This document shows, one piece after another, positions 1-64,000 of a DNA stretch of 64,000 nucleotides. The position numbers and the translations under genes are program-made. Under the pieces are notes generated by a model. It had not been told where the DNA came from. It made no database searches and was given only the letters and a program-made list of their open reading frames with translations. The DNA comes from Denitromonas ohlonensis (lineage in GTDB: Bacteria > Pseudomonadota > Gammaproteobacteria > Burkholderiales > Rhodocyclaceae), in contig NZ_VMNI01000007.1 in NCBI RefSeq assembly GCF_007625205.1, positions 310,001 to 374,000 on the forward strand, written 5' to 3'. How positions within the stretch are numbered: the stretch's first letter is position 1; the number at the start of each line of letters is the position of its first letter.

Positions 1-2197
1 CAAGCGTCGCGTTCGCCGTGTTCAGATTTCTGAGCTGCTCGATCCCGCCGAAATCCAGGCTCGGGAGAACGAGTCTCGCCGGCATTCCGATCTGCTGGCT
101 CGACAAGTGGCCGATCGTCAGGCGCGCGAAGAGCGCGAAGCGGCGGCACGTGCTTCTGCAGAGCGTGCCAAACTCGAAGCTGCCGAAGGTGCCAAGGCCA
201 AAGCCAAAGGTGCGGATGCTCATACGCTGCATAAACCGCAGAAAGAAGAGGCCGGTCGCAAGGACGCCAACGCTGGCGAGGGCGCAAAGCGCCGCACGCT
301 GAAAACACGTGGCGCCGACACGCCGGCAGGTACGACCAGCAACTGGCGTGGTGGCAAGCGCAGCGGCGGTGGTCGTAATTCCCGCAATCAGCGTGATCAG
401 CAGCAGACCAGTACCAACTTCAAGGCGCCGGTGGATCCGGTGGTGCACGACGTGCATGTCCCCGAGACGATTTCCGTTGCCGACCTCGCGCACAAGATGG
501 CGATCAAGGCGACGGAGGTTATCAAGGCGCTGATGAAGATGGGGTCGATGGTAACCATCAACCAGGTGCTTGATCAGGAAACGGCAATGATCATCGTCGA
601 GGAAATGGGCCACAAGGCGCATGCCGCGAAGCTCGATGATCCTGACGCCTTCCTAGAAGAGTCCGAAGATCACAAAGACGTCCCGCTGGAGCCGCGTGCG
701 CCGGTGGTGACCGTCATGGGTCACGTCGATCACGGTAAAACCTCCTTGCTTGACCGGATTCGTGTTGCCAAGGTCGCCTCGGGCGAAGCCGGTGGTATTA
801 CCCAGCACATCGGCGCCTACCACGTCGAAACTGATCGCGGCATGATCACTTTCCTGGATACCCCGGGTCACGAGGCCTTTACGGCGATGCGTGCACGTGG
901 TGCCAAGGCGACCGATATCGTGGTCCTGGTGGTTGCCGCCGACGACGGCGTGATGCCGCAAACCAAGGAAGCGATTCACCACGCGCAAGCCGCCGGTGTG
1001 CCGCTGGTGGTAGCGGTCAACAAGATCGACAAGCCCGAAGCCAACCCCGAGCGTGTCAAGCAGGAACTGGTGGCAGAAGGCGTGGTGCCGGAAGAGTACG
1101 GCGGCGAGGCGATGTTCGTGTCCGTGTCGGCCAAGACCGGCATAGGTATCGACGCGCTGCTCGAAGCCATTTTGCTGCAGGCTGAAGTGCTTGAGCTGAA
1201 TGCGCAGTACGAGGCGCCCGCCAAGGGTCTGATCGTTGAGGCGCGCCTGGATAAAGGCCGTGGTGCGGTGGCATCGCTGCTGGTGCAGTCAGGCACCTTG
1301 CGCAAGGGTGATGTGATGCTGGTCGGTGCGACCTTTGGTCGTATCCGCGCCATGCTGGATGAAAACGGTAAGCCGGTCGAATCGGCAGGTCCGTCGATTC
1401 CGGTGGAGATTCTCGGTCTGTCGGATGTGCCGGCCGCCGGCGACGAAGCCATTGTGCTCGCCGATGAACGCAAGGCGCGCGAAATTGCGTTGTTCCGTCA
1501 AGGCAAGTTCCGCGACGTCAAGCTGGCCAAGCAACAGGCGTCCAAGCTTGAAAACATGCTTGAGCAAATGTCCGAAGGCGAAGTCAAAACGCTGCCGCTC
1601 ATCATCAAGGCAGACGTTCAAGGCTCGCAGGAAGCGCTGGTGCACGCCTTGCAGAAGTTGTCGACCGACGAAGTGCGCGTCAAGGTTATTCACGGTGCGG
1701 TCGGTGCCATTACCGAATCCGACGTGAACCTGGCACAGGCGTCCGGCGGCGTGATCATCGGCTTCAATACTCGTGCCGATGCCAAGGCGCGCAATCTGGC
1801 CGAGAATTTCGGTGTGGACCTGCGTTACTACAACATCATTTACGACGCTGTCGATGAAGTGAAGTCGGCGTTGTCGGGCATGTTGGCGCCGGAGAAGCGC
1901 GAAGAAGTGATCGGTATGGTCGAAGTCCGTCAGGTCTTCACCGTGTCGAAGGTCGGTACCATCGCGGGTTGCTATGTGCTCGAAGGTATCGTCAAGCGCG
2001 GCTCCAAAGTGCGTCTGCTCCGCAACAACGTGGTGGTTCACACCGGCGAACTGGAGTCGCTCAAGCGCTTCAAGGACGATGTGAAAGAAGTGAAGTCGGC
2101 GTTCGAGTGCGGTCTGTCGCTCAAGAACTTCAACGATCTTCAGGAAGGTGACCACCTGGAAATCTTCGAAGTGCGCGAAGTCGCGCGTTCGCTGTAA
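1..2197 (+). CDS. infB: translation initiation factor IF-2 (5'-truncated by window edge)
   Basis: IF-2 is the GTPase that brings initiator tRNA to the 30S subunit and promotes subunit joining. The gene enters from the left: the frame is open from base 2, so the true start lies outside. The visible N-terminal part is an Ala/Lys/Glu/Arg-rich charged linker followed by an IF2_N-type helical domain (about 455-640). The GTPase domain has G1 GHVDHGKTS (about 718-744), G3 DTPGH (about 855-870) and G4 NKID (about 1018-1030). The beta-barrel and C-terminal fMet-tRNA-binding domains complete the protein. It is followed after 12 bp by rbfA, the usual proteobacterial nusA-infB-rbfA-truB order. Many internal ATGs exist in the linker, so a start near base 107 would be an artefact of truncation. 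Confidence 0.97.
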
Positions 2198-2209
2198 TCC
2201 GGAGTTCGA

Positions 2210-2596
2210 ATGGCGAAGGATTATTCACGGGCAATGCGGGTCGGCGAGCAGATGCGTCGCGAGCTGGCCGAGTTGCTGCGAATGGAGGTGAAAGATCCGA
2301 GGATCGGCTTCATCTCCCTGACCGAAGTGCATGTGACGCCGGATTTCGCGCACGCCAAGGTCTACTTCACATCGATGACCGGTGCCGAAGGCGTGGATGA
2401 AATCCTCGCCGGTTTGCGCCGTGCATCGGGCTTCCTGCGTCGCGAGCTTGCGCGCCGGATCCGGATTCACTCCTCGCCCGAGTTGCATTTTATTTATGAC
2501 GCTTCCGTTGAACGTGGTGCGCAGTTGTCGGCCTTGATCGACAAGGCGGTGCACGAAGACGAAGCGCGTTCCAAGTCGTCGGATGAAGAAGACTGA
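2210..2596 (+). CDS. rbfA: 30S ribosome-binding factor A
   Basis: Small KH-fold protein (128 aa, family usual about 120-133) needed for late 30S maturation and 16S rRNA 5'-end processing, especially in the cold. The N-terminus (SRAMRVGEQMRRELAELL) and the segment with LTEVHVTPDFAHAKVYF are characteristic of RbfA, and the tail is acidic. It begins 12 bp after infB with a GGAG-like Shine-Dalgarno, and its last 14 bp overlap truB, so the three genes are translationally coupled. Confidence 0.96.
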   Translation: MAKDYSRAMRVGEQMRRELAELLRMEVKDPRIGFISLTEVHVTPDFAHAKVYFTSMTGAEGVDEILAGLRRASGFLRRELARRIRIHSSPELHFIYDASVERGAQLSALIDKAVHEDEARSKSSDEED

Positions 2597-3491
2597 ACGG
2601 CCACCTCGTCGGCGCGATCCGGTCGATGGGGTGTTGTTGCTGGATAAGCCTCAGGGCATCAGTTCCAACGCCGCATTGCAGCGCGCCAGAAACGCGCTGG
2701 GTGCCGCAAAAGCCGGGCATACCGGCACGCTGGACCCGATGGCAACCGGCTTGCTGCCACTGGCCTTTGGCGAGTCGACAAAGTTCTCTCAGGCCTTGCT
2801 CGATGCCGACAAAGGCTACGAGGCGACTGTCAAACTCGGCGTGACCACCACCACGGGCGATGCCGAAGGCGAGCTCGTCATGTCTCAGGATGTGGCGTTC
2901 AGTGCTGAGCAGATCATCGCGGCAGCGATGGTGTTCATCGGTGAGATGGAGCAGTTGCCACCGATGTTTTCGGCGCTCAAGCATGCTGGCAAGCCGCTAT
3001 ATGCCTACGCTCGCGAAGGCATCGACATCGAGCGAAAGCGTCGGCGTATCGTGATTTATTCGCTTGATTGCGAGCCGACGGCGCCCGATGTGTTTGTGAT
3101 GCGTGTGCGTTGCAGCAAAGGGACTTATATTCGCACTTTGGCGGAAGATATCGGCGCCAGCCTGGGATGTGGCGCACATTTGACGGCCTTGCGGCGTACT
3201 TCGATTGGTGCATTTTCTATCGAAAACGCGGTGTCGCTGGATGCCGTGGAGGCGGAGAGTATTGAGTCCGCTCGTGCGATGCTGCAGCCAATTGATTGCC
3301 TGATCGGTGAGCTTCCGTGTTTGCCGTTGGACGCGGCGCAGGCGCGCCAGCTTTGCCATGGGCAGACGGTCGCACTGGAGCACCGTGTGGCGGGGTCTTA
3401 CCGGGTCTATCAATCAGCACGCTTTCTGGGCCTCGGCGAGGTCGATGAAGGTGGTGTTCTATCGTCGCGGCGCTTGGTCGTCACGGCGTGA
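2583..3491 (+). CDS. truB: tRNA pseudouridine(55) synthase
   Basis: TruB isomerises U55 in the T-loop of tRNAs to pseudouridine. The 302-aa protein carries the catalytic motif GHTGTLDPMATGLL with the nucleophilic Asp at residue 51, the KGTYIRTLAEDIG motif near residue 178, and a C-terminal extension of PUA-like size. The ATG lies inside the end of rbfA (14-bp overlap), which points to translational coupling in the infB-rbfA-truB operon. No strong terminator follows, only a short GATCGT/ACGATC dyad. Confidence 0.96.
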   Translation: MKKTERPPRRRDPVDGVLLLDKPQGISSNAALQRARNALGAAKAGHTGTLDPMATGLLPLAFGESTKFSQALLDADKGYEATVKLGVTTTTGDAEGELVMSQDVAFSAEQIIAAAMVFIGEMEQLPPMFSALKHAGKPLYAYAREGIDIERKRRRIVIYSLDCEPTAPDVFVMRVRCSKGTYIRTLAEDIGASLGCGAHLTALRRTSIGAFSIENAVSLDAVEAESIESARAMLQPIDCLIGELPCLPLDAAQARQLCHGQTVALEHRVAGSYRVYQSARFLGLGEVDEGGVLSSRRLVVTA

Positions 3492-3527
3492 TCGTGTATC
3501 TTCGACGATCAAAACCGTCGTAGAAAC

Positions 3528-3556
3528 TTGAACTTACGGTGGGGCATCGTTATAAT
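3528..3556 (+). promoter_or_regulatory. sigma70-type promoter of rpsO-pnp
   Basis: A -35 box TTGAAC (3528-3533), a 17-bp spacer and a perfect -10 TATAAT (3551-3556) sit about 45 bp before rpsO. Spacing and hexamers are close to consensus, so rpsO should have its own promoter independent of truB. Confidence 0.75.
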
Positions 3557-3601
3557 CCCCGCTTTTCCGAAAACCAGAATTCAACCAAAGAGTAACGTTA
3601 C

Positions 3602-3871
3602 ATGGCTCTCGATACAGCACAGACAGCGCAGATTGTTGGTGATTTCCAGCGCGCACCGGGCGATACGGGGTCTCCTGAAGTTCAGGTGGCACTGCTGACT
3701 GCCCGCATCAATGGCCTGACCGGCCACTTCAAAGCGAACGCAAAGGATCATCACTCCCGCCGCGGTCTGCTCAAGATGGTGAGCTTGCGTCGTAAGCTGC
3801 TTGATTACCTGAAGCGCACGAATGCCGATGCATACCGTGCTCTGATTGAGCGCCTCGGTCTGCGTAAGTAA
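3602..3871 (+). CDS. rpsO: 30S ribosomal protein S15
   Basis: Primary 16S rRNA-binding protein of the 30S platform, 89 aa, exactly the usual length. The conserved core ([17 protein letters not shown], then LTGHF near residue 38 and DHHSRRGLL near 50) is intact. It is preceded by its own promoter and followed by pnp, the classic rpsO-pnp arrangement, in which S15 in enterobacteria also represses its own mRNA; whether that control exists here cannot be read from the sequence. Confidence 0.98.
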
Positions 3872-3921
3872 GCGGATGGTGCCCATGGCGACTGCGTCAG
3901 CAGCGTCTGCCAGCCGCATTG

Positions 3922-3957
3922 AAAGCCGGTGTGAGCCTTGCGGCCGCGCCGGCTTTT
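3922..3957 (+). terminator. hairpin in the rpsO-pnp spacer (terminator or attenuator)
   Basis: AAAGCCGG (3922-3929) pairs with CCGGCTTT (3949-3956) around a GC-rich 19-nt loop, followed by a short T run. It resembles the partial terminator between rpsO and pnp in other proteobacteria. No separate pnp promoter was recognised between here and 4040. Confidence 0.5.
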
Positions 3958-4039
3958 GTCATTGTCTCTCCCGATTTCACTCAAAGCGCAAAGAAACCCG
4001 GCAGTTGTCGCCTGCTGCCTAACTTGAAAGGAAAGTGCC

Positions 4040-6139
<2,100 letters not shown>

Positions 6140-6155
6140 TCGACGGTCGGACATG

Positions 6156-6186
6156 AAAAGAGGCACCCGCGGGTGCCTCTTTTTTT
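6156..6186 (+). terminator. Rho-independent terminator after pnp
   Basis: Nearly perfect dyad AAAAGAGGCACC / GGTGCCTCTTTT with a CGCG centre, running into eight T residues. It ends the rpsO-pnp transcript 17 bp past the stop codon. Confidence 0.9.
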
Positions 6187-6230
6187 ATCTGCGGCCGCTT
6201 GAACGGCGATGCGAAAAACGCCCGGGAGGC

Positions 6231-6656
6231 TTATTTGGCCACTTGGCGTTCGCGCATTTCCTCAAGGGTCTTGCAGTCGATGCACATGGTCGCCGTCGGA
6301 CGCGCTTCCAGGCGCTTCAGGCCGATTTCGACGCCACAGCTATCGCAATAGCCATATTCACCGGATTCGATGCGGCCCAGGGCCTCGTCGATCTTTTTGA
6401 TGAGTTTGCGCTCACGGTCCCGGTTGCGCAGTTCAAGCGCAATATCGGACTCCTGACTGGCGCGGTCATTGGGATCGGCGAACACGGTCGCTTCGTCCTG
6501 CATGGTGTGAACTGTCCGCTCGATATCGTCCATCAGCTCGGACTTCACACTACTGAGGATTTCGCGAAAATGCGCCTGCTGTTTCTCGCTCATATATTCT
6601 TCACCTTTGGTGGGAACATAAGGCGGGAACTGTTTGTGCAGTGTGTCGTCAGCCAT
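6231..6656 (-). CDS. dksA: RNA polymerase-binding transcription factor DksA
   Basis: DksA enters the RNA polymerase secondary channel and, with ppGpp, represses rRNA/tRNA promoters and activates amino-acid biosynthesis promoters. The 141-aa protein has the GEEYM segment before the coiled coil, the coiled-coil tip region (DEATVFADPNDRASQE) and a canonical four-Cys zinc finger (CDSC ... CIDC). The frame stays open to an ATG at 6716, but a promoter with its -35 box over that ATG (6688-6716) makes the start at 6656 (MADDTLHKQF) the credible one. It lies back to back with a tRNA operon, the gene class DksA regulates. Confidence 0.96.
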   Translation of the reverse strand: MADDTLHKQFPPYVPTKGEEYMSEKQQAHFREILSSVKSELMDDIERTVHTMQDEATVFADPNDRASQESDIALELRNRDRERKLIKKIDEALGRIESGEYGYCDSCGVEIGLKRLEARPTATMCIDCKTLEEMRERQVAK

Positions 6657-6687
6657 GCCGTCGTACTCGTGGATGTGTGAAGGCGAT

Positions 6688-6716
6688 TTAATAGCAGAAA
6701 GCAGCAGGGGCCGCAA
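6688..6716 (-). promoter_or_regulatory. predicted dksA promoter
   Basis: On the minus strand TTGCGG (6716-6711), a 17-bp spacer and TATTAA (6693-6688) form a good sigma70-type promoter, placing transcription start near 6681, about 25 nt before the chosen dksA ATG. Confidence 0.55.
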
Positions 6717-6758
6717 GTAAAGCGCGTTTGCCGGTGAAAACGGTACTAAAAAATGTGT

Positions 6759-6787
6759 TTGACGCCTTTCCAGAGTCTGTGTAATAT
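6759..6787 (+). promoter_or_regulatory. promoter of the tRNA-Pro/Arg/His operon
   Basis: TTGACG (6759-6764), 17-bp spacer, TAATAT (6782-6787), followed by a GC-rich discriminator (CGCGCC, 6789-6794) just ahead of tRNA-Pro. A GC-rich discriminator is the hallmark of stringently controlled stable-RNA promoters. This is inferred from sequence only. Confidence 0.7.
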
Positions 6788-6798
6788 TCGCGCCTTCT

Positions 6799-6875
6799 CG
6801 GGGTGTAGCGCAGTCCGGTAGCGCGCTTGCTTTGGGAGCAAGATGTCGGGGGTTCGAATCCCTCCACCCCGACCA
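6799..6875 (+). tRNA. tRNA-Pro(TGG)
   Basis: 77-nt cloverleaf with acceptor CGGGGTG/CACCCCG, anticodon stem CTTGC/GCAAG, anticodon TGG at 6833-6835, T-loop TTCGAAT and encoded CCA. First gene of a three-tRNA operon. Confidence 0.97.
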
Positions 6876-6900
6876 GGCTCACCCCGATTGCCCGGCGAAT

Positions 6901-6977
6901 CTGCCCGTAGCTCAATTGGATAGAGCACCGGCCTTCTAAGCCGGGGGTTGCAGGTTCGATCCCTGCCGGGCAGACCA
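6901..6977 (+). tRNA. tRNA-Arg(TCT)
   Basis: 77-nt cloverleaf: acceptor CTGCCCG/CGGGCAG, anticodon stem CCGGC/GCCGG with loop CTTCTAA (anticodon TCT), T-arm GCAGG/CCTGC and encoded CCA. It reads AGA codons, rare in this GC-rich genome. Second gene of the tRNA operon. Confidence 0.97.
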
Positions 6978-7016
6978 GGTTATTTAGCCGGTGCGAAAGC
7001 GCCGGTGACAGAAAGT

Positions 7017-7093
7017 GGCGGCATTAGCTCAGTTGGTAGAGCATTGGATTGTGATTCCAAGGGTCACCGGTTCGAAACCGGTATGTCGCCCCA
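7017..7093 (+). tRNA. tRNA-His(GTG)
   Basis: Acceptor GCGGCAT/ATGTCGC with the extra 5' G at 7017 pairing with C73, the identity mark of tRNA-His. Anticodon GTG at 7051-7053, T-arm ACCGG/CCGGT, encoded CCA. Last gene of the tRNA operon. Confidence 0.97.
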
Positions 7094-7098
7094 AAAAC

Positions 7099-7131
7099 AA
7101 AAAGGCCTCCGCGAATGCGGAGGCCTTTTTC
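7099..7131 (+). terminator. terminator of the tRNA operon
   Basis: Perfect stem AAAAGGCCTCCGC / GCGGAGGCCTTTT with a GAAT loop, followed by T residues, directly after tRNA-His. Confidence 0.92.
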
Positions 7132-7209
7132 TTTGCTGCCCGCGTGTCGGTATTTTTCTGGTTGCCGTGCGTCAAGACAGAAGGCGGGTCCGGTGTTTAT
7201 CATCGGTAC

Positions 7210-8616
7210 ATGATCTCCGCGTCCACGCACTCCCAATTGACCCTGCGCCTGAAGCGCATTCTCGATCAGCTCTCGGAGGGGTTGGTCGAGCGCGACACCT
7301 TGGCACGACGCGTTCTGCTGGCTGCACTTGCCGGTGAGCATTCGCTGCTGATCGGCCCGCCGGGCACGGCCAAGAGCGCCCTGGCCCGACGCTTGCACCT
7401 GGCGTTTTCGGACGGTCGGTATTTCGAACGTTTGCTCACCCGGTTCTCGGTGCCCGAGGAGTTGTTCGGCCCCTTGTCGATCAGCGCACTGGAACAGGAT
7501 CGCTATGAGCGGCATGTTGCCGGTTTTTTGCCCGATGCCAGCATTGCCTTCATTGATGAAGTGTTCAAGGCCAACAGCGCCATTCTCAACGCCTTGCTGA
7601 CGCTCTTGAACGAGCGTGAGTTCGACAACGGTGCGGGGCGGATTCGCTGTCCGCTGGTGTCGGTGGTCGGCGCCACCAATGCGGTGCCGGACGATGAAGT
7701 GGCCGAGGCGTTTTTTGATCGATTCCTGATGCGCTTGCCGGTCGAGCCAGTCAGTGCGGGGCAGTTCGCCCAGTTGCTCGCCTCACCAGCCGATACCGGG
7801 ATGGCACCGTTCGCCGAGCGCTTCTCGCGCGAGGATCTCGCGTGGCTGGCTTCAGTTACCGCCGAGGTGCGCGTTCCCGATACCGTCATCGCCTTGCTGG
7901 GGCAGCTTCGCAGTGCGCTGGACGAGATGACGGTGAGTGTGTCGGACCGGCGCTGGGTCAAAGTGGTGTACTTGCTCAAGACCGCCGCGGCGACTGAGGC
8001 GCGTGCTGACGTGTCGATGTGGGACCTGTCCTTGTTACCCGCGTGTCTCGGTGCCGATCGTGAATCGCAACATCAGATCGCGGCCTGGCTGCTCGACCGT
8101 CTGGGGATTCGGATGGCCATCTCACCGCCTCGCCTCACCCGCGTGGTCGAGGCCTTCGAGGCGCAGTTGGCGGCTGAACTCAAGGCTAATGACCTGGACT
8201 ATGACGCCGACGGCCGTCTGCGCTTCTCGGCCGGCGATCTGGCGCACGAGGTGGGAGACGCCAAGGGCGGGGCGGGCGCATTGCGGATGACCTATCAGCG
8301 CAAGCGCCGTTACGGCGAGGTGCACATCGAGGCGCGCACTGCGCAAGTCGATGCGCTGATTGCGCGTATCGCGCGCTATGCGGCCGAGGTGCAGGCCCAG
8401 GCCGCGGATCTCGCGCAATACGCCGCCGCGAGCTTGTGGATGGATCCCGCCTTCGCGGATGCCGCCCGGAATCGTCTTGACGGCACGGTGCTGGCGATTG
8501 CCGCGCTTCGCGAGCGTGCGATGACGGCGCGGGCCGGCTTCGAGGCGCTACCGCGACTGGCCGACGGACAAGGCTCTGCGCCCGACCCCGTCGTTCACGA
8601 CGCCTGGGACGATTGA
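7210..8616 (+). CDS. ravA: MoxR-family AAA+ ATPase, RavA-like
   Basis: Predicted hexameric AAA+ ATPase of 468 aa. Walker A GPPGTAKSA is at residues 49-57, Walker B IAFIDEVF near 113-120, and the segments RFSVPEELFGPLSI and LLTLLNER match the RavA branch of the MoxR family. In E. coli RavA works with the VWA protein ViaA as a chaperone-like pair linked to respiratory Fe-S enzymes and aminoglycoside sensitivity. The frame is open back through tRNA-His, so ATG 7210, after the tRNA terminator, is the first credible start, although its Shine-Dalgarno is weak. It is followed by a ViaA-like gene. RavA-type function is by family, not shown here. Confidence 0.85.
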   Translation: MISASTHSQLTLRLKRILDQLSEGLVERDTLARRVLLAALAGEHSLLIGPPGTAKSALARRLHLAFSDGRYFERLLTRFSVPEELFGPLSISALEQDRYERHVAGFLPDASIAFIDEVFKANSAILNALLTLLNEREFDNGAGRIRCPLVSVVGATNAVPDDEVAEAFFDRFLMRLPVEPVSAGQFAQLLASPADTGMAPFAERFSREDLAWLASVTAEVRVPDTVIALLGQLRSALDEMTVSVSDRRWVKVVYLLKTAAATEARADVSMWDLSLLPACLGADRESQHQIAAWLLDRLGIRMAISPPRLTRVVEAFEAQLAAELKANDLDYDADGRLRFSAGDLAHEVGDAKGGAGALRMTYQRKRRYGEVHIEARTAQVDALIARIARYAAEVQAQAADLAQYAAASLWMDPAFADAARNRLDGTVLAIAALRERAMTARAGFEALPRLADGQGSAPDPVVHDAWDD

Positions 8617-8624
8617 GGTCTCCG

Positions 8625-10208
8625 ATGCCGGCGGCCGAGGCGGTCACTGCGCTGATGTTCTCCGCGCTGGAAGACAAGCTCGCCGCGCTGGAAACGCTGC
8701 CGCGTAGTCTGTGGCTGGGCGGCTTGACGCATTCGCGGGGTGAGCTCGAATCCCGCCTGTCGGCGCTTGATGAGTTACGGACGCAACTCGCGCAAGGCAC
8801 GCTGTCCGATGCGCCGGCATGGCGCTGGCCGGGCGATCCATTGGCCGCGCCGCTGGTGGCGGTATTCGAACAACTCGAACTGGCGCGCCACTGCCAGCGT
8901 GAGGCGGCGCTGGCCGACACCGTGCTGATGAGTGCGCTGTTTCATCTCGATCTCATCGTCGACTATCAGGACCGCGGTGCCAGCGCGACCCAGGCCGAAC
9001 AGATGGCCATCGACGCGTTTTCCGCCGACTGGCGTGACCGTTGCGGGGTGATGGACGAGTTGGCGGCGGCGCTCGGGCAGGTGCCCGACCTGGCCGACAA
9101 CGACCGCTGGGACCTGCTGGCCGGCTTGCTGCGCAGCACCAGTTGGCAGGCCGTCCTGCAGGCGCGAGGTTTGATTGAACAACTGCCTGAACTCGCCAAG
9201 GTGATTCGGGGCCTGGGCCGGGCGCAAGCGGCTCGTCAGCCCGACACCGACAGCGCCCGACAAACCGACATCCAGCGCGCGGCACAAGCCACGCGTCAGT
9301 TCTCACGCAGCGTGCGTGTCCCCGACCTGCCCGGCGAAACCCGCGGTATTCAACGCTCGGACCGCATCAGCCGCATGCTGCCGGTGGAATCTGTCCTGCT
9401 CGGGCACCCCAAGCTCCGTCTGGTCTGGCATGCCCGACGTGCCGAGCGTGCCTTGCTGACCTACGAAGACGACGACCGGATGTCGGAGGTGGTGCACGAA
9501 GTCAGCACGGTATATTTGCCGACGCCTGCGCCCACACCGGCGCCGCGCCCCGAGATGGGGCCGATGCTCATTTGCGTCGATACCTCCGGCTCCATGCAAG
9601 GTGGTGCCGAGGCGGTGGCCAAGGCGGTGGTGCTGGAGGCGGCGCGCAGTGCGCATGCGCAGCGGCGAGATTGCCGGGTGTTTGCGTTTGGCGGGCCTGG
9701 CGAGGTGCTGGAAATTCAGCTGTCGATGGATGTGGACGGCGTGATGCGCCTGACGCAGTTTCTCGGTCAGGCCTTCCGTGGTGGCACCGATATTGGCGGG
9801 CCGCTCGAGCACTGCCTGGATGCGGTCGCTACGGCGCAGTGGGCGCAGGCCGACCTGCTGCTCGCCACCGATGGCGCGTTTGGCGCAACGCCGGCGCTGG
9901 CCGAGCGACTGGCCAGCGTAAAAGCGCATACCGGCTTGCGCGTGCAAGGCGTGCTGATCGGCGACCGGGAGACAGTGGGTCTGCTCGAATTGTCGGACGC
10001 GATCTTCTGGGTACGCGACTGGCGGCGATTCGGCCCCAGCGATGCCGAATCGCCGGTCCACAGCAAGAGTCTTACCGCCGAGTACTTCCCCGGGGCGCTC
10101 AGAACGCCCGAGAACCGGCGTTCGACGGTGTCGGGTGGTGAGGCCTCGCAAGCGGTGCGTGCGGGCCAGCACGCGGCACCAGCGCCGTCTTCAAAGGAGC
10201 GACCATGA
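8625..10208 (+). CDS. viaA: VWA-domain protein, ViaA-like partner of RavA
   Basis: 527-aa protein with an N-terminal helical region and a C-terminal von Willebrand A domain. The MIDAS metal site is visible as DTSGS (residues 319-323) with the later FRGGTD threonine motif. Length, the FRGGTD motif and position directly after a RavA-type ATPase fit ViaA, which stimulates RavA ATPase activity in E. coli. ATG 8625 is preferred over a TTG at 8613 because GAGG stands 6-7 nt before it. The stop overlaps the next gene (ATGA), indicating a ravA-viaA-DUF364 operon. The name is given by family and context. Confidence 0.8.
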   Translation: MPAAEAVTALMFSALEDKLAALETLPRSLWLGGLTHSRGELESRLSALDELRTQLAQGTLSDAPAWRWPGDPLAAPLVAVFEQLELARHCQREAALADTVLMSALFHLDLIVDYQDRGASATQAEQMAIDAFSADWRDRCGVMDELAAALGQVPDLADNDRWDLLAGLLRSTSWQAVLQARGLIEQLPELAKVIRGLGRAQAARQPDTDSARQTDIQRAAQATRQFSRSVRVPDLPGETRGIQRSDRISRMLPVESVLLGHPKLRLVWHARRAERALLTYEDDDRMSEVVHEVSTVYLPTPAPTPAPRPEMGPMLICVDTSGSMQGGAEAVAKAVVLEAARSAHAQRRDCRVFAFGGPGEVLEIQLSMDVDGVMRLTQFLGQAFRGGTDIGGPLEHCLDAVATAQWAQADLLLATDGAFGATPALAERLASVKAHTGLRVQGVLIGDRETVGLLELSDAIFWVRDWRRFGPSDAESPVHSKSLTAEYFPGALRTPENRRSTVSGGEASQAVRAGQHAAPAPSSKERP

Positions 10209-11038
10209 GTTTTGCCAACGACTACCTGAAGCAACTCGAACAGATCGCCGCACGGCACCCGCTGCCACGCGTCCGTGCATTGCATTTGCCGCCGCTTGAA
10301 GCGGCTGGCAGCAAGAATGGCGAGTTCTGCGCGATCGAGCTCGAGGACGGCGCGCTGGGGCTGTCGTATGTGCTGCTCGACGATACGTTGCGCCAACTGA
10401 TCGACCGACGCGATGGCTTGGGCGTGGTCGGTGCCGAGGCCATGACGCTGGCTCGGGCGTATGTCGCGGGTGAAGGCGTCGCGCGTACGCTCGGTTTTGC
10501 CGCCGCCAATGCGATCACCCGGCATTTTCTTGACCGGGCCGGTTACGCGCCGCCTGACAGCGCGGATTCCATTGGTGGCCTGCAGCCCGAGGCCGGCGAC
10601 CGTATCGGCATGATCGGCTTCTTCCGGCCGCTGGCCGATCGCATCGTGGCGTCGGGTGCGGGTTTGGTCGTGGTGGAGTTGAATGCCGATCTGGCCGGGT
10701 CGCAGGCGGGGTATGAAGTCACCACGGATGCCTCGGCGCTGGCCGACTGCAACAAGGTGTTGTCGACCAGCACGATCCTGCTCAATGACACGCTCGAGCG
10801 CATGCTGACGTTGTGCGAGCGGGCCACCCGCATCGCCTTGATCGGCCCCAGCGCCGGCTGCCTGCCGGATGCCTTGTTTGCGCGTGGCGTGAGTTCGCTG
10901 GGCGGCAGCTGGGTGACGGACCATGACGGCTTCATCGCCGCGCTGGCGGCGGGTGAGGGCTGGAGCCGCCATGCGCGCAAGTGCGCCGTGACACCGGCCG
11001 GCTGGCCAGGCTTCGAGCGGCTGCTCTTCAGCGTTTAG
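10205..11038 (+). CDS. DUF364-like (putative heavy-metal chelation domain) protein
   Basis: 277-aa soluble protein coupled to the preceding VWA gene by an ATGA overlap. The overall pattern (N-terminal substrate-like half with GLSYVL, then a Rossmann-like half with IGMIGFF, VVVELN, STSTILLNDTLERML, ALIGPSAGCLPDALF) resembles the DUF4213/DUF364 family, whose members are annotated as putative heavy-metal chelation proteins and often lie near metal or cofactor genes. The biochemical role is unknown. Its stop codon overlaps the stop of the convergent VOC gene. The family call is from pattern memory and moderately sure; the link to RavA/ViaA is inferred only from coupling. Confidence 0.65.
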   Translation: MSFANDYLKQLEQIAARHPLPRVRALHLPPLEAAGSKNGEFCAIELEDGALGLSYVLLDDTLRQLIDRRDGLGVVGAEAMTLARAYVAGEGVARTLGFAAANAITRHFLDRAGYAPPDSADSIGGLQPEAGDRIGMIGFFRPLADRIVASGAGLVVVELNADLAGSQAGYEVTTDASALADCNKVLSTSTILLNDTLERMLTLCERATRIALIGPSAGCLPDALFARGVSSLGGSWVTDHDGFIAALAAGEGWSRHARKCAVTPAGWPGFERLLFSV

Positions 11039-11418
11039 GCGGGGTTCGAGACTTCGATCAGGTTGCCGTCGGGGTCGCGGAAATACACCGACAGGATCGG
11101 CCCGGTGGCGCCGGTGCGCGGGATCGGCCCGTCGAGCACCGCGACGCCGCAGTCGGCCAAGTGGGCGATCACCTCGGTCAGCGGTGTGCTGCTAATGAAG
11201 CACAGGTCGGCGCTACCGGGCAGCGGCGCCTTGGCATGTGGTTGCAGCTCGGCGTGATGCTGATGCAGGTTGATCTTCTGGTGGCCGAAGGCGAGCGCGA
11301 TGCGGCCGCCGCCAAAGACGACTTTCTCCATCTTTATGACGCGTGTGTAGAAGTCGCAACTCGCGGCGATGTCGGCGACCGTCAGTACAAGATGGTCGAG
11401 GTGACTGATACGCATCAT
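11035..11418 (-). CDS. VOC (glyoxalase/bleomycin-resistance) family protein
   Basis: 127-aa vicinal oxygen chelate protein. It shows the paired beta-alpha-beta-beta-beta modules: SHLDHLVLTVAD at the start, with the likely metal-ligand His, and YFRDPDGNLIEV near the end with the likely metal-ligand Glu. VOC enzymes include glyoxalases, epimerases, dioxygenases and antibiotic-binding proteins, and nothing here fixes the substrate. The start at 11418 overlaps the stop of the upstream gene (ATGA). The stop overlaps that of the convergent DUF364 gene. Confidence 0.85.
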   Translation of the reverse strand: MMRISHLDHLVLTVADIAASCDFYTRVIKMEKVVFGGGRIALAFGHQKINLHQHHAELQPHAKAPLPGSADLCFISSTPLTEVIAHLADCGVAVLDGPIPRTGATGPILSVYFRDPDGNLIEVSNPA

Positions 11419-11903
11419 ATTTCTCGTGTTTCTCCGTCGATGATGAAGCCGATGGTGCGCCGGGGTGCTTCGGGCTCCACCTTGGCCACATAGCACAGCA
11501 ACTGGATCGAGGATTGGTGCGCGAGCAGCATGCAGGGCGCGCCGTTGAGCGTGCCTTCGACCCGGATACCGTGAAAACTCTCTTCGGCCAGCAAGCTGAC
11601 GTTGATCTGCACGCCGCCATGCAGGATGGCCAGGATCGCCGGTTGTGCGTCGTCGGGCACCTGGGTGCGCCATTCGGTCACGGTGTCGGCCAGGCGGCGC
11701 ATCAGGGCACCGGCCGACTGATAGAGATTCTGCTCGGCCGGATGCGTCGGCTTGGCCGGTGCGGCTTGTGGCACGCCGGCGCCGGGCGGCACGGGGCATT
11801 GCATGACCTGGGGCTTGGCGGTGCGGATGCGGGCGATCATTTCGTCCGGGCCCACGGCGATGGTGGTGGTGTCGTTCCTGGGCGGTGTCGGGGGCGATGA
11901 CAT
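11415..11903 (-). CDS. hypothetical protein
   Basis: 162-aa protein that I do not recognise. The first 55 residues are Pro/Ala/Thr-rich and probably disordered. The rest is a compact domain containing the segments LYQSAGALMRRLADTV, QINVSLLAEESFHGIRVEG and RRTIGFIIDGE. No signal peptide, membrane segment or metal motif is seen. It is the middle gene of a three-gene minus-strand operon, 6 bp after the membrane protein gene and overlapping the VOC gene by 4 bp, so the three are probably co-expressed. Confidence 0.75.
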   Translation of the reverse strand: MSSPPTPPRNDTTTIAVGPDEMIARIRTAKPQVMQCPVPPGAGVPQAAPAKPTHPAEQNLYQSAGALMRRLADTVTEWRTQVPDDAQPAILAILHGGVQINVSLLAEESFHGIRVEGTLNGAPCMLLAHQSSIQLLCYVAKVEPEAPRRTIGFIIDGETREI

Positions 11904-11909
11904 GGCGTA

Positions 11910-12539
11910 TCAGAATCCTCTCAGCAGCTCGGTAATGATCTGTTCGATCAGTGCGATCAGCTCGGGCACGGTGCGGCGAAGCACCACGAACACCAGCAGC
12001 GCGATGGCGATCCAGATGGCCAGACGACTCAGCCCGCTGCCGCCCGTGTCGCGCGGCAGACGGCGTACACCGGTGGCGAGGGCGGTGGTTTTCGAGTGGT
12101 CCGGGTCGGGGGTGGCCCGGTGGGTGTGCATTGCGTGGGTGTGTGCGGGTGGGGTGTTACGGGTTTTCGGGTTCATGAATTCGGCGAGCTTCCCGGTCAG
12201 TTGAATCGCATGTTTGCCATGGTTCAGCAGGGCGGCTGTGCCGTCGTGTTGTTGCGTGGTGTCGTGTTTGGGCAGCCACACCAGTCCGCCGCCAAAAACT
12301 GGATGCATCTGGACCGCATGGCCCGTGGCGTATTCGACCACACGGATGCAGTTGGTAGCGCGGGCGCCGTTGATGACGGCACTGCCCCAACCGGAGCGGT
12401 TCACGACCGGGCCAGCGTCGGCGGGCAAGCGGTCGGTCATGCGCGATACCCGGCGCAGCACGCGCATGATCACACGCCAGATCATGACAAATACAAACAG
12501 GCTGAAGATCAGCCCGAAGGGGATGGAGAAGTGGTTCAT
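11910..12539 (-). CDS. hypothetical membrane protein with two terminal transmembrane helices
   Basis: 209-aa protein with a hydrophobic helix at each end (about residues 7-26 and 180-200) and a polar middle containing a His/Thr-rich stretch (AHTHAMHTHR). ATG 12539 (MNHFSIPF) is the first ATG; the frame extends to a TTG at 12557 without support. It heads the minus-strand operon with an unknown soluble protein and a VOC protein. No family recognised. Confidence 0.7.
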   Translation of the reverse strand: MNHFSIPFGLIFSLFVFVMIWRVIMRVLRRVSRMTDRLPADAGPVVNRSGWGSAVINGARATNCIRVVEYATGHAVQMHPVFGGGLVWLPKHDTTQQHDGTAALLNHGKHAIQLTGKLAEFMNPKTRNTPPAHTHAMHTHRATPDPDHSKTTALATGVRRLPRDTGGSGLSRLAIWIAIALLVFVVLRRTVPELIALIEQIITELLRGF

Positions 12540-12727
12540 GGGCCAGGAGTCAGGCAACGGAAGAGCCAGCCTAGCCGAGCCAGCGGGCCGAGGGCAAGCC
12601 GGCGCGCGTACAATCCGCTTTTGCTATTGCGGCGCGCCACCTGGGCTGCCGAACCGACGATCGAGACCGATGTGAAAAACGCCCGCATGTGTATGACGCT
12701 ATACCCGACCTGTTTGCGGAGGCCGGC

Positions 12728-13867
12728 ATGACCGAATCCGAACAGCCGATGATTGAATGGACCGTAGGTACGCGCACCCACAGCGCGCAGTGGCGCTCCG
12801 AGCGGGGCGCGCCGCCGCCGCGCCGGGTGGTGACGGCTGACGACACCATGAGCGCCGACACCGCCTACCGGCTGGCCTGCGAGGGCACGGCCTTGCTGTG
12901 GAAGGGCGACTATCACAATGCACGCCAGCTTCTGCAGGCGATGAGCCGGCGCGTGCAGCGCAGCCGGCGGGGGCCGTCGGACGACAAGTCGATCGCCGAG
13001 CGCTTTCATCTGCATCGTCAGGCGCAGGCGCAGCAGGCGCGCACCTTGGGCATGGTGCTGGTGCCGGTGGCGGCGGGACATCGTGTGTCGCTGCGGCGCG
13101 CGCCGGATGTGGCCGAGGCCTGCACGAGCGTGTTTGGCGCGGCCAAGGTCGACTATGCCATCTCGCTGCGTGAACTGCTTGGCCTGGTGGGGGCGTATCA
13201 GTGGCGCCTCAAGGGCGTGAGCGTGCCCGCGCTGGACGCCACGATTACGCCGCACTACGGCGTGTTTTCGCCGATTCGGGGTGAGTATGTGGATCTGGTT
13301 GCGCAGGCGCCGTTGCCGGCCACCACGCTGGCCTTTGACATTGGCACCGGCTCCGGTGTGCTGGCGGCCGTGCTGGTCAAGCGCGGCGTGAAGCAGGTGG
13401 TGGCGACCGATACCGATTCGCGGGCGCTGGCGTGTGCGCTGGACAACCTGACCCAGCTCGGTGTGGCCAAGCAAGTTGCGCTGCAGAAGATGGATCTGTT
13501 CCCCGAAGGCCGCGCGCCCTTGGTGGTGTGCAATCCGCCCTGGGTGCCGGCGCGGCCGTCTGCACCCATCGAATCAGCGGTGTACGACCCCGACAGCCTG
13601 ATGTTGCGTGGCTTTCTGGCCGGGCTGGCCGAGCATCTCACGCCGGACGGCGAGGGCTGGCTGATCTTGTCGGATCTGGCCGAGCGTCTGGGCCTGCGTA
13701 CGCGCGAAGAATTGCTGGCCTGGATCGACGCCGCCGGCCTGAGCGTTCGCGATCGCCACGAGATCCGTCCGCGCCATGCCAAGGCGCAGGACTCGGATGA
13801 TCCGCTACATGTCGCTCGCGCGGCTGAAATGACGACGCTGTGGCGTTTGGTGGCGAAGCCCGACTAA
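12728..13867 (+). CDS. class I SAM-dependent methyltransferase (PrmC/HemK-like)
   Basis: 379-aa protein with an N-terminal helical domain of about 200 residues and a C-terminal Rossmann methyltransferase domain: motif I FDIGTGSGVLAAVL (about residue 207 on), acidic motif TDTDSRAL, and NPPW (about residues 268-271) in place of the NPPY of PrmC and N6-adenine methylases. NPPx methyltransferases modify amide or exocyclic nitrogens, so a Gln, adenine or guanine nitrogen is a plausible target. It is longer than PrmC (about 280 aa) and its N-terminal part differs, so the substrate is open. ATG 12728 has GGAG 6 nt before it; a GTG at 12689 lacks that support. Confidence 0.8.
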   Translation: MTESEQPMIEWTVGTRTHSAQWRSERGAPPPRRVVTADDTMSADTAYRLACEGTALLWKGDYHNARQLLQAMSRRVQRSRRGPSDDKSIAERFHLHRQAQAQQARTLGMVLVPVAAGHRVSLRRAPDVAEACTSVFGAAKVDYAISLRELLGLVGAYQWRLKGVSVPALDATITPHYGVFSPIRGEYVDLVAQAPLPATTLAFDIGTGSGVLAAVLVKRGVKQVVATDTDSRALACALDNLTQLGVAKQVALQKMDLFPEGRAPLVVCNPPWVPARPSAPIESAVYDPDSLMLRGFLAGLAEHLTPDGEGWLILSDLAERLGLRTREELLAWIDAAGLSVRDRHEIRPRHAKAQDSDDPLHVARAAEMTTLWRLVAKPD

Positions 13868-13871
13868 AGGT

Positions 13872-14585
13872 CTATTGCCAGTCGACGGTGGCGGCGAGCA
13901 GATAGCCCGCGCCATACACCGTCTTGATCAGCTTGGCGTGCTGGGGGTCTTCGTCCAGCCGCCGACGCAGGCGGGAGATGCGCAGGTCGATGCTGCGGTC
14001 GAGCGCGCACACGTCCCGCCCGTCGAGCAGCTGGTCGCGCGAGAGGATCTGGTTGGCGTGCTCGAGCAGTACGGTCAGCAGTTGTCCTTCGGCCTGGCTG
14101 AGGGTCGTTTCGACGCCGGTCGGGCTGACCAGCGAAAACGTTGCCAGATCAAAACGCCAGTTTGCGAAACGCGCAATTTTGGGCGTGGCCAGCGGCGATA
14201 CGACGTTGGCTTGATAACGCCGATAGACGCTGCGCACGCGGGCAATCAGCTCGCGCGGCTCGAAAGGTTTGGTGACGTAGTCGTCAGCACCGAGCTCCAG
14301 CCCGAGCACGCGGTCGTGGGTGTCAGCGCGGGCGGTGACGATGAGCAGCCCGAAGCCGTAGCTGGCGCGCAGCTGGCTCACCACTTGCAGTCCGTCCATG
14401 TCCGGTAGGCCGAGGTCGAGAATCGTGATGTGCGGTGGCTGGACGCGCAGTTGACGCAGAAAGTCGCTGCCGGTGGAGAAGACCTTGCAGCGAAAATCGA
14501 ACTTGAGCAGCGTCTTTTCGATCAGTTGCGCCACGCGAAAATCGTCTTCGACAATGTAGATCAGTGGCCGCTTTGCGTCGGTCAT
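13872..14585 (-). CDS. OmpR/PhoB-family response regulator
   Basis: 237-aa DNA-binding response regulator. The receiver domain has the acidic pair (VEDD), phosphoacceptor Asp57 (ILDLGLPDMDG) and the conserved Lys in TKPFEP. The C-terminal winged helix contains the recognition region RSIDLRISRLRRRL and the KTVYGAGYLL wing. ATG 14585 is preceded by AGGAGG. It lies 85 bp downstream of a hybrid histidine kinase on the same strand, its probable partner. Target genes are unknown. Confidence 0.92.
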   Translation of the reverse strand: MTDAKRPLIYIVEDDFRVAQLIEKTLLKFDFRCKVFSTGSDFLRQLRVQPPHITILDLGLPDMDGLQVVSQLRASYGFGLLIVTARADTHDRVLGLELGADDYVTKPFEPRELIARVRSVYRRYQANVVSPLATPKIARFANWRFDLATFSLVSPTGVETTLSQAEGQLLTVLLEHANQILSRDQLLDGRDVCALDRSIDLRISRLRRRLDEDPQHAKLIKTVYGAGYLLAATVDWQ

Positions 14586-14670
14586 GGATGGTCCTCCTTT
14601 TGCTGTGCTGGCCAAGTGCTTTCGGTGCCGTGCCGGCGACGCGCTGCGCCGTCGCAGGGAATCTGATTTT

Positions 14671-16725
14671 CTAGTGCTTCAGCGCCTTGTGCAATGCGTT
14701 GGCGAGCGCTTCCCGGCTGAAGGGTTTGGACAGGACGAAGGTGGCGCTGTGTTCATGGTTGCCAGGGTGCTGGGTGGCGTAGCCGCTCATCAGCACCAGC
14801 GGTAGTGCCGGGCGGAAACCGCGCACGAAACGCGCTAGCGCGCGGCCATCCATGCCGCCGGGCATGACTATGTCGCTGAGCACGGCGCCAATTGCCGGGA
14901 TGTGCTCGATCATGTCGGCCGCTTCGTGACCGTTCTCGGCTTCGAGCACTGCGCAGCCCAGCGAGGCGAGTTGCTTTCGCACGATCTTGCGCACTTCGGC
15001 GTCGTCTTCTACCAGCAGCACCAGCGTGTTGGCGAGATCGGCGTGGTCGCTGCCGAGAGAGCCATCGGCGCCATTGTCTGGCGCGGCCGGGGCGATGCGT
15101 GGGAGCAGTAGTGCAACCGTGGTGCCCACTGCCTGACGGCTGCGGATGCGCACCCCGCCGTTGGATTGCTTGATGAAGCCATACACCATCGACAAGCCCA
15201 GGCCGCTGCCGATGCCGAAATTCTTGGTGGTGAAGAAAGGCTCGAAAACGCGCGCCAGAGTCACTCCGTCCATGCCAGTGCCGTTGTCGGTGACGGCAAT
15301 CTGGACATAGTCACCGGGAGGAATTTCGAGGTCACTGGCGGCGTTAGTGTCGATGGCTTCGAGTGACGACTCGATCATCAGTTGCCCGCCGTTGGGCATT
15401 GCGTCGCGGGCGTTCAGCGCCAGGTTCAGCAGCGCGCTCTGGAGCTGGTGCGGATCGGCCAGGGCGATCAGGTCGTCGGCGTGCGAGGTGGTCGATACCG
15501 TGATCGCGCGGGGTACCGAGCGGCGGATCAGCCGCGCCATGTTGTGCACCAGCGCGTTGACCTCGACCGCGCACGCCTCGATCGGTTGCTGGCGCGAGAA
15601 AGTGAGTAGCCGCTTGATGAGCTCTGCGCCACCTTCGGCGGCGCCCATCGCCGGCTCGACGTACTCGTCCACTTCAGGGGTGTCGGGCAGTGCTTCACGC
15701 AGGCCGGTGAGATTGCCCATGATCACTGCCAGCATGTTGTTGAAGTCGTGCGCCAGCCCGCCGGTGAGCTGGCCGATGGCTTCCATTTTTTGCGCTTGGG
15801 CAAGCGCGTTGTGGGTGCGTCGCTGCTCGGTGATGTCTACCGAGTGCACGAAGCAGCCGATGACCTTTCCGTCGGGGGTAATGTCCGGCAGCAGCGTGCT
15901 GCGCGCGAACATTCGCGCTCCTTCGGCGCCGTCGAGCGCGTATTCGTAGGTTGCCTCCTCGCCCGCCAGCGCGGCGCGTACCTCATTTTCGACGCGTGTA
16001 AACAAGGTCTCGCCGATGACTTCGCGGATGGGCTTGTCGGTCATGCTTTCGCTGCTCCAGCCGAACCATTCGGCGTAGCGCTTGTTGCCGTAACGGTAGG
16101 TCCAGGTGTGGTCGAAGTAGGCGATGTGGGCGGGGATGGTGTCGGTGATCAGGCGCAGCCGCGCTTCGCTGTTGCGCAGTTGGGTGGCGATCTTCTGGTT
16201 GCTTTCGAGCGCGCCGCGCAGCTCCGCGTTGGTGACTGTGAGTTCGTGGGTGCGTGCCGCGATGTGCGCTTCGAGCTCGCTCTGGTGCTGGTCGATCTGG
16301 CGGCGCTGTCGGTCGGCCTCGGTGATGTCTGAGTAGAGGGTGATGAACCCGTTGTGCGGTAGCGGAAAACCGCGGATCAGCAGCAGCGTTCCGTTGGGGC
16401 GCAGGCGCTGGGTTTCGTGGGGCGAAAAGCTGGCCGCGTCTGCCACACGTTGGGCGACCTGGGCGTCGACGTCGCCGTCGCCGTACTCGCCACGCTCGGC
16501 GTTGTAGCGGATGAAGGCTTCAAACGGCGTGCCCGGCACGCCGAGGCGGTCGGGGAAGTCGAGCAGGCGCAGAAAGCTGTGGTTGCAGGTGACGAGGTGC
16601 AGCGTGTGATCGAACACGGTGACCCCTTCGTTGATGTGGTCGAGCGCGGCCGAGACCATTTCGCGATAGCGCTGGTCGCTGATCTGCTCGGCGTTGTTGC
16701 CAGTCGGAGGGAGGGGGTCGGTCAT
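14671..16725 (-). CDS. soluble PAS-containing hybrid sensor histidine kinase
   Basis: 684-aa kinase with no transmembrane segment, hence probably cytosolic. Order: PAS domain (about 25-140, of the type with INEGVTVFD), coiled-coil linker, second PAS (about 190-310), HisKA with His326 in GGLAHDFNNML, HATPase with N, G1 (DNGTGM) and G2 (GSGLGLSMVYG) boxes, and a C-terminal receiver with Asp618 (LSDIVMPGGMDG). The attached receiver suggests a phosphorelay or feedback step before the separate regulator encoded downstream. The sensed signal is unknown; PAS domains may bind haem, flavin or small ligands. Confidence 0.92.
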   Translation of the reverse strand: MTDPLPPTGNNAEQISDQRYREMVSAALDHINEGVTVFDHTLHLVTCNHSFLRLLDFPDRLGVPGTPFEAFIRYNAERGEYGDGDVDAQVAQRVADAASFSPHETQRLRPNGTLLLIRGFPLPHNGFITLYSDITEADRQRRQIDQHQSELEAHIAARTHELTVTNAELRGALESNQKIATQLRNSEARLRLITDTIPAHIAYFDHTWTYRYGNKRYAEWFGWSSESMTDKPIREVIGETLFTRVENEVRAALAGEEATYEYALDGAEGARMFARSTLLPDITPDGKVIGCFVHSVDITEQRRTHNALAQAQKMEAIGQLTGGLAHDFNNMLAVIMGNLTGLREALPDTPEVDEYVEPAMGAAEGGAELIKRLLTFSRQQPIEACAVEVNALVHNMARLIRRSVPRAITVSTTSHADDLIALADPHQLQSALLNLALNARDAMPNGGQLMIESSLEAIDTNAASDLEIPPGDYVQIAVTDNGTGMDGVTLARVFEPFFTTKNFGIGSGLGLSMVYGFIKQSNGGVRIRSRQAVGTTVALLLPRIAPAAPDNGADGSLGSDHADLANTLVLLVEDDAEVRKIVRKQLASLGCAVLEAENGHEAADMIEHIPAIGAVLSDIVMPGGMDGRALARFVRGFRPALPLVLMSGYATQHPGNHEHSATFVLSKPFSREALANALHKALKH

Positions 16726-16934
16726 GGCGCGGGCTAGGGTCGTGAGAGCTGAAGAGAAGCTTGATCTTAGGGGCTGAGCCGGGGGGATTCGGTTGGCGAC
16801 AAGATTCAGTACATTTTTAACGAAGTTACGACAACTTTTGTTGCCACTCTAATCGACCAAGCCGCCGCCGAGCGGAGCTGTGCCGGATGTTTCCGGCGCC
16901 CGGTTGAACCACATGGGTACGAGGAGTCAAAAAG

Positions 16935-18590
16935 GTGTCGAACAATCCCTATCTGCAGGGGCTGGATAAGAATCCCGCCAATTATGTTGCCCTGTCGCCG
17001 CTCAGTTTCATAGAGCGCACGGCCAGTGTGTATCCGGCGCGCACCAGCGTGGTTCACGGCGCGCGCGTTTTTAACTGGTCGCAAACCTATACCCGTTGCC
17101 GTCAACTGGCGGGCGCGCTGGCGGCGAAGGGGGTCGCCAAGGGCGACACCGTGGCCGTGATGCTGTCCAATGTGCCGGCGATGTTCGAGGCTCATTTCGG
17201 CGTGCCAATGGTCGGTGCGGTGCTCAATACACTTAACACCCGGCTTGATGCTGAAGCGATCGCTTTCATGCTGGGTCATGGCGAAGCCAAAGTGCTGATC
17301 ACCGATCCGGAGTTCGCCGAGGTGGTCGCTGCGGCGCTTGAGTTGCTCGACGGGCCGAAGCCTTTGGTGATCGATGCGCTCGATCCTGAATATCCCGGCA
17401 CCACATGCGTCGGTGAGATCGAGTACGAAGACTTCATCGCCGAAGGTGATCCCGACTTTGCCTGGCAACTGCCCGCTGACGAGTGGGATGCCATTGCGCT
17501 CAACTACACCTCGGGCACCACCGGCAACCCCAAGGGTGTGGTCTATCATCATCGCGGCGCCTATCTGAACGCCGCTTCCAACATCATCAGCTGGGGCATG
17601 CCGGCGCACGCGGTCTATTTGTGGACCCTGCCGATGTTCCACTGCAATGGCTGGTGCTTCCCGTGGACGATGGCGGCCAACGCGGGCGTTAACGTTTGTT
17701 TGCGCAAGGTCGATCCGGCGTTGATCTTTGAGCTGATCCGCCGCTACAAGGTCAGCCACATGTGCGGGGCGCCGATCGTCTACGGAATGATGATCAATGC
17801 TCCCGAGAAGTTGCGTGAAGGCATTGATCATAAGGTCAGCGGCCTGATCGCCGGCGCGGCACCCCCGGCCGCGATCATCGAGGGAGCCGAGCGCATGGGC
17901 TTCGATATCACGCATGTGTATGGGCTGACAGAGACCTACGGCCCGGCCTCGGTGTGTGCCAAGCATCCGGAGTGGGATGCGCTGCCGATCGACCGTCGCG
18001 CCGAGCGCAATGGCCGTCAGGGGGTTCGCAACCACATGCAGGAAGCCATCACGGTGCTCGATCCGCTGACCATGGCGCCAGTGCCGGCCGATGGCGAGAT
18101 GATGGGCGAGATCATGTTCCGCGGCAACATCGTGATGAAGGGTTACCTGAAGAACGAGAAGGCGACGACTGAATCTTTCGACGGCGGCTGGTTCCATACC
18201 GGGGATCTGGCGGTGTTGCATCCGGACGGTTACGTGAAGATCAAGGACCGCTCGAAGGACGTGATTATTTCCGGCGGCGAGAACATCTCCTCGCTGGAAG
18301 TCGAGGAAGTGCTGTTCCGTCACCCGGCGGTGATGATGGCGGCCGTGGTGGCCAAGCCTGACGACAAGTGGGGCGAGGTGCCGGCGGCCTACATCGAGGT
18401 CAAGGAAGACGCGCAGGTGACGGCCGAGGACATCATCGAGCATTGCCGTGGTCATCTGGCCCGTTTCAAGGTGCCCAAGCATATCGAGTTCTGCGTTCTG
18501 CCCAAGACATCGACCGGCAAGATCCAGAAGTTCGTATTGCGCGATCAGGCACGCCACAACGCGGAAACCAGCGAAGGAGCGAAGGCATGA
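16935..18590 (+). CDS. AMP-forming acyl-CoA synthetase
   Basis: 551-aa ANL-superfamily ligase that activates a carboxylic acid to acyl-CoA through an acyl-adenylate. Visible motifs: P-loop [12 protein letters not shown] (from residue 191), [11 protein letters not shown] (A5), GWFHTGDLA and [12 protein letters not shown] (A7/A8 hinge), and the C-terminal catalytic Lys in [11 protein letters not shown]. It belongs to the medium-chain/DmdB-like group by length and motif wording; the acid is not determined. The start is GTG 16935, supported by GAGGAG about 8 nt upstream. It heads a five-gene operon with EtfBA, an acyl-CoA dehydrogenase and ETF-QO; etfB overlaps it by 4 bp. The 209-bp divergent region upstream contains the dyad CAAC-TTTT-GTTG (16832-16843), of unknown function. 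Confidence 0.93.
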
Positions 18591-19336
18591 AGATCCTCGT
18601 TCCGGTCAAGCGCGTGGTTGATTACAACGTCAAGGTGCGGGTCAAGGCTGACCAATCCGGGGTTGAACTGGCCAACGTCAAAATGGCGATGAACCCGTTC
18701 GACGAAATCGCCATAGAAGAGGCGGTGCGAATGAAGGAGGCCGGGGTGGCCTCCGAGGTGGTCGCCGTCTCGTGCGGCGTAGCGCAGTGCCAGGAAACCC
18801 TGCGCACGGCGATGGCTATCGGTGCCGACCGCGGGATTTTGGTCAGCACAGACGCAGAGCTGCAACCGCTGGCAGTCGCCAAGTTGCTCAAGGCACTGTG
18901 TGACAAGGAGTCGCCCGATCTCATCATTCTGGGCAAGCAGGCGATCGACGACGATGCCAATCAAACCGGCCAGATGCTGGCCGCACTGATGAATCTGCCG
19001 CAAGCCACCTTTGCCTCGAAAGTCACAGTGGCCGAAGGCAAGGTGAGCGTCATGCGCGAGATCGATGGCGGTCTGGAAACCATTTCGATGCACATGCCGG
19101 CGGTGATTACCACCGATCTGCGCCTCAACGAGCCGCGCTACGCAACCCTGCCCAACATCATGAAAGCGAAAAAGAAGCCGCTTGAGACCGTCACCCCTGA
19201 CGCGCTCGGCGTGGACGTCGCGGCGCGTCTCACTACCGTCAAGGTTTTGGAGCCCGCCGGGCGCAGCGCCGGGGTGATGGTGGCTGACGTGGCGCAGCTG
19301 GTCGACAAGCTCAAGAACGAAGCGAAGGTGATCTGA
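18587..19336 (+). CDS. etfB: electron transfer flavoprotein subunit beta
   Basis: 249-aa beta subunit that binds AMP and, with EtfA, carries electrons from acyl-CoA dehydrogenases to ETF-quinone oxidoreductase. It begins [17 protein letters not shown], has the conserved [14 protein letters not shown] and [15 protein letters not shown] segments, and ends in the expected recognition-loop/C-terminal region. Start ATG 18587 overlaps the ligase stop (ATGA); a longer open frame upstream lies inside the ligase gene. etfA follows after 1 bp. Confidence 0.97.
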
Positions 19337-19337
19337 C

Positions 19338-20273
19338 ATGCCCATTCTCGTGATTGCAGAACATGACAAGGCCGGTCTCAAGGCCGCCACTCGCAACACC
19401 GTCGCCGCCGCCCGCGCGCTCGACGGCGAGCTGCACGTACTGGTTGCCGGTGCCGATTGCGCCGGTGCCTGCGCCGCGACGGCGGCGCTCGAAGGGGTCT
19501 CCAAAGTGTTGTGCGCTGATGCCGCGCATTACACCGATCAGGGCGCGGAGAACATTGCCGCACTGATCGTTTCGGTTGCCGGTGCCGGGGGTTACTCCCA
19601 CCTCCTGGCGCCGGCCACCACTTTTGGAAAGAACGTGATGCCGCGTGTCGCCGCATTGCTCGACGTGGCTCAGGTGTCGGAGATTGTCGCGATCGATTCG
19701 GCCGACACCTTCGTGCGCCCGATCTACGCGGGCAACGCGCTGGCAACGGTCAAAAGCAGCGACGCGGTGAAGGTCATCACCGTGCGCACGACGGCCTTCG
19801 ATCCGGTCGGCGATGGTGGTGCGGCAAGCATCGAGCCGATCACTGCCGGGCCCGATCTGGCGCTGTCGACGCTGGTCAGTCGCGAACTGACCCAATCCGA
19901 GCGGCCGGAACTCGGCGCCGCCAGTGTGATCGTCTCGGGCGGTCGAGGGCTGGGTAGCGGCGAGAACTATCACGCCATTCTGGAGCCGCTGGCCGACACG
20001 CTGGGCGCGGCGCTGGGCGCCAGTCGCGCGGCAGTCGATGCCGGTTTCGTGCCCAACGATTACCAGGTCGGTCAGACCGGCAAGATCGTCGCTCCGCAAC
20101 TGTATCTGGCGATTGGCATCTCCGGTGCGATTCAGCACCTGGCCGGGATGAAGGATTCGAAGGTCATCGTGGCGATCAACAAAGATCCTGAAGCGCCCAT
20201 TTTCCAGATTGCCGATTACGGCCTCGTGGCGGATTTGTTTGACGCCATACCGGCGCTCAACGCCGCGCTGTGA
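19338..20273 (+). CDS. etfA: electron transfer flavoprotein subunit alpha
   Basis: 311-aa FAD-binding subunit of ETF. The C-terminal FAD domain shows SGGRGLGSGENY, GQTGKIVAPQLYLAIGISG and VAINKDPEAPIFQIADYG, all standard EtfA signatures. It is translated directly after etfB. Together with the dehydrogenase and ETF-QO encoded next, it makes a complete electron path to quinone. Confidence 0.97.
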   Translation: MPILVIAEHDKAGLKAATRNTVAAARALDGELHVLVAGADCAGACAATAALEGVSKVLCADAAHYTDQGAENIAALIVSVAGAGGYSHLLAPATTFGKNVMPRVAALLDVAQVSEIVAIDSADTFVRPIYAGNALATVKSSDAVKVITVRTTAFDPVGDGGAASIEPITAGPDLALSTLVSRELTQSERPELGAASVIVSGGRGLGSGENYHAILEPLADTLGAALGASRAAVDAGFVPNDYQVGQTGKIVAPQLYLAIGISGAIQHLAGMKDSKVIVAINKDPEAPIFQIADYGLVADLFDAIPALNAAL

Positions 20274-20304
20274 CACCCGCTCAACTGACTTCAGGAATTG
20301 TGCC

Positions 20305-22095
20305 ATGACGACTTACATTGCCCCGGTACGCGAGATGCTGTTTGCCATGAACGCATTGGCCGGTCTGGAAGAAATCGCCGGCCTGCCCGGCAACGAAGAG
20401 ATCAGCCCCGACCTGGTCGAAGCCATTCTCGACGAAGCCGGGAAGTTCGCCACCGAAGTGCTGGCCCCGATCAACGCCCCCGGCGACCGTCAGGGCAACA
20501 CCTGGCGTGACGGCGAGGTGAGCACCGCCGATGGCTTCAAGGAAGCCTACGCGAGCTTCTGCGAAACCGGCTGGAACGGCATGCCGGCGTCCACCGAGTT
20601 CGGCGGCCAGGGCCTGCCGGTGACGGTGTCGACCGCAGTGCTGGAGATGTGGAAATCGGCCAACATGTCGTTTTCGTTGTGCCAGATGCTGACCCTTGGC
20701 GCGGTTGAGGCCATCGCCCACCACGGCTCGGACGAGCTCAAGAACACCTTCCTGCCCAACATGGTGGCCGGCACGTGGACCGGCACCATGAACCTCACCG
20801 AGCCGCAGGCCGGGTCGGACCTCGCCGCGGTGCGCTGCAAGGCCGAGCCGCGTGGCGACGGCAGCTACGCCATCTCCGGGACCAAGATTTTCATCACCTG
20901 GGGCGAGCACGACATGGCGGAGAACATCATCCACCTGGTGCTCGCGCGGCTGCCCGATGCGCCGCCGGGGGTGAAGGGGATTTCGTTGTTCGTGGCACCC
21001 AAGTTTCTGGTGAACGCCGACGGATCGCTCGGCGCGCGCAACGATCTGGTGTGCGCCTCGATCGAGCACAAGATGGGCATCCACGCCAGCGCCACGGCGG
21101 TGATGGCTTTCGGCGAAAAGGACGGCGCGATCGGCTATCTGGTCGGAGAGCCCAATCGCGGGCTGGAGTACATGTTCACAATGATGAACCACGCCCGGCT
21201 CAACGTCGGCCTCGAAGGCGTGGGCATTGCCGAGCGCGCCTACCAGCAGGCCGTGGGCTACGCCCGCGATCGTATTCAGGGGCGCATCATTGGTGACAAA
21301 TCGGGCGACAAGAAGCCGATCCTGCACCACCCCGACGTACGTCGCATGTTGATGGACATGAAGTCGCGCACCGAAGCCACGCGCGCGATTGCCTACTACG
21401 TGGCCGGCTGTATGGATCGTGCCAAGAGCCATCCGGACGAGACCGTGCGTGGTGCCAACCAGCGTCGTCTCGAGTTGCTTACGCCGGTGGTCAAGGGCTG
21501 GTGTACCGAGGCCGCGCAGGGCGTGACATGGAACGGCATCCAGGTGCATGGCGGGATGGGTTTCATCGAGGAAACCGGTGCCTGCCAGCACATGCGCGAC
21601 GCGCGTATCACCACGATTTACGAGGGCACGACGGCAATCCAGGCCAACGACCTGATCGGTCGCAAGGTGGCCCGAGAAGGCGGTCACGCCATGCGCGCGC
21701 TGCTCGAAGACATGGCCACCACGCGCCGCCAGCTCGACGGCCACGGCGACGCTCAGATGCGCCACATCGGCGCCGCGCTGGGCGGTGGCATGTACGCGCT
21801 GGCCGAGGCCACCGACTGGCTGCTGGCCAACTATGACGCGCATCCGCAGGCCGCGGCCGCGGGCGCGGTGCCCTTCCTCAAACTGGCCGGGACGGTCGCC
21901 GGGGGGTGGCTGATGGCGCGTTCGGCGCTGGTGGCGTTCGAGCGGTTGGCAGATTCGGACGACGGCTTCTATGCGGCGAAGCTGATTACCGCGCGCTACT
22001 TCTCCGAGCACGTGCTGCCCGAGGCCAACAGCTATCGCGATGCGATCGTGAATGGTTCAGAGTCGGTGCTGGCGATGCATGAGGCGCTTTTCTGA
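20305..22095 (+). CDS. acyl-CoA dehydrogenase (long, DmdC/C-terminal-domain type)
   Basis: 596-aa flavoprotein, longer than classical acyl-CoA dehydrogenases (about 380-390) because of a C-terminal extension found in the FadE5/DmdC-like group. Seen: N-terminal helical domain, beta-domain segment [16 protein letters not shown], and the catalytic Glu in [11 protein letters not shown]. It dehydrogenates an acyl-CoA to the 2-enoyl-CoA and passes electrons to ETF. ATG 20305 has AGGA about 9 nt upstream; the frame is open into etfA but that is overlap only. The stop overlaps ETF-QO (TGATG). Chain-length preference is unknown; no hydratase or thiolase gene is adjacent. Confidence 0.94.
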
Positions 22096-23738
22096 TGGAC
22101 GCGCCGATGGCCCGCGAGGTCATGGAATACGACGTGGTGGTGGTCGGCGCCGGGCCGGCCGGCCTGTCGAGCGCGATCCGCCTCAAACAACTGGCTGACG
22201 CCGCAGGGCGCGAGTTATCGGTGTGCGTGGTGGAGAAAGGCTCCGAGGTTGGGGCGCACATTCTTTCTGGCGCGGTGATTGAGCCGCGTGCGCTCAACGA
22301 GTTGTTGCCAGACTGGAAGGAACGCGGCGCGCCGCTCAATACGCCGGTGACCGAAGACCGCTTTCTGCTGCTCTCAAAACATGGCGCACGCAAGCTGCCG
22401 ACGCCCCCGCAGATGCACAACGAAGGCAACTACATCGTCAGCCTTGGCAACTTCTGCCGCTGGCTGGGTGAGCAGGCCGAGGCGCTGGGGGTCGAAATCT
22501 ACCCCGGTTTTGCGGCGGCCGAAGTGCTGTTCGACGACCTCGGTGCGGTGCGCGGCATCGCCACCGGAGACATGGGCCTGAACCGCGACGGTACGCCCGG
22601 CCCCAATCACGAACGCGGCATCGAGCTGCATGCGCGCCAGACGGTGTTTTCGGAGGGCTGTCGCGGCTCGCTCAGCAAGGCGGTGATGGCGCGCTTTGAC
22701 CTGCGCCACAATGCCGATCCGCAAACCTATGGCCTCGGCATCAAGGAGCTGTGGGAGATTGATCCGGCGGTGCACGAGCGCGGCCTCACGGTGCACACCG
22801 TCGGTTGGCCGCTGGCCAGCGACACCTACGGTGGATCATTTTTGTATCACCTCGAAGACAATCTGGTGTCGATCGGTTTTGTGGTCGGGCTCGACTACAG
22901 CAACCCGCACCTGTCGCCCTACGAGGAGTTTCAGCGCTTCAAGACCCACTCCGAGATCCGTCGCTACCTTGAAGGCGGGCGGCGCATTTCGTATGGCGCA
23001 CGGGCGCTGTCGGAGGGCGGCTTCCAGTCGCTGCCAAAATTGAGTTTCCCCGGTGGCGTGCTGGTGGGCGACACCGCAGGCTTCCTCAATGTGCCCAAGA
23101 TCAAGGGCACGCACATGGCGATGAAGTCGGGTATGGAAGCGGCCGATGCGATCTTTGACCATCTGGCCGATGTGCCGGACGGGAGCGGCGAGGTGACCGG
23201 CTATGCTGAGCGCCTGCGCGCGAGCTGGCTGTGGGACGAGCTGTATCAGGTGCGCAACATCCGCCCGTCTTTTCGGTGGGGGCTGTGGGGCGGGATCGCC
23301 TACAGCGCGATCGACACGTATGTGCTGCGTGGCCGGGCGCCGTGGACACTGAAAAACCATGCCGACCACACCCAGCTGAAGCCGGCGTCGGCGTGTGCGC
23401 CGATCGACTACCCGAAGCCGGATGGCAAGCTGAGCTTCGACCGGCTGTCGTCGGTGTTCATCTCGGCCACCAACCACGCCGAGGAGCAGCCCTGCCACCT
23501 GCAGCTCAAGGACAGCGCCGCGCCGATCCAGATCAATCTCGCGACCTACAACGCGCCCGAGACGCGGTACTGCCCGGCGGGCGTGTACGAGCTGGTCGAG
23601 GCCGACGACGGGCCGCGCATGCAGATCAACGCACAGAACTGCCTGCACTGCAAAACCTGCGACATCAAGGACCCGACCCAGAACATCAACTGGGTAACGC
23701 CCGAGGGCGGCGGTGGGCCCAACTATCCAAACATGTGA
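22095..23738 (+). CDS. electron transfer flavoprotein-ubiquinone oxidoreductase
   Basis: 547-aa membrane-associated FAD/[4Fe-4S] enzyme that moves electrons from reduced ETF to ubiquinone. The N-terminal FAD motif [17 protein letters not shown], the internal segment [20 protein letters not shown] and the C-terminal cluster ligands (CPAGVYE, then [12 protein letters not shown]) are all present. It overlaps the preceding dehydrogenase by one base and closes the ligase-etfBA-dehydrogenase operon. Confidence 0.97.
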
Positions 23739-23750
23739 GCGGGGCGGGTG

Positions 23751-23888
23751 ATGCGTCTCGGCGTATGCGGCGTTCGTGACGAGACGCTTGAATCGGGGTG
23801 GTCGGGGCTGTTCGCGACCATGGCGCGGGTGCTGGTGTATTGCGCGCTGGTGCTCGCCGTGCAGGCACCGGAGGTGTTCGGGCTGTAG
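23751..23888 (+). CDS. possible small hydrophobic protein (45 aa)
   Basis: Short frame 12 bp after ETF-QO, starting at ATG 23751 behind a GGGGCGGG purine run. The second half is hydrophobic (FATMARVLVYCALVLAVQA) and could be one membrane helix. No family is recognised and it may be chance coding in GC-rich DNA. Confidence 0.25.
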   Translation: MRLGVCGVRDETLESGWSGLFATMARVLVYCALVLAVQAPEVFGL

Positions 23889-23966
23889 CGACAAGCTCGC
23901 TAAGGTGGTGGCATCAAATGTAATTTTTGCGTCGCTTTCGCGGCGCTGACCAAAGGAGATGAGAAC

Positions 23967-25391
23967 GTGCTGATGAAAAGAGAACACGGGGCCGAGCAGC
24001 CTCACTGGCCGCTAGGACCATTCAAGATCCGGCTTCCCTTCGTGCACTACCGTTGGGAATACCCGGAAATGATTCAGGGCCTGATCATGTTTGTGGTCGG
24101 CCTGGCGATGATTCCGCTGCTGCAAAAATACCTCGGCATGCCCTACGAGGCTGCGCTGGCCTTCTGCGTGATCGCCGGCGTCGGCTACATGCTGCCGGCG
24201 CTGCTGGGGGTGCCGCTGGTGCCAGGCTGGATTACGCCAGCCATCCCGGTGGTGATCCTGTTCCTGCAAGGTTTCGAGCCGGGGCCGGAGGCGATCAAGG
24301 CGCTGTTCGCGCTGCAGATCGAGGTCTTTCTCATCTTTCTGGTGCTGGGCATCACCGGCATGGGCAATCGACTGGTGACGGTGATTCCCAACTCGCTCAA
24401 GTCCGGCATCATCATCGGCGCCGGTATTGCGGCCATGATGGGTGAGCTGAAAGTGGGCGGCCGTATCGACAACACCCCGATCTCGCTGATCATCGGCTCC
24501 ATCGTGTCGGCCTATGTGCTGTTCTCGCTGTCCTTCAAGAGCATTGTCGAGAAGAACGTGTGGGCCAAGCGCATCTCCAACTTCGGCATGGTGCCGGGCA
24601 TGATTCTGGCCATGCTGGTTGGCTGGGCCGTGGGTGAATACCCCATGCCTGACGTGCAGTGGGGCATCACCAATCCCGACTTCGCGCTGATGTGGGACTA
24701 CCTCGTGTTCAGCACCGGCATGCCCGATGCGAGCACCTTCATGCTGGCATTGCCGACGGCCGTCATTGCCTACGTGATCGCTTTTGGCGACATCGTGGTC
24801 GGCTTTACGCTGGTCAAGCGGGTGGATCACCTGCGCGAGGACGAGAAGATCGAGGAGGGCATCACCCGGGTGCACCTGGTCACCGCCATCCGCAACGGCA
24901 TCCACGCGTTCTTTGCGCCGTGGCCCGGTCTGGCCGGCCCCTTGTGGACGGCGGCCCATGCCACCGTGGCCGAGCGCTATGCGCTGGGTCGCAAGGCGAT
25001 GGACTCCATCTACTCCGGTGGCGGCACCTTCTGGATCACCGGTTTCTTCGCCCTCTTCATGTTGCCGCTGGTGAGCATCTTCAAGCCGGTGTTGCCAATT
25101 GCGCTGTCGCTCACGCTGGTGCTGACCGCCTACATCTGCATCATGGTCGGCATGGAAGAGCTGAAGAACTCGACCGAGCGCGGCGTGGCCGGCATTGTGG
25201 CGGTGACGCTGGCGATGCCTGATCCGAAATCGACGGTGTATGCGGTGGTGATCGGCCTGGTGCTGTACTTCCTGATCGAGCGCTCGCATCACATCGGCAC
25301 GCGCGACAAGGAAGATCTGAGCATCCTGGGTGACAGCACCGCCGACCTCGAAGCCGGCGACACGCACGGGCGCAAGTTGCCGGCCAACTGA
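23967..25391 (+). CDS. polytopic membrane transporter of uncertain family
   Basis: 474-aa protein with roughly 12 hydrophobic helices, a polar N-terminus and a His/Glu/Asp-containing C-terminal tail. Repeated internal segments such as PNSLKSGIIIGAGIAAMMG and VIAYVIAFGDIVVGFTLV resemble the SLC23/SLC26-like (uracil-xanthine or sulfate permease) fold, but no signature is certain. GTG 23967 is chosen because AGGAG lies 9 nt upstream; the ATG two codons later would be too far. It is monocistronic: an isolated gene ending in a strong terminator. Substrate unknown. Confidence 0.75.
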   Translation: MLMKREHGAEQPHWPLGPFKIRLPFVHYRWEYPEMIQGLIMFVVGLAMIPLLQKYLGMPYEAALAFCVIAGVGYMLPALLGVPLVPGWITPAIPVVILFLQGFEPGPEAIKALFALQIEVFLIFLVLGITGMGNRLVTVIPNSLKSGIIIGAGIAAMMGELKVGGRIDNTPISLIIGSIVSAYVLFSLSFKSIVEKNVWAKRISNFGMVPGMILAMLVGWAVGEYPMPDVQWGITNPDFALMWDYLVFSTGMPDASTFMLALPTAVIAYVIAFGDIVVGFTLVKRVDHLREDEKIEEGITRVHLVTAIRNGIHAFFAPWPGLAGPLWTAAHATVAERYALGRKAMDSIYSGGGTFWITGFFALFMLPLVSIFKPVLPIALSLTLVLTAYICIMVGMEELKNSTERGVAGIVAVTLAMPDPKSTVYAVVIGLVLYFLIERSHHIGTRDKEDLSILGDSTADLEAGDTHGRKLPAN

Positions 25392-25419
25392 TCGCAGCCG
25401 TCGTTGAATTGCGCCGCCG

Positions 25420-25446
25420 AACGCCCTCATCCGTGAGGGCGTTTTT
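25420..25446 (+). terminator. Rho-independent terminator after the transporter gene
   Basis: Perfect 10-bp stem AACGCCCTCA / TGAGGGCGTT with a TCCG loop followed by T residues, 29 bp past the stop. Confidence 0.9.
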
Positions 25447-25562
25447 TGTCCACGTTCAACACCAACGCGCCCCCGGATCTTGATCGAGATCGGAGGCGCC
25501 GCGCGGGTCTTCGGGGTATCCTTGGCCTCCTCAGTCGTAAAACCATTAGGGCGGAAACTACC

Positions 25563-26066
25563 TTGAAGGTCTTTGGCATTGCCGGGTACTCCGGCTCGGG
25601 CAAGACAACGCTCATCGAAAAACTGATTCCTGAAATCCGCTCGCGGGGCTTGGCGGTGTCGGTGATCAAGCACGCGCATCACGGCTTTGATCTCGACCGC
25701 CCGGGCAAGGACTCCTGGCGACACCGCGAAGCCGGTGCGCAGGAAGTGCTGATGCTCTCGAGTGGCCGCTGGGTCTTGATGCACGAGTTGCGTGAGACGC
25801 CGGAACCCACGCTGGACCAGCAACTGGCGATTCTGTCGCCCTGTGATCTGGTGCTCATCGAAGGCTTCAAGGCCGCGCCGGTGCCCAAGGTCGAGGTCTA
25901 TCGCCCGGCCAACGGCAAACCGCCGCTATGGACCGACAATCCGCATGTGGTGGCCGTGGCCACCGACGCGGCGACCGATACGCCTTTGCCGACGCTGGAT
26001 GTGAACGATCCGGTGGCGGTCACTGATTTCATTCTCGACTACAAGATGGAAGACTTTCAGCCATGA
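25563..26066 (+). CDS. mobB: molybdopterin-guanine dinucleotide biosynthesis adaptor MobB
   Basis: GTP-binding P-loop protein that assists MobA in converting molybdenum cofactor to its guanine dinucleotide form. Walker A GYSGSGKTTL is near the N-terminus (about residues 8-17), with VIKHAHHGFDLD and LVLIEGFKAAPVPKVEVYR as in MobB. The start is taken as TTG 25563, giving 167 aa beginning MKVFGIAGYSG, the usual MobB N-terminus (E. coli 175 aa). The frame is open back into the preceding terminator but there is no better start. It overlaps moeA by ATGA. Confidence 0.9.
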   Translation: MKVFGIAGYSGSGKTTLIEKLIPEIRSRGLAVSVIKHAHHGFDLDRPGKDSWRHREAGAQEVLMLSSGRWVLMHELRETPEPTLDQQLAILSPCDLVLIEGFKAAPVPKVEVYRPANGKPPLWTDNPHVVAVATDAATDTPLPTLDVNDPVAVTDFILDYKMEDFQP

Positions 26067-27262
26067 GCCTTCTCTCCTTTGAAGACGCACGCACGCAATT
26101 GCTGGCGCAGGCCCGGCCGGTGGCTGGCACCGAACTGGTGAGCACGCTCAAGGCTCGCGGTCGCGTGCTGGCCGATGACCTGGTGTCCGAATTCGATGTG
26201 CCGCCGCTCGATAATTCCGCGATGGATGGCTACGCCGTGCGCTGCGCCGACATCCCGGCGGCCGGCACACGCCTGCCGGTATCGCAACGCATTCCGGCCG
26301 GTGCGGTGGGGCATCCGCTCGCCGCCGGCTCGGTCGCGCGCATCTTTACCGGCGCGCCGATTCCGCCGGGGGCTGACGCCATCGTGATGCAGGAGTTGTG
26401 CGAGCGCGAGGGCGACGAGGTCGTCATCAATCATGTGCCGAGCACGGGCGATTCGATCCGCCTGCGCGGCGAAGACATCGCTCTTGGAAAGTCGGTGCTC
26501 ACCGCCGGCACCCGCCTGCGCGCGCAGGAACTCGGTCTGGCCGCATCGATCGGCATCCCCGCCGTGTCGGTGCATCGCCGTCTCAAGGTGGCGATCTTCT
26601 TCACCGGTGACGAACTCGTGATGCCCGGCGAGCCGCTGCGCGAAGGCGCCATCTACAATTCGAACCGTTTTGTACTCAACGCCTTGCTCGATGGCATGGG
26701 CTGCGAAGTGACCGACCTGGGCATCGTCGCCGATACACTCGACGCGACCCGCCAGGCGCTGCGCACCGCCGCGCACGGCCACGATGTGATCATCACCTCG
26801 GGTGGCGTGTCGGTGGGTGAAGAAGACCATGTCAAACCCGCCGTCGAGGCCGAAGGCTCGCTCAATCTGTGGAACATCGCCATCAAACCGGGCAAGCCGC
26901 TGGCCTATGGCCGGGTGGGTGAGGCCGCCTTTATCGGTCTGCCGGGTAATCCGGTGTCTACCTTTGTGACCTTTCTGTTGCTGGTGCGCCCGTTTTTGCT
27001 CACGTGTCAGGGTGTGCGCGAGGTGTTGCCGAAGCCGGTGCAACTGCGGGCCGACTTTGACTGGCTCAAGCCGATCAAGCGGCGCGAATTCCTGCGCGTT
27101 CAGGTCAATGCCGAGGGCGGCCTGAGCTTGTTCGACAATCAGGGCTCTGGTGTGCTGACGTCCACGGTGTGGGCCGATGGCCTGGCGGAAGTCCCACCGG
27201 GCGAACCCATCCGGCGCGGTCAGATGGTCTCCTACACGCCTTTCTCCGATCTTCTGGATTGA
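26063..27262 (+). CDS. moeA: molybdopterin molybdenumtransferase
   Basis: 399-aa MoeA inserts molybdate into adenylylated molybdopterin. Motifs: PPLDNSAMDGYAVR (about residues 51-64), GAPIPPGADAIVMQE, FFTGDELVMPGE and ITSGGVSVGEEDHVK, and GLPGNPVSTFVTF near the C-terminal third. It is translationally coupled to mobB (ATGA). Together with moaD and moaE behind it, it forms a molybdenum-cofactor operon that lacks moaA, moaB and moaC, which must be elsewhere. Confidence 0.97.
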   Translation: MSLLSFEDARTQLLAQARPVAGTELVSTLKARGRVLADDLVSEFDVPPLDNSAMDGYAVRCADIPAAGTRLPVSQRIPAGAVGHPLAAGSVARIFTGAPIPPGADAIVMQELCEREGDEVVINHVPSTGDSIRLRGEDIALGKSVLTAGTRLRAQELGLAASIGIPAVSVHRRLKVAIFFTGDELVMPGEPLREGAIYNSNRFVLNALLDGMGCEVTDLGIVADTLDATRQALRTAAHGHDVIITSGGVSVGEEDHVKPAVEAEGSLNLWNIAIKPGKPLAYGRVGEAAFIGLPGNPVSTFVTFLLLVRPFLLTCQGVREVLPKPVQLRADFDWLKPIKRREFLRVQVNAEGGLSLFDNQGSGVLTSTVWADGLAEVPPGEPIRRGQMVSYTPFSDLLD

Positions 27263-27269
27263 TTCGCCA

Positions 27270-27524
27270 ATGAATCTGACTATTCTTTATTTCGCCAGCC
27301 TTCGCGAGTCGCTGGGCATGGCAAAAGAGGCCGTCGTGTTGCCTGCCGACGTTGGTAACGTTGGCGCGTTGCGCACGCATTTGAGCGCTCGCGGTGAAAC
27401 TTGGCAGCGACTCGCGCCGGGCCATAATGTGCGGGCAGCCGTCAATCAACACATGGCTGCGGACGAGCAGGTGCTGGCTGCGGGCGACGAAGTGGCATTT
27501 TTTCCGCCGGTAACGGGAGGCTGA
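27270..27524 (+). CDS. moaD: molybdopterin synthase sulfur carrier subunit
   Basis: 84-aa ubiquitin-fold protein ending in the diagnostic Gly-Gly (PPVTGG) that becomes the thiocarboxylate. It begins MNLTILYFASLRE, typical of MoaD. It lies 7 bp after moeA and the stop is 4 bp before the moaE start region. Confidence 0.95.
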   Translation: MNLTILYFASLRESLGMAKEAVVLPADVGNVGALRTHLSARGETWQRLAPGHNVRAAVNQHMAADEQVLAAGDEVAFFPPVTGG

Positions 27525-27528
27525 GGTG

Positions 27529-27990
27529 ATGGAAGTTCGAGTCCAGGAAGCCGATTTTGATGTGGGCGTTGAAACACGGGCCTTGTCGGCCGGGCGTACG
27601 GACATCGGCGCGGTCAGTACCTTTTTGGGACTGGTGCGCGGTGCGTCCGACGGCGTGCAGTGCATGACGCTTGAGCATTATCCGGGCATGACCGAGCAGT
27701 CGTTGGCCGAGATCGTCGCCGAGGCAAAGCAGCGCTGGAGCTTGCTCGCCGTGCGCGTGATTCATCGCGTGGGGCCGCTCCAGCCGGGCGCGCAGATCGT
27801 GTTTGTGGGCGTGGCCAGTGCGCACCGCGGCGAGGCGATTGCGGCCTGCGAGTTCATCATGGACTTTCTCAAGACGCGCGCGCCGTTCTGGAAAAAAGAA
27901 CAGACACCCGAGGGTAGCCGGTGGGTCGATGCGCGCGACACCGACGATACTGCCGCGGCTCGCTGGCTGGATGTGGAGTCCCGACGCTGA
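27529..27990 (+). CDS. moaE: molybdopterin synthase catalytic subunit
   Basis: 153-aa MoaE transfers two sulfurs from MoaD to precursor Z to form molybdopterin. Seen: TFLGLVRG near residue 36, LEHYPGMTE, HRVGPLQPGAQIV and the catalytic Lys region FWKKEQTPEG. ATG 27529 is preferred over the GTG immediately before it because GGAGG (27516-27520) is then 8 nt upstream. It closes the mobB-moeA-moaD-moaE operon. Confidence 0.95.
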   Translation: MEVRVQEADFDVGVETRALSAGRTDIGAVSTFLGLVRGASDGVQCMTLEHYPGMTEQSLAEIVAEAKQRWSLLAVRVIHRVGPLQPGAQIVFVGVASAHRGEAIAACEFIMDFLKTRAPFWKKEQTPEGSRWVDARDTDDTAAARWLDVESRR

Positions 27991-28035
27991 GATGCCGGCG
28001 TTTTGATGTAAGGCTGCGTTGTGCCATGACATAAA

Positions 28036-28065
28036 AAAACGGCGTCCTCGAAAGGACGCCGTTTT
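28036..28065. terminator. bidirectional terminator between moaE and phaP
   Basis: Perfect stem AAAACGGCGTCC / GGACGCCGTTTT with loop TCGAAA. T runs on both strands let it end the moaE transcript and, from the other side, the phasin transcript. Confidence 0.9.
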
Positions 28066-28092
28066 CATACCTGGCAGTAAGCCGGGTCGGTA

Positions 28093-28629
28093 TTACTTAC
28101 GGCGGGCCGGAGCGCGCTTGGCCGGCTGCTGGGCGGCGGCGCCGACCTGCGTGAAGGCCTGGAAGGCTTCGGTCGAGGCACGCGTCATTTGCTCGAAAGC
28201 AGCGCGGGCGTTGTCCATGGCACCTTGCACAGCGCCCATGGCGTTCTGGTCGGTGATGGGCATGCCGGTGAACATCTTGTTGATGGCTTCGAACACGTCG
28301 TTGCCGCCGGTGGCCAGCTGCTCGCTGACCATCTTGCCGACTTCGGTCTGTGCTTGAGCAGCCACTTCAGCGATTTCGCGGGCGCAAGCGAGCATGCGCT
28401 CGGTCGAGGCCTGTGCGTATTCGGTGCGCAGGCGAAGCATGTCTTGCGGGTCCTGCGTGGTGGTCAGCGCCTTGGCGTTGTTGACACCGTCTTCGAACAG
28501 GGTCTTGGCCGTGCGAACCTGCAGTTCCATGATGCGCTGCGAGTTTTCGATCGACATCTGCGCCAGGCGCATCGCCGCTTCGAGGTTCTTTTTCTGCAGT
28601 GCGTTAAGTTGTTCGGGTTTGATCGCCAT
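28093..28629 (-). CDS. phaP: phasin family protein (PHA granule-associated)
   Basis: 178-aa amphipathic helical protein of the phasin_2 type that coats polyhydroxyalkanoate granules. It starts MAIKPEQLNALQKKNLEAAM, continues as a long Ala/Gln/Glu-rich helix and ends in a basic Lys/Arg/Pro/Ala tail (PAKRAPARRK). ATG 28629 is preceded by AGGAGGAAT; the longer open frame upstream is not supported. It implies PHA storage by this organism. Confidence 0.93.
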   Translation of the reverse strand: MAIKPEQLNALQKKNLEAAMRLAQMSIENSQRIMELQVRTAKTLFEDGVNNAKALTTTQDPQDMLRLRTEYAQASTERMLACAREIAEVAAQAQTEVGKMVSEQLATGGNDVFEAINKMFTGMPITDQNAMGAVQGAMDNARAAFEQMTRASTEAFQAFTQVGAAAQQPAKRAPARRK

Positions 28630-28844
28630 GGTGATTCCTCCTCGCTCAATGAATTGGGTTTGAGCCGACTGACAGGTATTGCGCCGTAGCAGAAAAAAAT
28701 TTCCGGCGGCCACAGACGTCTCAATTCACCCAAAGTAACACATTGAGGAATTGGAGAATACGCTTATGGATCAGATATGTTCATGTTCAAACAGGTGTTT
28801 GTTGCATTGCAGCAACAGATTCCGGATGAATGCTGCATTAGCGT

Positions 28845-28871
28845 CTTGAAATGTTCGTGGTGACGCCCCAT
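28845..28871 (+). promoter_or_regulatory. sigma32 (RpoH)-type heat-shock promoter of clpB
   Basis: CTTGAAA (28845-28851), a 14-bp spacer and CCCCAT (28866-28871, continuing TTA) match the heat-shock sigma consensus very closely, about 38 bp before the clpB start codon. Confidence 0.85.
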
Positions 28872-28908
28872 TTAGGGAGCAACGGGTCAAACGGAAAAGG
28901 ATGTCTTC

Positions 28909-31500
<2,592 letters not shown>

Positions 31501-31522
31501 GTCTTTCCGTGCTGCGGATTAA

Positions 31523-31556
31523 CGCAAGAAAGGCGCCCCAGGGCGCCTTTCTTGCG
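31523..31556. terminator. hairpin terminator between clpB and the convergent c-di-GMP gene
   Basis: Perfect 15-bp stem (31523-31537 with 31542-31556) around CCAG; the GC core is flanked by AAGAAA/TTTCTT. It can serve both convergent genes. Confidence 0.8.
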
Positions 31557-31584
31557 TATGCGCTGGATGTGTCGGGCGCTTGCC

Positions 31585-34500
31585 TTAGCGGTGCGATCGA
31601 CCGTCGACGATGAACTGGATGCGCTCCAGCAGATCCTGGCTGCTTTCAGTCACATTGGCCAAGGCGCGCATGGCGGCGTCCGTGTCGCCCGCGAGGTGGT
31701 GCGTGACGAGTTGTTCGCCATGGGCGTGCAGGGCTTGGTGCAATGTGTCGAGCGTAGCCAGCGGGCCGGGTGGGCGCGCGTCCAGCAGCTTCTTGTCGAG
31801 CCACTGACCAAAACGACAGCGATGTGGGTTGGTTTCCGGTGCCTCGGCCGAGTCGTCGCGCACAAAGTGGTTGAGCTGGTCGATCCAGGCGCGGTGCTCG
31901 GAGGCGACATACAGCAGCTCGATATCCTGGTGATCCAATTGGCCGGTCTGCGCCCAGGCGACAGGGGCCGTCCAGCCTTGTGCCCACGCAGTGAGGGCTT
32001 CGGCGGACATCGGGCGGGCAATGCCATAGCCTTGGGCTTGCTCGCAGCCCAGTTGCAGCAAGAGTTTGCCGTGTTGTTCCGTTTCGACACCTTCGGCGAT
32101 GACCTCGCGGTGAAACGCGCGCGCCAGTCCGAGCACGCCTTCCAGGATGGACAGGTCGCCGGGGTCGTGGAGCATGTCGCGCACAAAGCCTTGGTCGATC
32201 TTGAGCACGTGGACCGGCAGGCGTTTGAGGTAGATGAGCGACGAGTAGCCGGTGCCAAAGTCGTCAAGCGCGAAGCGCACCCCGAGATCGGCGCAGGCGG
32301 CGATGACCTTGGAGACATGGTTGATGTCTTCGAGCGCACTGCTTTCCAGCACTTCCAGTTCCAGGTGGGCCGGTGGCACGTCGGGGGCCTTGTCGAGCAA
32401 GGCCTGCAGTCGTTCGACAAAATCGGCTTGTTGCAGATGATTCGCCGAGACATTGACGCTGACCGTAATTTCGATGCCGGCTTGTTGCCACGTGTCGATC
32501 TGCGTCAGCGCCGCCGCGATGACCCATTCGCCCAGCGCAATGTTTGTGGGGTCGGTTTCGATATCGGGCAGGAACATGCCGGGCGCCAGCAGACCGCGTT
32601 CGGGATGCGCCCAGCGGATCAGCGCTTCGGCGCCGATCAGGGCGCCGGTCCGCATGTTCACCTTGGGCTGGTAATGGAGCACAAACTCGTTGTCGGCGAG
32701 TGCCTGCCGGATGCGGGCGATGCTTTCATGTCGGCCGCGTACGGCGCGTTCGTGGTCGGCGTCAAACAGGTGAAAACGGTTCTTGCCGGTCTGCTTGGCC
32801 TGGTACATGGCCTGGTCTGCCTGACGTATCAGTTGGTCGGAGTCGAGGTCGACGTCACCCTGATAGTGTGTCAATCCGATGCTGCCCGAGACCTGCAGCT
32901 GTTGCTGGTCGATATGGATGGGCTCTGAAATCTTGGTCAGTAGCCGATGCATGATCGCTTCCACGGCGGCGTCGTCGTGGATGTCGGGCAGCACCATGAC
33001 GAACTCGTCGCCACCGAAGCGCGCGACGGTATCTTCTTCGCGAAGCGTCTCCAGAAGGCGTTCGGCGGTGGCGACCAGCACGCGGTCGCCCACCGCGTGC
33101 CCCTGGGAGTCGTTGATTTCCTTGAAACCGTCGAGGTCGAGGTAGGCCAGGGCCAGCTGTGTCTTGTTACGACGGGCCCGGGTCATGGTTTGGCCAAGGC
33201 GATCGGCCAGCAGCACGCGATTCGGCAAGCCGGTGAGATCGTCAAAGAATGCGAGGCGCTCGAGTTGTTGTTCGTTTTCCTTTTGACGACTGATGTCCGA
33301 GAACACGGCGACGTAGTGAGACACTGCACCCTTGGTGTCGCGAACGGCCGAAATCGTCAGGATCTCAGGAAAAATCTCGCCGGATTTTCGCCGGTTCCAG
33401 ATCTCGCCCTCCCAGAATCCCGCTTCGAGAAGGTGTTGCCACAAGGAGGCATAGAACGCGGCGTCGTGACGGCCCGAGCGCAAAATGCGCGGATTCTTGC
33501 CGATGCCTTCATCGCGGGCGTAGCCGGTGATCCGGGTGAACGCGTCGTTCACGTTTAAAATCGTGCCCTCGGCGTCGGTAATGAGAATGCCTTCCCGGGC
33601 GGCGGCGAAGACGCTCGAGGTGAGCTGCAGTTCGACTTCGGCGACCTTGCTGGCTGATACGTCGATCTGGGTCCCGGAGACCGTTGCCGGCGCGCCGGAG
33701 GCCGTCCGTTCGGTAATCTGACCGCGCTCCAGCAGCCAGATCCAGTGCCCGTTCTTGTGGCGCATTCGGACTTCACATGCGTAGTGCGGGTTTTCGCCGG
33801 CGAGGTGCTGAGCGAACAGGGTCGCGGATCGCTCCCGGTCGTCGGGGTGAAGCAGTTGGTCGCGGCGGTGGGCGGTCAGTGTGTGCAACTCAGCACGCGA
33901 GTAGCCGAGCATCTCGGCCCACAGATCATTGATGACGATGTTTCCGCTTGGGATATGCCACTCCCAGGTGCCTGCCCGCGTGCCCTGAATGATTCCTTCC
34001 AGGCGCACCTGGTTCTGAAGAAGCAAGGCTGTTTTTCCGCGAACAACGTATCTGAGGCGCAGATTCCAGAAAAAAATCCAGGCCAGCAGCGCAAGGATCG
34101 CCAGTGCGTAGGGCCAGTAAGCCAGGACATCAATACCTCGGTCGGGCAAATGGGTGCCGGCCCATTTCCAGTTCAAGCCCTCCAGCGCACCGGTGCTCCG
34201 CGCGCGCGCGATGCCTTTGTTGAGAATGGAACGCAGCAGGCGATTGCCGTCCTTGACGGCCATGGCATTTCGGCCGACATACAGTGGGTCGCCGACCTTC
34301 TTCATGCGCGTATTCAGGCCGTTGCTGTAGAGGTAGTGCAAGACGATCTGTTCGTCGCCGATCAGTGCGTCGGCGCGGCCCTCGATGACTGCCGCGCTGG
34401 CCTGGGCGAAAGAGTCGGTTGCCACAAGGGTGAAGTCGATGCCGCGGGCGAGCAGGTAGTCCAGTGCGTAGTCGCCGCGCTGAATGGCGATCCGCTTTCC

Positions 34501-34968
34501 GTGGAGGCTCGCGAGGTTGGTGACGTCCGGTCGGTCCGCCGCGACAAAAATGGTGGCCGGAATCTCGAAGACGGTATCGGTGAAGTCGAAGTCACGGTCC
34601 CGCTCTTCGCTATAGAAGAAGCTGGTCAGCACCTGTGCGCGGTTTTCCAGGACGGCGCGTTGGGCTTCGACGAAAACCGCGTCGGTGAATTCGGCGTGAA
34701 AACCAAATTCGGTGCTGATCCAGGTGGCAAGCTCGATCATCATGCCCTTGCGGGCGCCCGTGGCAGGGTCGACGAATTCGAAAGGTGGGTAGTTTGTCTG
34801 GCTGACGAAAACGATCGGGCCAGCCGTATTCAGGAAGGCACGCTCCTGGTCGGTGAGCGCCGCCGCGGCGGCTGTCTGGGCCTGCGCAGAGATGCTGACC
34901 ATGGCGTAAAGACAGGCCAGCATCATACCCAGCAGGAGGTGCTTGATCGATCGGCGTGAAGTGCTCAT
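31585..34968 (-). CDS. SBP-PAS-PAS-GGDEF-EAL-CZB c-di-GMP signalling protein
   Basis: 1127-aa membrane protein. An N-terminal signal sequence is followed by a periplasmic solute-binding-like domain (SBP_bac_3 type, about 45-275), one membrane helix (about 286-305), two PAS domains (about 330-445 and 455-575), a GGDEF domain with intact RFGGDEF (about 650), an EAL domain with intact EALIRW and DDFGTGYSS (about 755-1005), and a C-terminal CZB-like zinc-binding domain (about 1015-1120: HRAW, CRFGQWL, HQALHAHGE). Both catalytic motifs look complete, so it may make and degrade c-di-GMP. It probably reads a periplasmic ligand plus cytosolic signals, one possibly zinc. It is monocistronic. Confidence 0.93.
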   Translation of the reverse strand: MSTSRRSIKHLLLGMMLACLYAMVSISAQAQTAAAAALTDQERAFLNTAGPIVFVSQTNYPPFEFVDPATGARKGMMIELATWISTEFGFHAEFTDAVFVEAQRAVLENRAQVLTSFFYSEERDRDFDFTDTVFEIPATIFVAADRPDVTNLASLHGKRIAIQRGDYALDYLLARGIDFTLVATDSFAQASAAVIEGRADALIGDEQIVLHYLYSNGLNTRMKKVGDPLYVGRNAMAVKDGNRLLRSILNKGIARARSTGALEGLNWKWAGTHLPDRGIDVLAYWPYALAILALLAWIFFWNLRLRYVVRGKTALLLQNQVRLEGIIQGTRAGTWEWHIPSGNIVINDLWAEMLGYSRAELHTLTAHRRDQLLHPDDRERSATLFAQHLAGENPHYACEVRMRHKNGHWIWLLERGQITERTASGAPATVSGTQIDVSASKVAEVELQLTSSVFAAAREGILITDAEGTILNVNDAFTRITGYARDEGIGKNPRILRSGRHDAAFYASLWQHLLEAGFWEGEIWNRRKSGEIFPEILTISAVRDTKGAVSHYVAVFSDISRQKENEQQLERLAFFDDLTGLPNRVLLADRLGQTMTRARRNKTQLALAYLDLDGFKEINDSQGHAVGDRVLVATAERLLETLREEDTVARFGGDEFVMVLPDIHDDAAVEAIMHRLLTKISEPIHIDQQQLQVSGSIGLTHYQGDVDLDSDQLIRQADQAMYQAKQTGKNRFHLFDADHERAVRGRHESIARIRQALADNEFVLHYQPKVNMRTGALIGAEALIRWAHPERGLLAPGMFLPDIETDPTNIALGEWVIAAALTQIDTWQQAGIEITVSVNVSANHLQQADFVERLQALLDKAPDVPPAHLELEVLESSALEDINHVSKVIAACADLGVRFALDDFGTGYSSLIYLKRLPVHVLKIDQGFVRDMLHDPGDLSILEGVLGLARAFHREVIAEGVETEQHGKLLLQLGCEQAQGYGIARPMSAEALTAWAQGWTAPVAWAQTGQLDHQDIELLYVASEHRAWIDQLNHFVRDDSAEAPETNPHRCRFGQWLDKKLLDARPPGPLATLDTLHQALHAHGEQLVTHHLAGDTDAAMRALANVTESSQDLLERIQFIVDGRSHR

Positions 34969-35196
34969 GGGTCAGATCAGGGGCGCGGGGCGCAACACGG
35001 ATGCGCTGTTCCGTGCGCCCGATTGGCGGCGAGGTGGTGGCGCGATGATAGCCGGAAACGGTCTGTTTCAGCCACGCGTCAGCGCTGGCGGTGATCTTGC
35101 GGTGCGGCCCTTTGGACGCGGTCGTTCATCGGGAAGGTGTAGCGACGACAGTGCGTGCCGCGTGGAACGCCGGCGGCGGGGGGTGCCATGTGCGGC

Positions 35197-36471
35197 TCAG
35201 TGTTGGTCGGTGATGAGTGCGCGGAAGCCATCGGGCAGATGCAGCGTTTGCAGGCTGCGCTGTGTAAACAAGAAGCGTCCATCCACCCGGAAGCCCAGCG
35301 CCTCCCAGGGCACAGCCGTATTCAGCAAATGGACGGCCTGGTCCATTGGCATGCGGGTGTCGTGGGGAAACAACGCGAGAATTGCGCCGTCGTACGCGCG
35401 GGCCGGGTGCAGAAAAAAGGGCGCGTCGCGGCGGGTGCGGCCATTGACGTAGATGCGCGGCGCGTCGCTGAGCGGATACGTGCGGCCCCAGTGCCACCAG
35501 TTGCTTTCGTCGAACCGGCGCACGCGACGGGTGAGCAGGCGGGGCTTGTGCGGGATCAGGTCGGGGTGTGGCTGGTTGTAGAGCATGCGCCGGGTGGTGC
35601 CGCTGTCGACGGTTTGGGAACACACAAACTCGACATTGCCGTCCGGGTGCGCGAAGACATCGTCGGCACCCGACACGGCGCCGACCTTGACCGAAAAGAG
35701 GTCGGCAAGCGCGACGGTCATGGGCGCCGGGGAGAAAGCGAGCTGGCCATCCATTTCAATGAACTGGCGCGGTTCCCACTGTGGGTTTTGCAGTGCGCGG
35801 TACTGCGTTCGGCGGCTGAAGTCGCCTTTCTCGAAACGAAAGATCGCACAGTTGGGGAGCGCTCCGGAGAAGATCCGCGTGTCGCCTGTTTCGATCCAGT
35901 GGGTGATGGTGCCGGTGTCGTACAGGTAGCGGTTCAGTTTGCGCGCGGCGGTCAGTTTGATGAACTCGCGCGGTACGATGAAGATCAGTTCGCCACCGTC
36001 GGCGAGGTGGCGTACGCATTTGTCGATAAAGAACAGGAACAGATTGCTGCGCCCGTCGAAATGCTGCATGTCGAGCCGTGACCGGGTGACTTCGGGAATG
36101 TCCTGAAAGCGCACATAGGGGGGATTGCCGATGACGGTGTCGAAGCGCTCAGATTGCGGGTAGCTGAAGAAATCGGCTTGCAGCATCGAGGCGTTGGCCA
36201 CTGCCGGGTCGAACTCAATGGCGACGCAGGATTTGATCTGGTCGCTGAACGCGCCGGCCCCCGCCGAAGGCTCAAGGACACGCCCCTCGCGCTGACGCAG
36301 GTCGAGCATCAGCTTGACGATCGCGGCCGGTGTAAAGACTTGGCCAAGAGAGGTAACGTTTCTGTCGGGCAAAAGGGGCGCAGGCAGAGGAGTCGGAGGA
36401 GGCGCCACGGTAGCCGAAGCGACCGAACCGGGCAATGCCCAGGGGCGTGGAGCGGGGCGGGATGTCGACAA
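35197..36471 (-). CDS. N6-adenine DNA methyltransferase, solitary
   Basis: Frame of 424 aa for a class I SAM-dependent DNA methyltransferase: the LGQVFTPAAIVKLML segment, motif I LEPSAGAGAFSDQI, and the catalytic NPPYVRF (about residue 116), as in type I/IIG-like adenine methylases. The C-terminal half probably holds target recognition. No restriction endonuclease or specificity gene is adjacent. The start is uncertain: the frame opens with a TTG at 36471 inside the T run of the csp terminator, and GTG 36408 or TTG 36372 could be the real start since the first 40 residues are Pro/Ala-rich and unconserved in look. It could serve epigenetic, defence or RNA-related roles; this is not resolved. 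Confidence 0.8.
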   Translation of the reverse strand: MSTSRPAPRPWALPGSVASATVAPPPTPLPAPLLPDRNVTSLGQVFTPAAIVKLMLDLRQREGRVLEPSAGAGAFSDQIKSCVAIEFDPAVANASMLQADFFSYPQSERFDTVIGNPPYVRFQDIPEVTRSRLDMQHFDGRSNLFLFFIDKCVRHLADGGELIFIVPREFIKLTAARKLNRYLYDTGTITHWIETGDTRIFSGALPNCAIFRFEKGDFSRRTQYRALQNPQWEPRQFIEMDGQLAFSPAPMTVALADLFSVKVGAVSGADDVFAHPDGNVEFVCSQTVDSGTTRRMLYNQPHPDLIPHKPRLLTRRVRRFDESNWWHWGRTYPLSDAPRIYVNGRTRRDAPFFLHPARAYDGAILALFPHDTRMPMDQAVHLLNTAVPWEALGFRVDGRFLFTQRSLQTLHLPDGFRALITDQH

Positions 36472-36500
36472 AAAAGCGCGGCCAGAGCCGCGCTTTTTTT
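36470..36500. terminator. terminator downstream of the cold-shock gene
   Basis: Perfect stem AAAAAAGCGCGGC / GCCGCGCTTTTTT with loop CAGA. On the minus strand it follows the cold-shock gene stop by about 20 bp. Its distal T run contains the first possible start codon of the methyltransferase. Confidence 0.88.
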
Positions 36501-36519
36501 CGTCAGACGCTAAATCCGA

Positions 36520-36729
36520 TCAGACAGCGCGGATAGCAGCAGCCTGCAGACCCTTGGGGCCCGTGCGGATTTCGAACTCGACGCGCTGGTTTTCAGCCAG
36601 GGTGCGGAAGCCGTTGCCCTGAATTTCGCTGAAGTGCGCGAACAGGTCGTCACCACCGCCATCAGGCGTAATGAAGCCGAAGCCCTTGGAGTCGTTGAAC
36701 CATTTCACGGTGCCGGTTTGAGTGCTCAT
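36520..36729 (-). CDS. cold-shock domain protein (CspA family)
   Basis: 69-aa single cold-shock domain that binds single-stranded RNA/DNA. RNP1 (KGFGFITP) and RNP2 (DLFAHFS) are intact, and it starts [13 protein letters not shown] family this conserved includes cold-induced and constitutive members, so temperature control cannot be judged. The 295-bp region upstream (36730-37024) holds its promoter and that of rbgA, no gene. Confidence 0.96.
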
Positions 36730-36763
36730 TTATACGTGTTCCATAATAAAAACAAAATCTGGG

Positions 36764-36791
36764 CGTATAGCCCACCTGCAGGAACTATCAA
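36764..36791 (-). promoter_or_regulatory. possible promoter of the cold-shock gene
   Basis: On the minus strand TTGATA (36791-36786), 16-bp spacer, TATACG (36769-36764). Hexamers are moderate; transcription would start about 28 nt before the ATG. Confidence 0.35.
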
Positions 36792-36984
36792 GAAACGTAC
36801 TGAGGGGATTCAAACGTGGGCGGTTTAACCAAACACCGCGAAGAAACACCTGCAAGGACAACTGCTTGAAGCGACTGCCCCGACACGATACACCTTTTTA
36901 CCCGGGTGTCTAGTGCTTTGTGGCAGCGTCAAACCCCGGCGGGCAGTGCGATTTGACGATGAACCGCCGGGTGTGGCCGCGAAA

Positions 36985-36993
36985 TGGGATAAT
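36985..36993 (+). promoter_or_regulatory. possible extended -10 promoter of rbgA-folP
   Basis: TGG-GATAAT forms an extended -10 element about 30 bp before rbgA. No convincing -35 box at normal spacing. Confidence 0.3.
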
Positions 36994-37024
36994 CGCGCCT
37001 AAATCAAGTGGATCGAAGGCAAGC

Positions 37025-37939
37025 ATGACTATTCAGTGGTTCCCGGGGCATATGAATTCGGCGCGCAAGAAAGCGGCCGAAGTCATGGCAAAGATCGATG
37101 TGGTGATCGAGGTGGTAGATGCGCGCCTGCCGGCGGCGAGCACGAACCCGATGATCGAGTCCTTGCGTGCGCACCGTCAACGTCCTTGCCTCAAGTTGCT
37201 CAACAAGTCTGACCTGGCTGATCCGGCCGCGACGGCGGAGTGGCTGGCCTATTTCAATCAGCAACCGGGCGTCAAGGCGGTGGCCATTTCGTGCAAGAAG
37301 CCGGCAGAAGTGGCCCGTGTGCCCAAACTCTGCCAGCAACTGGCACCGCATCGCAGCGATGGCACCAAGCCCTTGCGCATGATGATCATGGGGATTCCGA
37401 ACGTGGGTAAGTCCACGCTGATGAATGCCATGCTCAAGCGCCGTGTGGCGGCCGTGGGCGATGAGCCGGCGGTGACCAAGTCTCAGCAGCGCCTCGATAT
37501 CAGCCCCACCATGTCGCTGGTCGATACGCCGGGGATGTTGTGGCCGAAAATTGCATACGACGCCGATGGCTTCATGCTGGCGGCCAGTCATGCGATTGGC
37601 GTTAACGCCGTCGCCGAGTTTGATGTGGCGGTCGCGCTGGGTCAGTTGCTGCTGTCGCGCTATCCGGAGCGTCTGGCCGCGCGTTACAAGACCGACGTGG
37701 CGGGCTTTGATGGCGTGCGTCTGGTGGAAGAGGTGGCGCGCCGGCGCGGATGCCTGGTCAAAGGTGGTGGCGTGGACGTCGATAAGGCGGCGCTGGTGTT
37801 GCTGGCCGACTACCGCAGCGGCGCACTGGGGCCGATCAGCCTCGAAACGCCGAGCAGCCGGGCTGACATGATCGCGGCGGCGGCGGCGATGGCGGCAGCG
37901 GCTGAGGCGGTGTCTTCAGCGGCGGACGGCGAGGCGTAA
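37025..37939 (+). CDS. rbgA: ribosome biogenesis GTPase YlqF/RbgA
   Basis: 304-aa circularly permuted GTPase: the G4 motif NKSD (residues 60-63) comes before G1 GIPNVGKST (123-131) and G3 DTPG, the hallmark of the YlqF/YawG group. Members mature the large ribosomal subunit. The N-terminus TIQWFPGHM is diagnostic. ATG 37025 has GAAGG upstream; the frame continues 105 bp further up without support. The tail is Ala-rich. The stop overlaps folP (TAATG). Confidence 0.93.
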   Translation: MTIQWFPGHMNSARKKAAEVMAKIDVVIEVVDARLPAASTNPMIESLRAHRQRPCLKLLNKSDLADPAATAEWLAYFNQQPGVKAVAISCKKPAEVARVPKLCQQLAPHRSDGTKPLRMMIMGIPNVGKSTLMNAMLKRRVAAVGDEPAVTKSQQRLDISPTMSLVDTPGMLWPKIAYDADGFMLAASHAIGVNAVAEFDVAVALGQLLLSRYPERLAARYKTDVAGFDGVRLVEEVARRRGCLVKGGGVDVDKAALVLLADYRSGALGPISLETPSSRADMIAAAAAMAAAAEAVSSAADGEA

Positions 37940-38763
37940 TGGCCGGCGTGCTGATCTGTGGCCGCTTTCGGCTCGACCTGTCGACACCGAAAATCATGGC
38001 GATTCTGAATGTCACCCCGGATTCGTTTTCGGGTGATGGCCTGCTGAAACAGCGCGACGATATCTTGCGTCGCGCCGAACGGGCCGTTCAGGATGGCGCG
38101 CATGTACTCGATTTGGGTGGGGAGTCATCCCGGCCCGGCGCTGCGGCGGTGAGTGAGGCGGAAGAGTTGGATCGCGTGATTCCGATCGTTGAGGCGCTGG
38201 CTGGCTGGGGCGTGCCTTTGTCGGTGGATACGGTCAAGCCGGCGGTGATGACCGCGGCGATCGGTGCCGGCGCGGACATGATCAACGATATCAACGCATT
38301 GCGAACGCCAGGCGCACTGGCAGCGGTGGCGGCCAGCGGCGCCGCGGTGTGCCTGATGCATATGCAGGGCGCGCCCAGAACAATGCAGGATGCGCCGCAT
38401 TACGACGATGTGGTGGCGGAGGTCGAGGCTGCGCTGGTCGAGCGCATGGACGCGGTCTGTGCCTCCGGCGTGGTCAGAGAGCGCATTTTGATTGATCCGG
38501 GCTTCGGCTTTGGCAAAACCTTGGCGCACAACCTGGGCCTGTTCCGCGCCTTGCCGCAGTTTGCGGCGCTGGCGCCGGTGCTGGTGGGGGTGTCGCGCAA
38601 GTCCATGCTGGGCGCGTTGACCGGGCAGCCGGTGGAGGCGCGTCTGGTGGCCAGCGCTGTTGCAGCCGCGCTGGCGGTGCAGTCGGGCGCTGTCTGCGTC
38701 CGTGTGCATGATGTGGCGGCGACCCGGGATGCACTGGCGGTACTCGACGCGGTGATGGCGTGA
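37939..38763 (+). CDS. folP: dihydropteroate synthase
   Basis: 274-aa folate enzyme joining p-aminobenzoate to dihydropterin pyrophosphate, the sulfonamide target. Both signatures are visible: MAILNVTPDSFSGDG near residue 20 and VLDLGGESSRPGA near 55, with the C-terminal GVSRKSMLG and VRVHDVAATRDAL. Translationally coupled to rbgA by one base and followed after 101 bp by glmM, the common proteobacterial folP-glmM order. Confidence 0.97.
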   Translation: MAGVLICGRFRLDLSTPKIMAILNVTPDSFSGDGLLKQRDDILRRAERAVQDGAHVLDLGGESSRPGAAAVSEAEELDRVIPIVEALAGWGVPLSVDTVKPAVMTAAIGAGADMINDINALRTPGALAAVAASGAAVCLMHMQGAPRTMQDAPHYDDVVAEVEAALVERMDAVCASGVVRERILIDPGFGFGKTLAHNLGLFRALPQFAALAPVLVGVSRKSMLGALTGQPVEARLVASAVAAALAVQSGAVCVRVHDVAATRDALAVLDAVMA

Positions 38764-38792
38764 GCGTTTGCACGCTGAAAACCGACGGCGAA

Positions 38793-38801
38793 TGTCATAA
38801 T
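38793..38801 (+). promoter_or_regulatory. possible extended -10 promoter of glmM
   Basis: TGT-CATAAT in the folP-glmM spacer, 64 bp before the start codon; no good -35 box at 17 bp. Confidence 0.3.
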
Positions 38802-38864
38802 CGGGCGAGAATTTTTTGGGGCGGCCCTGGCCGCAACTGACAGCATACTGAAGCGGGAAGAGCG

Positions 38865-40226
38865 ATGAGCAGAAAGTATTTTGGGACAGACGGGGTGCGC
38901 GGGCGAGTGGGTGATGCGCCGATTACGCCTGATTTTGTGATGCGCCTTGGTTACGCGGCGGGCGTGACCCTGGTCATGCGGGAGCAGTTGCCCAAGGGCG
39001 AGCGACCGACGGTGCTGATCGGGAAGGACACCCGGATCTCTGGCTATATGCTCGAAGCCGCGCTGGAGGCGGGTTTTTCGGCCGCCGGGGTAGACGTTAT
39101 TTTGGCTGGACCCATGCCCACGCCGGCGGTGGCCTACCTGACCCGGGCGCTGCGTTTGCAGGCGGGCGTCGTCATTTCCGCGTCTCACAATCCGTTCTAC
39201 GACAACGGCATCAAGTTTTTCTCGGCCGGTGGCGCGAAGCTGCCCGATGCCGTCGAGCGCGAGATTGAAGTGCACCTCGATGAGGGCATGGGCTGCGTGT
39301 CGTCAGACCGCTTGGGGCGTGCGCGCCGTATCGAAGATGCGGCTGGCCGCTATATCGAGTTCTGCAAGAGTACCTTCCCGAACGAGCTTGATCTGCGCGG
39401 CATGAAAATCGCGCTCGATTGCGCGCATGGCGCGGCCTATCACATTGCACCGAAAGTGCTGCACGAGCTCGGGGCAGAGGTGGTGTCGGTCGGCGTTCGG
39501 CCGGACGGCCTCAATATCAATGATGGTGTCGGTGCAACTTCGCCCGAGTATCTGCGCGATGCGGTGTTGACGCACGGCGCGGATATCGGCATCGCGCTGG
39601 ATGGCGATGCTGATCGTGTCGTGATGGTCGATGCGGCGGGTGAAATCTATGACGGCGACAAGCTGATCTATGTGATTGCCGTGGCCATGAAGCGCTCGGG
39701 CAAACTCAATGGTGTGGTCGGTACGCTGATGAGCAACCTCGGCTTCGAGCATGCCATCGGGCGTATGGACGTGCCGTTTGCGCGCGCCAAAGTGGGCGAT
39801 CGCTATGTGCTTGAGATGATGCAGGAGAAGGGCTGGCGCTTGGGGGGGGAGAACTCGGGGCATATTCTGAGCCTCGATCATCATACGACCGGCGACGGCA
39901 TTGTTTCCGCGCTCCAGGTCCTGGCTTCCTTGCGCGAGCGAGGCGTTTCACTCAAGGAGGCCTGCGCGGACCTGGTGTTCTACCCGCAACGCTTGATCAA
40001 TGTGCGAATGCCGCAGGGCTTCGACTGGCGCTCGGACAGCCGCATCGCAGCGGCCGAAACCGCGAGCGCGGAGGCCTTGGGTGATCGTGGTCGCGTCCTG
40101 TTGCGCCCCTCGGGTACGGAGCCGCTGCTCCGGGTGATGGTTGAGGGTAGCGACGCCGACGAGGTTGAGCGGCATGCGACCCATTTGGCGGACACCGTCC
40201 GTGCCGCGTTCGGCGAGACCGTTTGA
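38865..40226 (+). CDS. glmM: phosphoglucosamine mutase
   Basis: 453-aa enzyme converting glucosamine-6-phosphate to glucosamine-1-phosphate for peptidoglycan and LPS precursors. Begins [15 protein letters not shown]; the phosphorylated active-site Ser is Ser107 in [12 protein letters not shown]; the Mg-binding loop DGDADR and the substrate loop [15 protein letters not shown] are intact. Normal length (about 445-455). Confidence 0.98.
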
Positions 40227-40252
40227 GTGCGCTGGATCCTGGGTCGCTTTGT

Positions 40253-40281
40253 TTGCTGAGGAGCGGGCGGGCGGTTACAAT
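40253..40281 (+). promoter_or_regulatory. promoter of tpiA-secG
   Basis: TTGCTG (40253-40258), 17-bp spacer and TACAAT (40276-40281), 32 bp before tpiA. Confidence 0.55.
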
Positions 40282-40313
40282 CGTCGGATTTTTCCGCCCT
40301 CGCAGCGAAGCGT

Positions 40314-41063
40314 ATGAGATCGAAACTGGTAGCAGGCAACTGGAAGATGCATGGTCGGCGCGACATGGCGGCAGATTTGCTGTCCGCGCTCGCGCCGCAT
40401 TTGCCACGCGGTGTCGATGTCGCAGTTTGCGTGCCGTTTCCGTATCTGGATCAGGCTGGCGCTGCACTGGTTGGCTCGGCGCTGCATCTCGGCGCGCAAG
40501 ATGTGAGTGAGTGCGACGATGGCGCTTTCACTGGCGAAGTCAGCGCCGGTATGCTCCGGGATATGGGCTGTCGCTATGTGATCGTCGGTCATTCAGAGCG
40601 TCGCGCGCGACACGGTGAATCGAGTCAGTGCGTGGCGGACAAAGCAGCGACGGCATTGCGAAACGGTCTGACACCGATTGTTTGTGTTGGCGAGACAAAA
40701 GACGAGCGCCTGGCAGGTCAGACCGAGTCTGTCGTGTCGGAGCAACTGGCGCCGGTGCTGGCGCTCGGTGCTGACCGGGTCGAGCGCCTGGTCATCGCTT
40801 ACGAACCGATCTGGGCGATTGGCACTGGGCTCTCCGCCACGGTGGACGAAGCGATTGCGGTGCATTCAGCAATCCGCGGCGCGCTTGGCCGTGTTTCTCG
40901 GGCGGCGGCTGATCGAGTACAGATTTTGTATGGTGGGAGCGTGAAACCCGAAACGGCTCCCGCGCTGTTTGCGGCAGACGATATCGATGGCGGGCTCGTC
41001 GGTGGCGCTGCGTTGGATCCGGAAGCTTTTTTGGCGATTTGCAAGGCTGCAGTCGCTGTTTGA
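40314..41063 (+). CDS. tpiA: triosephosphate isomerase
   Basis: 249-aa glycolytic/gluconeogenic TIM-barrel enzyme. Catalytic residues are visible: Lys11 (AGNWKMHG), His93 (VGHSERR) and Glu164 (AYEPIWAIGTG); the phosphate loop LVGGAALDPEAF is near the end. It precedes secG by 32 bp, an order typical for betaproteobacteria. Confidence 0.98.
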   Translation: MRSKLVAGNWKMHGRRDMAADLLSALAPHLPRGVDVAVCVPFPYLDQAGAALVGSALHLGAQDVSECDDGAFTGEVSAGMLRDMGCRYVIVGHSERRARHGESSQCVADKAATALRNGLTPIVCVGETKDERLAGQTESVVSEQLAPVLALGADRVERLVIAYEPIWAIGTGLSATVDEAIAVHSAIRGALGRVSRAAADRVQILYGGSVKPETAPALFAADDIDGGLVGGAALDPEAFLAICKAAVAV

Positions 41064-41095
41064 TTAGAACTTACACGTTCAGGAACGAATGAATC

Positions 41096-41446
41096 ATGGG
41101 TAGTTATCTCTTTTCGATTGTGTTGACGGTGCACGTGCTGGTGGGCATCGGGGTGATCGGCCTGGTTTTGTTGCAGCACGGCAAAGGGGCGGATGCTGGC
41201 GCCGCATTTGGTAGCGGTTCGTCGGGGAGCCTTTTTGGTGCATCGGGTTCGGCGAACTTCATGAGCCGCACCACCGGTGTGCTGGCGACCGTCTTCTTTA
41301 TCACCAGCCTTGGCTTGAGCTACCTCGCAAGTTCGGCCAGGACCGTCCCTGCAAGCGTCATGGAACAAGCGGTTCCGGCTGCCGGACAGGCGACGTCCGA
41401 GCCTGCCGCGGGCTCGGATTCGAAGCTGAATACTGTTCCCAAATAA
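41096..41446 (+). CDS. secG: preprotein translocase subunit SecG
   Basis: 116-aa inner-membrane protein of the SecYEG channel. Two hydrophobic helices (about 4-26 and 54-73) flank the conserved loop [20 protein letters not shown] and ANFMSRTT. The C-terminal tail is Ala/Pro-rich. It follows tpiA and precedes tRNA-Leu. Confidence 0.96.
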
Positions 41447-41459
41447 GGTGCAAAAAGCT

Positions 41460-41487
41460 TTGCGCAGCGCGGCAGAAGTCGTATAAT
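41460..41487 (+). promoter_or_regulatory. promoter of tRNA-Leu (possibly reading into nuo)
   Basis: TTGCGC (41460-41465), 16-bp spacer, perfect TATAAT (41482-41487), 24 bp before the mature tRNA 5' end. Confidence 0.6.
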
Positions 41488-41511
41488 TCGTCCCGCTGTA
41501 ACGCTATGAGT

Positions 41512-41597
41512 GCCGACGTGGTGAAATTGGTAGACACGCCATCTTGAGGGGGTGGTGACGTAAAGTCGTGTGAGTTCGAGTCTCACCGTCGGCACCA
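41512..41597 (+). tRNA. tRNA-Leu(GAG)
   Basis: 86-nt class II tRNA: acceptor GCCGACG/CGTCGGC, anticodon stem CCATC/GGTGG, anticodon GAG at 41546-41548, long variable arm, encoded CCA. Confidence 0.97.
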
Positions 41598-41610
41598 AAA
41601 AAATTATTGG

Positions 41611-41634
41611 ACGCCCGCAGTAAGCGGGCGTTTC
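41611..41634 (+). terminator. weak hairpin between tRNA-Leu and nuoA
   Basis: ACGCCCGC (41611-41618) pairs with GCGGGCGT (41624-41631) around AGTAA, then only TTT. Probably a leaky terminator; no separate nuoA promoter was recognised, so part of nuo transcription may come from upstream. Confidence 0.5.
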
Positions 41635-41672
41635 CATGCGGTTTTTCCGCAAACAAAGACCGGGATCTATAA

Positions 41673-42047
41673 ATGCTAGAAAACTACTTCCCCGTGCTTG
41701 TTTTCATCCTGGTCGGGCTCGCCTTTGGCGTGGCGCCGATCGTCATGGGGCGGCTTATTGCGCCGCACCGTCCTGACAGCGAAAAGCTTTCCCCTTTTGA
41801 GTGTGGCTTCGAACCCTTCGAAGATGCGCGCATGAAATTTGATGTGCGTTATTACCTGCTCGCTATCCTTTTCATTATCTTTGACTTGGAGATTGCGTTC
41901 CTGCTTCCGTGGGCGACGATTCTCCAGGAAATTGCCGGCACAGAATCTCTGCGCTTGTTCGGTTTCTTCGAGATGTTCGTATTTTTGGGCATTCTCGTCA
42001 TTGGTTACATCTGGGTGTGGAAAAAAGGCGCACTGGACTGGGAGTGA
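41673..42047 (+). CDS. nuoA: NADH-quinone oxidoreductase subunit A
   Basis: 124-aa membrane subunit of complex I with three helices. The conserved loop [21 protein letters not shown] links helices 1 and 2 at the quinone-tunnel junction (only part quoted elsewhere). First gene of a complete nuoA-N operon of about 14.6 kb, the proton-pumping entry point for NADH electrons into respiration. Confidence 0.97.
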
Positions 42048-42094
42048 TTTCCCCTCCGCTTCACCCTTGAATCTGCCTTGCGGCAAGAGGTGAC

Positions 42095-42571
42095 ATGAGT
42101 ATCGAAGGCGTTTTAAAAGAAGGATTCGTCACAACGTCACTGGATACGGTGATCAACTGGACGCGTACCGGCTCTTTATGGCCGATGACGTTTGGGTTGG
42201 CCTGCTGTGCCGTTGAGATGATTCATGCGGGCTGTTCGCGCTATGACCTTGACCGCTTTGGGGTGGTTTTCCGTCCCAGTCCGCGTCAGTCAGATGTCAT
42301 GATCGTGGCGGGAACGCTTTGCAACAAGATGGCGCCAGCCTTGCGCAAGGTCTACGACCAGATGGCCGAGCCGCGTTGGGTGATTTCAATGGGTTCCTGT
42401 GCGAACGGTGGTGGCTATTACCACTATTCGTATTCAGTCGTGCGCGGTTGTGATCGTGTGGTGCCGGTTGATGTCTACGTGCCTGGCTGCCCGCCGACGG
42501 CTGAAGCCCTGATTTACGGCATCATCCAGCTGCAGCGGAAGATCCGGTCCACCAACACCATTGCGCGCTGA
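42095..42571 (+). CDS. nuoB: NADH-quinone oxidoreductase subunit B
   Basis: 158-aa peripheral-arm subunit carrying the terminal [4Fe-4S] cluster N2. Cluster ligands are visible in ACCAVEM, GSCAN and [17 protein letters not shown] precedes the ATG. It ends 16 bp before nuoC. Confidence 0.98.
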
Positions 42572-42587
42572 CGGGGTAGGTGACGGG

Positions 42588-43193
42588 ATGACTACAAAAA
42601 TTGAACGTCTTTCGGCTTTGCTTGGCGAGCACTTTGGTGAGCGTGCCAAATCGATTGTTATTGATCGTGGTGAAGTGACGCTGGAAGTTGCCGCCGACGA
42701 CTATCGTTCGGCTGCCATCGAGTTGCGTGATCGCGCCGAGTTTGCTTTTGAGCAGTTGGTCGATGTGTCGGGTTTGGATTATTCGGCATGGGCCAATCGT
42801 GAGTGGACGCGAGAGCGATACGCCGCTTCGACGCATCTTTTGTCGATTGCCAATAACTGGCGATTGCGTTTGCGCGCATTTGCGCCGGATGACGGTTTTC
42901 CAGTGCTGGATTCATTGTGTGATGTCTGGCCCAGCGCGAACTGGTTTGAGCGAGAGGTTTTCGACCTGTTCGGCATCATGTTCTCCGGGCATCCGGACCT
43001 GCGTCGAATTCTCACCGATTACGGTTTTGTCGGTCATCCGTTCCGCAAGGATTTCCCGGTCTCAGGGTATGTGGAAATGCGTTACGACCCCGAGCAGCGG
43101 CGCGTTGTTTATCAGCCAGTGACCATTGAGCCGCGCGAAAATACGCCGCGGGTTGTGCGTGAGGCCAATTATGGAGACGTCGGCCATGGCTGA
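42588..43193 (+). CDS. nuoC: NADH-quinone oxidoreductase subunit C
   Basis: 201-aa peripheral-arm subunit (30-kDa homologue), a separate gene rather than the NuoCD fusion of enterobacteria. The signature [21 protein letters not shown] and the C-terminal [19 protein letters not shown] are present in shorter stretches. ATG 42588 follows GACGGG; the frame opens 27 bp earlier without support. It overlaps nuoD by 8 bp. Confidence 0.97.
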
Positions 43194-44439
43194 AATCCGC
43201 AACTATACGATCAACTTCGGGCCGCAACACCCGGCGGCGCACGGTGTGTTGCGCTTGGTGCTTGAGTTGTCCGGCGAAGTCGTCGAGCGCGCTGATCCGC
43301 ATATCGGATTGCTGCATCGCGGCACCGAAAAGCTGGCAGAAACCCGCACCTGGGTGCAGTCCGTGCCCTACATGGACCGTCTCGACTATGTGTCGATGAT
43401 GTGTAACGAGCACGCGTACTGTCTGGCGATTGAGCGCCTGATCGGTGTCGAGGTGCCCGAGCGTGGTCAATATATTCGCGTGATGTTCGATGAAATCACC
43501 CGGATTCTGAATCACCTGCTGGCGATCGGCACGCATGCGCTGGATATCGGCGCAATGACCATGGTGCTGTACACGTTCCGCGAACGTGAAGATCTGATGG
43601 ATGCCTATGAGGCGGTTTCCGGCGCGCGAATGCATGCCGCGTATTACCGGCCGGGTGGCGTGTATCGCGATCTGCCGGATCAGATGCCGCAATACGAAGC
43701 GTCGAAGTGGAAAAACGCCGAGACGGTGCGCCAGTTAAATGAGAACCGTCAAGGTTCGCTGCTCGATTTTCTGGAAGACTTCACCAATCGTTTCCCTAAG
43801 TACTGCGACGATTATGAAACCCTGCTGACCGATAACCGGATCTGGAAACAGCGGACGGTCGGTATTGGTGTGGTGACGCCCGAGCAGGCCAAGGCCTGGG
43901 GCTTTACTGGCGCGATGCTGCGGGGCTCTGGCGTGGCGTGGGACTTGCGCAAGAAGCAGCCCTACGAAGTCTACGATCGACTGGATTTCGACATTCCGGT
44001 GGGCAAGGAGGGCGATTGCTACGATCGCTATCTGGTTCGCATGGAAGAGATGCGTCAGTCGAATCACATCATCAAACAATGTATTGCCTGGTTGCGGAAA
44101 AATCCGGGGCCGGTCATTACGGGCAACCACAAGGTGGCCCCGCCGTCGCGCGAAGCGATGAAGTCGAACATGGAAGAGTTGATTCACCACTTCAAACTCT
44201 TCTCGGAAGGCATGCATGTGCCAGAAGGCGAAGTGTATGCGGCCATCGAGCACCCCAAGGGCGAGTTCGGTGTGTATGCCGTATCGGATGGCGCCAACAA
44301 GCCGTATCGCCTGAAGCTGCGCTCACCTGGTTTCGCCCACTTGGCGGCCATGGATGCGATGGCGAAAGGACATTTGCTTGCAGACGTCGTCGCCATTATC
44401 GGCACGATGGATATCGTGTTTGGTGATGTTGACCGCTGA
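43186..44439 (+). CDS. nuoD: NADH-quinone oxidoreductase subunit D
   Basis: 417-aa 49-kDa subunit forming the quinone site with Nuo[14 protein letters not shown] near the N-terminus and HRGTEKLAE near residue 46 are diagnostic, and the C-terminus ends [12 protein letters not shown] 43186 (MAEIRNYT) gives the family's usual N-terminus; an in-frame ATG at 43171 with GAGG upstream is a possible alternative adding five residues. Confidence 0.97.
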
Positions 44440-44479
44440 GGCGGACCGAAGAACGCAAACTATCGGGTATGGGCAGAAA

Positions 44480-44956
44480 ATGCTGAGCCAGGAATCGCTG
44501 AAGTTAATCGACGTAGAGGTCGCCAAGTATCCGTCGGACCAGAAACAGTCCGCGGTGATGGCCGCGTTGCGCATCGCGCAGCAAGAAAAGGGCTGGCTGG
44601 CCAGGGAAACCATCGATGCCGTCGCCAGCTATCTCGATATGCCGGCAATTGCCGCGTTTGAGGTGGCGAGCTTCTACAACATGTACGACCTCGAACCCGT
44701 CGGCGAACACAAGATCACGGTGTGTACGAACCTGCCGTGTGCGTTGTCCGGTGGTGTGCATGCGGCGGACTACCTGAAGCAGAAGCTCGGTATCGAATTC
44801 AACGAAACCACGCCCGATGGCAAATTCACCCTCAAAGAAGGTGAGTGCATGGGCGCCTGTGGGGATGCGCCGGTGCTGCTGCATAACAATCACAAGATGT
44901 GCAGCTGGATGACGACCGAAAAGATTGATCAACTGTTGGCGGACCTGGCGAAATGA
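44480..44956 (+). CDS. nuoE: NADH-quinone oxidoreductase subunit E
   Basis: 158-aa 24-kDa subunit with the [2Fe-2S] cluster N1a, ligated by CTNLPC and CMGAC cysteines. N-terminal helical domain plus thioredoxin-like C-terminal domain, normal length. The stop overlaps nuoF (ATGA). Confidence 0.96.
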
Positions 44957-46272
44957 GCGCACGCAATCTCATCCTCGCCGATCTGGACGGCGACCGTACA
45001 TGGCGGCTTCAGGATTACCTCGCACGCGGCGGCTATGCCGCGCTGAAAAAGATCATCGCTGAAAGCACGCCGCCGGCGGACATCATTGCCGAGGTCAAGG
45101 CGTCGGTGCTGCGCGGACGCGGCGGCGCGGGCTTTCCGACCGGCTTGAAGTGGAGCTTCATGCCACGTTCGTTTCCGGGCGCCAAGTATCTGGCCTGCAA
45201 CTCGGACGAGGGCGAGCCGGGCACATTCAAAGACCGCGACATTCTTCGCTACAACCCGCACTCCGTCATCGAGGGCATGATCATCGCCGCCTATGCGATG
45301 GGTTGTGAGCGGGGCTACAACTATATTCACGGCGAAATCTTCGAGATCTACGACCGCTTCGAAGAGGCGCTGGCCGAAGCGCGCGCCGCGGGTCTGCTCG
45401 GCGACAAGATTCTCGGCTCCGACTTCAGCTTTGATCTGTTTGCGCATCATGGCTACGGCGCCTATATCTGTGGCGAAGAAACGGCATTGCTTGAATCCAT
45501 TGAAGGCAAGAAAGGGCAGCCGCGATTCAAACCGCCGTTCCCGGCCAGCTATGGTCTCTACGGCAAGCCGACCACGATCAACAACACCGAAACCTTCGCC
45601 TCCGTGCCCTTCATTCTGCGCGACGGTGGCGAGACCTTCCTGAACTACGGCAAGCCGAACAACGGTGGCACCAAGCTGTTCTCGATTTCCGGCCATGTGA
45701 ATCGCCCGGGCAATTACGAGATCGAACTCGGCACGCCGTTTTCCGAGTTGCTCGAGATGGCAGGTGGCATGCGCGGTGGTCGCAAGCTCAAGGGCGTGAT
45801 CCCTGGGGGCTCGTCATCGCCGGTGGTGCCTGCCGACATCATGATGGATTGCACCATGGACTACGACTCGATCTCCAAGGCGGGGTCGATGCTCGGTTCG
45901 GGCGCAGTGATTGTGATGGACGAGACCACCTGCATGGTGCGAGCGCTCGAGCGTCTGTCCTACTTCTATTTTGAAGAGTCCTGTGGGCAATGCACGCCGT
46001 GCCGTGAAGGTACGGGTTGGCTGTATCGCGTGGTGCATCGTATCGAGCACGGCCTCGGCCGTCCGGACGACCTGGATCTGCTCAACAGCGTCACAACCAA
46101 CATCATGGGTCGCACCATCTGTGCGCTCGGCGACGCGGCGTCCATGCCAGTGCAGAGCTTCGTCAAGCATTTCGGCGATGAATTCGCCTACCACATCGAA
46201 CACAAGACCTGTCTCGTGCCGGACGATGTCCAGCGCGAAGGCAGCAAAATCTATGTAGGTCCGTCATGCTAG
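44953..46272 (+). CDS. nuoF: NADH-quinone oxidoreductase subunit F
   Basis: 439-aa 51-kDa subunit that binds NADH and FMN and cluster N3. [13 protein letters not shown] is the nucleotide-binding loop, NSDEGEPGT binds FMN, and [12 protein letters not shown] plus a later Cys in RTICALGD ligate the [4Fe-4S] cluster. It overlaps nuoE by 4 bp and nuoG by 7 bp. Confidence 0.98.
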
Positions 46273-48608
46273 AAATCGAGATCGACGGCAAGCAGCTTCA
46301 GGTGGCTGATGGCAGCACCGTGATGGATGCGGCCAATCAGGTGGGGGCGTACATCCCGCACTTCTGTTACCACAAGAAGCTGTCCATCGCTGCCAATTGC
46401 CGCATGTGCCTTGTGCAGGTCGAAAAGGCGCCCAAGCCGCTGCCCGCCTGTGCGACGCCAGTAACCAACGGCATGAAGGTGTGGACCAAGTCCGAAGCCG
46501 CCATCAAGGCCCAGAAGGGTGTGATGGAGTTTCTCCTGATCAATCACCCGCTCGACTGCCCGATCTGCGATCAGGGCGGTGAGTGCCAGTTGCAGGATCT
46601 GGCGGTCGGTTACGGCGAGAGCAAGTCGCGTTATCAGGAAGAGAAGCGCGTCGTGTTCAACAAGAACCTCGGCCCGCTGGTGGCGACCGACATGACCCGG
46701 TGCATTCACTGCACCCGCTGTGTTCGCTTTACGCAGGAAATTGCCGGTCTGATGGAACTCGGCCAGGCCTTCCGCGGCGAGCACTCGGAGATCATGCCCT
46801 TTGTTGAAAAGACCGTTGATTCCGAACTGTCCGGCAACATCATCGATTTGTGCCCGGTTGGCGCGCTGACCTCCAAACCGTTCCGTTTCGCTGCCCGCAC
46901 CTGGGAGCTGGCGCGCCGCAAGTCGGTCAGCCCGCACGACTCGCTCGGTAGCAACTTGATCGTTCAGGTGAAGCACGATGTCGTCAAGCGTGTGTTACCG
47001 CTCGAAAATGAAGCGATCAACGAATGCTGGCTGTCGGACCGGGACCGGTTCTCTTACGAAGGCCTCAATTGCGCTTCCCGCCTGACCAAGCCGATGATCC
47101 GTCAGGGCGATAGCTGGCAGGAGACCGACTGGCAAACCGCCCTGGAATTCGCGGCAACCCGTCTCAAGGCCGTTGTGGCCGCCGCGGGCGCAGAAGAATT
47201 TGGTGCGCTGCTGGCACCCAATGCCACCGTCGAAGAACTGTATCTTGCGCAGAAACTGGTGCGCGGCCTGGGCAGTGACAACGTCGATTTCCGCCTGCGT
47301 CAGACCGATTTCTCGGCCGATGCCGTCAGCCAGGGCGCGCCGTGGCTGGGGATGCCGGTCGCTGAAATCGCCGATTTGAATCGTTTGCTGGTGATCGGCA
47401 GCTTCTTCCGCAAGGATCACCCGCTACTCGCGCAACGTGTGCGTCAGGCTGCCAAGCGGGGCCTCAAGGTGGCGAGCATTCACCCGACCGCCGATGACTG
47501 GCTGCTGCCGGTGTCGGCACGGATGCAGCCCAAGCCCTCCGAAATGGTGGCTGCGCTGGCGGCTGTACTCAAGGCTGTTGCAGACGCGGAAAGTAAATCC
47601 GTCGATGCCGGATTGGTAGTGCTTCTGCCGGCAGATGTGTCGGCTGAAGCCAAGGCCATTGCCGACATGCTGCTCAGCGGCCGTCAATCGGCCATCTGGC
47701 TGGGCAACTTTGCGATGCAGCACGCCCAGGCGGCGACGCTGCGCCGTCTCGCCCAGGAGATCGCCAGCATCACCGGCGCCAGCTTTGGCGTCATCGGTGA
47801 CGCCGCGAACAGTGTGGGTGGTTATCTCGCCGGCGCCGTGCCGGCCACGGGTGGCAAGAACGCCGCGGCCATGTTGAGTGATTCGCTCAAGTCGTATGTG
47901 CTGCTCAACGTTGAGCCGTCGCTGGATTCCGCTGCGGGCGAGCGCGCACGTGCTGCTGTGGCAGGGGCCGACTTTGTGGTCAATCTGACCGCCTTCAACA
48001 GCCCCGAGCTGCGCGCCATCAGCCATGTCATGCTGCCGGTTTCTCCCTTTACCGAAACCTCCGGCACCTTTGTCAGCTGCGAAGGGCGCGCCCAGAGTTT
48101 TGTGGCCGTTGCCAAGCCGCAAGGTGATACGCGTCCGGCGTGGAAGGTCCTCCGGGTGATGGGCAATCTGCTGTCACTGGATGGATTCGATTACAACGAT
48201 TCGGAAGCGGTGCGTGCCGACGTGCTCGATATCACCGCCTTCCCGGTCGCAAATCTGAGCAATACGCTGGATGGTCTGACCGTGTCGGGGTCGGCAGCCT
48301 CTGCAGGTATCGAACGCGTGGCCGATGTGCCGATTTACGCGACCGACTCCATCGTTCGTCGTGCGCCCGCGCTTCAGCGTGCCCGCGATGCCGCAGCGCC
48401 GGCGGCCTATTTGTCCGCGGCCACCATGACCTCTCTTGGCTTGAATGCAGACGACGCAGTCGAGGCGAAAACCGAGCAGGGCAGCGCTCGCCTGGTCGCA
48501 AAAGCTGACGATACGCTGGCCGACGGCTGCGTGCGGATTGCAACGGCACATGAAACAACGGCGGCGCTGGGTGGCCTGTCCGCTGTGGTGACCTTGGAGC
48601 GCGTTTGA
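46266..48608 (+). CDS. nuoG: NADH-quinone oxidoreductase subunit G
   Basis: 780-aa 75-kDa subunit: N-terminal [2Fe-2S] ferredoxin domain ([16 protein letters not shown]), His/Cys-ligated N5 ([18 protein letters not shown]), N4 ([10 protein letters not shown], then LCPVGAL), then a molybdopterin-oxidoreductase-like domain without cofactor function. The extra N7 cluster Cys motif of E. coli NuoG is absent: the matching region reads [11 protein letters not shown]. Size is as usual for betaproteobacteria. Confidence 0.97.
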
Positions 48609-49657
48609 TGGAAGCCCTTCTCGAACCGATTGCCTCGCTGTTCGGTGCCGCCTGGCCCGCAGTATGGACCCTCGCCAAGATTGTGGCGATCATCGCGCCG
48701 CTGATGATTGCGGTCGCCTACCTGACGTATTTCGAGCGCAAGATCATCGGCTACATGCAGGTGCGTATCGGCCCGAACCGGGTCGGACCGCTGGGCTTGC
48801 TGCAGCCGATTGCCGACGGCGTCAAGCTGTTGCTCAAGGAAGTCCTGGTTCCTTCAGCAACAAGCAAGGGCCTGTTTATTCTCGGCCCGATCCTTGCCAT
48901 TGCACCGTCGCTTGCGGCATGGGCGGTCGTGCCGTTCTGGGATGGCGGTGTGCTGGCCGATGTCGATGCCGGCCTGCTGTTCATTCTGGCGATTACGTCG
49001 CTCGAAGTGTATGGCGTGATCATCGCCGGCTGGGCGTCGAACTCGAAGTACCCCTTCCTGGGCACCATGCGCGCCGCGGCCCAGATGGTGTCGTATGAAC
49101 TGGCGATGGGTTTTGCACTGATCTGTGTGCTGATGATTTCGGCGTCACTGAACCTGAGCGAAATCGTTCGGGTGCAGGGGCAGGGGCAGTTTGCGGACAT
49201 GGGGCTTGGCTTCCTGAGCTGGAACTGGTTGCCGCTGTTCCCGATGTTCGTGGTGTATCTGATTTCCGGGATTGCCGAGACCAACCGCGCACCGTTTGAC
49301 GTCGTCGAGGGCGAGTCGGAAATCGTGGCAGGTCACATGGTCGAGTATTCGGGCATGACCTTCGCGCTGTTCTTCCTCGCCGAATACGCCAACATGTGGC
49401 TGGTCAGCATCCTGACCGCCATCCTGTTCCTGGGCGGCTGGTTGTCTCCAGTCGGCTTCTTGCCGGATGGCTTCCATTGGCTGGCGATCAAGACGTCGAT
49501 GGTTGTGTTGATGTTCCTCTGGGCGCGGGCGACATTCCCCCGTTTCCGTTATGACCACATCATGCGTCTGGGCTGGAAGGTGTTCCTGCCTGTGACGCTG
49601 TTCTGGGTCCTCGTTGTCGCAGTGTGGATCATGTCCCCGCTGTCGATCTGGAACTGA
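48608..49657 (+). CDS. nuoH: NADH-quinone oxidoreductase subunit H
   Basis: 349-aa membrane subunit (ND1 homologue) with about eight helices, linking the peripheral and membrane arms. Conserved [19 protein letters not shown] loop and [15 protein letters not shown] quinone-site loop are visible. ATG 48608 overlaps the nuoG stop by one base. Confidence 0.97.
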
Positions 49658-49667
49658 GAGGCGAACG

Positions 49668-50153
49668 ATGGGTGCAAGAGATTATTTCGGTAGCCTTCTT
49701 CTGAAGGAACTGCTCAAGGGACTGGCGCTGACCGGGCGGCATTTCTTTGCGCGCAAGATCACCGTGCAGTTCCCCGAAGAGAAAACGCCGCAGAGTCCGC
49801 GTTTCCGCGGCCTGCATGCCTTGCGTCGCTACCCGAACGGGGAGGAGCGATGCATTGCCTGCAAGCTTTGCGAAGCGGTGTGTCCGGCGATGGCCATCAC
49901 GATCGAGTCGGATCAGCGCGACGATGGTTCGCGCCGCACGACGCGTTACGACATCGATCTGACCAAGTGCATTTTCTGCGGTTTCTGTGAAGAAGCCTGT
50001 CCGGTGGACGCGGTCGTCGAGACGCGGGTATTTGAGTACCACGGCGAACAGCGGGGCGATCTGTACTACACCAAGCAGATGTTGCTGGCGGTGGGTGATC
50101 GAAACGAAGCACAGATTGCCAAGGATCGTGAGACCGAGGCGAAGTACCGGTAA
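49668..50153 (+). CDS. nuoI: NADH-quinone oxidoreductase subunit I
   Basis: 161-aa 23-kDa subunit with two [4Fe-4S] clusters (N6a, N6b), ligated by [12 protein letters not shown] and [12 protein letters not shown]. The amphipathic N-terminal helix contacts NuoH. Start ATG 49668 follows GAGGCGAACG; the frame extends into nuoH but that is overlap only. Confidence 0.97.
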
Positions 50154-50199
50154 AAGCGCGTAAGGCGAGGCCGCGATTGGCCTCCGGAGATACTCGAGC

Positions 50200-50802
50200 A
50201 TGGAATTCAAGACTTTCGTTTTTTACCTTTTGGCCACCGTGATGGTGTTCGCCGCCTTGCGCGTCGTTACCGTACGCAATCCGGTGCACGCCGCGTTGTT
50301 TCTGGTGCTGACCTTCTTCAACGCCGCGGGTATCTGGCTGTTGCTGCAAGCCGAGTTTCTGGCCATCGTGTTGGTGATGGTGTATGTCGGCGCGGTCATG
50401 GTGCTGTTCCTGTTCGTGGTGATGATGCTCGACATCAATATCGACCGACTGCGTGAGGGCTTCTGGAGCTACCTGCCGGTGGGCGCGGTGGTTGGCGTCA
50501 TCATGCTGGCTGAAATGGTGCTGGTGCTGAGCGGTCCGTACTTCGGGCTGGATGCCATGCCGGAACCGCCGGCTGCGCAGGCCGGTTACAGCAATACGCG
50601 TGAGCTGGGCCGGGTGCTTTACACCGAATACGTCTATCCGTTCGAGCTGGCGTCGCTGGTGCTGCTGGTGGCGATGGTCGCGGCGGTGGCGCTGACGTTG
50701 CGCAAGCGCACCGGTTCGCGCCATCTGGATCCGGCGCAGCAGATTGCCGTCAAACGTGCCGATCGCATCGCGCTGGTGTCGATGCCGGCCGAAAAAGAAT
50801 AA
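50200..50802 (+). CDS. nuoJ: NADH-quinone oxidoreductase subunit J
   Basis: 200-aa membrane subunit (ND6 homologue) with five hydrophobic helices. Conserved [18 protein letters not shown] and [16 protein letters not shown] segments, the latter containing the pi-bulge helix. CCTCCGGAGA precedes the start. Confidence 0.96.
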
Positions 50803-50836
50803 TCGAAGCGCGCGGGTCGCTTTCAGGGAGTCATTG

Positions 50837-51142
50837 ATGCTTTCGCTTTCCCACTACCTCATTCTGGGCGCAATACTTTTTGCGATCAGCGTGGTCGGCA
50901 TCTTCCTCAACCGGAAGAATCTCATCGTCCTGTTGATGGCGATCGAGTTGATGCTGCTTTCGGTGAATCTGAATTTTGTCGCGTTCTCCCATTACCTTGG
51001 GGATCTCGCGGGCCAGATCTTTGTGTTCTTCATCCTCACCGTGGCCGCAGCGGAAGCTGCAATCGGCCTGGCGATTCTGGTGGTGTTGTTCCGCAATTTG
51101 CGCACCATCCATGTGGATGATCTGGATAGCCTCAAGGGTTAA
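50837..51142 (+). CDS. nuoK: NADH-quinone oxidoreductase subunit K
   Basis: 101-aa membrane subunit (ND4L homologue), three helices, with the conserved membrane Glu in [16 protein letters not shown] and the second Glu in [17 protein letters not shown] precedes the ATG. Normal length. Confidence 0.97.
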
Positions 51143-51154
51143 GGAAGCGTCTCG

Positions 51155-53179
<2,025 letters not shown>

Positions 53180-53248
53180 TTGCGCCATGCCATACACGGT
53201 TACAACGAATGAAATGCGTCGAGCTGACGCCTTGAACGGATAGTTACG

Positions 53249-54727
53249 ATGACGGGTATGCCTCTTCTCAGTCTCGCGATCTGGGTGCCGATCGTCGGCG
53301 GCCTGCTGGTGCTTGCCACAGGTTCCGACCGAAACGCCCCCATGGCGCGATCTATGGCCTTGCTCACTTCGGTGATCGGCTTCCTCGTGACGATTCCGCT
53401 GTTCACTGGCTTCGACAACAGCACCAGCGCCATGCAGTTTGTCGAACTGGCCCGCTGGATTCCGGCATTCAACGTCCATTACTACCTCGGGGTGGACGGC
53501 TTGTCGGTGCTCTTCGTCTTGCTCAACAGCTTCGTCACCATCCTGGTGGTGGTCGCCGGCTGGGAAGTGATCAAGACCAAGGTCGCTCAGTACATGGCGG
53601 CCTTCCTGATCATGTCAGGCCTGCTCAACGGCATTTTCTCGTCGCTCGACGGGCTGCTGTTCTATGTGTTCTTTGAAGCCTCGCTGATCCCGCTGTACCT
53701 GATCATCGGCGTGTGGGGCGGTGCAAACCGGGTGTATGCCGCGTTCAAGTTCTTCCTCTACACCCTGGCCGGCTCGCTGCTGATGCTGGTGGCGCTGATC
53801 TACCTGTTCATGCAGAGCGGCAGCTTCAGCATTCTCGACTGGCACGAGCTGCCGATCGCCATGGGCGCACAGAATCTGCTGTTCTGGGCCTTCCTGATTG
53901 CCTTTGCGGTCAAGGTGCCGATGTGGCCGGTGCATACCTGGTTGCCAGACGCCCACGTCGAGGCGCCTACCGGCGGCTCGGTGGTGCTGGCCGCCATCGC
54001 GCTGAAGCTCGGCGCCTACGGCTTCCTGCGCTTTACCTTGCCCATCGTGCCTGATGCCTCGCAAGCCATGGCGCCGATGATGATCGTGCTGTCGCTGATT
54101 GCGGTGGTGTACATCGGCTTTGTCGCGCTGGTTCAGGCCGACATGAAGAAGCTGGTGGCGTATTCGTCCATCGCTCACATGGGCTTCGTCACGCTCGGTT
54201 TCTTCATCTTCAATCCGCTGGGCATCGAAGGTGCGCTGGTGCAGATGATCTCGCACGGCTTTGTGTCCGGCGCGATGTTCCTGTGCATCGGGGTGCTCTA
54301 CGACCGCATGCATTCGCGTCAGATTGCTGACTACGGTGGTGTGGTCAACACCATGCCGAAATTCGCAGCCTTCTTCATGTTGTTCGCCATGGCCAATGCG
54401 GGCCTGCCGGGCACCAGCGGTTTCGTGGGTGAATTCATGGTGGTGCTGGGCGCGGTGCAGTACAACTTCTGGGTGGCGTTTGCCGCCGCGACAACCTTGA
54501 TTTTGGGTGCCGCTTACACCTTGTGGATGTATAAGCGCGTGGTTTTTGGTGCTGTTGGCAACGATAAGGTGGCCAAGCTTGAGGACATCAACGGGCGCGA
54601 ATTTGCGTTTCTGGCCGTTCTCGCCGCTTGTACCCTGATCATGGGTATCTATCCGCTGCCGGTGACCGAAGTGATGCACGCTTCGGTAAACGAACTCTTG
54701 CAGCACGTTGCAACGAGCAAGCTTTGA
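53249..54727 (+). CDS. nuoM: NADH-quinone oxidoreductase subunit M
   Basis: 492-aa antiporter-like subunit (ND4 homologue), about 14 helices. The Glu helix ([16 protein letters not shown]) and Lys helix ([21 protein letters not shown], in part) are conserved. GGATAGTTACG precedes the ATG; a 37-bp gap follows before nuoN. Confidence 0.97.
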
Positions 54728-54764
54728 GCATCCAGCTGAACAAATTTACGGGATTGGTCCGACG

Positions 54765-56258
54765 ATGAACTTTGTAGTCCCTGACTTCGCCCCTGCCGCC
54801 ACAGAGATCTTTGTGGCCGGCATGTCGCTGGTGATCTTGCTGCTGACCGTGTTCATGCGTGAATCTGCGCGCAACATCGGTTATGTGCTGACGCAACTGA
54901 CCCTGATCGTAGCCGCGCTACTCACTATCTTCACCATGGACGGGCAGGTGCGCGTCACCCTCAGCGACATGTATGTTGATGACCTGATGGGGGATGTGCT
55001 CAAGATCCTGATCTGCTTCTCGGTGATCACGGCGCTCATCTATGGCCGGGGCTATGCGGCCGACCGCGGTTTCGATCGCCCGGAATACCATTTGCTCGCC
55101 TTGTTCTCGACGCTGGGCATGATGGTGATGGTCACCGCCAATCACTTCCTGTCGCTGTATATCGGCCTCGAAATGCTCTCGCTGTCGCTCTACGGCCTGG
55201 TGGCCTTCGACCGCGACTCGGCACGCTCGACCGAAGCGGCCATGAAGTACTTCATCCTCGGCGCGCTGGCCTCCGGCCTGCTGCTCTACGGCATGTCGAT
55301 GGTGTATGGCGCCACCGGCAATCTGTCGCTGTCTGGTGTGGCCCAGGCCATCTACAACCAGGCGGCCGTGTATGACGGCGTCTCGAGCAAGACCGTGCTG
55401 ATGTTCGGTCTGGTGTTCATCGTCGCCGGCCTCGCCTTCAAGCTCGGCGTGGTGCCCTTCCACATGTGGGTGCCCGACGTATATCACGGCGCGCCGACCT
55501 CGGTCACCCTGATGATCGGTACCGCGCCCAAGCTGGCCGCCTTTGCCATGGCCATGCGCCTGCTGGTGGGGGGGCTGTTCGACCTGGCAGAGCATTGGCA
55601 GACCATGCTGATGTTGATGGCCGTCGGCTCACTGGTGCTCGGTAATATTGCCGCCATTGCGCAGACCAACCTCAAACGCATGCTGGCCTACTCGGGTATT
55701 TCCCACATGGGCTTCCTGCTGCTTGGCCTGTTGTCGGGTGTGGTCGACGGGGATCGCTTCAATGCGCTCAACGCCTACACCTCGAGCATGTTCTACGCGA
55801 TCGCCTATGTGATCATGAGCCTGGCGTCCTTCGGCATCATCATCCTGCTCTCGCGCTCGGGCTTCGAAGCCGAGAACATCGACGACCTCAAGGGCCTCAA
55901 CAAGCGCAGCTCGTGGTTTGCCGCGATGATGATGATCATCATGTTCTCGATGGCCGGCATCCCGTTCTTCATCGGCTTCTTCGCCAAGCTGTCGGTGCTC
56001 CAATCGCTGGTCGCGGCCGACATGGTGTGGCTGGCCGTGCTGGCAGTCATGATGTCGCTGGTCGGCGCGTTCTACTACCTGCGTGTGGTCAAGGTGATGT
56101 ACTTCGACGAACCGGTCGATACCGCCCCGATCCACGCCGCATCCGATATTCGCGTGCTGCTGTCCGCCAATTGCCTGGCCATCGCATTCCTCGGCCTGCT
56201 GCCGCAGCAGCTGATCGATCTGTGCCAGCTGGCACTGGTGGCGAGCTTCCAGGGCTGA
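54765..56258 (+). CDS. nuoN: NADH-quinone oxidoreductase subunit N
   Basis: 497-aa antiporter-like subunit (ND2 homologue). [15 protein letters not shown] and [20 protein letters not shown] mark the proton path helices. Start ATG 54765 ([10 protein letters not shown]) is the family-like N-terminus; the frame reaches into nuoM. It is the last gene of the operon, closed by the terminator at 56282. Confidence 0.97.
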
Positions 56259-56281
56259 TCGTCGATTAGATGAAACACGAG

Positions 56282-56313
56282 CCGCACGGTCCGCAAGGGC
56301 CGTGCGGTTTTTA
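56282..56313 (+). terminator. terminator of the nuo operon
   Basis: Stem CCGCACGGTCC / GGGCCGTGCGG (one G-T pair) with loop GCAA and a TTTTT tract, 23 bp after the nuoN stop. Confidence 0.92.
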
Positions 56314-56342
56314 TTTGAATGCCTGTTGTCCGGGAGGCTTGG

Positions 56343-56894
56343 ATGCTCATACAGAATCAGGATAGCCTGACCGAAACCCAGCTCGATTCCGAGCGCGTGT
56401 TCGACGGCCTACTGCTCAAGGTCGAACGTGACCACGTGTGTCTGCCCGATGGCACGACCGCGGTGCGCGAATACATCCGTCACCCCGGCGCGGTCGTGGT
56501 CATTGCTGCACTACCCGATGGTCGCTTGATTTTGGAGCGCCAGTTCCGCTACCCGCTCCGTCGTGCCTTCATCGAACTGCCCGCCGGCAAGATCGATCCG
56601 GGCGAAGATATCGAAGCCTGTGCCCGCCGCGAGCTGCGCGAAGAAGTGGGCTACGAGGCGGCGCGCTGGACGCATCTGGGCACCTTGCACCCCTGCATCG
56701 GCTATTCCGACGAGCGGATCGAGGTCTTTCTCGCGCAGGACCTGACCCATGTCGGCGAGCAATGGGACGAAGGCGAATTCCTCGAGATCCTCTCGCTCAG
56801 CCCCGCCGAGCTGGACGCCGCCGTGGCGAGCGGCGACATCACCGACGGCAAAACGCTCTCTGCGCTGTACATCGCCCGCGCGCGCGGCATCTAG
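56343..56894 (+). CDS. NUDIX hydrolase, ADP-ribose pyrophosphatase-like
   Basis: 183-aa NUDIX enzyme. The full Nudix box is present (GKIDPGEDIEACARREL followed by REEVGY), with the conserved upstream RQFRYPLRRAFIELPAG typical of ADP-ribose pyrophosphatases (NudF type). It likely cleaves ADP-ribose or related nucleotide sugars to AMP plus sugar phosphate; exact substrate not fixed. ATG 56343 with GGGAGG 6 nt upstream is chosen over ATG 56319. Confidence 0.9.
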   Translation: MLIQNQDSLTETQLDSERVFDGLLLKVERDHVCLPDGTTAVREYIRHPGAVVVIAALPDGRLILERQFRYPLRRAFIELPAGKIDPGEDIEACARRELREEVGYEAARWTHLGTLHPCIGYSDERIEVFLAQDLTHVGEQWDEGEFLEILSLSPAELDAAVASGDITDGKTLSALYIARARGI

Positions 56895-56923
56895 GGTTCT
56901 GCGTTGCAACTGCCGCTACTGCT

Positions 56924-56943
56924 GTCGGGCGGGTTTCAACCCG
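56924..56943. repeat. short palindromic repeat, copy 1
   Basis: The 20-bp sequence GTCGGGCGGGTTTCAACCCG with a CGGGTT-TC-AACCCG hairpin recurs exactly at 58318-58337. It lies in the 140-bp gap between the NUDIX gene and the convergent FGE-like gene. Confidence 0.65.
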
Positions 56944-57034
56944 ACGCGGTATGGCGACTTTGAAAGCACAACACCAGGCCGGGCAGGGCGCGTAGCCACG
57001 GTGGTTTGAGGCCAGGTTCAGGCGCGCACGCTGA

Positions 57035-58030
<996 letters not shown>

Positions 58031-58317
58031 GATGCTCCCTGTTGCGTCGCCTGTCGCAGCGCAGGCCGAGTCTGGCGGGCGCTCGCCTCACCCTTGAGGC
58101 ACGCCACGTCCGTGTGTGAGCGCGCAGCATGCCATGCGGGGCCGCCGCGCGGGAGCAAATATCTCGGAATCCCCTTGAATGCGATTGCGCATGCAATGGC
58201 CGCTGGTACCACGCCCGCAGCTCGCGCATCGATCGCAAGGGTCTTTTTTCGGAAGGCAACAAAAGCGTCACCTCAACGACGGTTGAAGCCAGCCTGACGC
58301 ATCCCTGCCCACATCGC

Positions 58318-58337
58318 GTCGGGCGGGTTTCAACCCG
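58318..58337. repeat. short palindromic repeat, copy 2
   Basis: Exact second copy of the 20-bp palindromic repeat at 56924-56943, here extended to GCGGGTT-TC-AACCCGC. It sits in the 299-bp spacer 58031-58329, just past the EamA gene stop. The remainder of that spacer shows no gene; it should hold the promoter of the FGE-like gene. Confidence 0.65.
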
Positions 58338-59268
58338 CCATCGACGCCTCTTCGCGCTCTACGCCATTCGCCCGAGCCGCCCCTCGATTCCTCGGTACCG
58401 ATACCCAAAGCGCCGCGCCGGCGATCATCACGCCACCCAGCCAACCGCTCGCACCGAGCGGCTCGCCCAACCAGAGCACGGCAAACAAAGCCCCCCACAG
58501 CGGTTCACTGCCGAGCAGCAGGGCGACCTGGGTCGGGCTGCTTTGTGCCAGCGCCCGGTTCATGGCCCAGAACGCAAACAGCGTGCAAGCAAGTGACAGG
58601 TAAGCGAGCGCGACCCAGAATGCGCCCGCCACAGGCAACGCCGGCACGCCCTCGGTCAAGGCCAGCACCGCCAGTGAGCCACCCCCCACCATCAAGCCCT
58701 GCGCGGCGGTGAGGCCGAGGTGATCCACCGCCTTGCCACGCAGCAGGCGGGTTGTCAGGCAAGCCTGAAAAGCTCTTAGCAGCGCCGCCAATAGCATGAG
58801 GGCGTCCCCGCCATTGAGCCCGCCGGCCGCCACATCGGTGAGCAGCCAGGTGCCCAGTAGCGACACCCCCGCGGCCAGCCACAGTCGTGCGGCCGGGCGG
58901 CGGCCAAACCATGCCCATTCCACCGGCGGCGTCAGCAGCAGGCACAGGCTGATCAAAAACGCCGCATTGCCCGCACTCGTGTGCGCCACGCCCGATGTTT
59001 CAGCAAAGAAGATCGCCAATAGCCCAAGGCTGGTCGGCGCCGCCACCACCAGCGTGAGCCGCCGCTGCGCGGTCGGCAGGCGCAGCCACCAGGGCGCCAG
59101 CACCAGCGCGGTCAGCAGAAAACGGATCGCGATCACCCCTGCCACTGGGTACCAGGCGAGGGCGGTTTTCACCACGCTGTAGCTGCTGCCCCAGATGGCG
59201 GCGGTGAGCAGCAGCAAGACGGCGGGTGGCAGCTGGGGCAGGGCAGTGGCGGCGTGCAGGCGGATCAT
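58330..59268 (-). CDS. EamA (DMT superfamily) transporter
   Basis: 312-aa inner-membrane protein with about ten helices in two EamA repeats (AAIWGSSYSVVKTAL; then LGSEPLWGALFAVLWLGE). DMT members export amino acids, metabolites or drugs; the substrate is unknown. It is divergent from a LysR regulator, which may control it. Confidence 0.9.
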   Translation of the reverse strand: MIRLHAATALPQLPPAVLLLLTAAIWGSSYSVVKTALAWYPVAGVIAIRFLLTALVLAPWWLRLPTAQRRLTLVVAAPTSLGLLAIFFAETSGVAHTSAGNAAFLISLCLLLTPPVEWAWFGRRPAARLWLAAGVSLLGTWLLTDVAAGGLNGGDALMLLAALLRAFQACLTTRLLRGKAVDHLGLTAAQGLMVGGGSLAVLALTEGVPALPVAGAFWVALAYLSLACTLFAFWAMNRALAQSSPTQVALLLGSEPLWGALFAVLWLGEPLGASGWLGGVMIAGAALWVSVPRNRGAARANGVEREEASMAG

Positions 59269-59367
59269 CGTTTCGGCTCACTCAGCGTGGTTGCATCGAC
59301 TGGCAAGCAGTATGAAACTATGCGATTGAGGCGATAATCCGCTGTACAAGCAAAGGATTTGTGCGCT
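59269..59367. promoter_or_regulatory. divergent regulatory region between eamA-type and lysR-type genes
   Basis: This 99-bp region should hold both promoters. A GATAAT (59333-59338) is a possible -10 for the regulator. GCGAT appears twice around 59322-59336. No clear T-N11-A LysR site is certain. Confidence 0.4.
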
Positions 59368-60300
59368 GTGAGAACAAATGAACTGCTCCCCCTGTTGTCG
59401 GATCTGGCCGCGCTGGTGAGCGTGACCGAAGCCGGCTCCTTCAGCGCCGCCGCCCGCGCGCAGGGGACCACGCCGTCGGCCGTCAGCCGGCAGATTGCCC
59501 GCCTCGAAGCCGCGCTCGGCCTCACCGTGCTCGAACGCAGCACCCGCCGCCTGCGCCTCACCGCCGGCGGGCAGGAAGTGCTGCGCCACGCCCGCAGCAT
59601 GCTCGACGCCGCCCACGCCGCCTGCGACGGCGCCGCCAGCCACGCCAGCAATGTCGAAGGCCGCGTCCGCATCGCCGCCCCCAAGGCCGCGCTGCGCCAG
59701 CTCATCCACCCCCAACTGCCGGCCCTGCTTGATGCCTACCCCCGGCTCGACCTCGAATTGATGATGAGCGACCAGGCCGTGGACCTCATCGCCGAAGGCG
59801 TCGACATCGCCCTGCAATTCGGCGACCCTCCGCCGGGCTTCGTCGCCCGCCCCTTCATGGAAGTGCGCACGCTGCTCTTCGCCAGCCCCGCCTATCTCGC
59901 CCGGCAAGGCACCCCGCAACAACCCGCCGACCTTGCCCGGCACAGCTGCCTGCACCTGGCCGAACTACCCGGCGACGACGAATGGTGCCTGGTGCGCGGC
60001 GCCGAGCGCAGCGTGGTGCACGTGCGCGGCCGCTACGCCAGCAACCACAGTGAAATGCGACGCGACGCCGCCGAAGCCGGCTACGGGATCGCCTGCCTGC
60101 CCGACTTCACCACTCGCCAGCCACTCACCAAGGGCACGCTGGTGCCCGTGCTCCCCGGCTGGCAACTGCTCGGGCGCTATCAAGGCAGCAACTGGCTCAT
60201 CTACCACGCCGATCACTATCGTGCGCCGAGGGTGCGGGTGGTGGTGGATTTCATGTTGGGGATTGCGGACCGGCTGGGGAGGGGGGCGGGAACGTCATAG
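59368..60300 (+). CDS. LysR-family transcriptional regulator
   Basis: 310-aa LTTR. N-terminal winged helix with FSAAARAQGTTPSAVSRQIARLE and a C-terminal effector-binding domain of normal size (VRIAAPKAALRQLIHPQLPALL; LACLP-like AGYGIACLPDF). GTG 59368 is preferred (AAGGA 10 nt upstream); a TTG at 59359 is only 1 nt from that site. Divergence from the EamA gene suggests that gene as its target. The coding sequence is noticeably richer in GC than its neighbours. Confidence 0.92.
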   Translation: MRTNELLPLLSDLAALVSVTEAGSFSAAARAQGTTPSAVSRQIARLEAALGLTVLERSTRRLRLTAGGQEVLRHARSMLDAAHAACDGAASHASNVEGRVRIAAPKAALRQLIHPQLPALLDAYPRLDLELMMSDQAVDLIAEGVDIALQFGDPPPGFVARPFMEVRTLLFASPAYLARQGTPQQPADLARHSCLHLAELPGDDEWCLVRGAERSVVHVRGRYASNHSEMRRDAAEAGYGIACLPDFTTRQPLTKGTLVPVLPGWQLLGRYQGSNWLIYHADHYRAPRVRVVVDFMLGIADRLGRGAGTS

Positions 60301-60644
60301 CGATTGCGATGCTTGCTATGGGGTCGACGCGATTGAGAGCGACCGATGTCAGGTTGACGGCATCGTGGTCGTGCTGCGAAACGAAGGGGGTGGGACGGTT
60401 TTCTTGGCCGGAAGCGTCGTTGGTGTTCTGTCCAATGACTGATGCCTCCCGACCCGATCCTGTTTCTCGTAAATGCGCGAGGGCATCATGTAGCTTGGGT
60501 TGAGCGCAGCGAAGCCCAAGGTTTATCCGCGCAGCTGTGGAACGCCGAGTGTTGGGCTTCCTTCGTCAGCCCAACCTACGCCTGCTGAAAGCATCCTGGC
60601 AGCCTCAACGTATTCGTGCCGCTCACCGGGTGGGGCGTGCCAGT
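60301..60644. other. 344-bp non-coding stretch
   Basis: No supported gene. The stretch contains the REP-like element 60490-60579 and otherwise only short overlapping frames without family resemblance. It separates the LysR gene from the convergent cytochrome gene. Confidence 0.6.
60490..60579. repeat. REP-like inverted repeat element
   Basis: About 90 bp. Left arm GTAGCTTGGGTTGA (60490 on) is the imperfect complement of the right arm ending TCAGCCCAACCTAC (to 60579). Each arm also folds on itself (TTGGG ... CCCAA; GAGCGCAGCGAAG-like core). Such GTAGGTTGGG-type elements are dispersed in many beta- and gammaproteobacterial genomes; that comparison is from memory. Confidence 0.7.
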
Positions 60645-61082
60645 CTATTTCACTTTGTTTTTCCACATCGCGTGGCATGAAACGCAACTGCTTGTCAGTG
60701 CGTGGGCTGCGTTGCCGGCCTCAATCCAGTCGTTGTTCATCGCTGCCGAAACGACGCTTTTGGAGTGCAGGTCAAGCAGTGCGTCGAATGCGAAGAGGCT
60801 TTGCTTGAATGCGGCCTGATCGGTCTCTTGCATGATGTCCCACGGTTTGTGTTTGGGGGCCGGGTGCGTGAGGATGAAGTTCGCGCCGACGTCCACCATC
60901 TGCTTGTTCTCCCGAACGATACCTTCAAGGATTGTGCTCAAGCTCTTCCCCATGACTTCCATCAATTCGCGATAGGTCATATCGGCTCTTGTTTTGGAAG
61001 ACACCAATTGCTCGGCGGTTCGGTCTTGCCCGATAGCAACGGCTGCGTGCAGCATCAGCATCACGAGGATGACTTTTTTCAT
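60645..61082 (-). CDS. periplasmic c-type cytochrome, cytochrome c'-like
   Basis: 145-aa protein with a cleavable signal peptide (MKKVILVMLMLHAAVAIGQ) and one haem-binding motif CVSCH at residues 133-137, right at the C-terminus. The body is predicted helical. A single C-terminal CxxCH in a four-helix-bundle-sized protein is the layout of cytochromes c'/c-556. Function is unknown: NO binding, electron transfer or stress roles are possible. It is divergent from the His-rich/HupE cluster and shares its upstream region. Confidence 0.8.
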   Translation of the reverse strand: MKKVILVMLMLHAAVAIGQDRTAEQLVSSKTRADMTYRELMEVMGKSLSTILEGIVRENKQMVDVGANFILTHPAPKHKPWDIMQETDQAAFKQSLFAFDALLDLHSKSVVSAAMNNDWIEAGNAAHALTSSCVSCHAMWKNKVK

Positions 61083-61120
61083 GGTCTCAGTTCCAAGGGA
61101 CGAAGTTGTCGGAGGGGGAG

Positions 61121-61148
61121 ATTATTGAACGACGGTTGGGCTGCGCAA
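61121..61148 (-). promoter_or_regulatory. possible promoter of the cytochrome gene
   Basis: On the minus strand TTGCGC (61148-61143), 16-bp spacer, AATAAT (61126-61121), about 39 bp before the start codon. Confidence 0.4.
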
Positions 61149-61150
61149 TG

Positions 61151-61176
61151 AATGAACGGATTGCCGTCAGTTCATT
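61151..61176. promoter_or_regulatory. dyad in the divergent region (candidate operator)
   Basis: AATGAAC (61151-61157) and GTTCATT (61170-61176) form a 7-bp inverted repeat with 12 bp between, next to an AT-rich tract. It lies just upstream of the cytochrome promoter -35 box. No known Fur, Zur or NikR box was recognised. Confidence 0.35.
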
Positions 61177-61297
61177 TGTTTATTAGTAAAAACTTATTCC
61201 GATTTGAAAAGGAAGTATTTGCATGGATCAAGCAATTGATGTTCATGCGAATTGCTTGCCAACAGCGAGCGGTCGCGCGACACAATGGAGCGATAAG

Positions 61298-61326
61298 TTG
61301 CGCGTCGGCGACGCATGGTCTATAAA
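61298..61326 (+). promoter_or_regulatory. possible promoter of the His-rich/HupE cluster
   Basis: TTGCGC (61298-61303), 17-bp spacer, TATAAA (61321-61326). It would start transcription near 61333, inside the longer reading frame from 61223 and before ATG 61376. Confidence 0.45.
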
Positions 61327-61375
61327 ACTCGCTCCAATCTTGAATCCTGCACCGAGAACTGAATCGACTCGTCGT

Positions 61376-61801
61376 ATGCTTATGACCCACATCGCCTCGC
61401 TGGCTGCTTTTCGGCGACACGCTGCTGCGTTGGCACGGGTGATGATCATTTTCGTCACGCTGTTTTATGGCTGGACGAATTACGCAAACATTGTGTCTGC
61501 GTCGCACGAGCCGGCTGCCTGGCTGACGCATGCTGACAGCCAGACGCTCTTGGTCACGGCAGACGACCATGCCCATGCACATGACCACGATGATTTGTTG
61601 ATGGTCGAGCATGATGGCGGCGCCCATCAGCATGGTCACAACGCGCTCGATCACAGCCACGACAAACAGAATCTTCCCTATCGAGGTGAACACCTTACGC
61701 TTGACAGCGCGACACACTGGGAGCGGACGCCCCAGGCCAGTGTGCCGCCCGGTCCAAGTTTTCCCTTCGAGCGTCCTCCCAGAGTCATTCCGGTCGTCTA
61801 G
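61376..61801 (+). CDS. small His-rich membrane-anchored protein
   Basis: 141-aa protein: a basic N-terminus, one hydrophobic helix (about residues 20-36, ARVMIIFVTLFYGWTNYA), then a periplasmic-type tail very rich in His and Asp (DDHAHAHDHDD; HQHGHNALDHSHD) and a Pro-rich end (PFERPPR). The design recalls small CzcI-like proteins that accompany metal-efflux genes, but homology is not established. The frame is open from ATG 61223, which has a good AAGGAAG site and would give 192 aa; ATG 61376 is preferred because the extra 51 residues are polar and a good promoter lies between the two starts. It is followed by a HupE/UreJ-like gene. Probable metal-binding role is inference. Confidence 0.65.
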   Translation: MLMTHIASLAAFRRHAAALARVMIIFVTLFYGWTNYANIVSASHEPAAWLTHADSQTLLVTADDHAHAHDHDDLLMVEHDGGAHQHGHNALDHSHDKQNLPYRGEHLTLDSATHWERTPQASVPPGPSFPFERPPRVIPVV

Positions 61802-61863
61802 CAGCACTGGCCCGTTGTTTGCATGACAACGTGGCTCGCTCTCAATTTGATCGGAATTGACTC

Positions 61864-62598
61864 ATGACTACACCGTTTAACGAACGGGTGCGGCTGTTTC
61901 GGCTGTCCCGTTTCGACACAGTTCGCCAACTCATTGTTGGCGTATTGCTCACTGTGCTGTTCAGCGCAGTGGCTCACGCCCATGGTGTCGCTGATGGCGA
62001 CAAGGGCTACATCCAGGAAATCACAGGCACGCATCTGCTGCCCTTTACCTATCTGGGCGCCAAGCACATGGTCACCGGCTACGACCATCTGCTGTTCCTG
62101 GCCGGGGTGGTCTTCTTTCTCTACAAGCTGAAGGACATTGCGCTTTACGTCAGCCTGTTTGCCGTTGGGCATTCGCTGACCATGTTGTATGGCGTCTATG
62201 CCGGCGTGAACGTTAACCCTTACATCATCGACGCAATCATCGGTTTGTCGGTGGTGTACAAGGCCCTCGACAATCTCGGCGCCTATCAGCGCTGGTTTGG
62301 CGTTCGGCCCAGTACGCGCGCGGCTACCTTGATCTTCGGCCTGTTCCACGGCTTCGGTCTGGCGGCGAAGATCCAGGAGTTTGAAATCGCGCGCGATGGG
62401 CTGTTGCCGAACCTGTTGGCCTTCAATGTTGGCGTTGAAGTTGGCCAGCTGCTCGCGCTTGGCATGATCTTGATCGTCATGGGCTACTGGCGGCGCACTG
62501 CCTCCTTTCTGAAGCATGCCTATACCGCCAACGTCGCCCTGATGTGTGCCGGATTCCTGCTGATCGGTTATCAGCTCACCGGCCTTGTCGTTTCCTGA
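61864..62598 (+). CDS. HupE/UreJ-family membrane protein
   Basis: 244-aa protein with an N-terminal hydrophobic segment and about six further helices. HupE/UreJ-type motifs are visible: GYDHLLFLAGVVF, VGHSLTMLYG and IFGLFHGFGLAAK, with intramembrane His and Asp. HupE and UreJ are nickel (or cobalt) permeases linked to hydrogenase or urease, but neither system is in this window. The second HupE_UreJ subgroup often sits with metal-related or unknown genes, as here. It is flanked by two His-rich anchored proteins, likely one transcription unit. Confidence 0.85.
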   Translation: MTTPFNERVRLFRLSRFDTVRQLIVGVLLTVLFSAVAHAHGVADGDKGYIQEITGTHLLPFTYLGAKHMVTGYDHLLFLAGVVFFLYKLKDIALYVSLFAVGHSLTMLYGVYAGVNVNPYIIDAIIGLSVVYKALDNLGAYQRWFGVRPSTRAATLIFGLFHGFGLAAKIQEFEIARDGLLPNLLAFNVGVEVGQLLALGMILIVMGYWRRTASFLKHAYTANVALMCAGFLLIGYQLTGLVVS

Positions 62599-62618
62599 AT
62601 TCCGCGGAGTTTCATTCC

Positions 62619-63344
62619 ATGTACAACACCAATCTTCCGACGCGCGCCGAACTGCCGACCTCGGGCCAGTTGCTGCGCTCCACCGGGTTGGCGGCGCTGA
62701 TCGCCGCGGGCCTGCTCATCACCACCGTCCTGCCCGCCGAATACGGCATTGACCCGACCGGCGTGGGGCGCACCCTCGGCCTGACCCAGATGGGGACGAT
62801 CAAGACATCGCTGGCGACTGAAGCGCAAGCCGGCGAAGTCGGCCACGCCCCGGCTCCGGCTCCGGTGGTGGCAACTGCGCCGAGTGCGCCGGCAGTCGTG
62901 GATCACGGCCATGACCATGGACACGCTGCCGATGGCGGACACTCGCATGACGCCGCCCCTGCGACCACGCCAGTGGCCGGAACACAGCCGCAAGCCGCCC
63001 CGGCAGCGGCGGAGCCAGTGCGCGAGCATACCGTCACGGTTTCGCTCAAACCCGGACAGGCAGCAGAGATCAAGCTGTCGATGGACAAAGGCGCAGCGGT
63101 GCGCTATTCATGGTCAGCCTCGGGTGGCGGTGTGAACTACGACACCCACGGAGACCCGGTCAATGCACCCAAGGGCTTCTATCATGGGTACGGAAAAGGG
63201 CGCAACGAAACCGCACAGAAGGGCACCTTGCAGGCGGCCTTCGATGGCAAGCATGGCTGGTTCTGGCGGAATCGCTCGGGGGGCGACGTCACCGTGACGC
63301 TGAAAACCGAAGGTGACTACGGGCAGATCGAGCGCGTGCTTTAA
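62619..63344 (+). CDS. His-rich 'transmembrane anchor' protein of unknown function
   Basis: 241-aa protein: one N-terminal helix (about residues 24-43, TGLAALIAAGLLITTVL), the segment LPAEYGIDPTGVGRTLGL, a flexible Ala/Pro/His linker with DHGHDHGHAADGGHSHD, and a C-terminal beta-rich domain (about 155-241) with KPGQAAEIKLSM, GGVNYDTHGD and KHGWFWRN. The wording after the helix matches proteins usually annotated only as 'transmembrane anchor protein'. It lies 20 bp after the HupE-like gene. The His linker could bind Ni, Co, Zn or Cu; the C-terminal domain may sense or bind a ligand in the periplasm. Both are inferences. Confidence 0.75.
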   Translation: MYNTNLPTRAELPTSGQLLRSTGLAALIAAGLLITTVLPAEYGIDPTGVGRTLGLTQMGTIKTSLATEAQAGEVGHAPAPAPVVATAPSAPAVVDHGHDHGHAADGGHSHDAAPATTPVAGTQPQAAPAAAEPVREHTVTVSLKPGQAAEIKLSMDKGAAVRYSWSASGGGVNYDTHGDPVNAPKGFYHGYGKGRNETAQKGTLQAAFDGKHGWFWRNRSGGDVTVTLKTEGDYGQIERVL

Positions 63345-63383
63345 GCCTTCGTCCTCCGCTTCGTATCGAGGCAGCCTGCAATC

Positions 63384-63407
63384 TCGCTGGCCCATCGGGG
63401 CCAGCGA
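63384..63407. terminator. hairpin between anchor protein and EamA gene
   Basis: Perfect 10-bp stem TCGCTGGCCC / GGGCCAGCGA with loop ATCG, 39 bp after the anchor gene stop. There is no T tract, so termination may be partial. Confidence 0.5.
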
Positions 63408-63422
63408 ACGGAGCGTTCATTC

Positions 63423-64000
63423 ATGCATCGCAGTGTTGCGTATGCCTTGCTCGCGGCGATTCTCTTTGGCGCCAGCACACCGTTTGCAAAAATGCTGGTG
63501 GGGGCAATGTCGCCCCTTCTGCTGGCCGGTGTGCTGTATCTGGGCAGTGGTGTCGGGCTGACACTGATCCGCGCGGCACGTGATCGCGGTTGGACGCCTT
63601 CCGGTTTGTCGTGGCGGGAGTGGCCGTGGTTCATCGGGGCGATCCTTTTCGGCGGTGCCCTGGGGCCGGTTGCATTGCTCTTCGGCCTCACCCATACGAG
63701 CGGGGCTGCCGCATCCTTGTTGTTGAACCTGGAAGCGGTTCTCACCGCAGTCATTGCCTGGGTGGTGTTTCGTGAGAACGCGGATCGCCGCATTGTGCTC
63801 GGCATGCTGGCGATTGTCGCCGGTGGCGCGGTGCTCGCGTGGCCGTCATCGGCAGAGGACGGTTCCGCCGGGACCTGGATGGGGTCGCTGGCTGTTATCG
63901 CCGCCTGTCTGTGCTGGGCAATCGACAACAACCTCACGCGCAAGGTCTCGACAGCAGATGCGCTTTTCGTTGCCGGCATCAAGGGCCTGACTGCGGGGTC
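63423..64000 (+). CDS. EamA (DMT superfamily) transporter, cut by window edge
   Basis: At least 192 codons of a DMT-type permease starting MHRSVAYALLAAILFGAS, with an internal EamA repeat (GAAASLLLNLEAVLTAVIAWVVF, in part). The first helices and the start of the second repeat are present; the 3' end lies outside. ATG 63423 has GGAG upstream. It may be co-transcribed with the His-rich/HupE genes across the hairpin at 63384. Substrate unknown. Confidence 0.85.
   Translation, partial: MHRSVAYALLAAILFGASTPFAKMLVGAMSPLLLAGVLYLGSGVGLTLIRAARDRGWTPSGLSWREWPWFIGAILFGGALGPVALLFGLTHTSGAAASLLLNLEAVLTAVIAWVVFRENADRRIVLGMLAIVAGGAVLAWPSSAEDGSAGTWMGSLAVIAACLCWAIDNNLTRKVSTADALFVAGIKGLTAG

Follow-up and report, generated by a model that had tools for sequence, protein, structure and literature searches.

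A CutF-like reading frame upstream of a HupE-type permease in Denitromonas ohlonensis: a probable nickel/cobalt-resistance module under co-translational metal sensing

What does a HupE/UreJ-type permease do between two histidine-rich proteins, with no hydrogenase or urease gene in sight? The question is raised by the end of a 64,000-nucleotide stretch of Denitromonas ohlonensis DNA (the window), where the list of open reading frames contains all five genes described in the initial annotation. Four of them, on the forward strand, form the core of the cluster: HIS (61376..61801), encoding a 141-residue His-rich CutF-like protein with an N-terminal hydrophobic segment, a His-rich middle and the C-terminus FPFERPPRVIPVV; HUPE (61864..62598), encoding a HupE_UreJ_2 membrane protein of 244 residues; ANCH (62619..63344), encoding a membrane-anchored protein of 241 residues; and a gene for a CnrT-like DMT/EamA permease (63423..64000). 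The lack of hydrogenase genes is true of the window but is an effect of its edge: hoxFUYH-like genes start about 6.9 kb beyond its end, with hydrogenase (PF00374) pieces within C2:384208-385440, and urease genes are located on another contig of the same genome. The leader is indeed AT-richer (GC 0.50 in both 500-base steps over 60750-61499, with 0.64-0.72 in those spanning 56750-60499), but this dip is only moderate, since the steps from 50000 to 56999 also lie at 0.55-0.65. The leader's supposed own promoters were not recovered: a sigma-70 consensus scan of 58000-64000 gave a single site, at 58593, for 1.1 expected. An Rfam search of 57000-64000 gave no match.

The divergent gene (60645..61082, reverse strand) is a neighbour and not a regular part of the cluster. 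Its product has a signal-like N-terminus and a single, C-terminal CxxCH, in keeping with a single-haem cytochrome; the description "c'-like" found no Pfam support, and neither a Pfam family nor a PDB sequence matched when E values up to 1 were allowed. Across 61 genomes only the protein itself and three matches of 25-28% were found, and none in G006 and G018, the nearest carriers of the cluster. A weak relative (E 4e-4) with a CxxCH lies about 1.4 kb from ANCH in one other locus (L043) of the 74 clustered. A role as a CnrX-like sensor was also considered and rejected, as no similarity was detected.

For the DMT permease the EamA match stands, although the gene is incomplete in the window, which holds the N-terminal 192 of 348 residues; it continues past the end, to L002:8469. 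The protein matches CnrT of Cupriavidus metallidurans pMOL28, a nickel diffusion facilitator, at 60.6% over 96% (tblastn) and at 52% (BLASTP), and 22 histidines fall in its last 60 residues. Family, close sequence relation and His-rich tail are those of a CnrT facilitator, and on these grounds the permease reads as CnrT-like.

Identification of HUPE as a HupE/UreJ-type permease is secure (PF13795, HupE_UreJ_2, 1.3e-54; 184.5 bits for a cut-off of 24.5). Its N-terminus reads as a signal peptide cleaved at AHA/HG, which would leave an N-terminal histidine, and its helical part contains a set of His, Asp and Glu residues that is invariant among 23 aligned proteins. The HupE/UreJ nickel permeases of PF04955 resemble it distantly: at E up to 1 that model does not appear for the window protein, and when E values up to 10 are allowed it is matched by 9 of the 23 relatives, the best at 0.002. 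HUPE, in contrast, belongs to PF13795 and has no hydrogenase operon around it; the same genome carries a separate canonical HupE (PF04955) on the hydrogenase contig C23. The HUPE profile found nothing among PDB sequences.

ANCH has a predicted transmembrane helix (residues 15-42, 62661..62744) followed by what its structural model (pLDDT 85.4) suggests is a GOLD-like beta-sandwich (residues 133-235, 63015..63323), with VIA Z 12.9 to 7rrm and 5azw and rmsd 1.5-1.8 over 88-94 residues. GOLD domains are found in p24 proteins in a membrane-anchored layout. The p24/TMED family would thus share with ANCH both fold and layout; a shared fold shows no function, and ANCH is without a sequence-family match. 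Neither it nor HIS scores above the cut-off of any Pfam or NCBIfam model; for the window ANCH the sole entry at E up to 10 is PKD (0.086), and the GOLD/EMP24 model is absent among the 25 of 31 families listed for 48 ANCH members. The ANCH profile gave two weak thioredoxin-family matches among PDB sequences, at profile positions 89-145. The anchored domain has an invariant His and an invariant Trp. The long His run attributed to ANCH is not a conserved trait: at least three histidines occur in the linker of 4 of the 48 aligned proteins, that of the window included. In some lineages HUPE and ANCH are fused, in some of these with no exporter in the chain. The model of the fusion reached pLDDT 72 and matched nothing in the PDB with E set to 0.001 at most, and for this reason no contact between the domains is claimed.

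The order His-rich protein, HUPE, ANCH recurs in other genomes, so that the proposed check of co-location did not refute the cluster. HUPE and ANCH are adjacent (46) or fused (1) in 47 of 53 genome loci, a set in which HUPE is split over two open reading frames in L024 and L038, ANCH is likewise split in L065, the loci L025 and L054 stop at contig edges, and L069 contains a fragment. An NreB-, CnrT- or NicO-type gene lies nearby in 35/53; 15/53, several of them on short stretches, have none of these three exporter types and no RcnR/CsoR, CzcA or CDF gene. The NreB type (26 loci) and the CnrT type (12 loci) never share a locus, these being raw counts that ignore kinship. Gene calling followed our own longest-ORF rule, which produced artefacts, antisense frames (cluster c3) among them, and a single contig appears under both L022 and L105. 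Each neighbour family takes its name from one or two members that were scanned: the NreB-type member matched MFS_1 but not a model for NreB, and the NicO/RcnA-type member matched no Pfam model and only NCBIfam PRK10019 at 3.3e-6, below its cut-off. RcnR/CsoR and NicO, sought in the D. ohlonensis genome, gave no match there.

Relatives of HUPE occur on 480 plasmid records. To sample them widely, 15 plasmid loci were taken from the 60 HUPE rows shown: 13 have genes for metal efflux or transport close by, in nine cases annotated as nickel/cobalt, and 11 have a metal-sensing repressor. ANCH relatives occur on 392 plasmid records (148 Klebsiella, 55 Enterobacter); many of the 60 listed come from human samples and are labelled hypothetical or "transmembrane anchor protein". 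The plasmids carrying relatives include hospital ones. In Sphingobium, 10 mM nickel induces a similar cluster that contains NreB, NreA and CnrCBA-like genes, its HupE/UreJ-domain gene most strongly (PMC5557971). The metal link first proposed from the cluster's composition is supported by this induction, by the CnrT-like neighbour and by the NreB-, RcnA-, RcnR- and RND-type genes that neighbour related clusters.

The company kept by the HUPE-ANCH pair, exporters of unrelated superfamilies, could also mean that the two proteins sense or assist in the envelope, tuning or stabilising exporters without being a transporter themselves, a role that would suit the anchored domain of ANCH with its invariant His and Trp. 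We consider this unlikely: the helical part of HUPE retains its invariant acidic and histidine residues, and fusions exist with no exporter in the chain.

The first gene of the cluster offers a clue to its regulation. CutF-like proteins, as set out in PMC9973294, have fewer than 150 residues, Pro-Pro within the last 15, a signal peptide and a same-strand gene within 1000 nt, and are assigned to sequence network clusters 14 or 17; His-only members upstream of HupE/UreJ genes have already been published there. HIS, read from the ATG at 61376 (our choice; the longest frame has 192 residues), is 141 residues long, has Pro-Pro inside its last 15 residues and is followed on the same strand, after 62 nt, by HUPE. 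Its N-terminus is basic, then hydrophobic, then VSA, and by eye looks like a putative signal peptide. HIS and ANCH had been called single-helix proteins, and each does have one hydrophobic segment and His runs, although that of HIS reads as this putative signal peptide. There is no match to DUF2946 (Pfam), the sole entry being PF20916 at E 0.023, below its cut-off. By our rule a CutF-like HIS lies upstream of HUPE in 38 of 66 distinct HUPE loci, with no valid one in 28. A basic residue precedes the Pro-Pro in 40/40 junction proteins, where Pro-Pro is itself the selection rule and two (L071, L109) are misassigned.

A long-range stem is predicted at the HIS-HUPE junction (forward strand). Its 5' arm (61780..61796; centroid 61782-61796) lies within the HIS frame and starts with the final base of the second Pro codon; its 3' arm (61848..61863) spans the HUPE Shine-Dalgarno sequence (GGAA, 61853-61856) up to the start codon, and RNA folding places an inner intergenic hairpin at 61809..61836. 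In the window the stem has an MFE of -39.8 and z -4.52, a value reached by 0/200 dinucleotide shuffles, and is predicted to shield the HUPE Shine-Dalgarno sequence as in a CutF-type mechanism. For 22 junctions aligned with MAFFT, RNAalifold found only 3 pairs and no covariation energy, after which an alignment-free pairing test was adopted. The 40 junctions, less the two misassigned and plus 14 of the 15 plasmid loci (L141 has no HIS), gave 52, reduced to 44 by removing seven at >80% identity and L032 for its short gap. Each HIS tail pairs with its own HUPE Shine-Dalgarno region at -12.63 kcal/mol, versus -8.88 (sd 0.36) for permuted partners (z -10.4, 0/20000, n=44), -9.25 for dinucleotide-shuffled tails and -9.12 for the reversed Shine-Dalgarno region; three non-overlapping segment controls gave z -1.7 to -1.8 in the same permutation test. 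The pairing is therefore locus-specific, lying 10 standard deviations beyond permutation with segment controls below 2. It is not universal: 17/44 junctions surpass 95% of their own shuffles, and pairing above 0.5 was seen in 24/40 HIS-HUPE junctions (a count that still includes the two misassigned) versus 11/37 HUPE-ANCH junctions. At the latter, own and permuted values were -7.53 and -8.55 (n=29), which is not a like-for-like control because the gap is shorter (median 16 versus 57 nt) and the segments therefore often overlap. Intergenic-only segments had a mean z of -1.52 (44 junctions). Folding is stronger at HUPE starts that HIS precedes (mean z -1.24, n=33) than at those lacking it (-0.41, n=25). 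Pairing between the HIS 3' end and the HUPE ribosome-binding site appears new, having not been seen in searches of one open-access library, one of which may have missed spellings with a slash.

Could such structure be a by-product of GC-rich sequence, with control by transcription only? The meagre RNAalifold result fits this, as do the HUPE genes that exist without HIS, two of whose starts fold strongly (L072, z -5.37; L040, z -3.01), and the nickel induction of the Sphingobium gene inside an RND cluster (PMC5557971). The permutation result and its segment controls, together with the excess over dinucleotide shuffles in the window, speak against it and make it quite improbable. In view of the pairing, the window stem and its CutF-like features, HIS fits the role of a CutF-like nascent-chain sensor and regulator better than that of a metal buffer. 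The reverse arrangement, a periplasmic His-rich buffer (HIS) feeding a nickel importer (HUPE) for nickel enzymes, draws on the HupE of Rhizobium leguminosarum, reportedly a nickel uptake facilitator (Albareda et al.), and on the hydrogenases and urease of the genome, one hydrogenase cluster being so close, but it is the least probable reading given the separate canonical HupE, the lack of any HoxF, HoxU or HoxH match in the 13-19 kb around each of six related clusters (L105-L110), the neighbourhood of resistance genes, the induction by excess nickel in Sphingobium and the pairing of the HIS 3' end with the HUPE Shine-Dalgarno sequence. The initial suggestion that a periplasmic redox protein is coupled to uptake or buffering finds no support either, with the cytochrome rarely nearby, a resistance context and that second HupE.

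The cluster thus probably serves nickel/cobalt resistance and is controlled by co-translational metal sensing. As a CutF-type sensor, HIS would work while still a nascent chain on its way to export, with His replacing Cys ligands. When periplasmic nickel or cobalt is low, HIS would be completed and exported fast, and the 3' end of its mRNA would fold onto the HUPE ribosome-binding site, so that HUPE is poorly translated. When they are high, metal binding to the His-rich segment as it emerges would slow export, and the ribosome would pause at the C-terminal RPPR codons (Pro-Pro at 61775..61780, the proposed slow-translation site by the PMC9973294 criterion), covering the 5' arm and freeing the HUPE start. 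HIS would thus be a throw-away metal sensor for translation of the next gene. HUPE may then act in the membrane with ANCH, whose GOLD-like domain would face the periplasm; nickel or cobalt would leave the cytoplasm through the CnrT-like exporter with its His-rich tail. Computation supports the gene content, its conservation and context, the RNA pairing and the folds; the metal used in this organism, the pause, transport, contact between HUPE and ANCH and the direction in which HUPE works are inferred. More tentatively, HUPE-ANCH may be an undescribed nickel/cobalt efflux or detoxification complex, an outward-directed HupE-family protein with a periplasmic GOLD-fold partner, turned on by a nascent peptide that is rich in His and has an anti-Shine-Dalgarno sequence in its own last codons.

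The closest comparison is CutF/cutO, translational copper sensing in Rhodobacter capsulatus (PMC9973294), which also has a small exported metal-ligand protein, a C-terminal proline motif, a short gap and a stem that shields the next gene's Shine-Dalgarno sequence. HIS differs in its His rather than Cys ligands, the lack of a DUF2946 match, the HupE-type gene that follows and the nickel/cobalt setting; moreover, the cutO stem-loop is described there as intergenic, whereas the 5' arm here lies in the last codons of HIS. The same paper reports that the proline-rich end of CutF was no strong arrest sequence in a LepB test. With cnrCBAT and nccCBA-nreB of Cupriavidus (pMOL28, pMOL30; PMC7019866) the cluster has in common a CnrT- or NreB-like exporter; HIS-HUPE-ANCH stands in place of, or next to, the RND pump, and none of the three matched a 17-kb cnr stretch (tblastn).

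If this interpretation is right, co-translational metal sensing would reach from copper to nickel and cobalt by way of an RNA switch that can be tested and that occurs across Proteobacteria, protein families to which no role is assigned (HIS, ANCH) would gain one, and the direction of a HupE-type permease would become directly testable. Should the outward complex also prove true, the leader would be the nickel/cobalt counterpart of CutF, plasmid-borne beside rcnA, nreB, ncc and ncr genes.

The cluster comprises a His-rich CutF-like protein (HIS, 61376-61801, + strand), a HupE_UreJ_2 membrane protein (HUPE, 61864-62598, +), a membrane-anchored protein (ANCH, 62619-63344, +) and an EamA-type DMT permease (from 63423, +), whose first 192 residues lie in the window. 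The permease gene is completed on the same contig, ending at L002:8469 (L002 being a stretch of the contig that runs past the window end), and encodes a His-rich tail. Positions 58330-60300 hold a second EamA permease divergent from a LysR regulator; such pairs are common, and this one seems to have no connection with the cluster. Beyond the DMT permease lie a large ribonucleotide reductase that looks B12-dependent (L002:8707-11655) and hoxFUYH-like NAD-dependent hydrogenase genes with a maturation protease (L002:14903-19970, approximately 70.9-76.0 kb in window numbering), named from ORF reading; a PF00374 match confirms the hydrogenase large subunit among the hox genes.

A pattern scan with ANCH yielded at least 53 loci, spanning alpha-, beta-, gamma- and deltaproteobacteria and one Zixibacterium MAG (groups as given in record titles). 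By rule, HUPE is directly upstream of ANCH or fused to it in 47 of the 53 listed loci; the other six include five broken ORFs or contig ends and one fragment. Of 66 distinct HUPE loci, 38 have a CutF-like HIS, as defined by our own rule, upstream of HUPE. The co-location of the three genes in other genomes, on which the initial annotation depended, is borne out. Its inclusion of the divergent single-CxxCH cytochrome (60645-61082, - strand) is not: this gene is not common to related clusters, the exception being a weakly similar CxxCH protein (E 4e-4) at L043:8073-8600, in an unrelated genome, where it lies some 1.4 kb from ANCH. ANCH was matched in 21 of 274 genomes of a class-wide draw, and HUPE-type proteins in 19 of 61 relatives, seven besides the genome itself at E <1e-40. 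One 12.6-kb stretch (L040) carries two HUPE-ANCH pairs, and in L117 (G167:C1:1094293-1094565) the ANCH reading frame is broken and no HUPE was found nearby. HUPE and the ANCH C-terminal domain form a single chain in four distinct loci: L120:5809-7062 (L068 is the same DNA), L121:4657-5886, L122:4770-5948 and L124:4614-5750. Each has an upstream P-II-like DUF3240-type gene, and a DUF6488-like gene follows the fusion in L120, L121 and L122 (family scans of one member per group).

Neighbouring genes were clustered and one or two members per group assigned by family scans. Among the 53 listed loci, ANCH is accompanied by an NreB-type MFS protein in 25, RcnR/CsoR repressors in 13, NicO/RcnA-like proteins in nine, CzcA-type RND pumps in nine and a CnrT-type DMT protein in six; 35 have at least one NreB-, CnrT- or NicO-type gene. 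The NreB-type label derives from neighbours, His-rich tails and the cluster of PMC5557971, with no curated model behind it. The window DMT permease is 60.6% identical to the nickel exporter CnrT of pMOL28 by tblastn (52% by BLASTP, where the tail is misaligned). The last 60 residues contain 22-24 His in 11 of 12 CnrT-type proteins (two of the twelve from one contig), the twelfth being cut by the locus end. NreB and CnrT types share no locus in raw counts, with related loci counted separately, and this mutual exclusion suggests that they are interchangeable partners. The NreB-type protein of L029 has a CnrT-kind tail (it scores 174 with L106, while 500 shuffles give 71.6, sd 9.4, and at most 110), as if the His-rich tail had moved between transporter superfamilies.

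Plasmid records matched HUPE 480 times and ANCH 392 times, with equal totals per genus (record identities aside) for Klebsiella (148), Enterobacter (55), Pseudosulfitobacter (31), Acinetobacter (21) and Pseudomonas (15); Rhizobium (37) and Sinorhizobium (25), by contrast, rank in the top ten genera for HUPE alone. Metal efflux or transport genes lie near 13 of 15 chosen plasmid loci (exceptions L135 and L138), annotated for nickel or cobalt in nine of the 15. By megablast, the Klebsiella version matched only 13 of 5,426 E. coli genomes. Together with the exporter-type neighbours and the CnrT identity, these plasmid surroundings sustain the proposed metal link. In Sphingobium sp. ba1, 10 mM nickel is described as inducing a cluster of NreB, NreA and CnrCBA-like genes, in which a HupE/UreJ-domain protein gene, tied to HUPE by its domain description, is the most up-regulated (PMC5557971). 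Since HUPE follows an RND gene without CutF-like HIS in three sphingomonad loci (L040, L072, L141), this induction backs the metal link and not an RNA switch.

Simple metal uptake, as first proposed, fares poorly. A canonical HupE (PF04955) is encoded elsewhere in the genome (C23:107860-108390, on another contig), near hydrogenase matches at C23:104197-105540, and HUPE therefore represents a second, separate family; no counterpart of the hox genes was found in 13-19 kb around six related clusters. Across 23 aligned HUPE sequences certain His, Asp, Asn and Glu residues never vary, and an invariant His immediately follows an AxA-like cleavage site read by eye. ANCH matched no curated family above cut-off; its model combines a predicted transmembrane helix and a disordered linker with a beta-sandwich (pLDDT near 98) whose closest fold is that of p24 GOLD domains, and H177 and H212 are invariant (48 aligned). 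The predicted GOLD-like fold does not by itself show a function, and the model of the HUPE-ANCH fusion is not good enough to assign contacts.

CutF of Rhodobacter capsulatus senses copper as a nascent exported chain and thereby opens a stem that masks the Shine-Dalgarno (SD) sequence of the next gene, and CutF-like proteins with His-only motifs neighbour HupE/UreJ genes (PMC9973294). HIS falls within the length, PP and spacing filters stated there; its candidate ligands are His only, a putative signal peptide was read by eye and it has no DUF2946 match. The available text of that paper gives no RNA structure for the HupE group. In the window, 61780-61796 (17 bases, beginning with the third position of the second Pro codon) is predicted to pair with 61848-61863, which contains the HUPE SD up to the start codon; the stem encloses an inner hairpin and reaches -39.8 kcal/mol, against -26.2 (sd 3.0) for 200 shuffles (z -4.52). 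Mean SD pairing with the HIS tail is 0.58 and mean folding z -1.20 over 40 loci, vs 0.36 and +0.83 at 37 HUPE-ANCH junctions, which are not like-for-like because they are shorter. Duplexes between each tail and its own SD average -12.63 kcal/mol vs -8.88 (sd 0.36) for permuted partners (0 of 20000, n=44). Control segments gave z -1.8 (tail with HUPE codons), -1.8 (HIS middle with SD) and -1.7 (HIS middle with codons), dinucleotide-shuffled tails and reversed SDs averaged -9.25 and -9.12, and HUPE-ANCH junctions, whose segments overlap in many cases, gave -7.53 vs -8.55 (n=29). Where HIS is absent, folding at the HUPE start is weaker on average (mean z -0.41, n=25, vs -1.24, n=33, where it is present), although the starts of L072 and L040 fold strongly. 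Against pairing, RNAalifold on a MAFFT alignment of junctions found almost nothing, and L029, L037, L061, L127 and others have no special pairing.

That His-rich proteins of the HIS kind neighbour HupE genes has been published before (PMC9973294); the locus-specific anti-SD pairing, GOLD-like partner, fusions and CnrT/NreB interchange were not found in searches of one open-access library. HUPE-ANCH is an uncharacterised pair that could transport in either direction. The cluster is likely a nickel/cobalt-resistance module, best read as being under CutF-type co-translational control.
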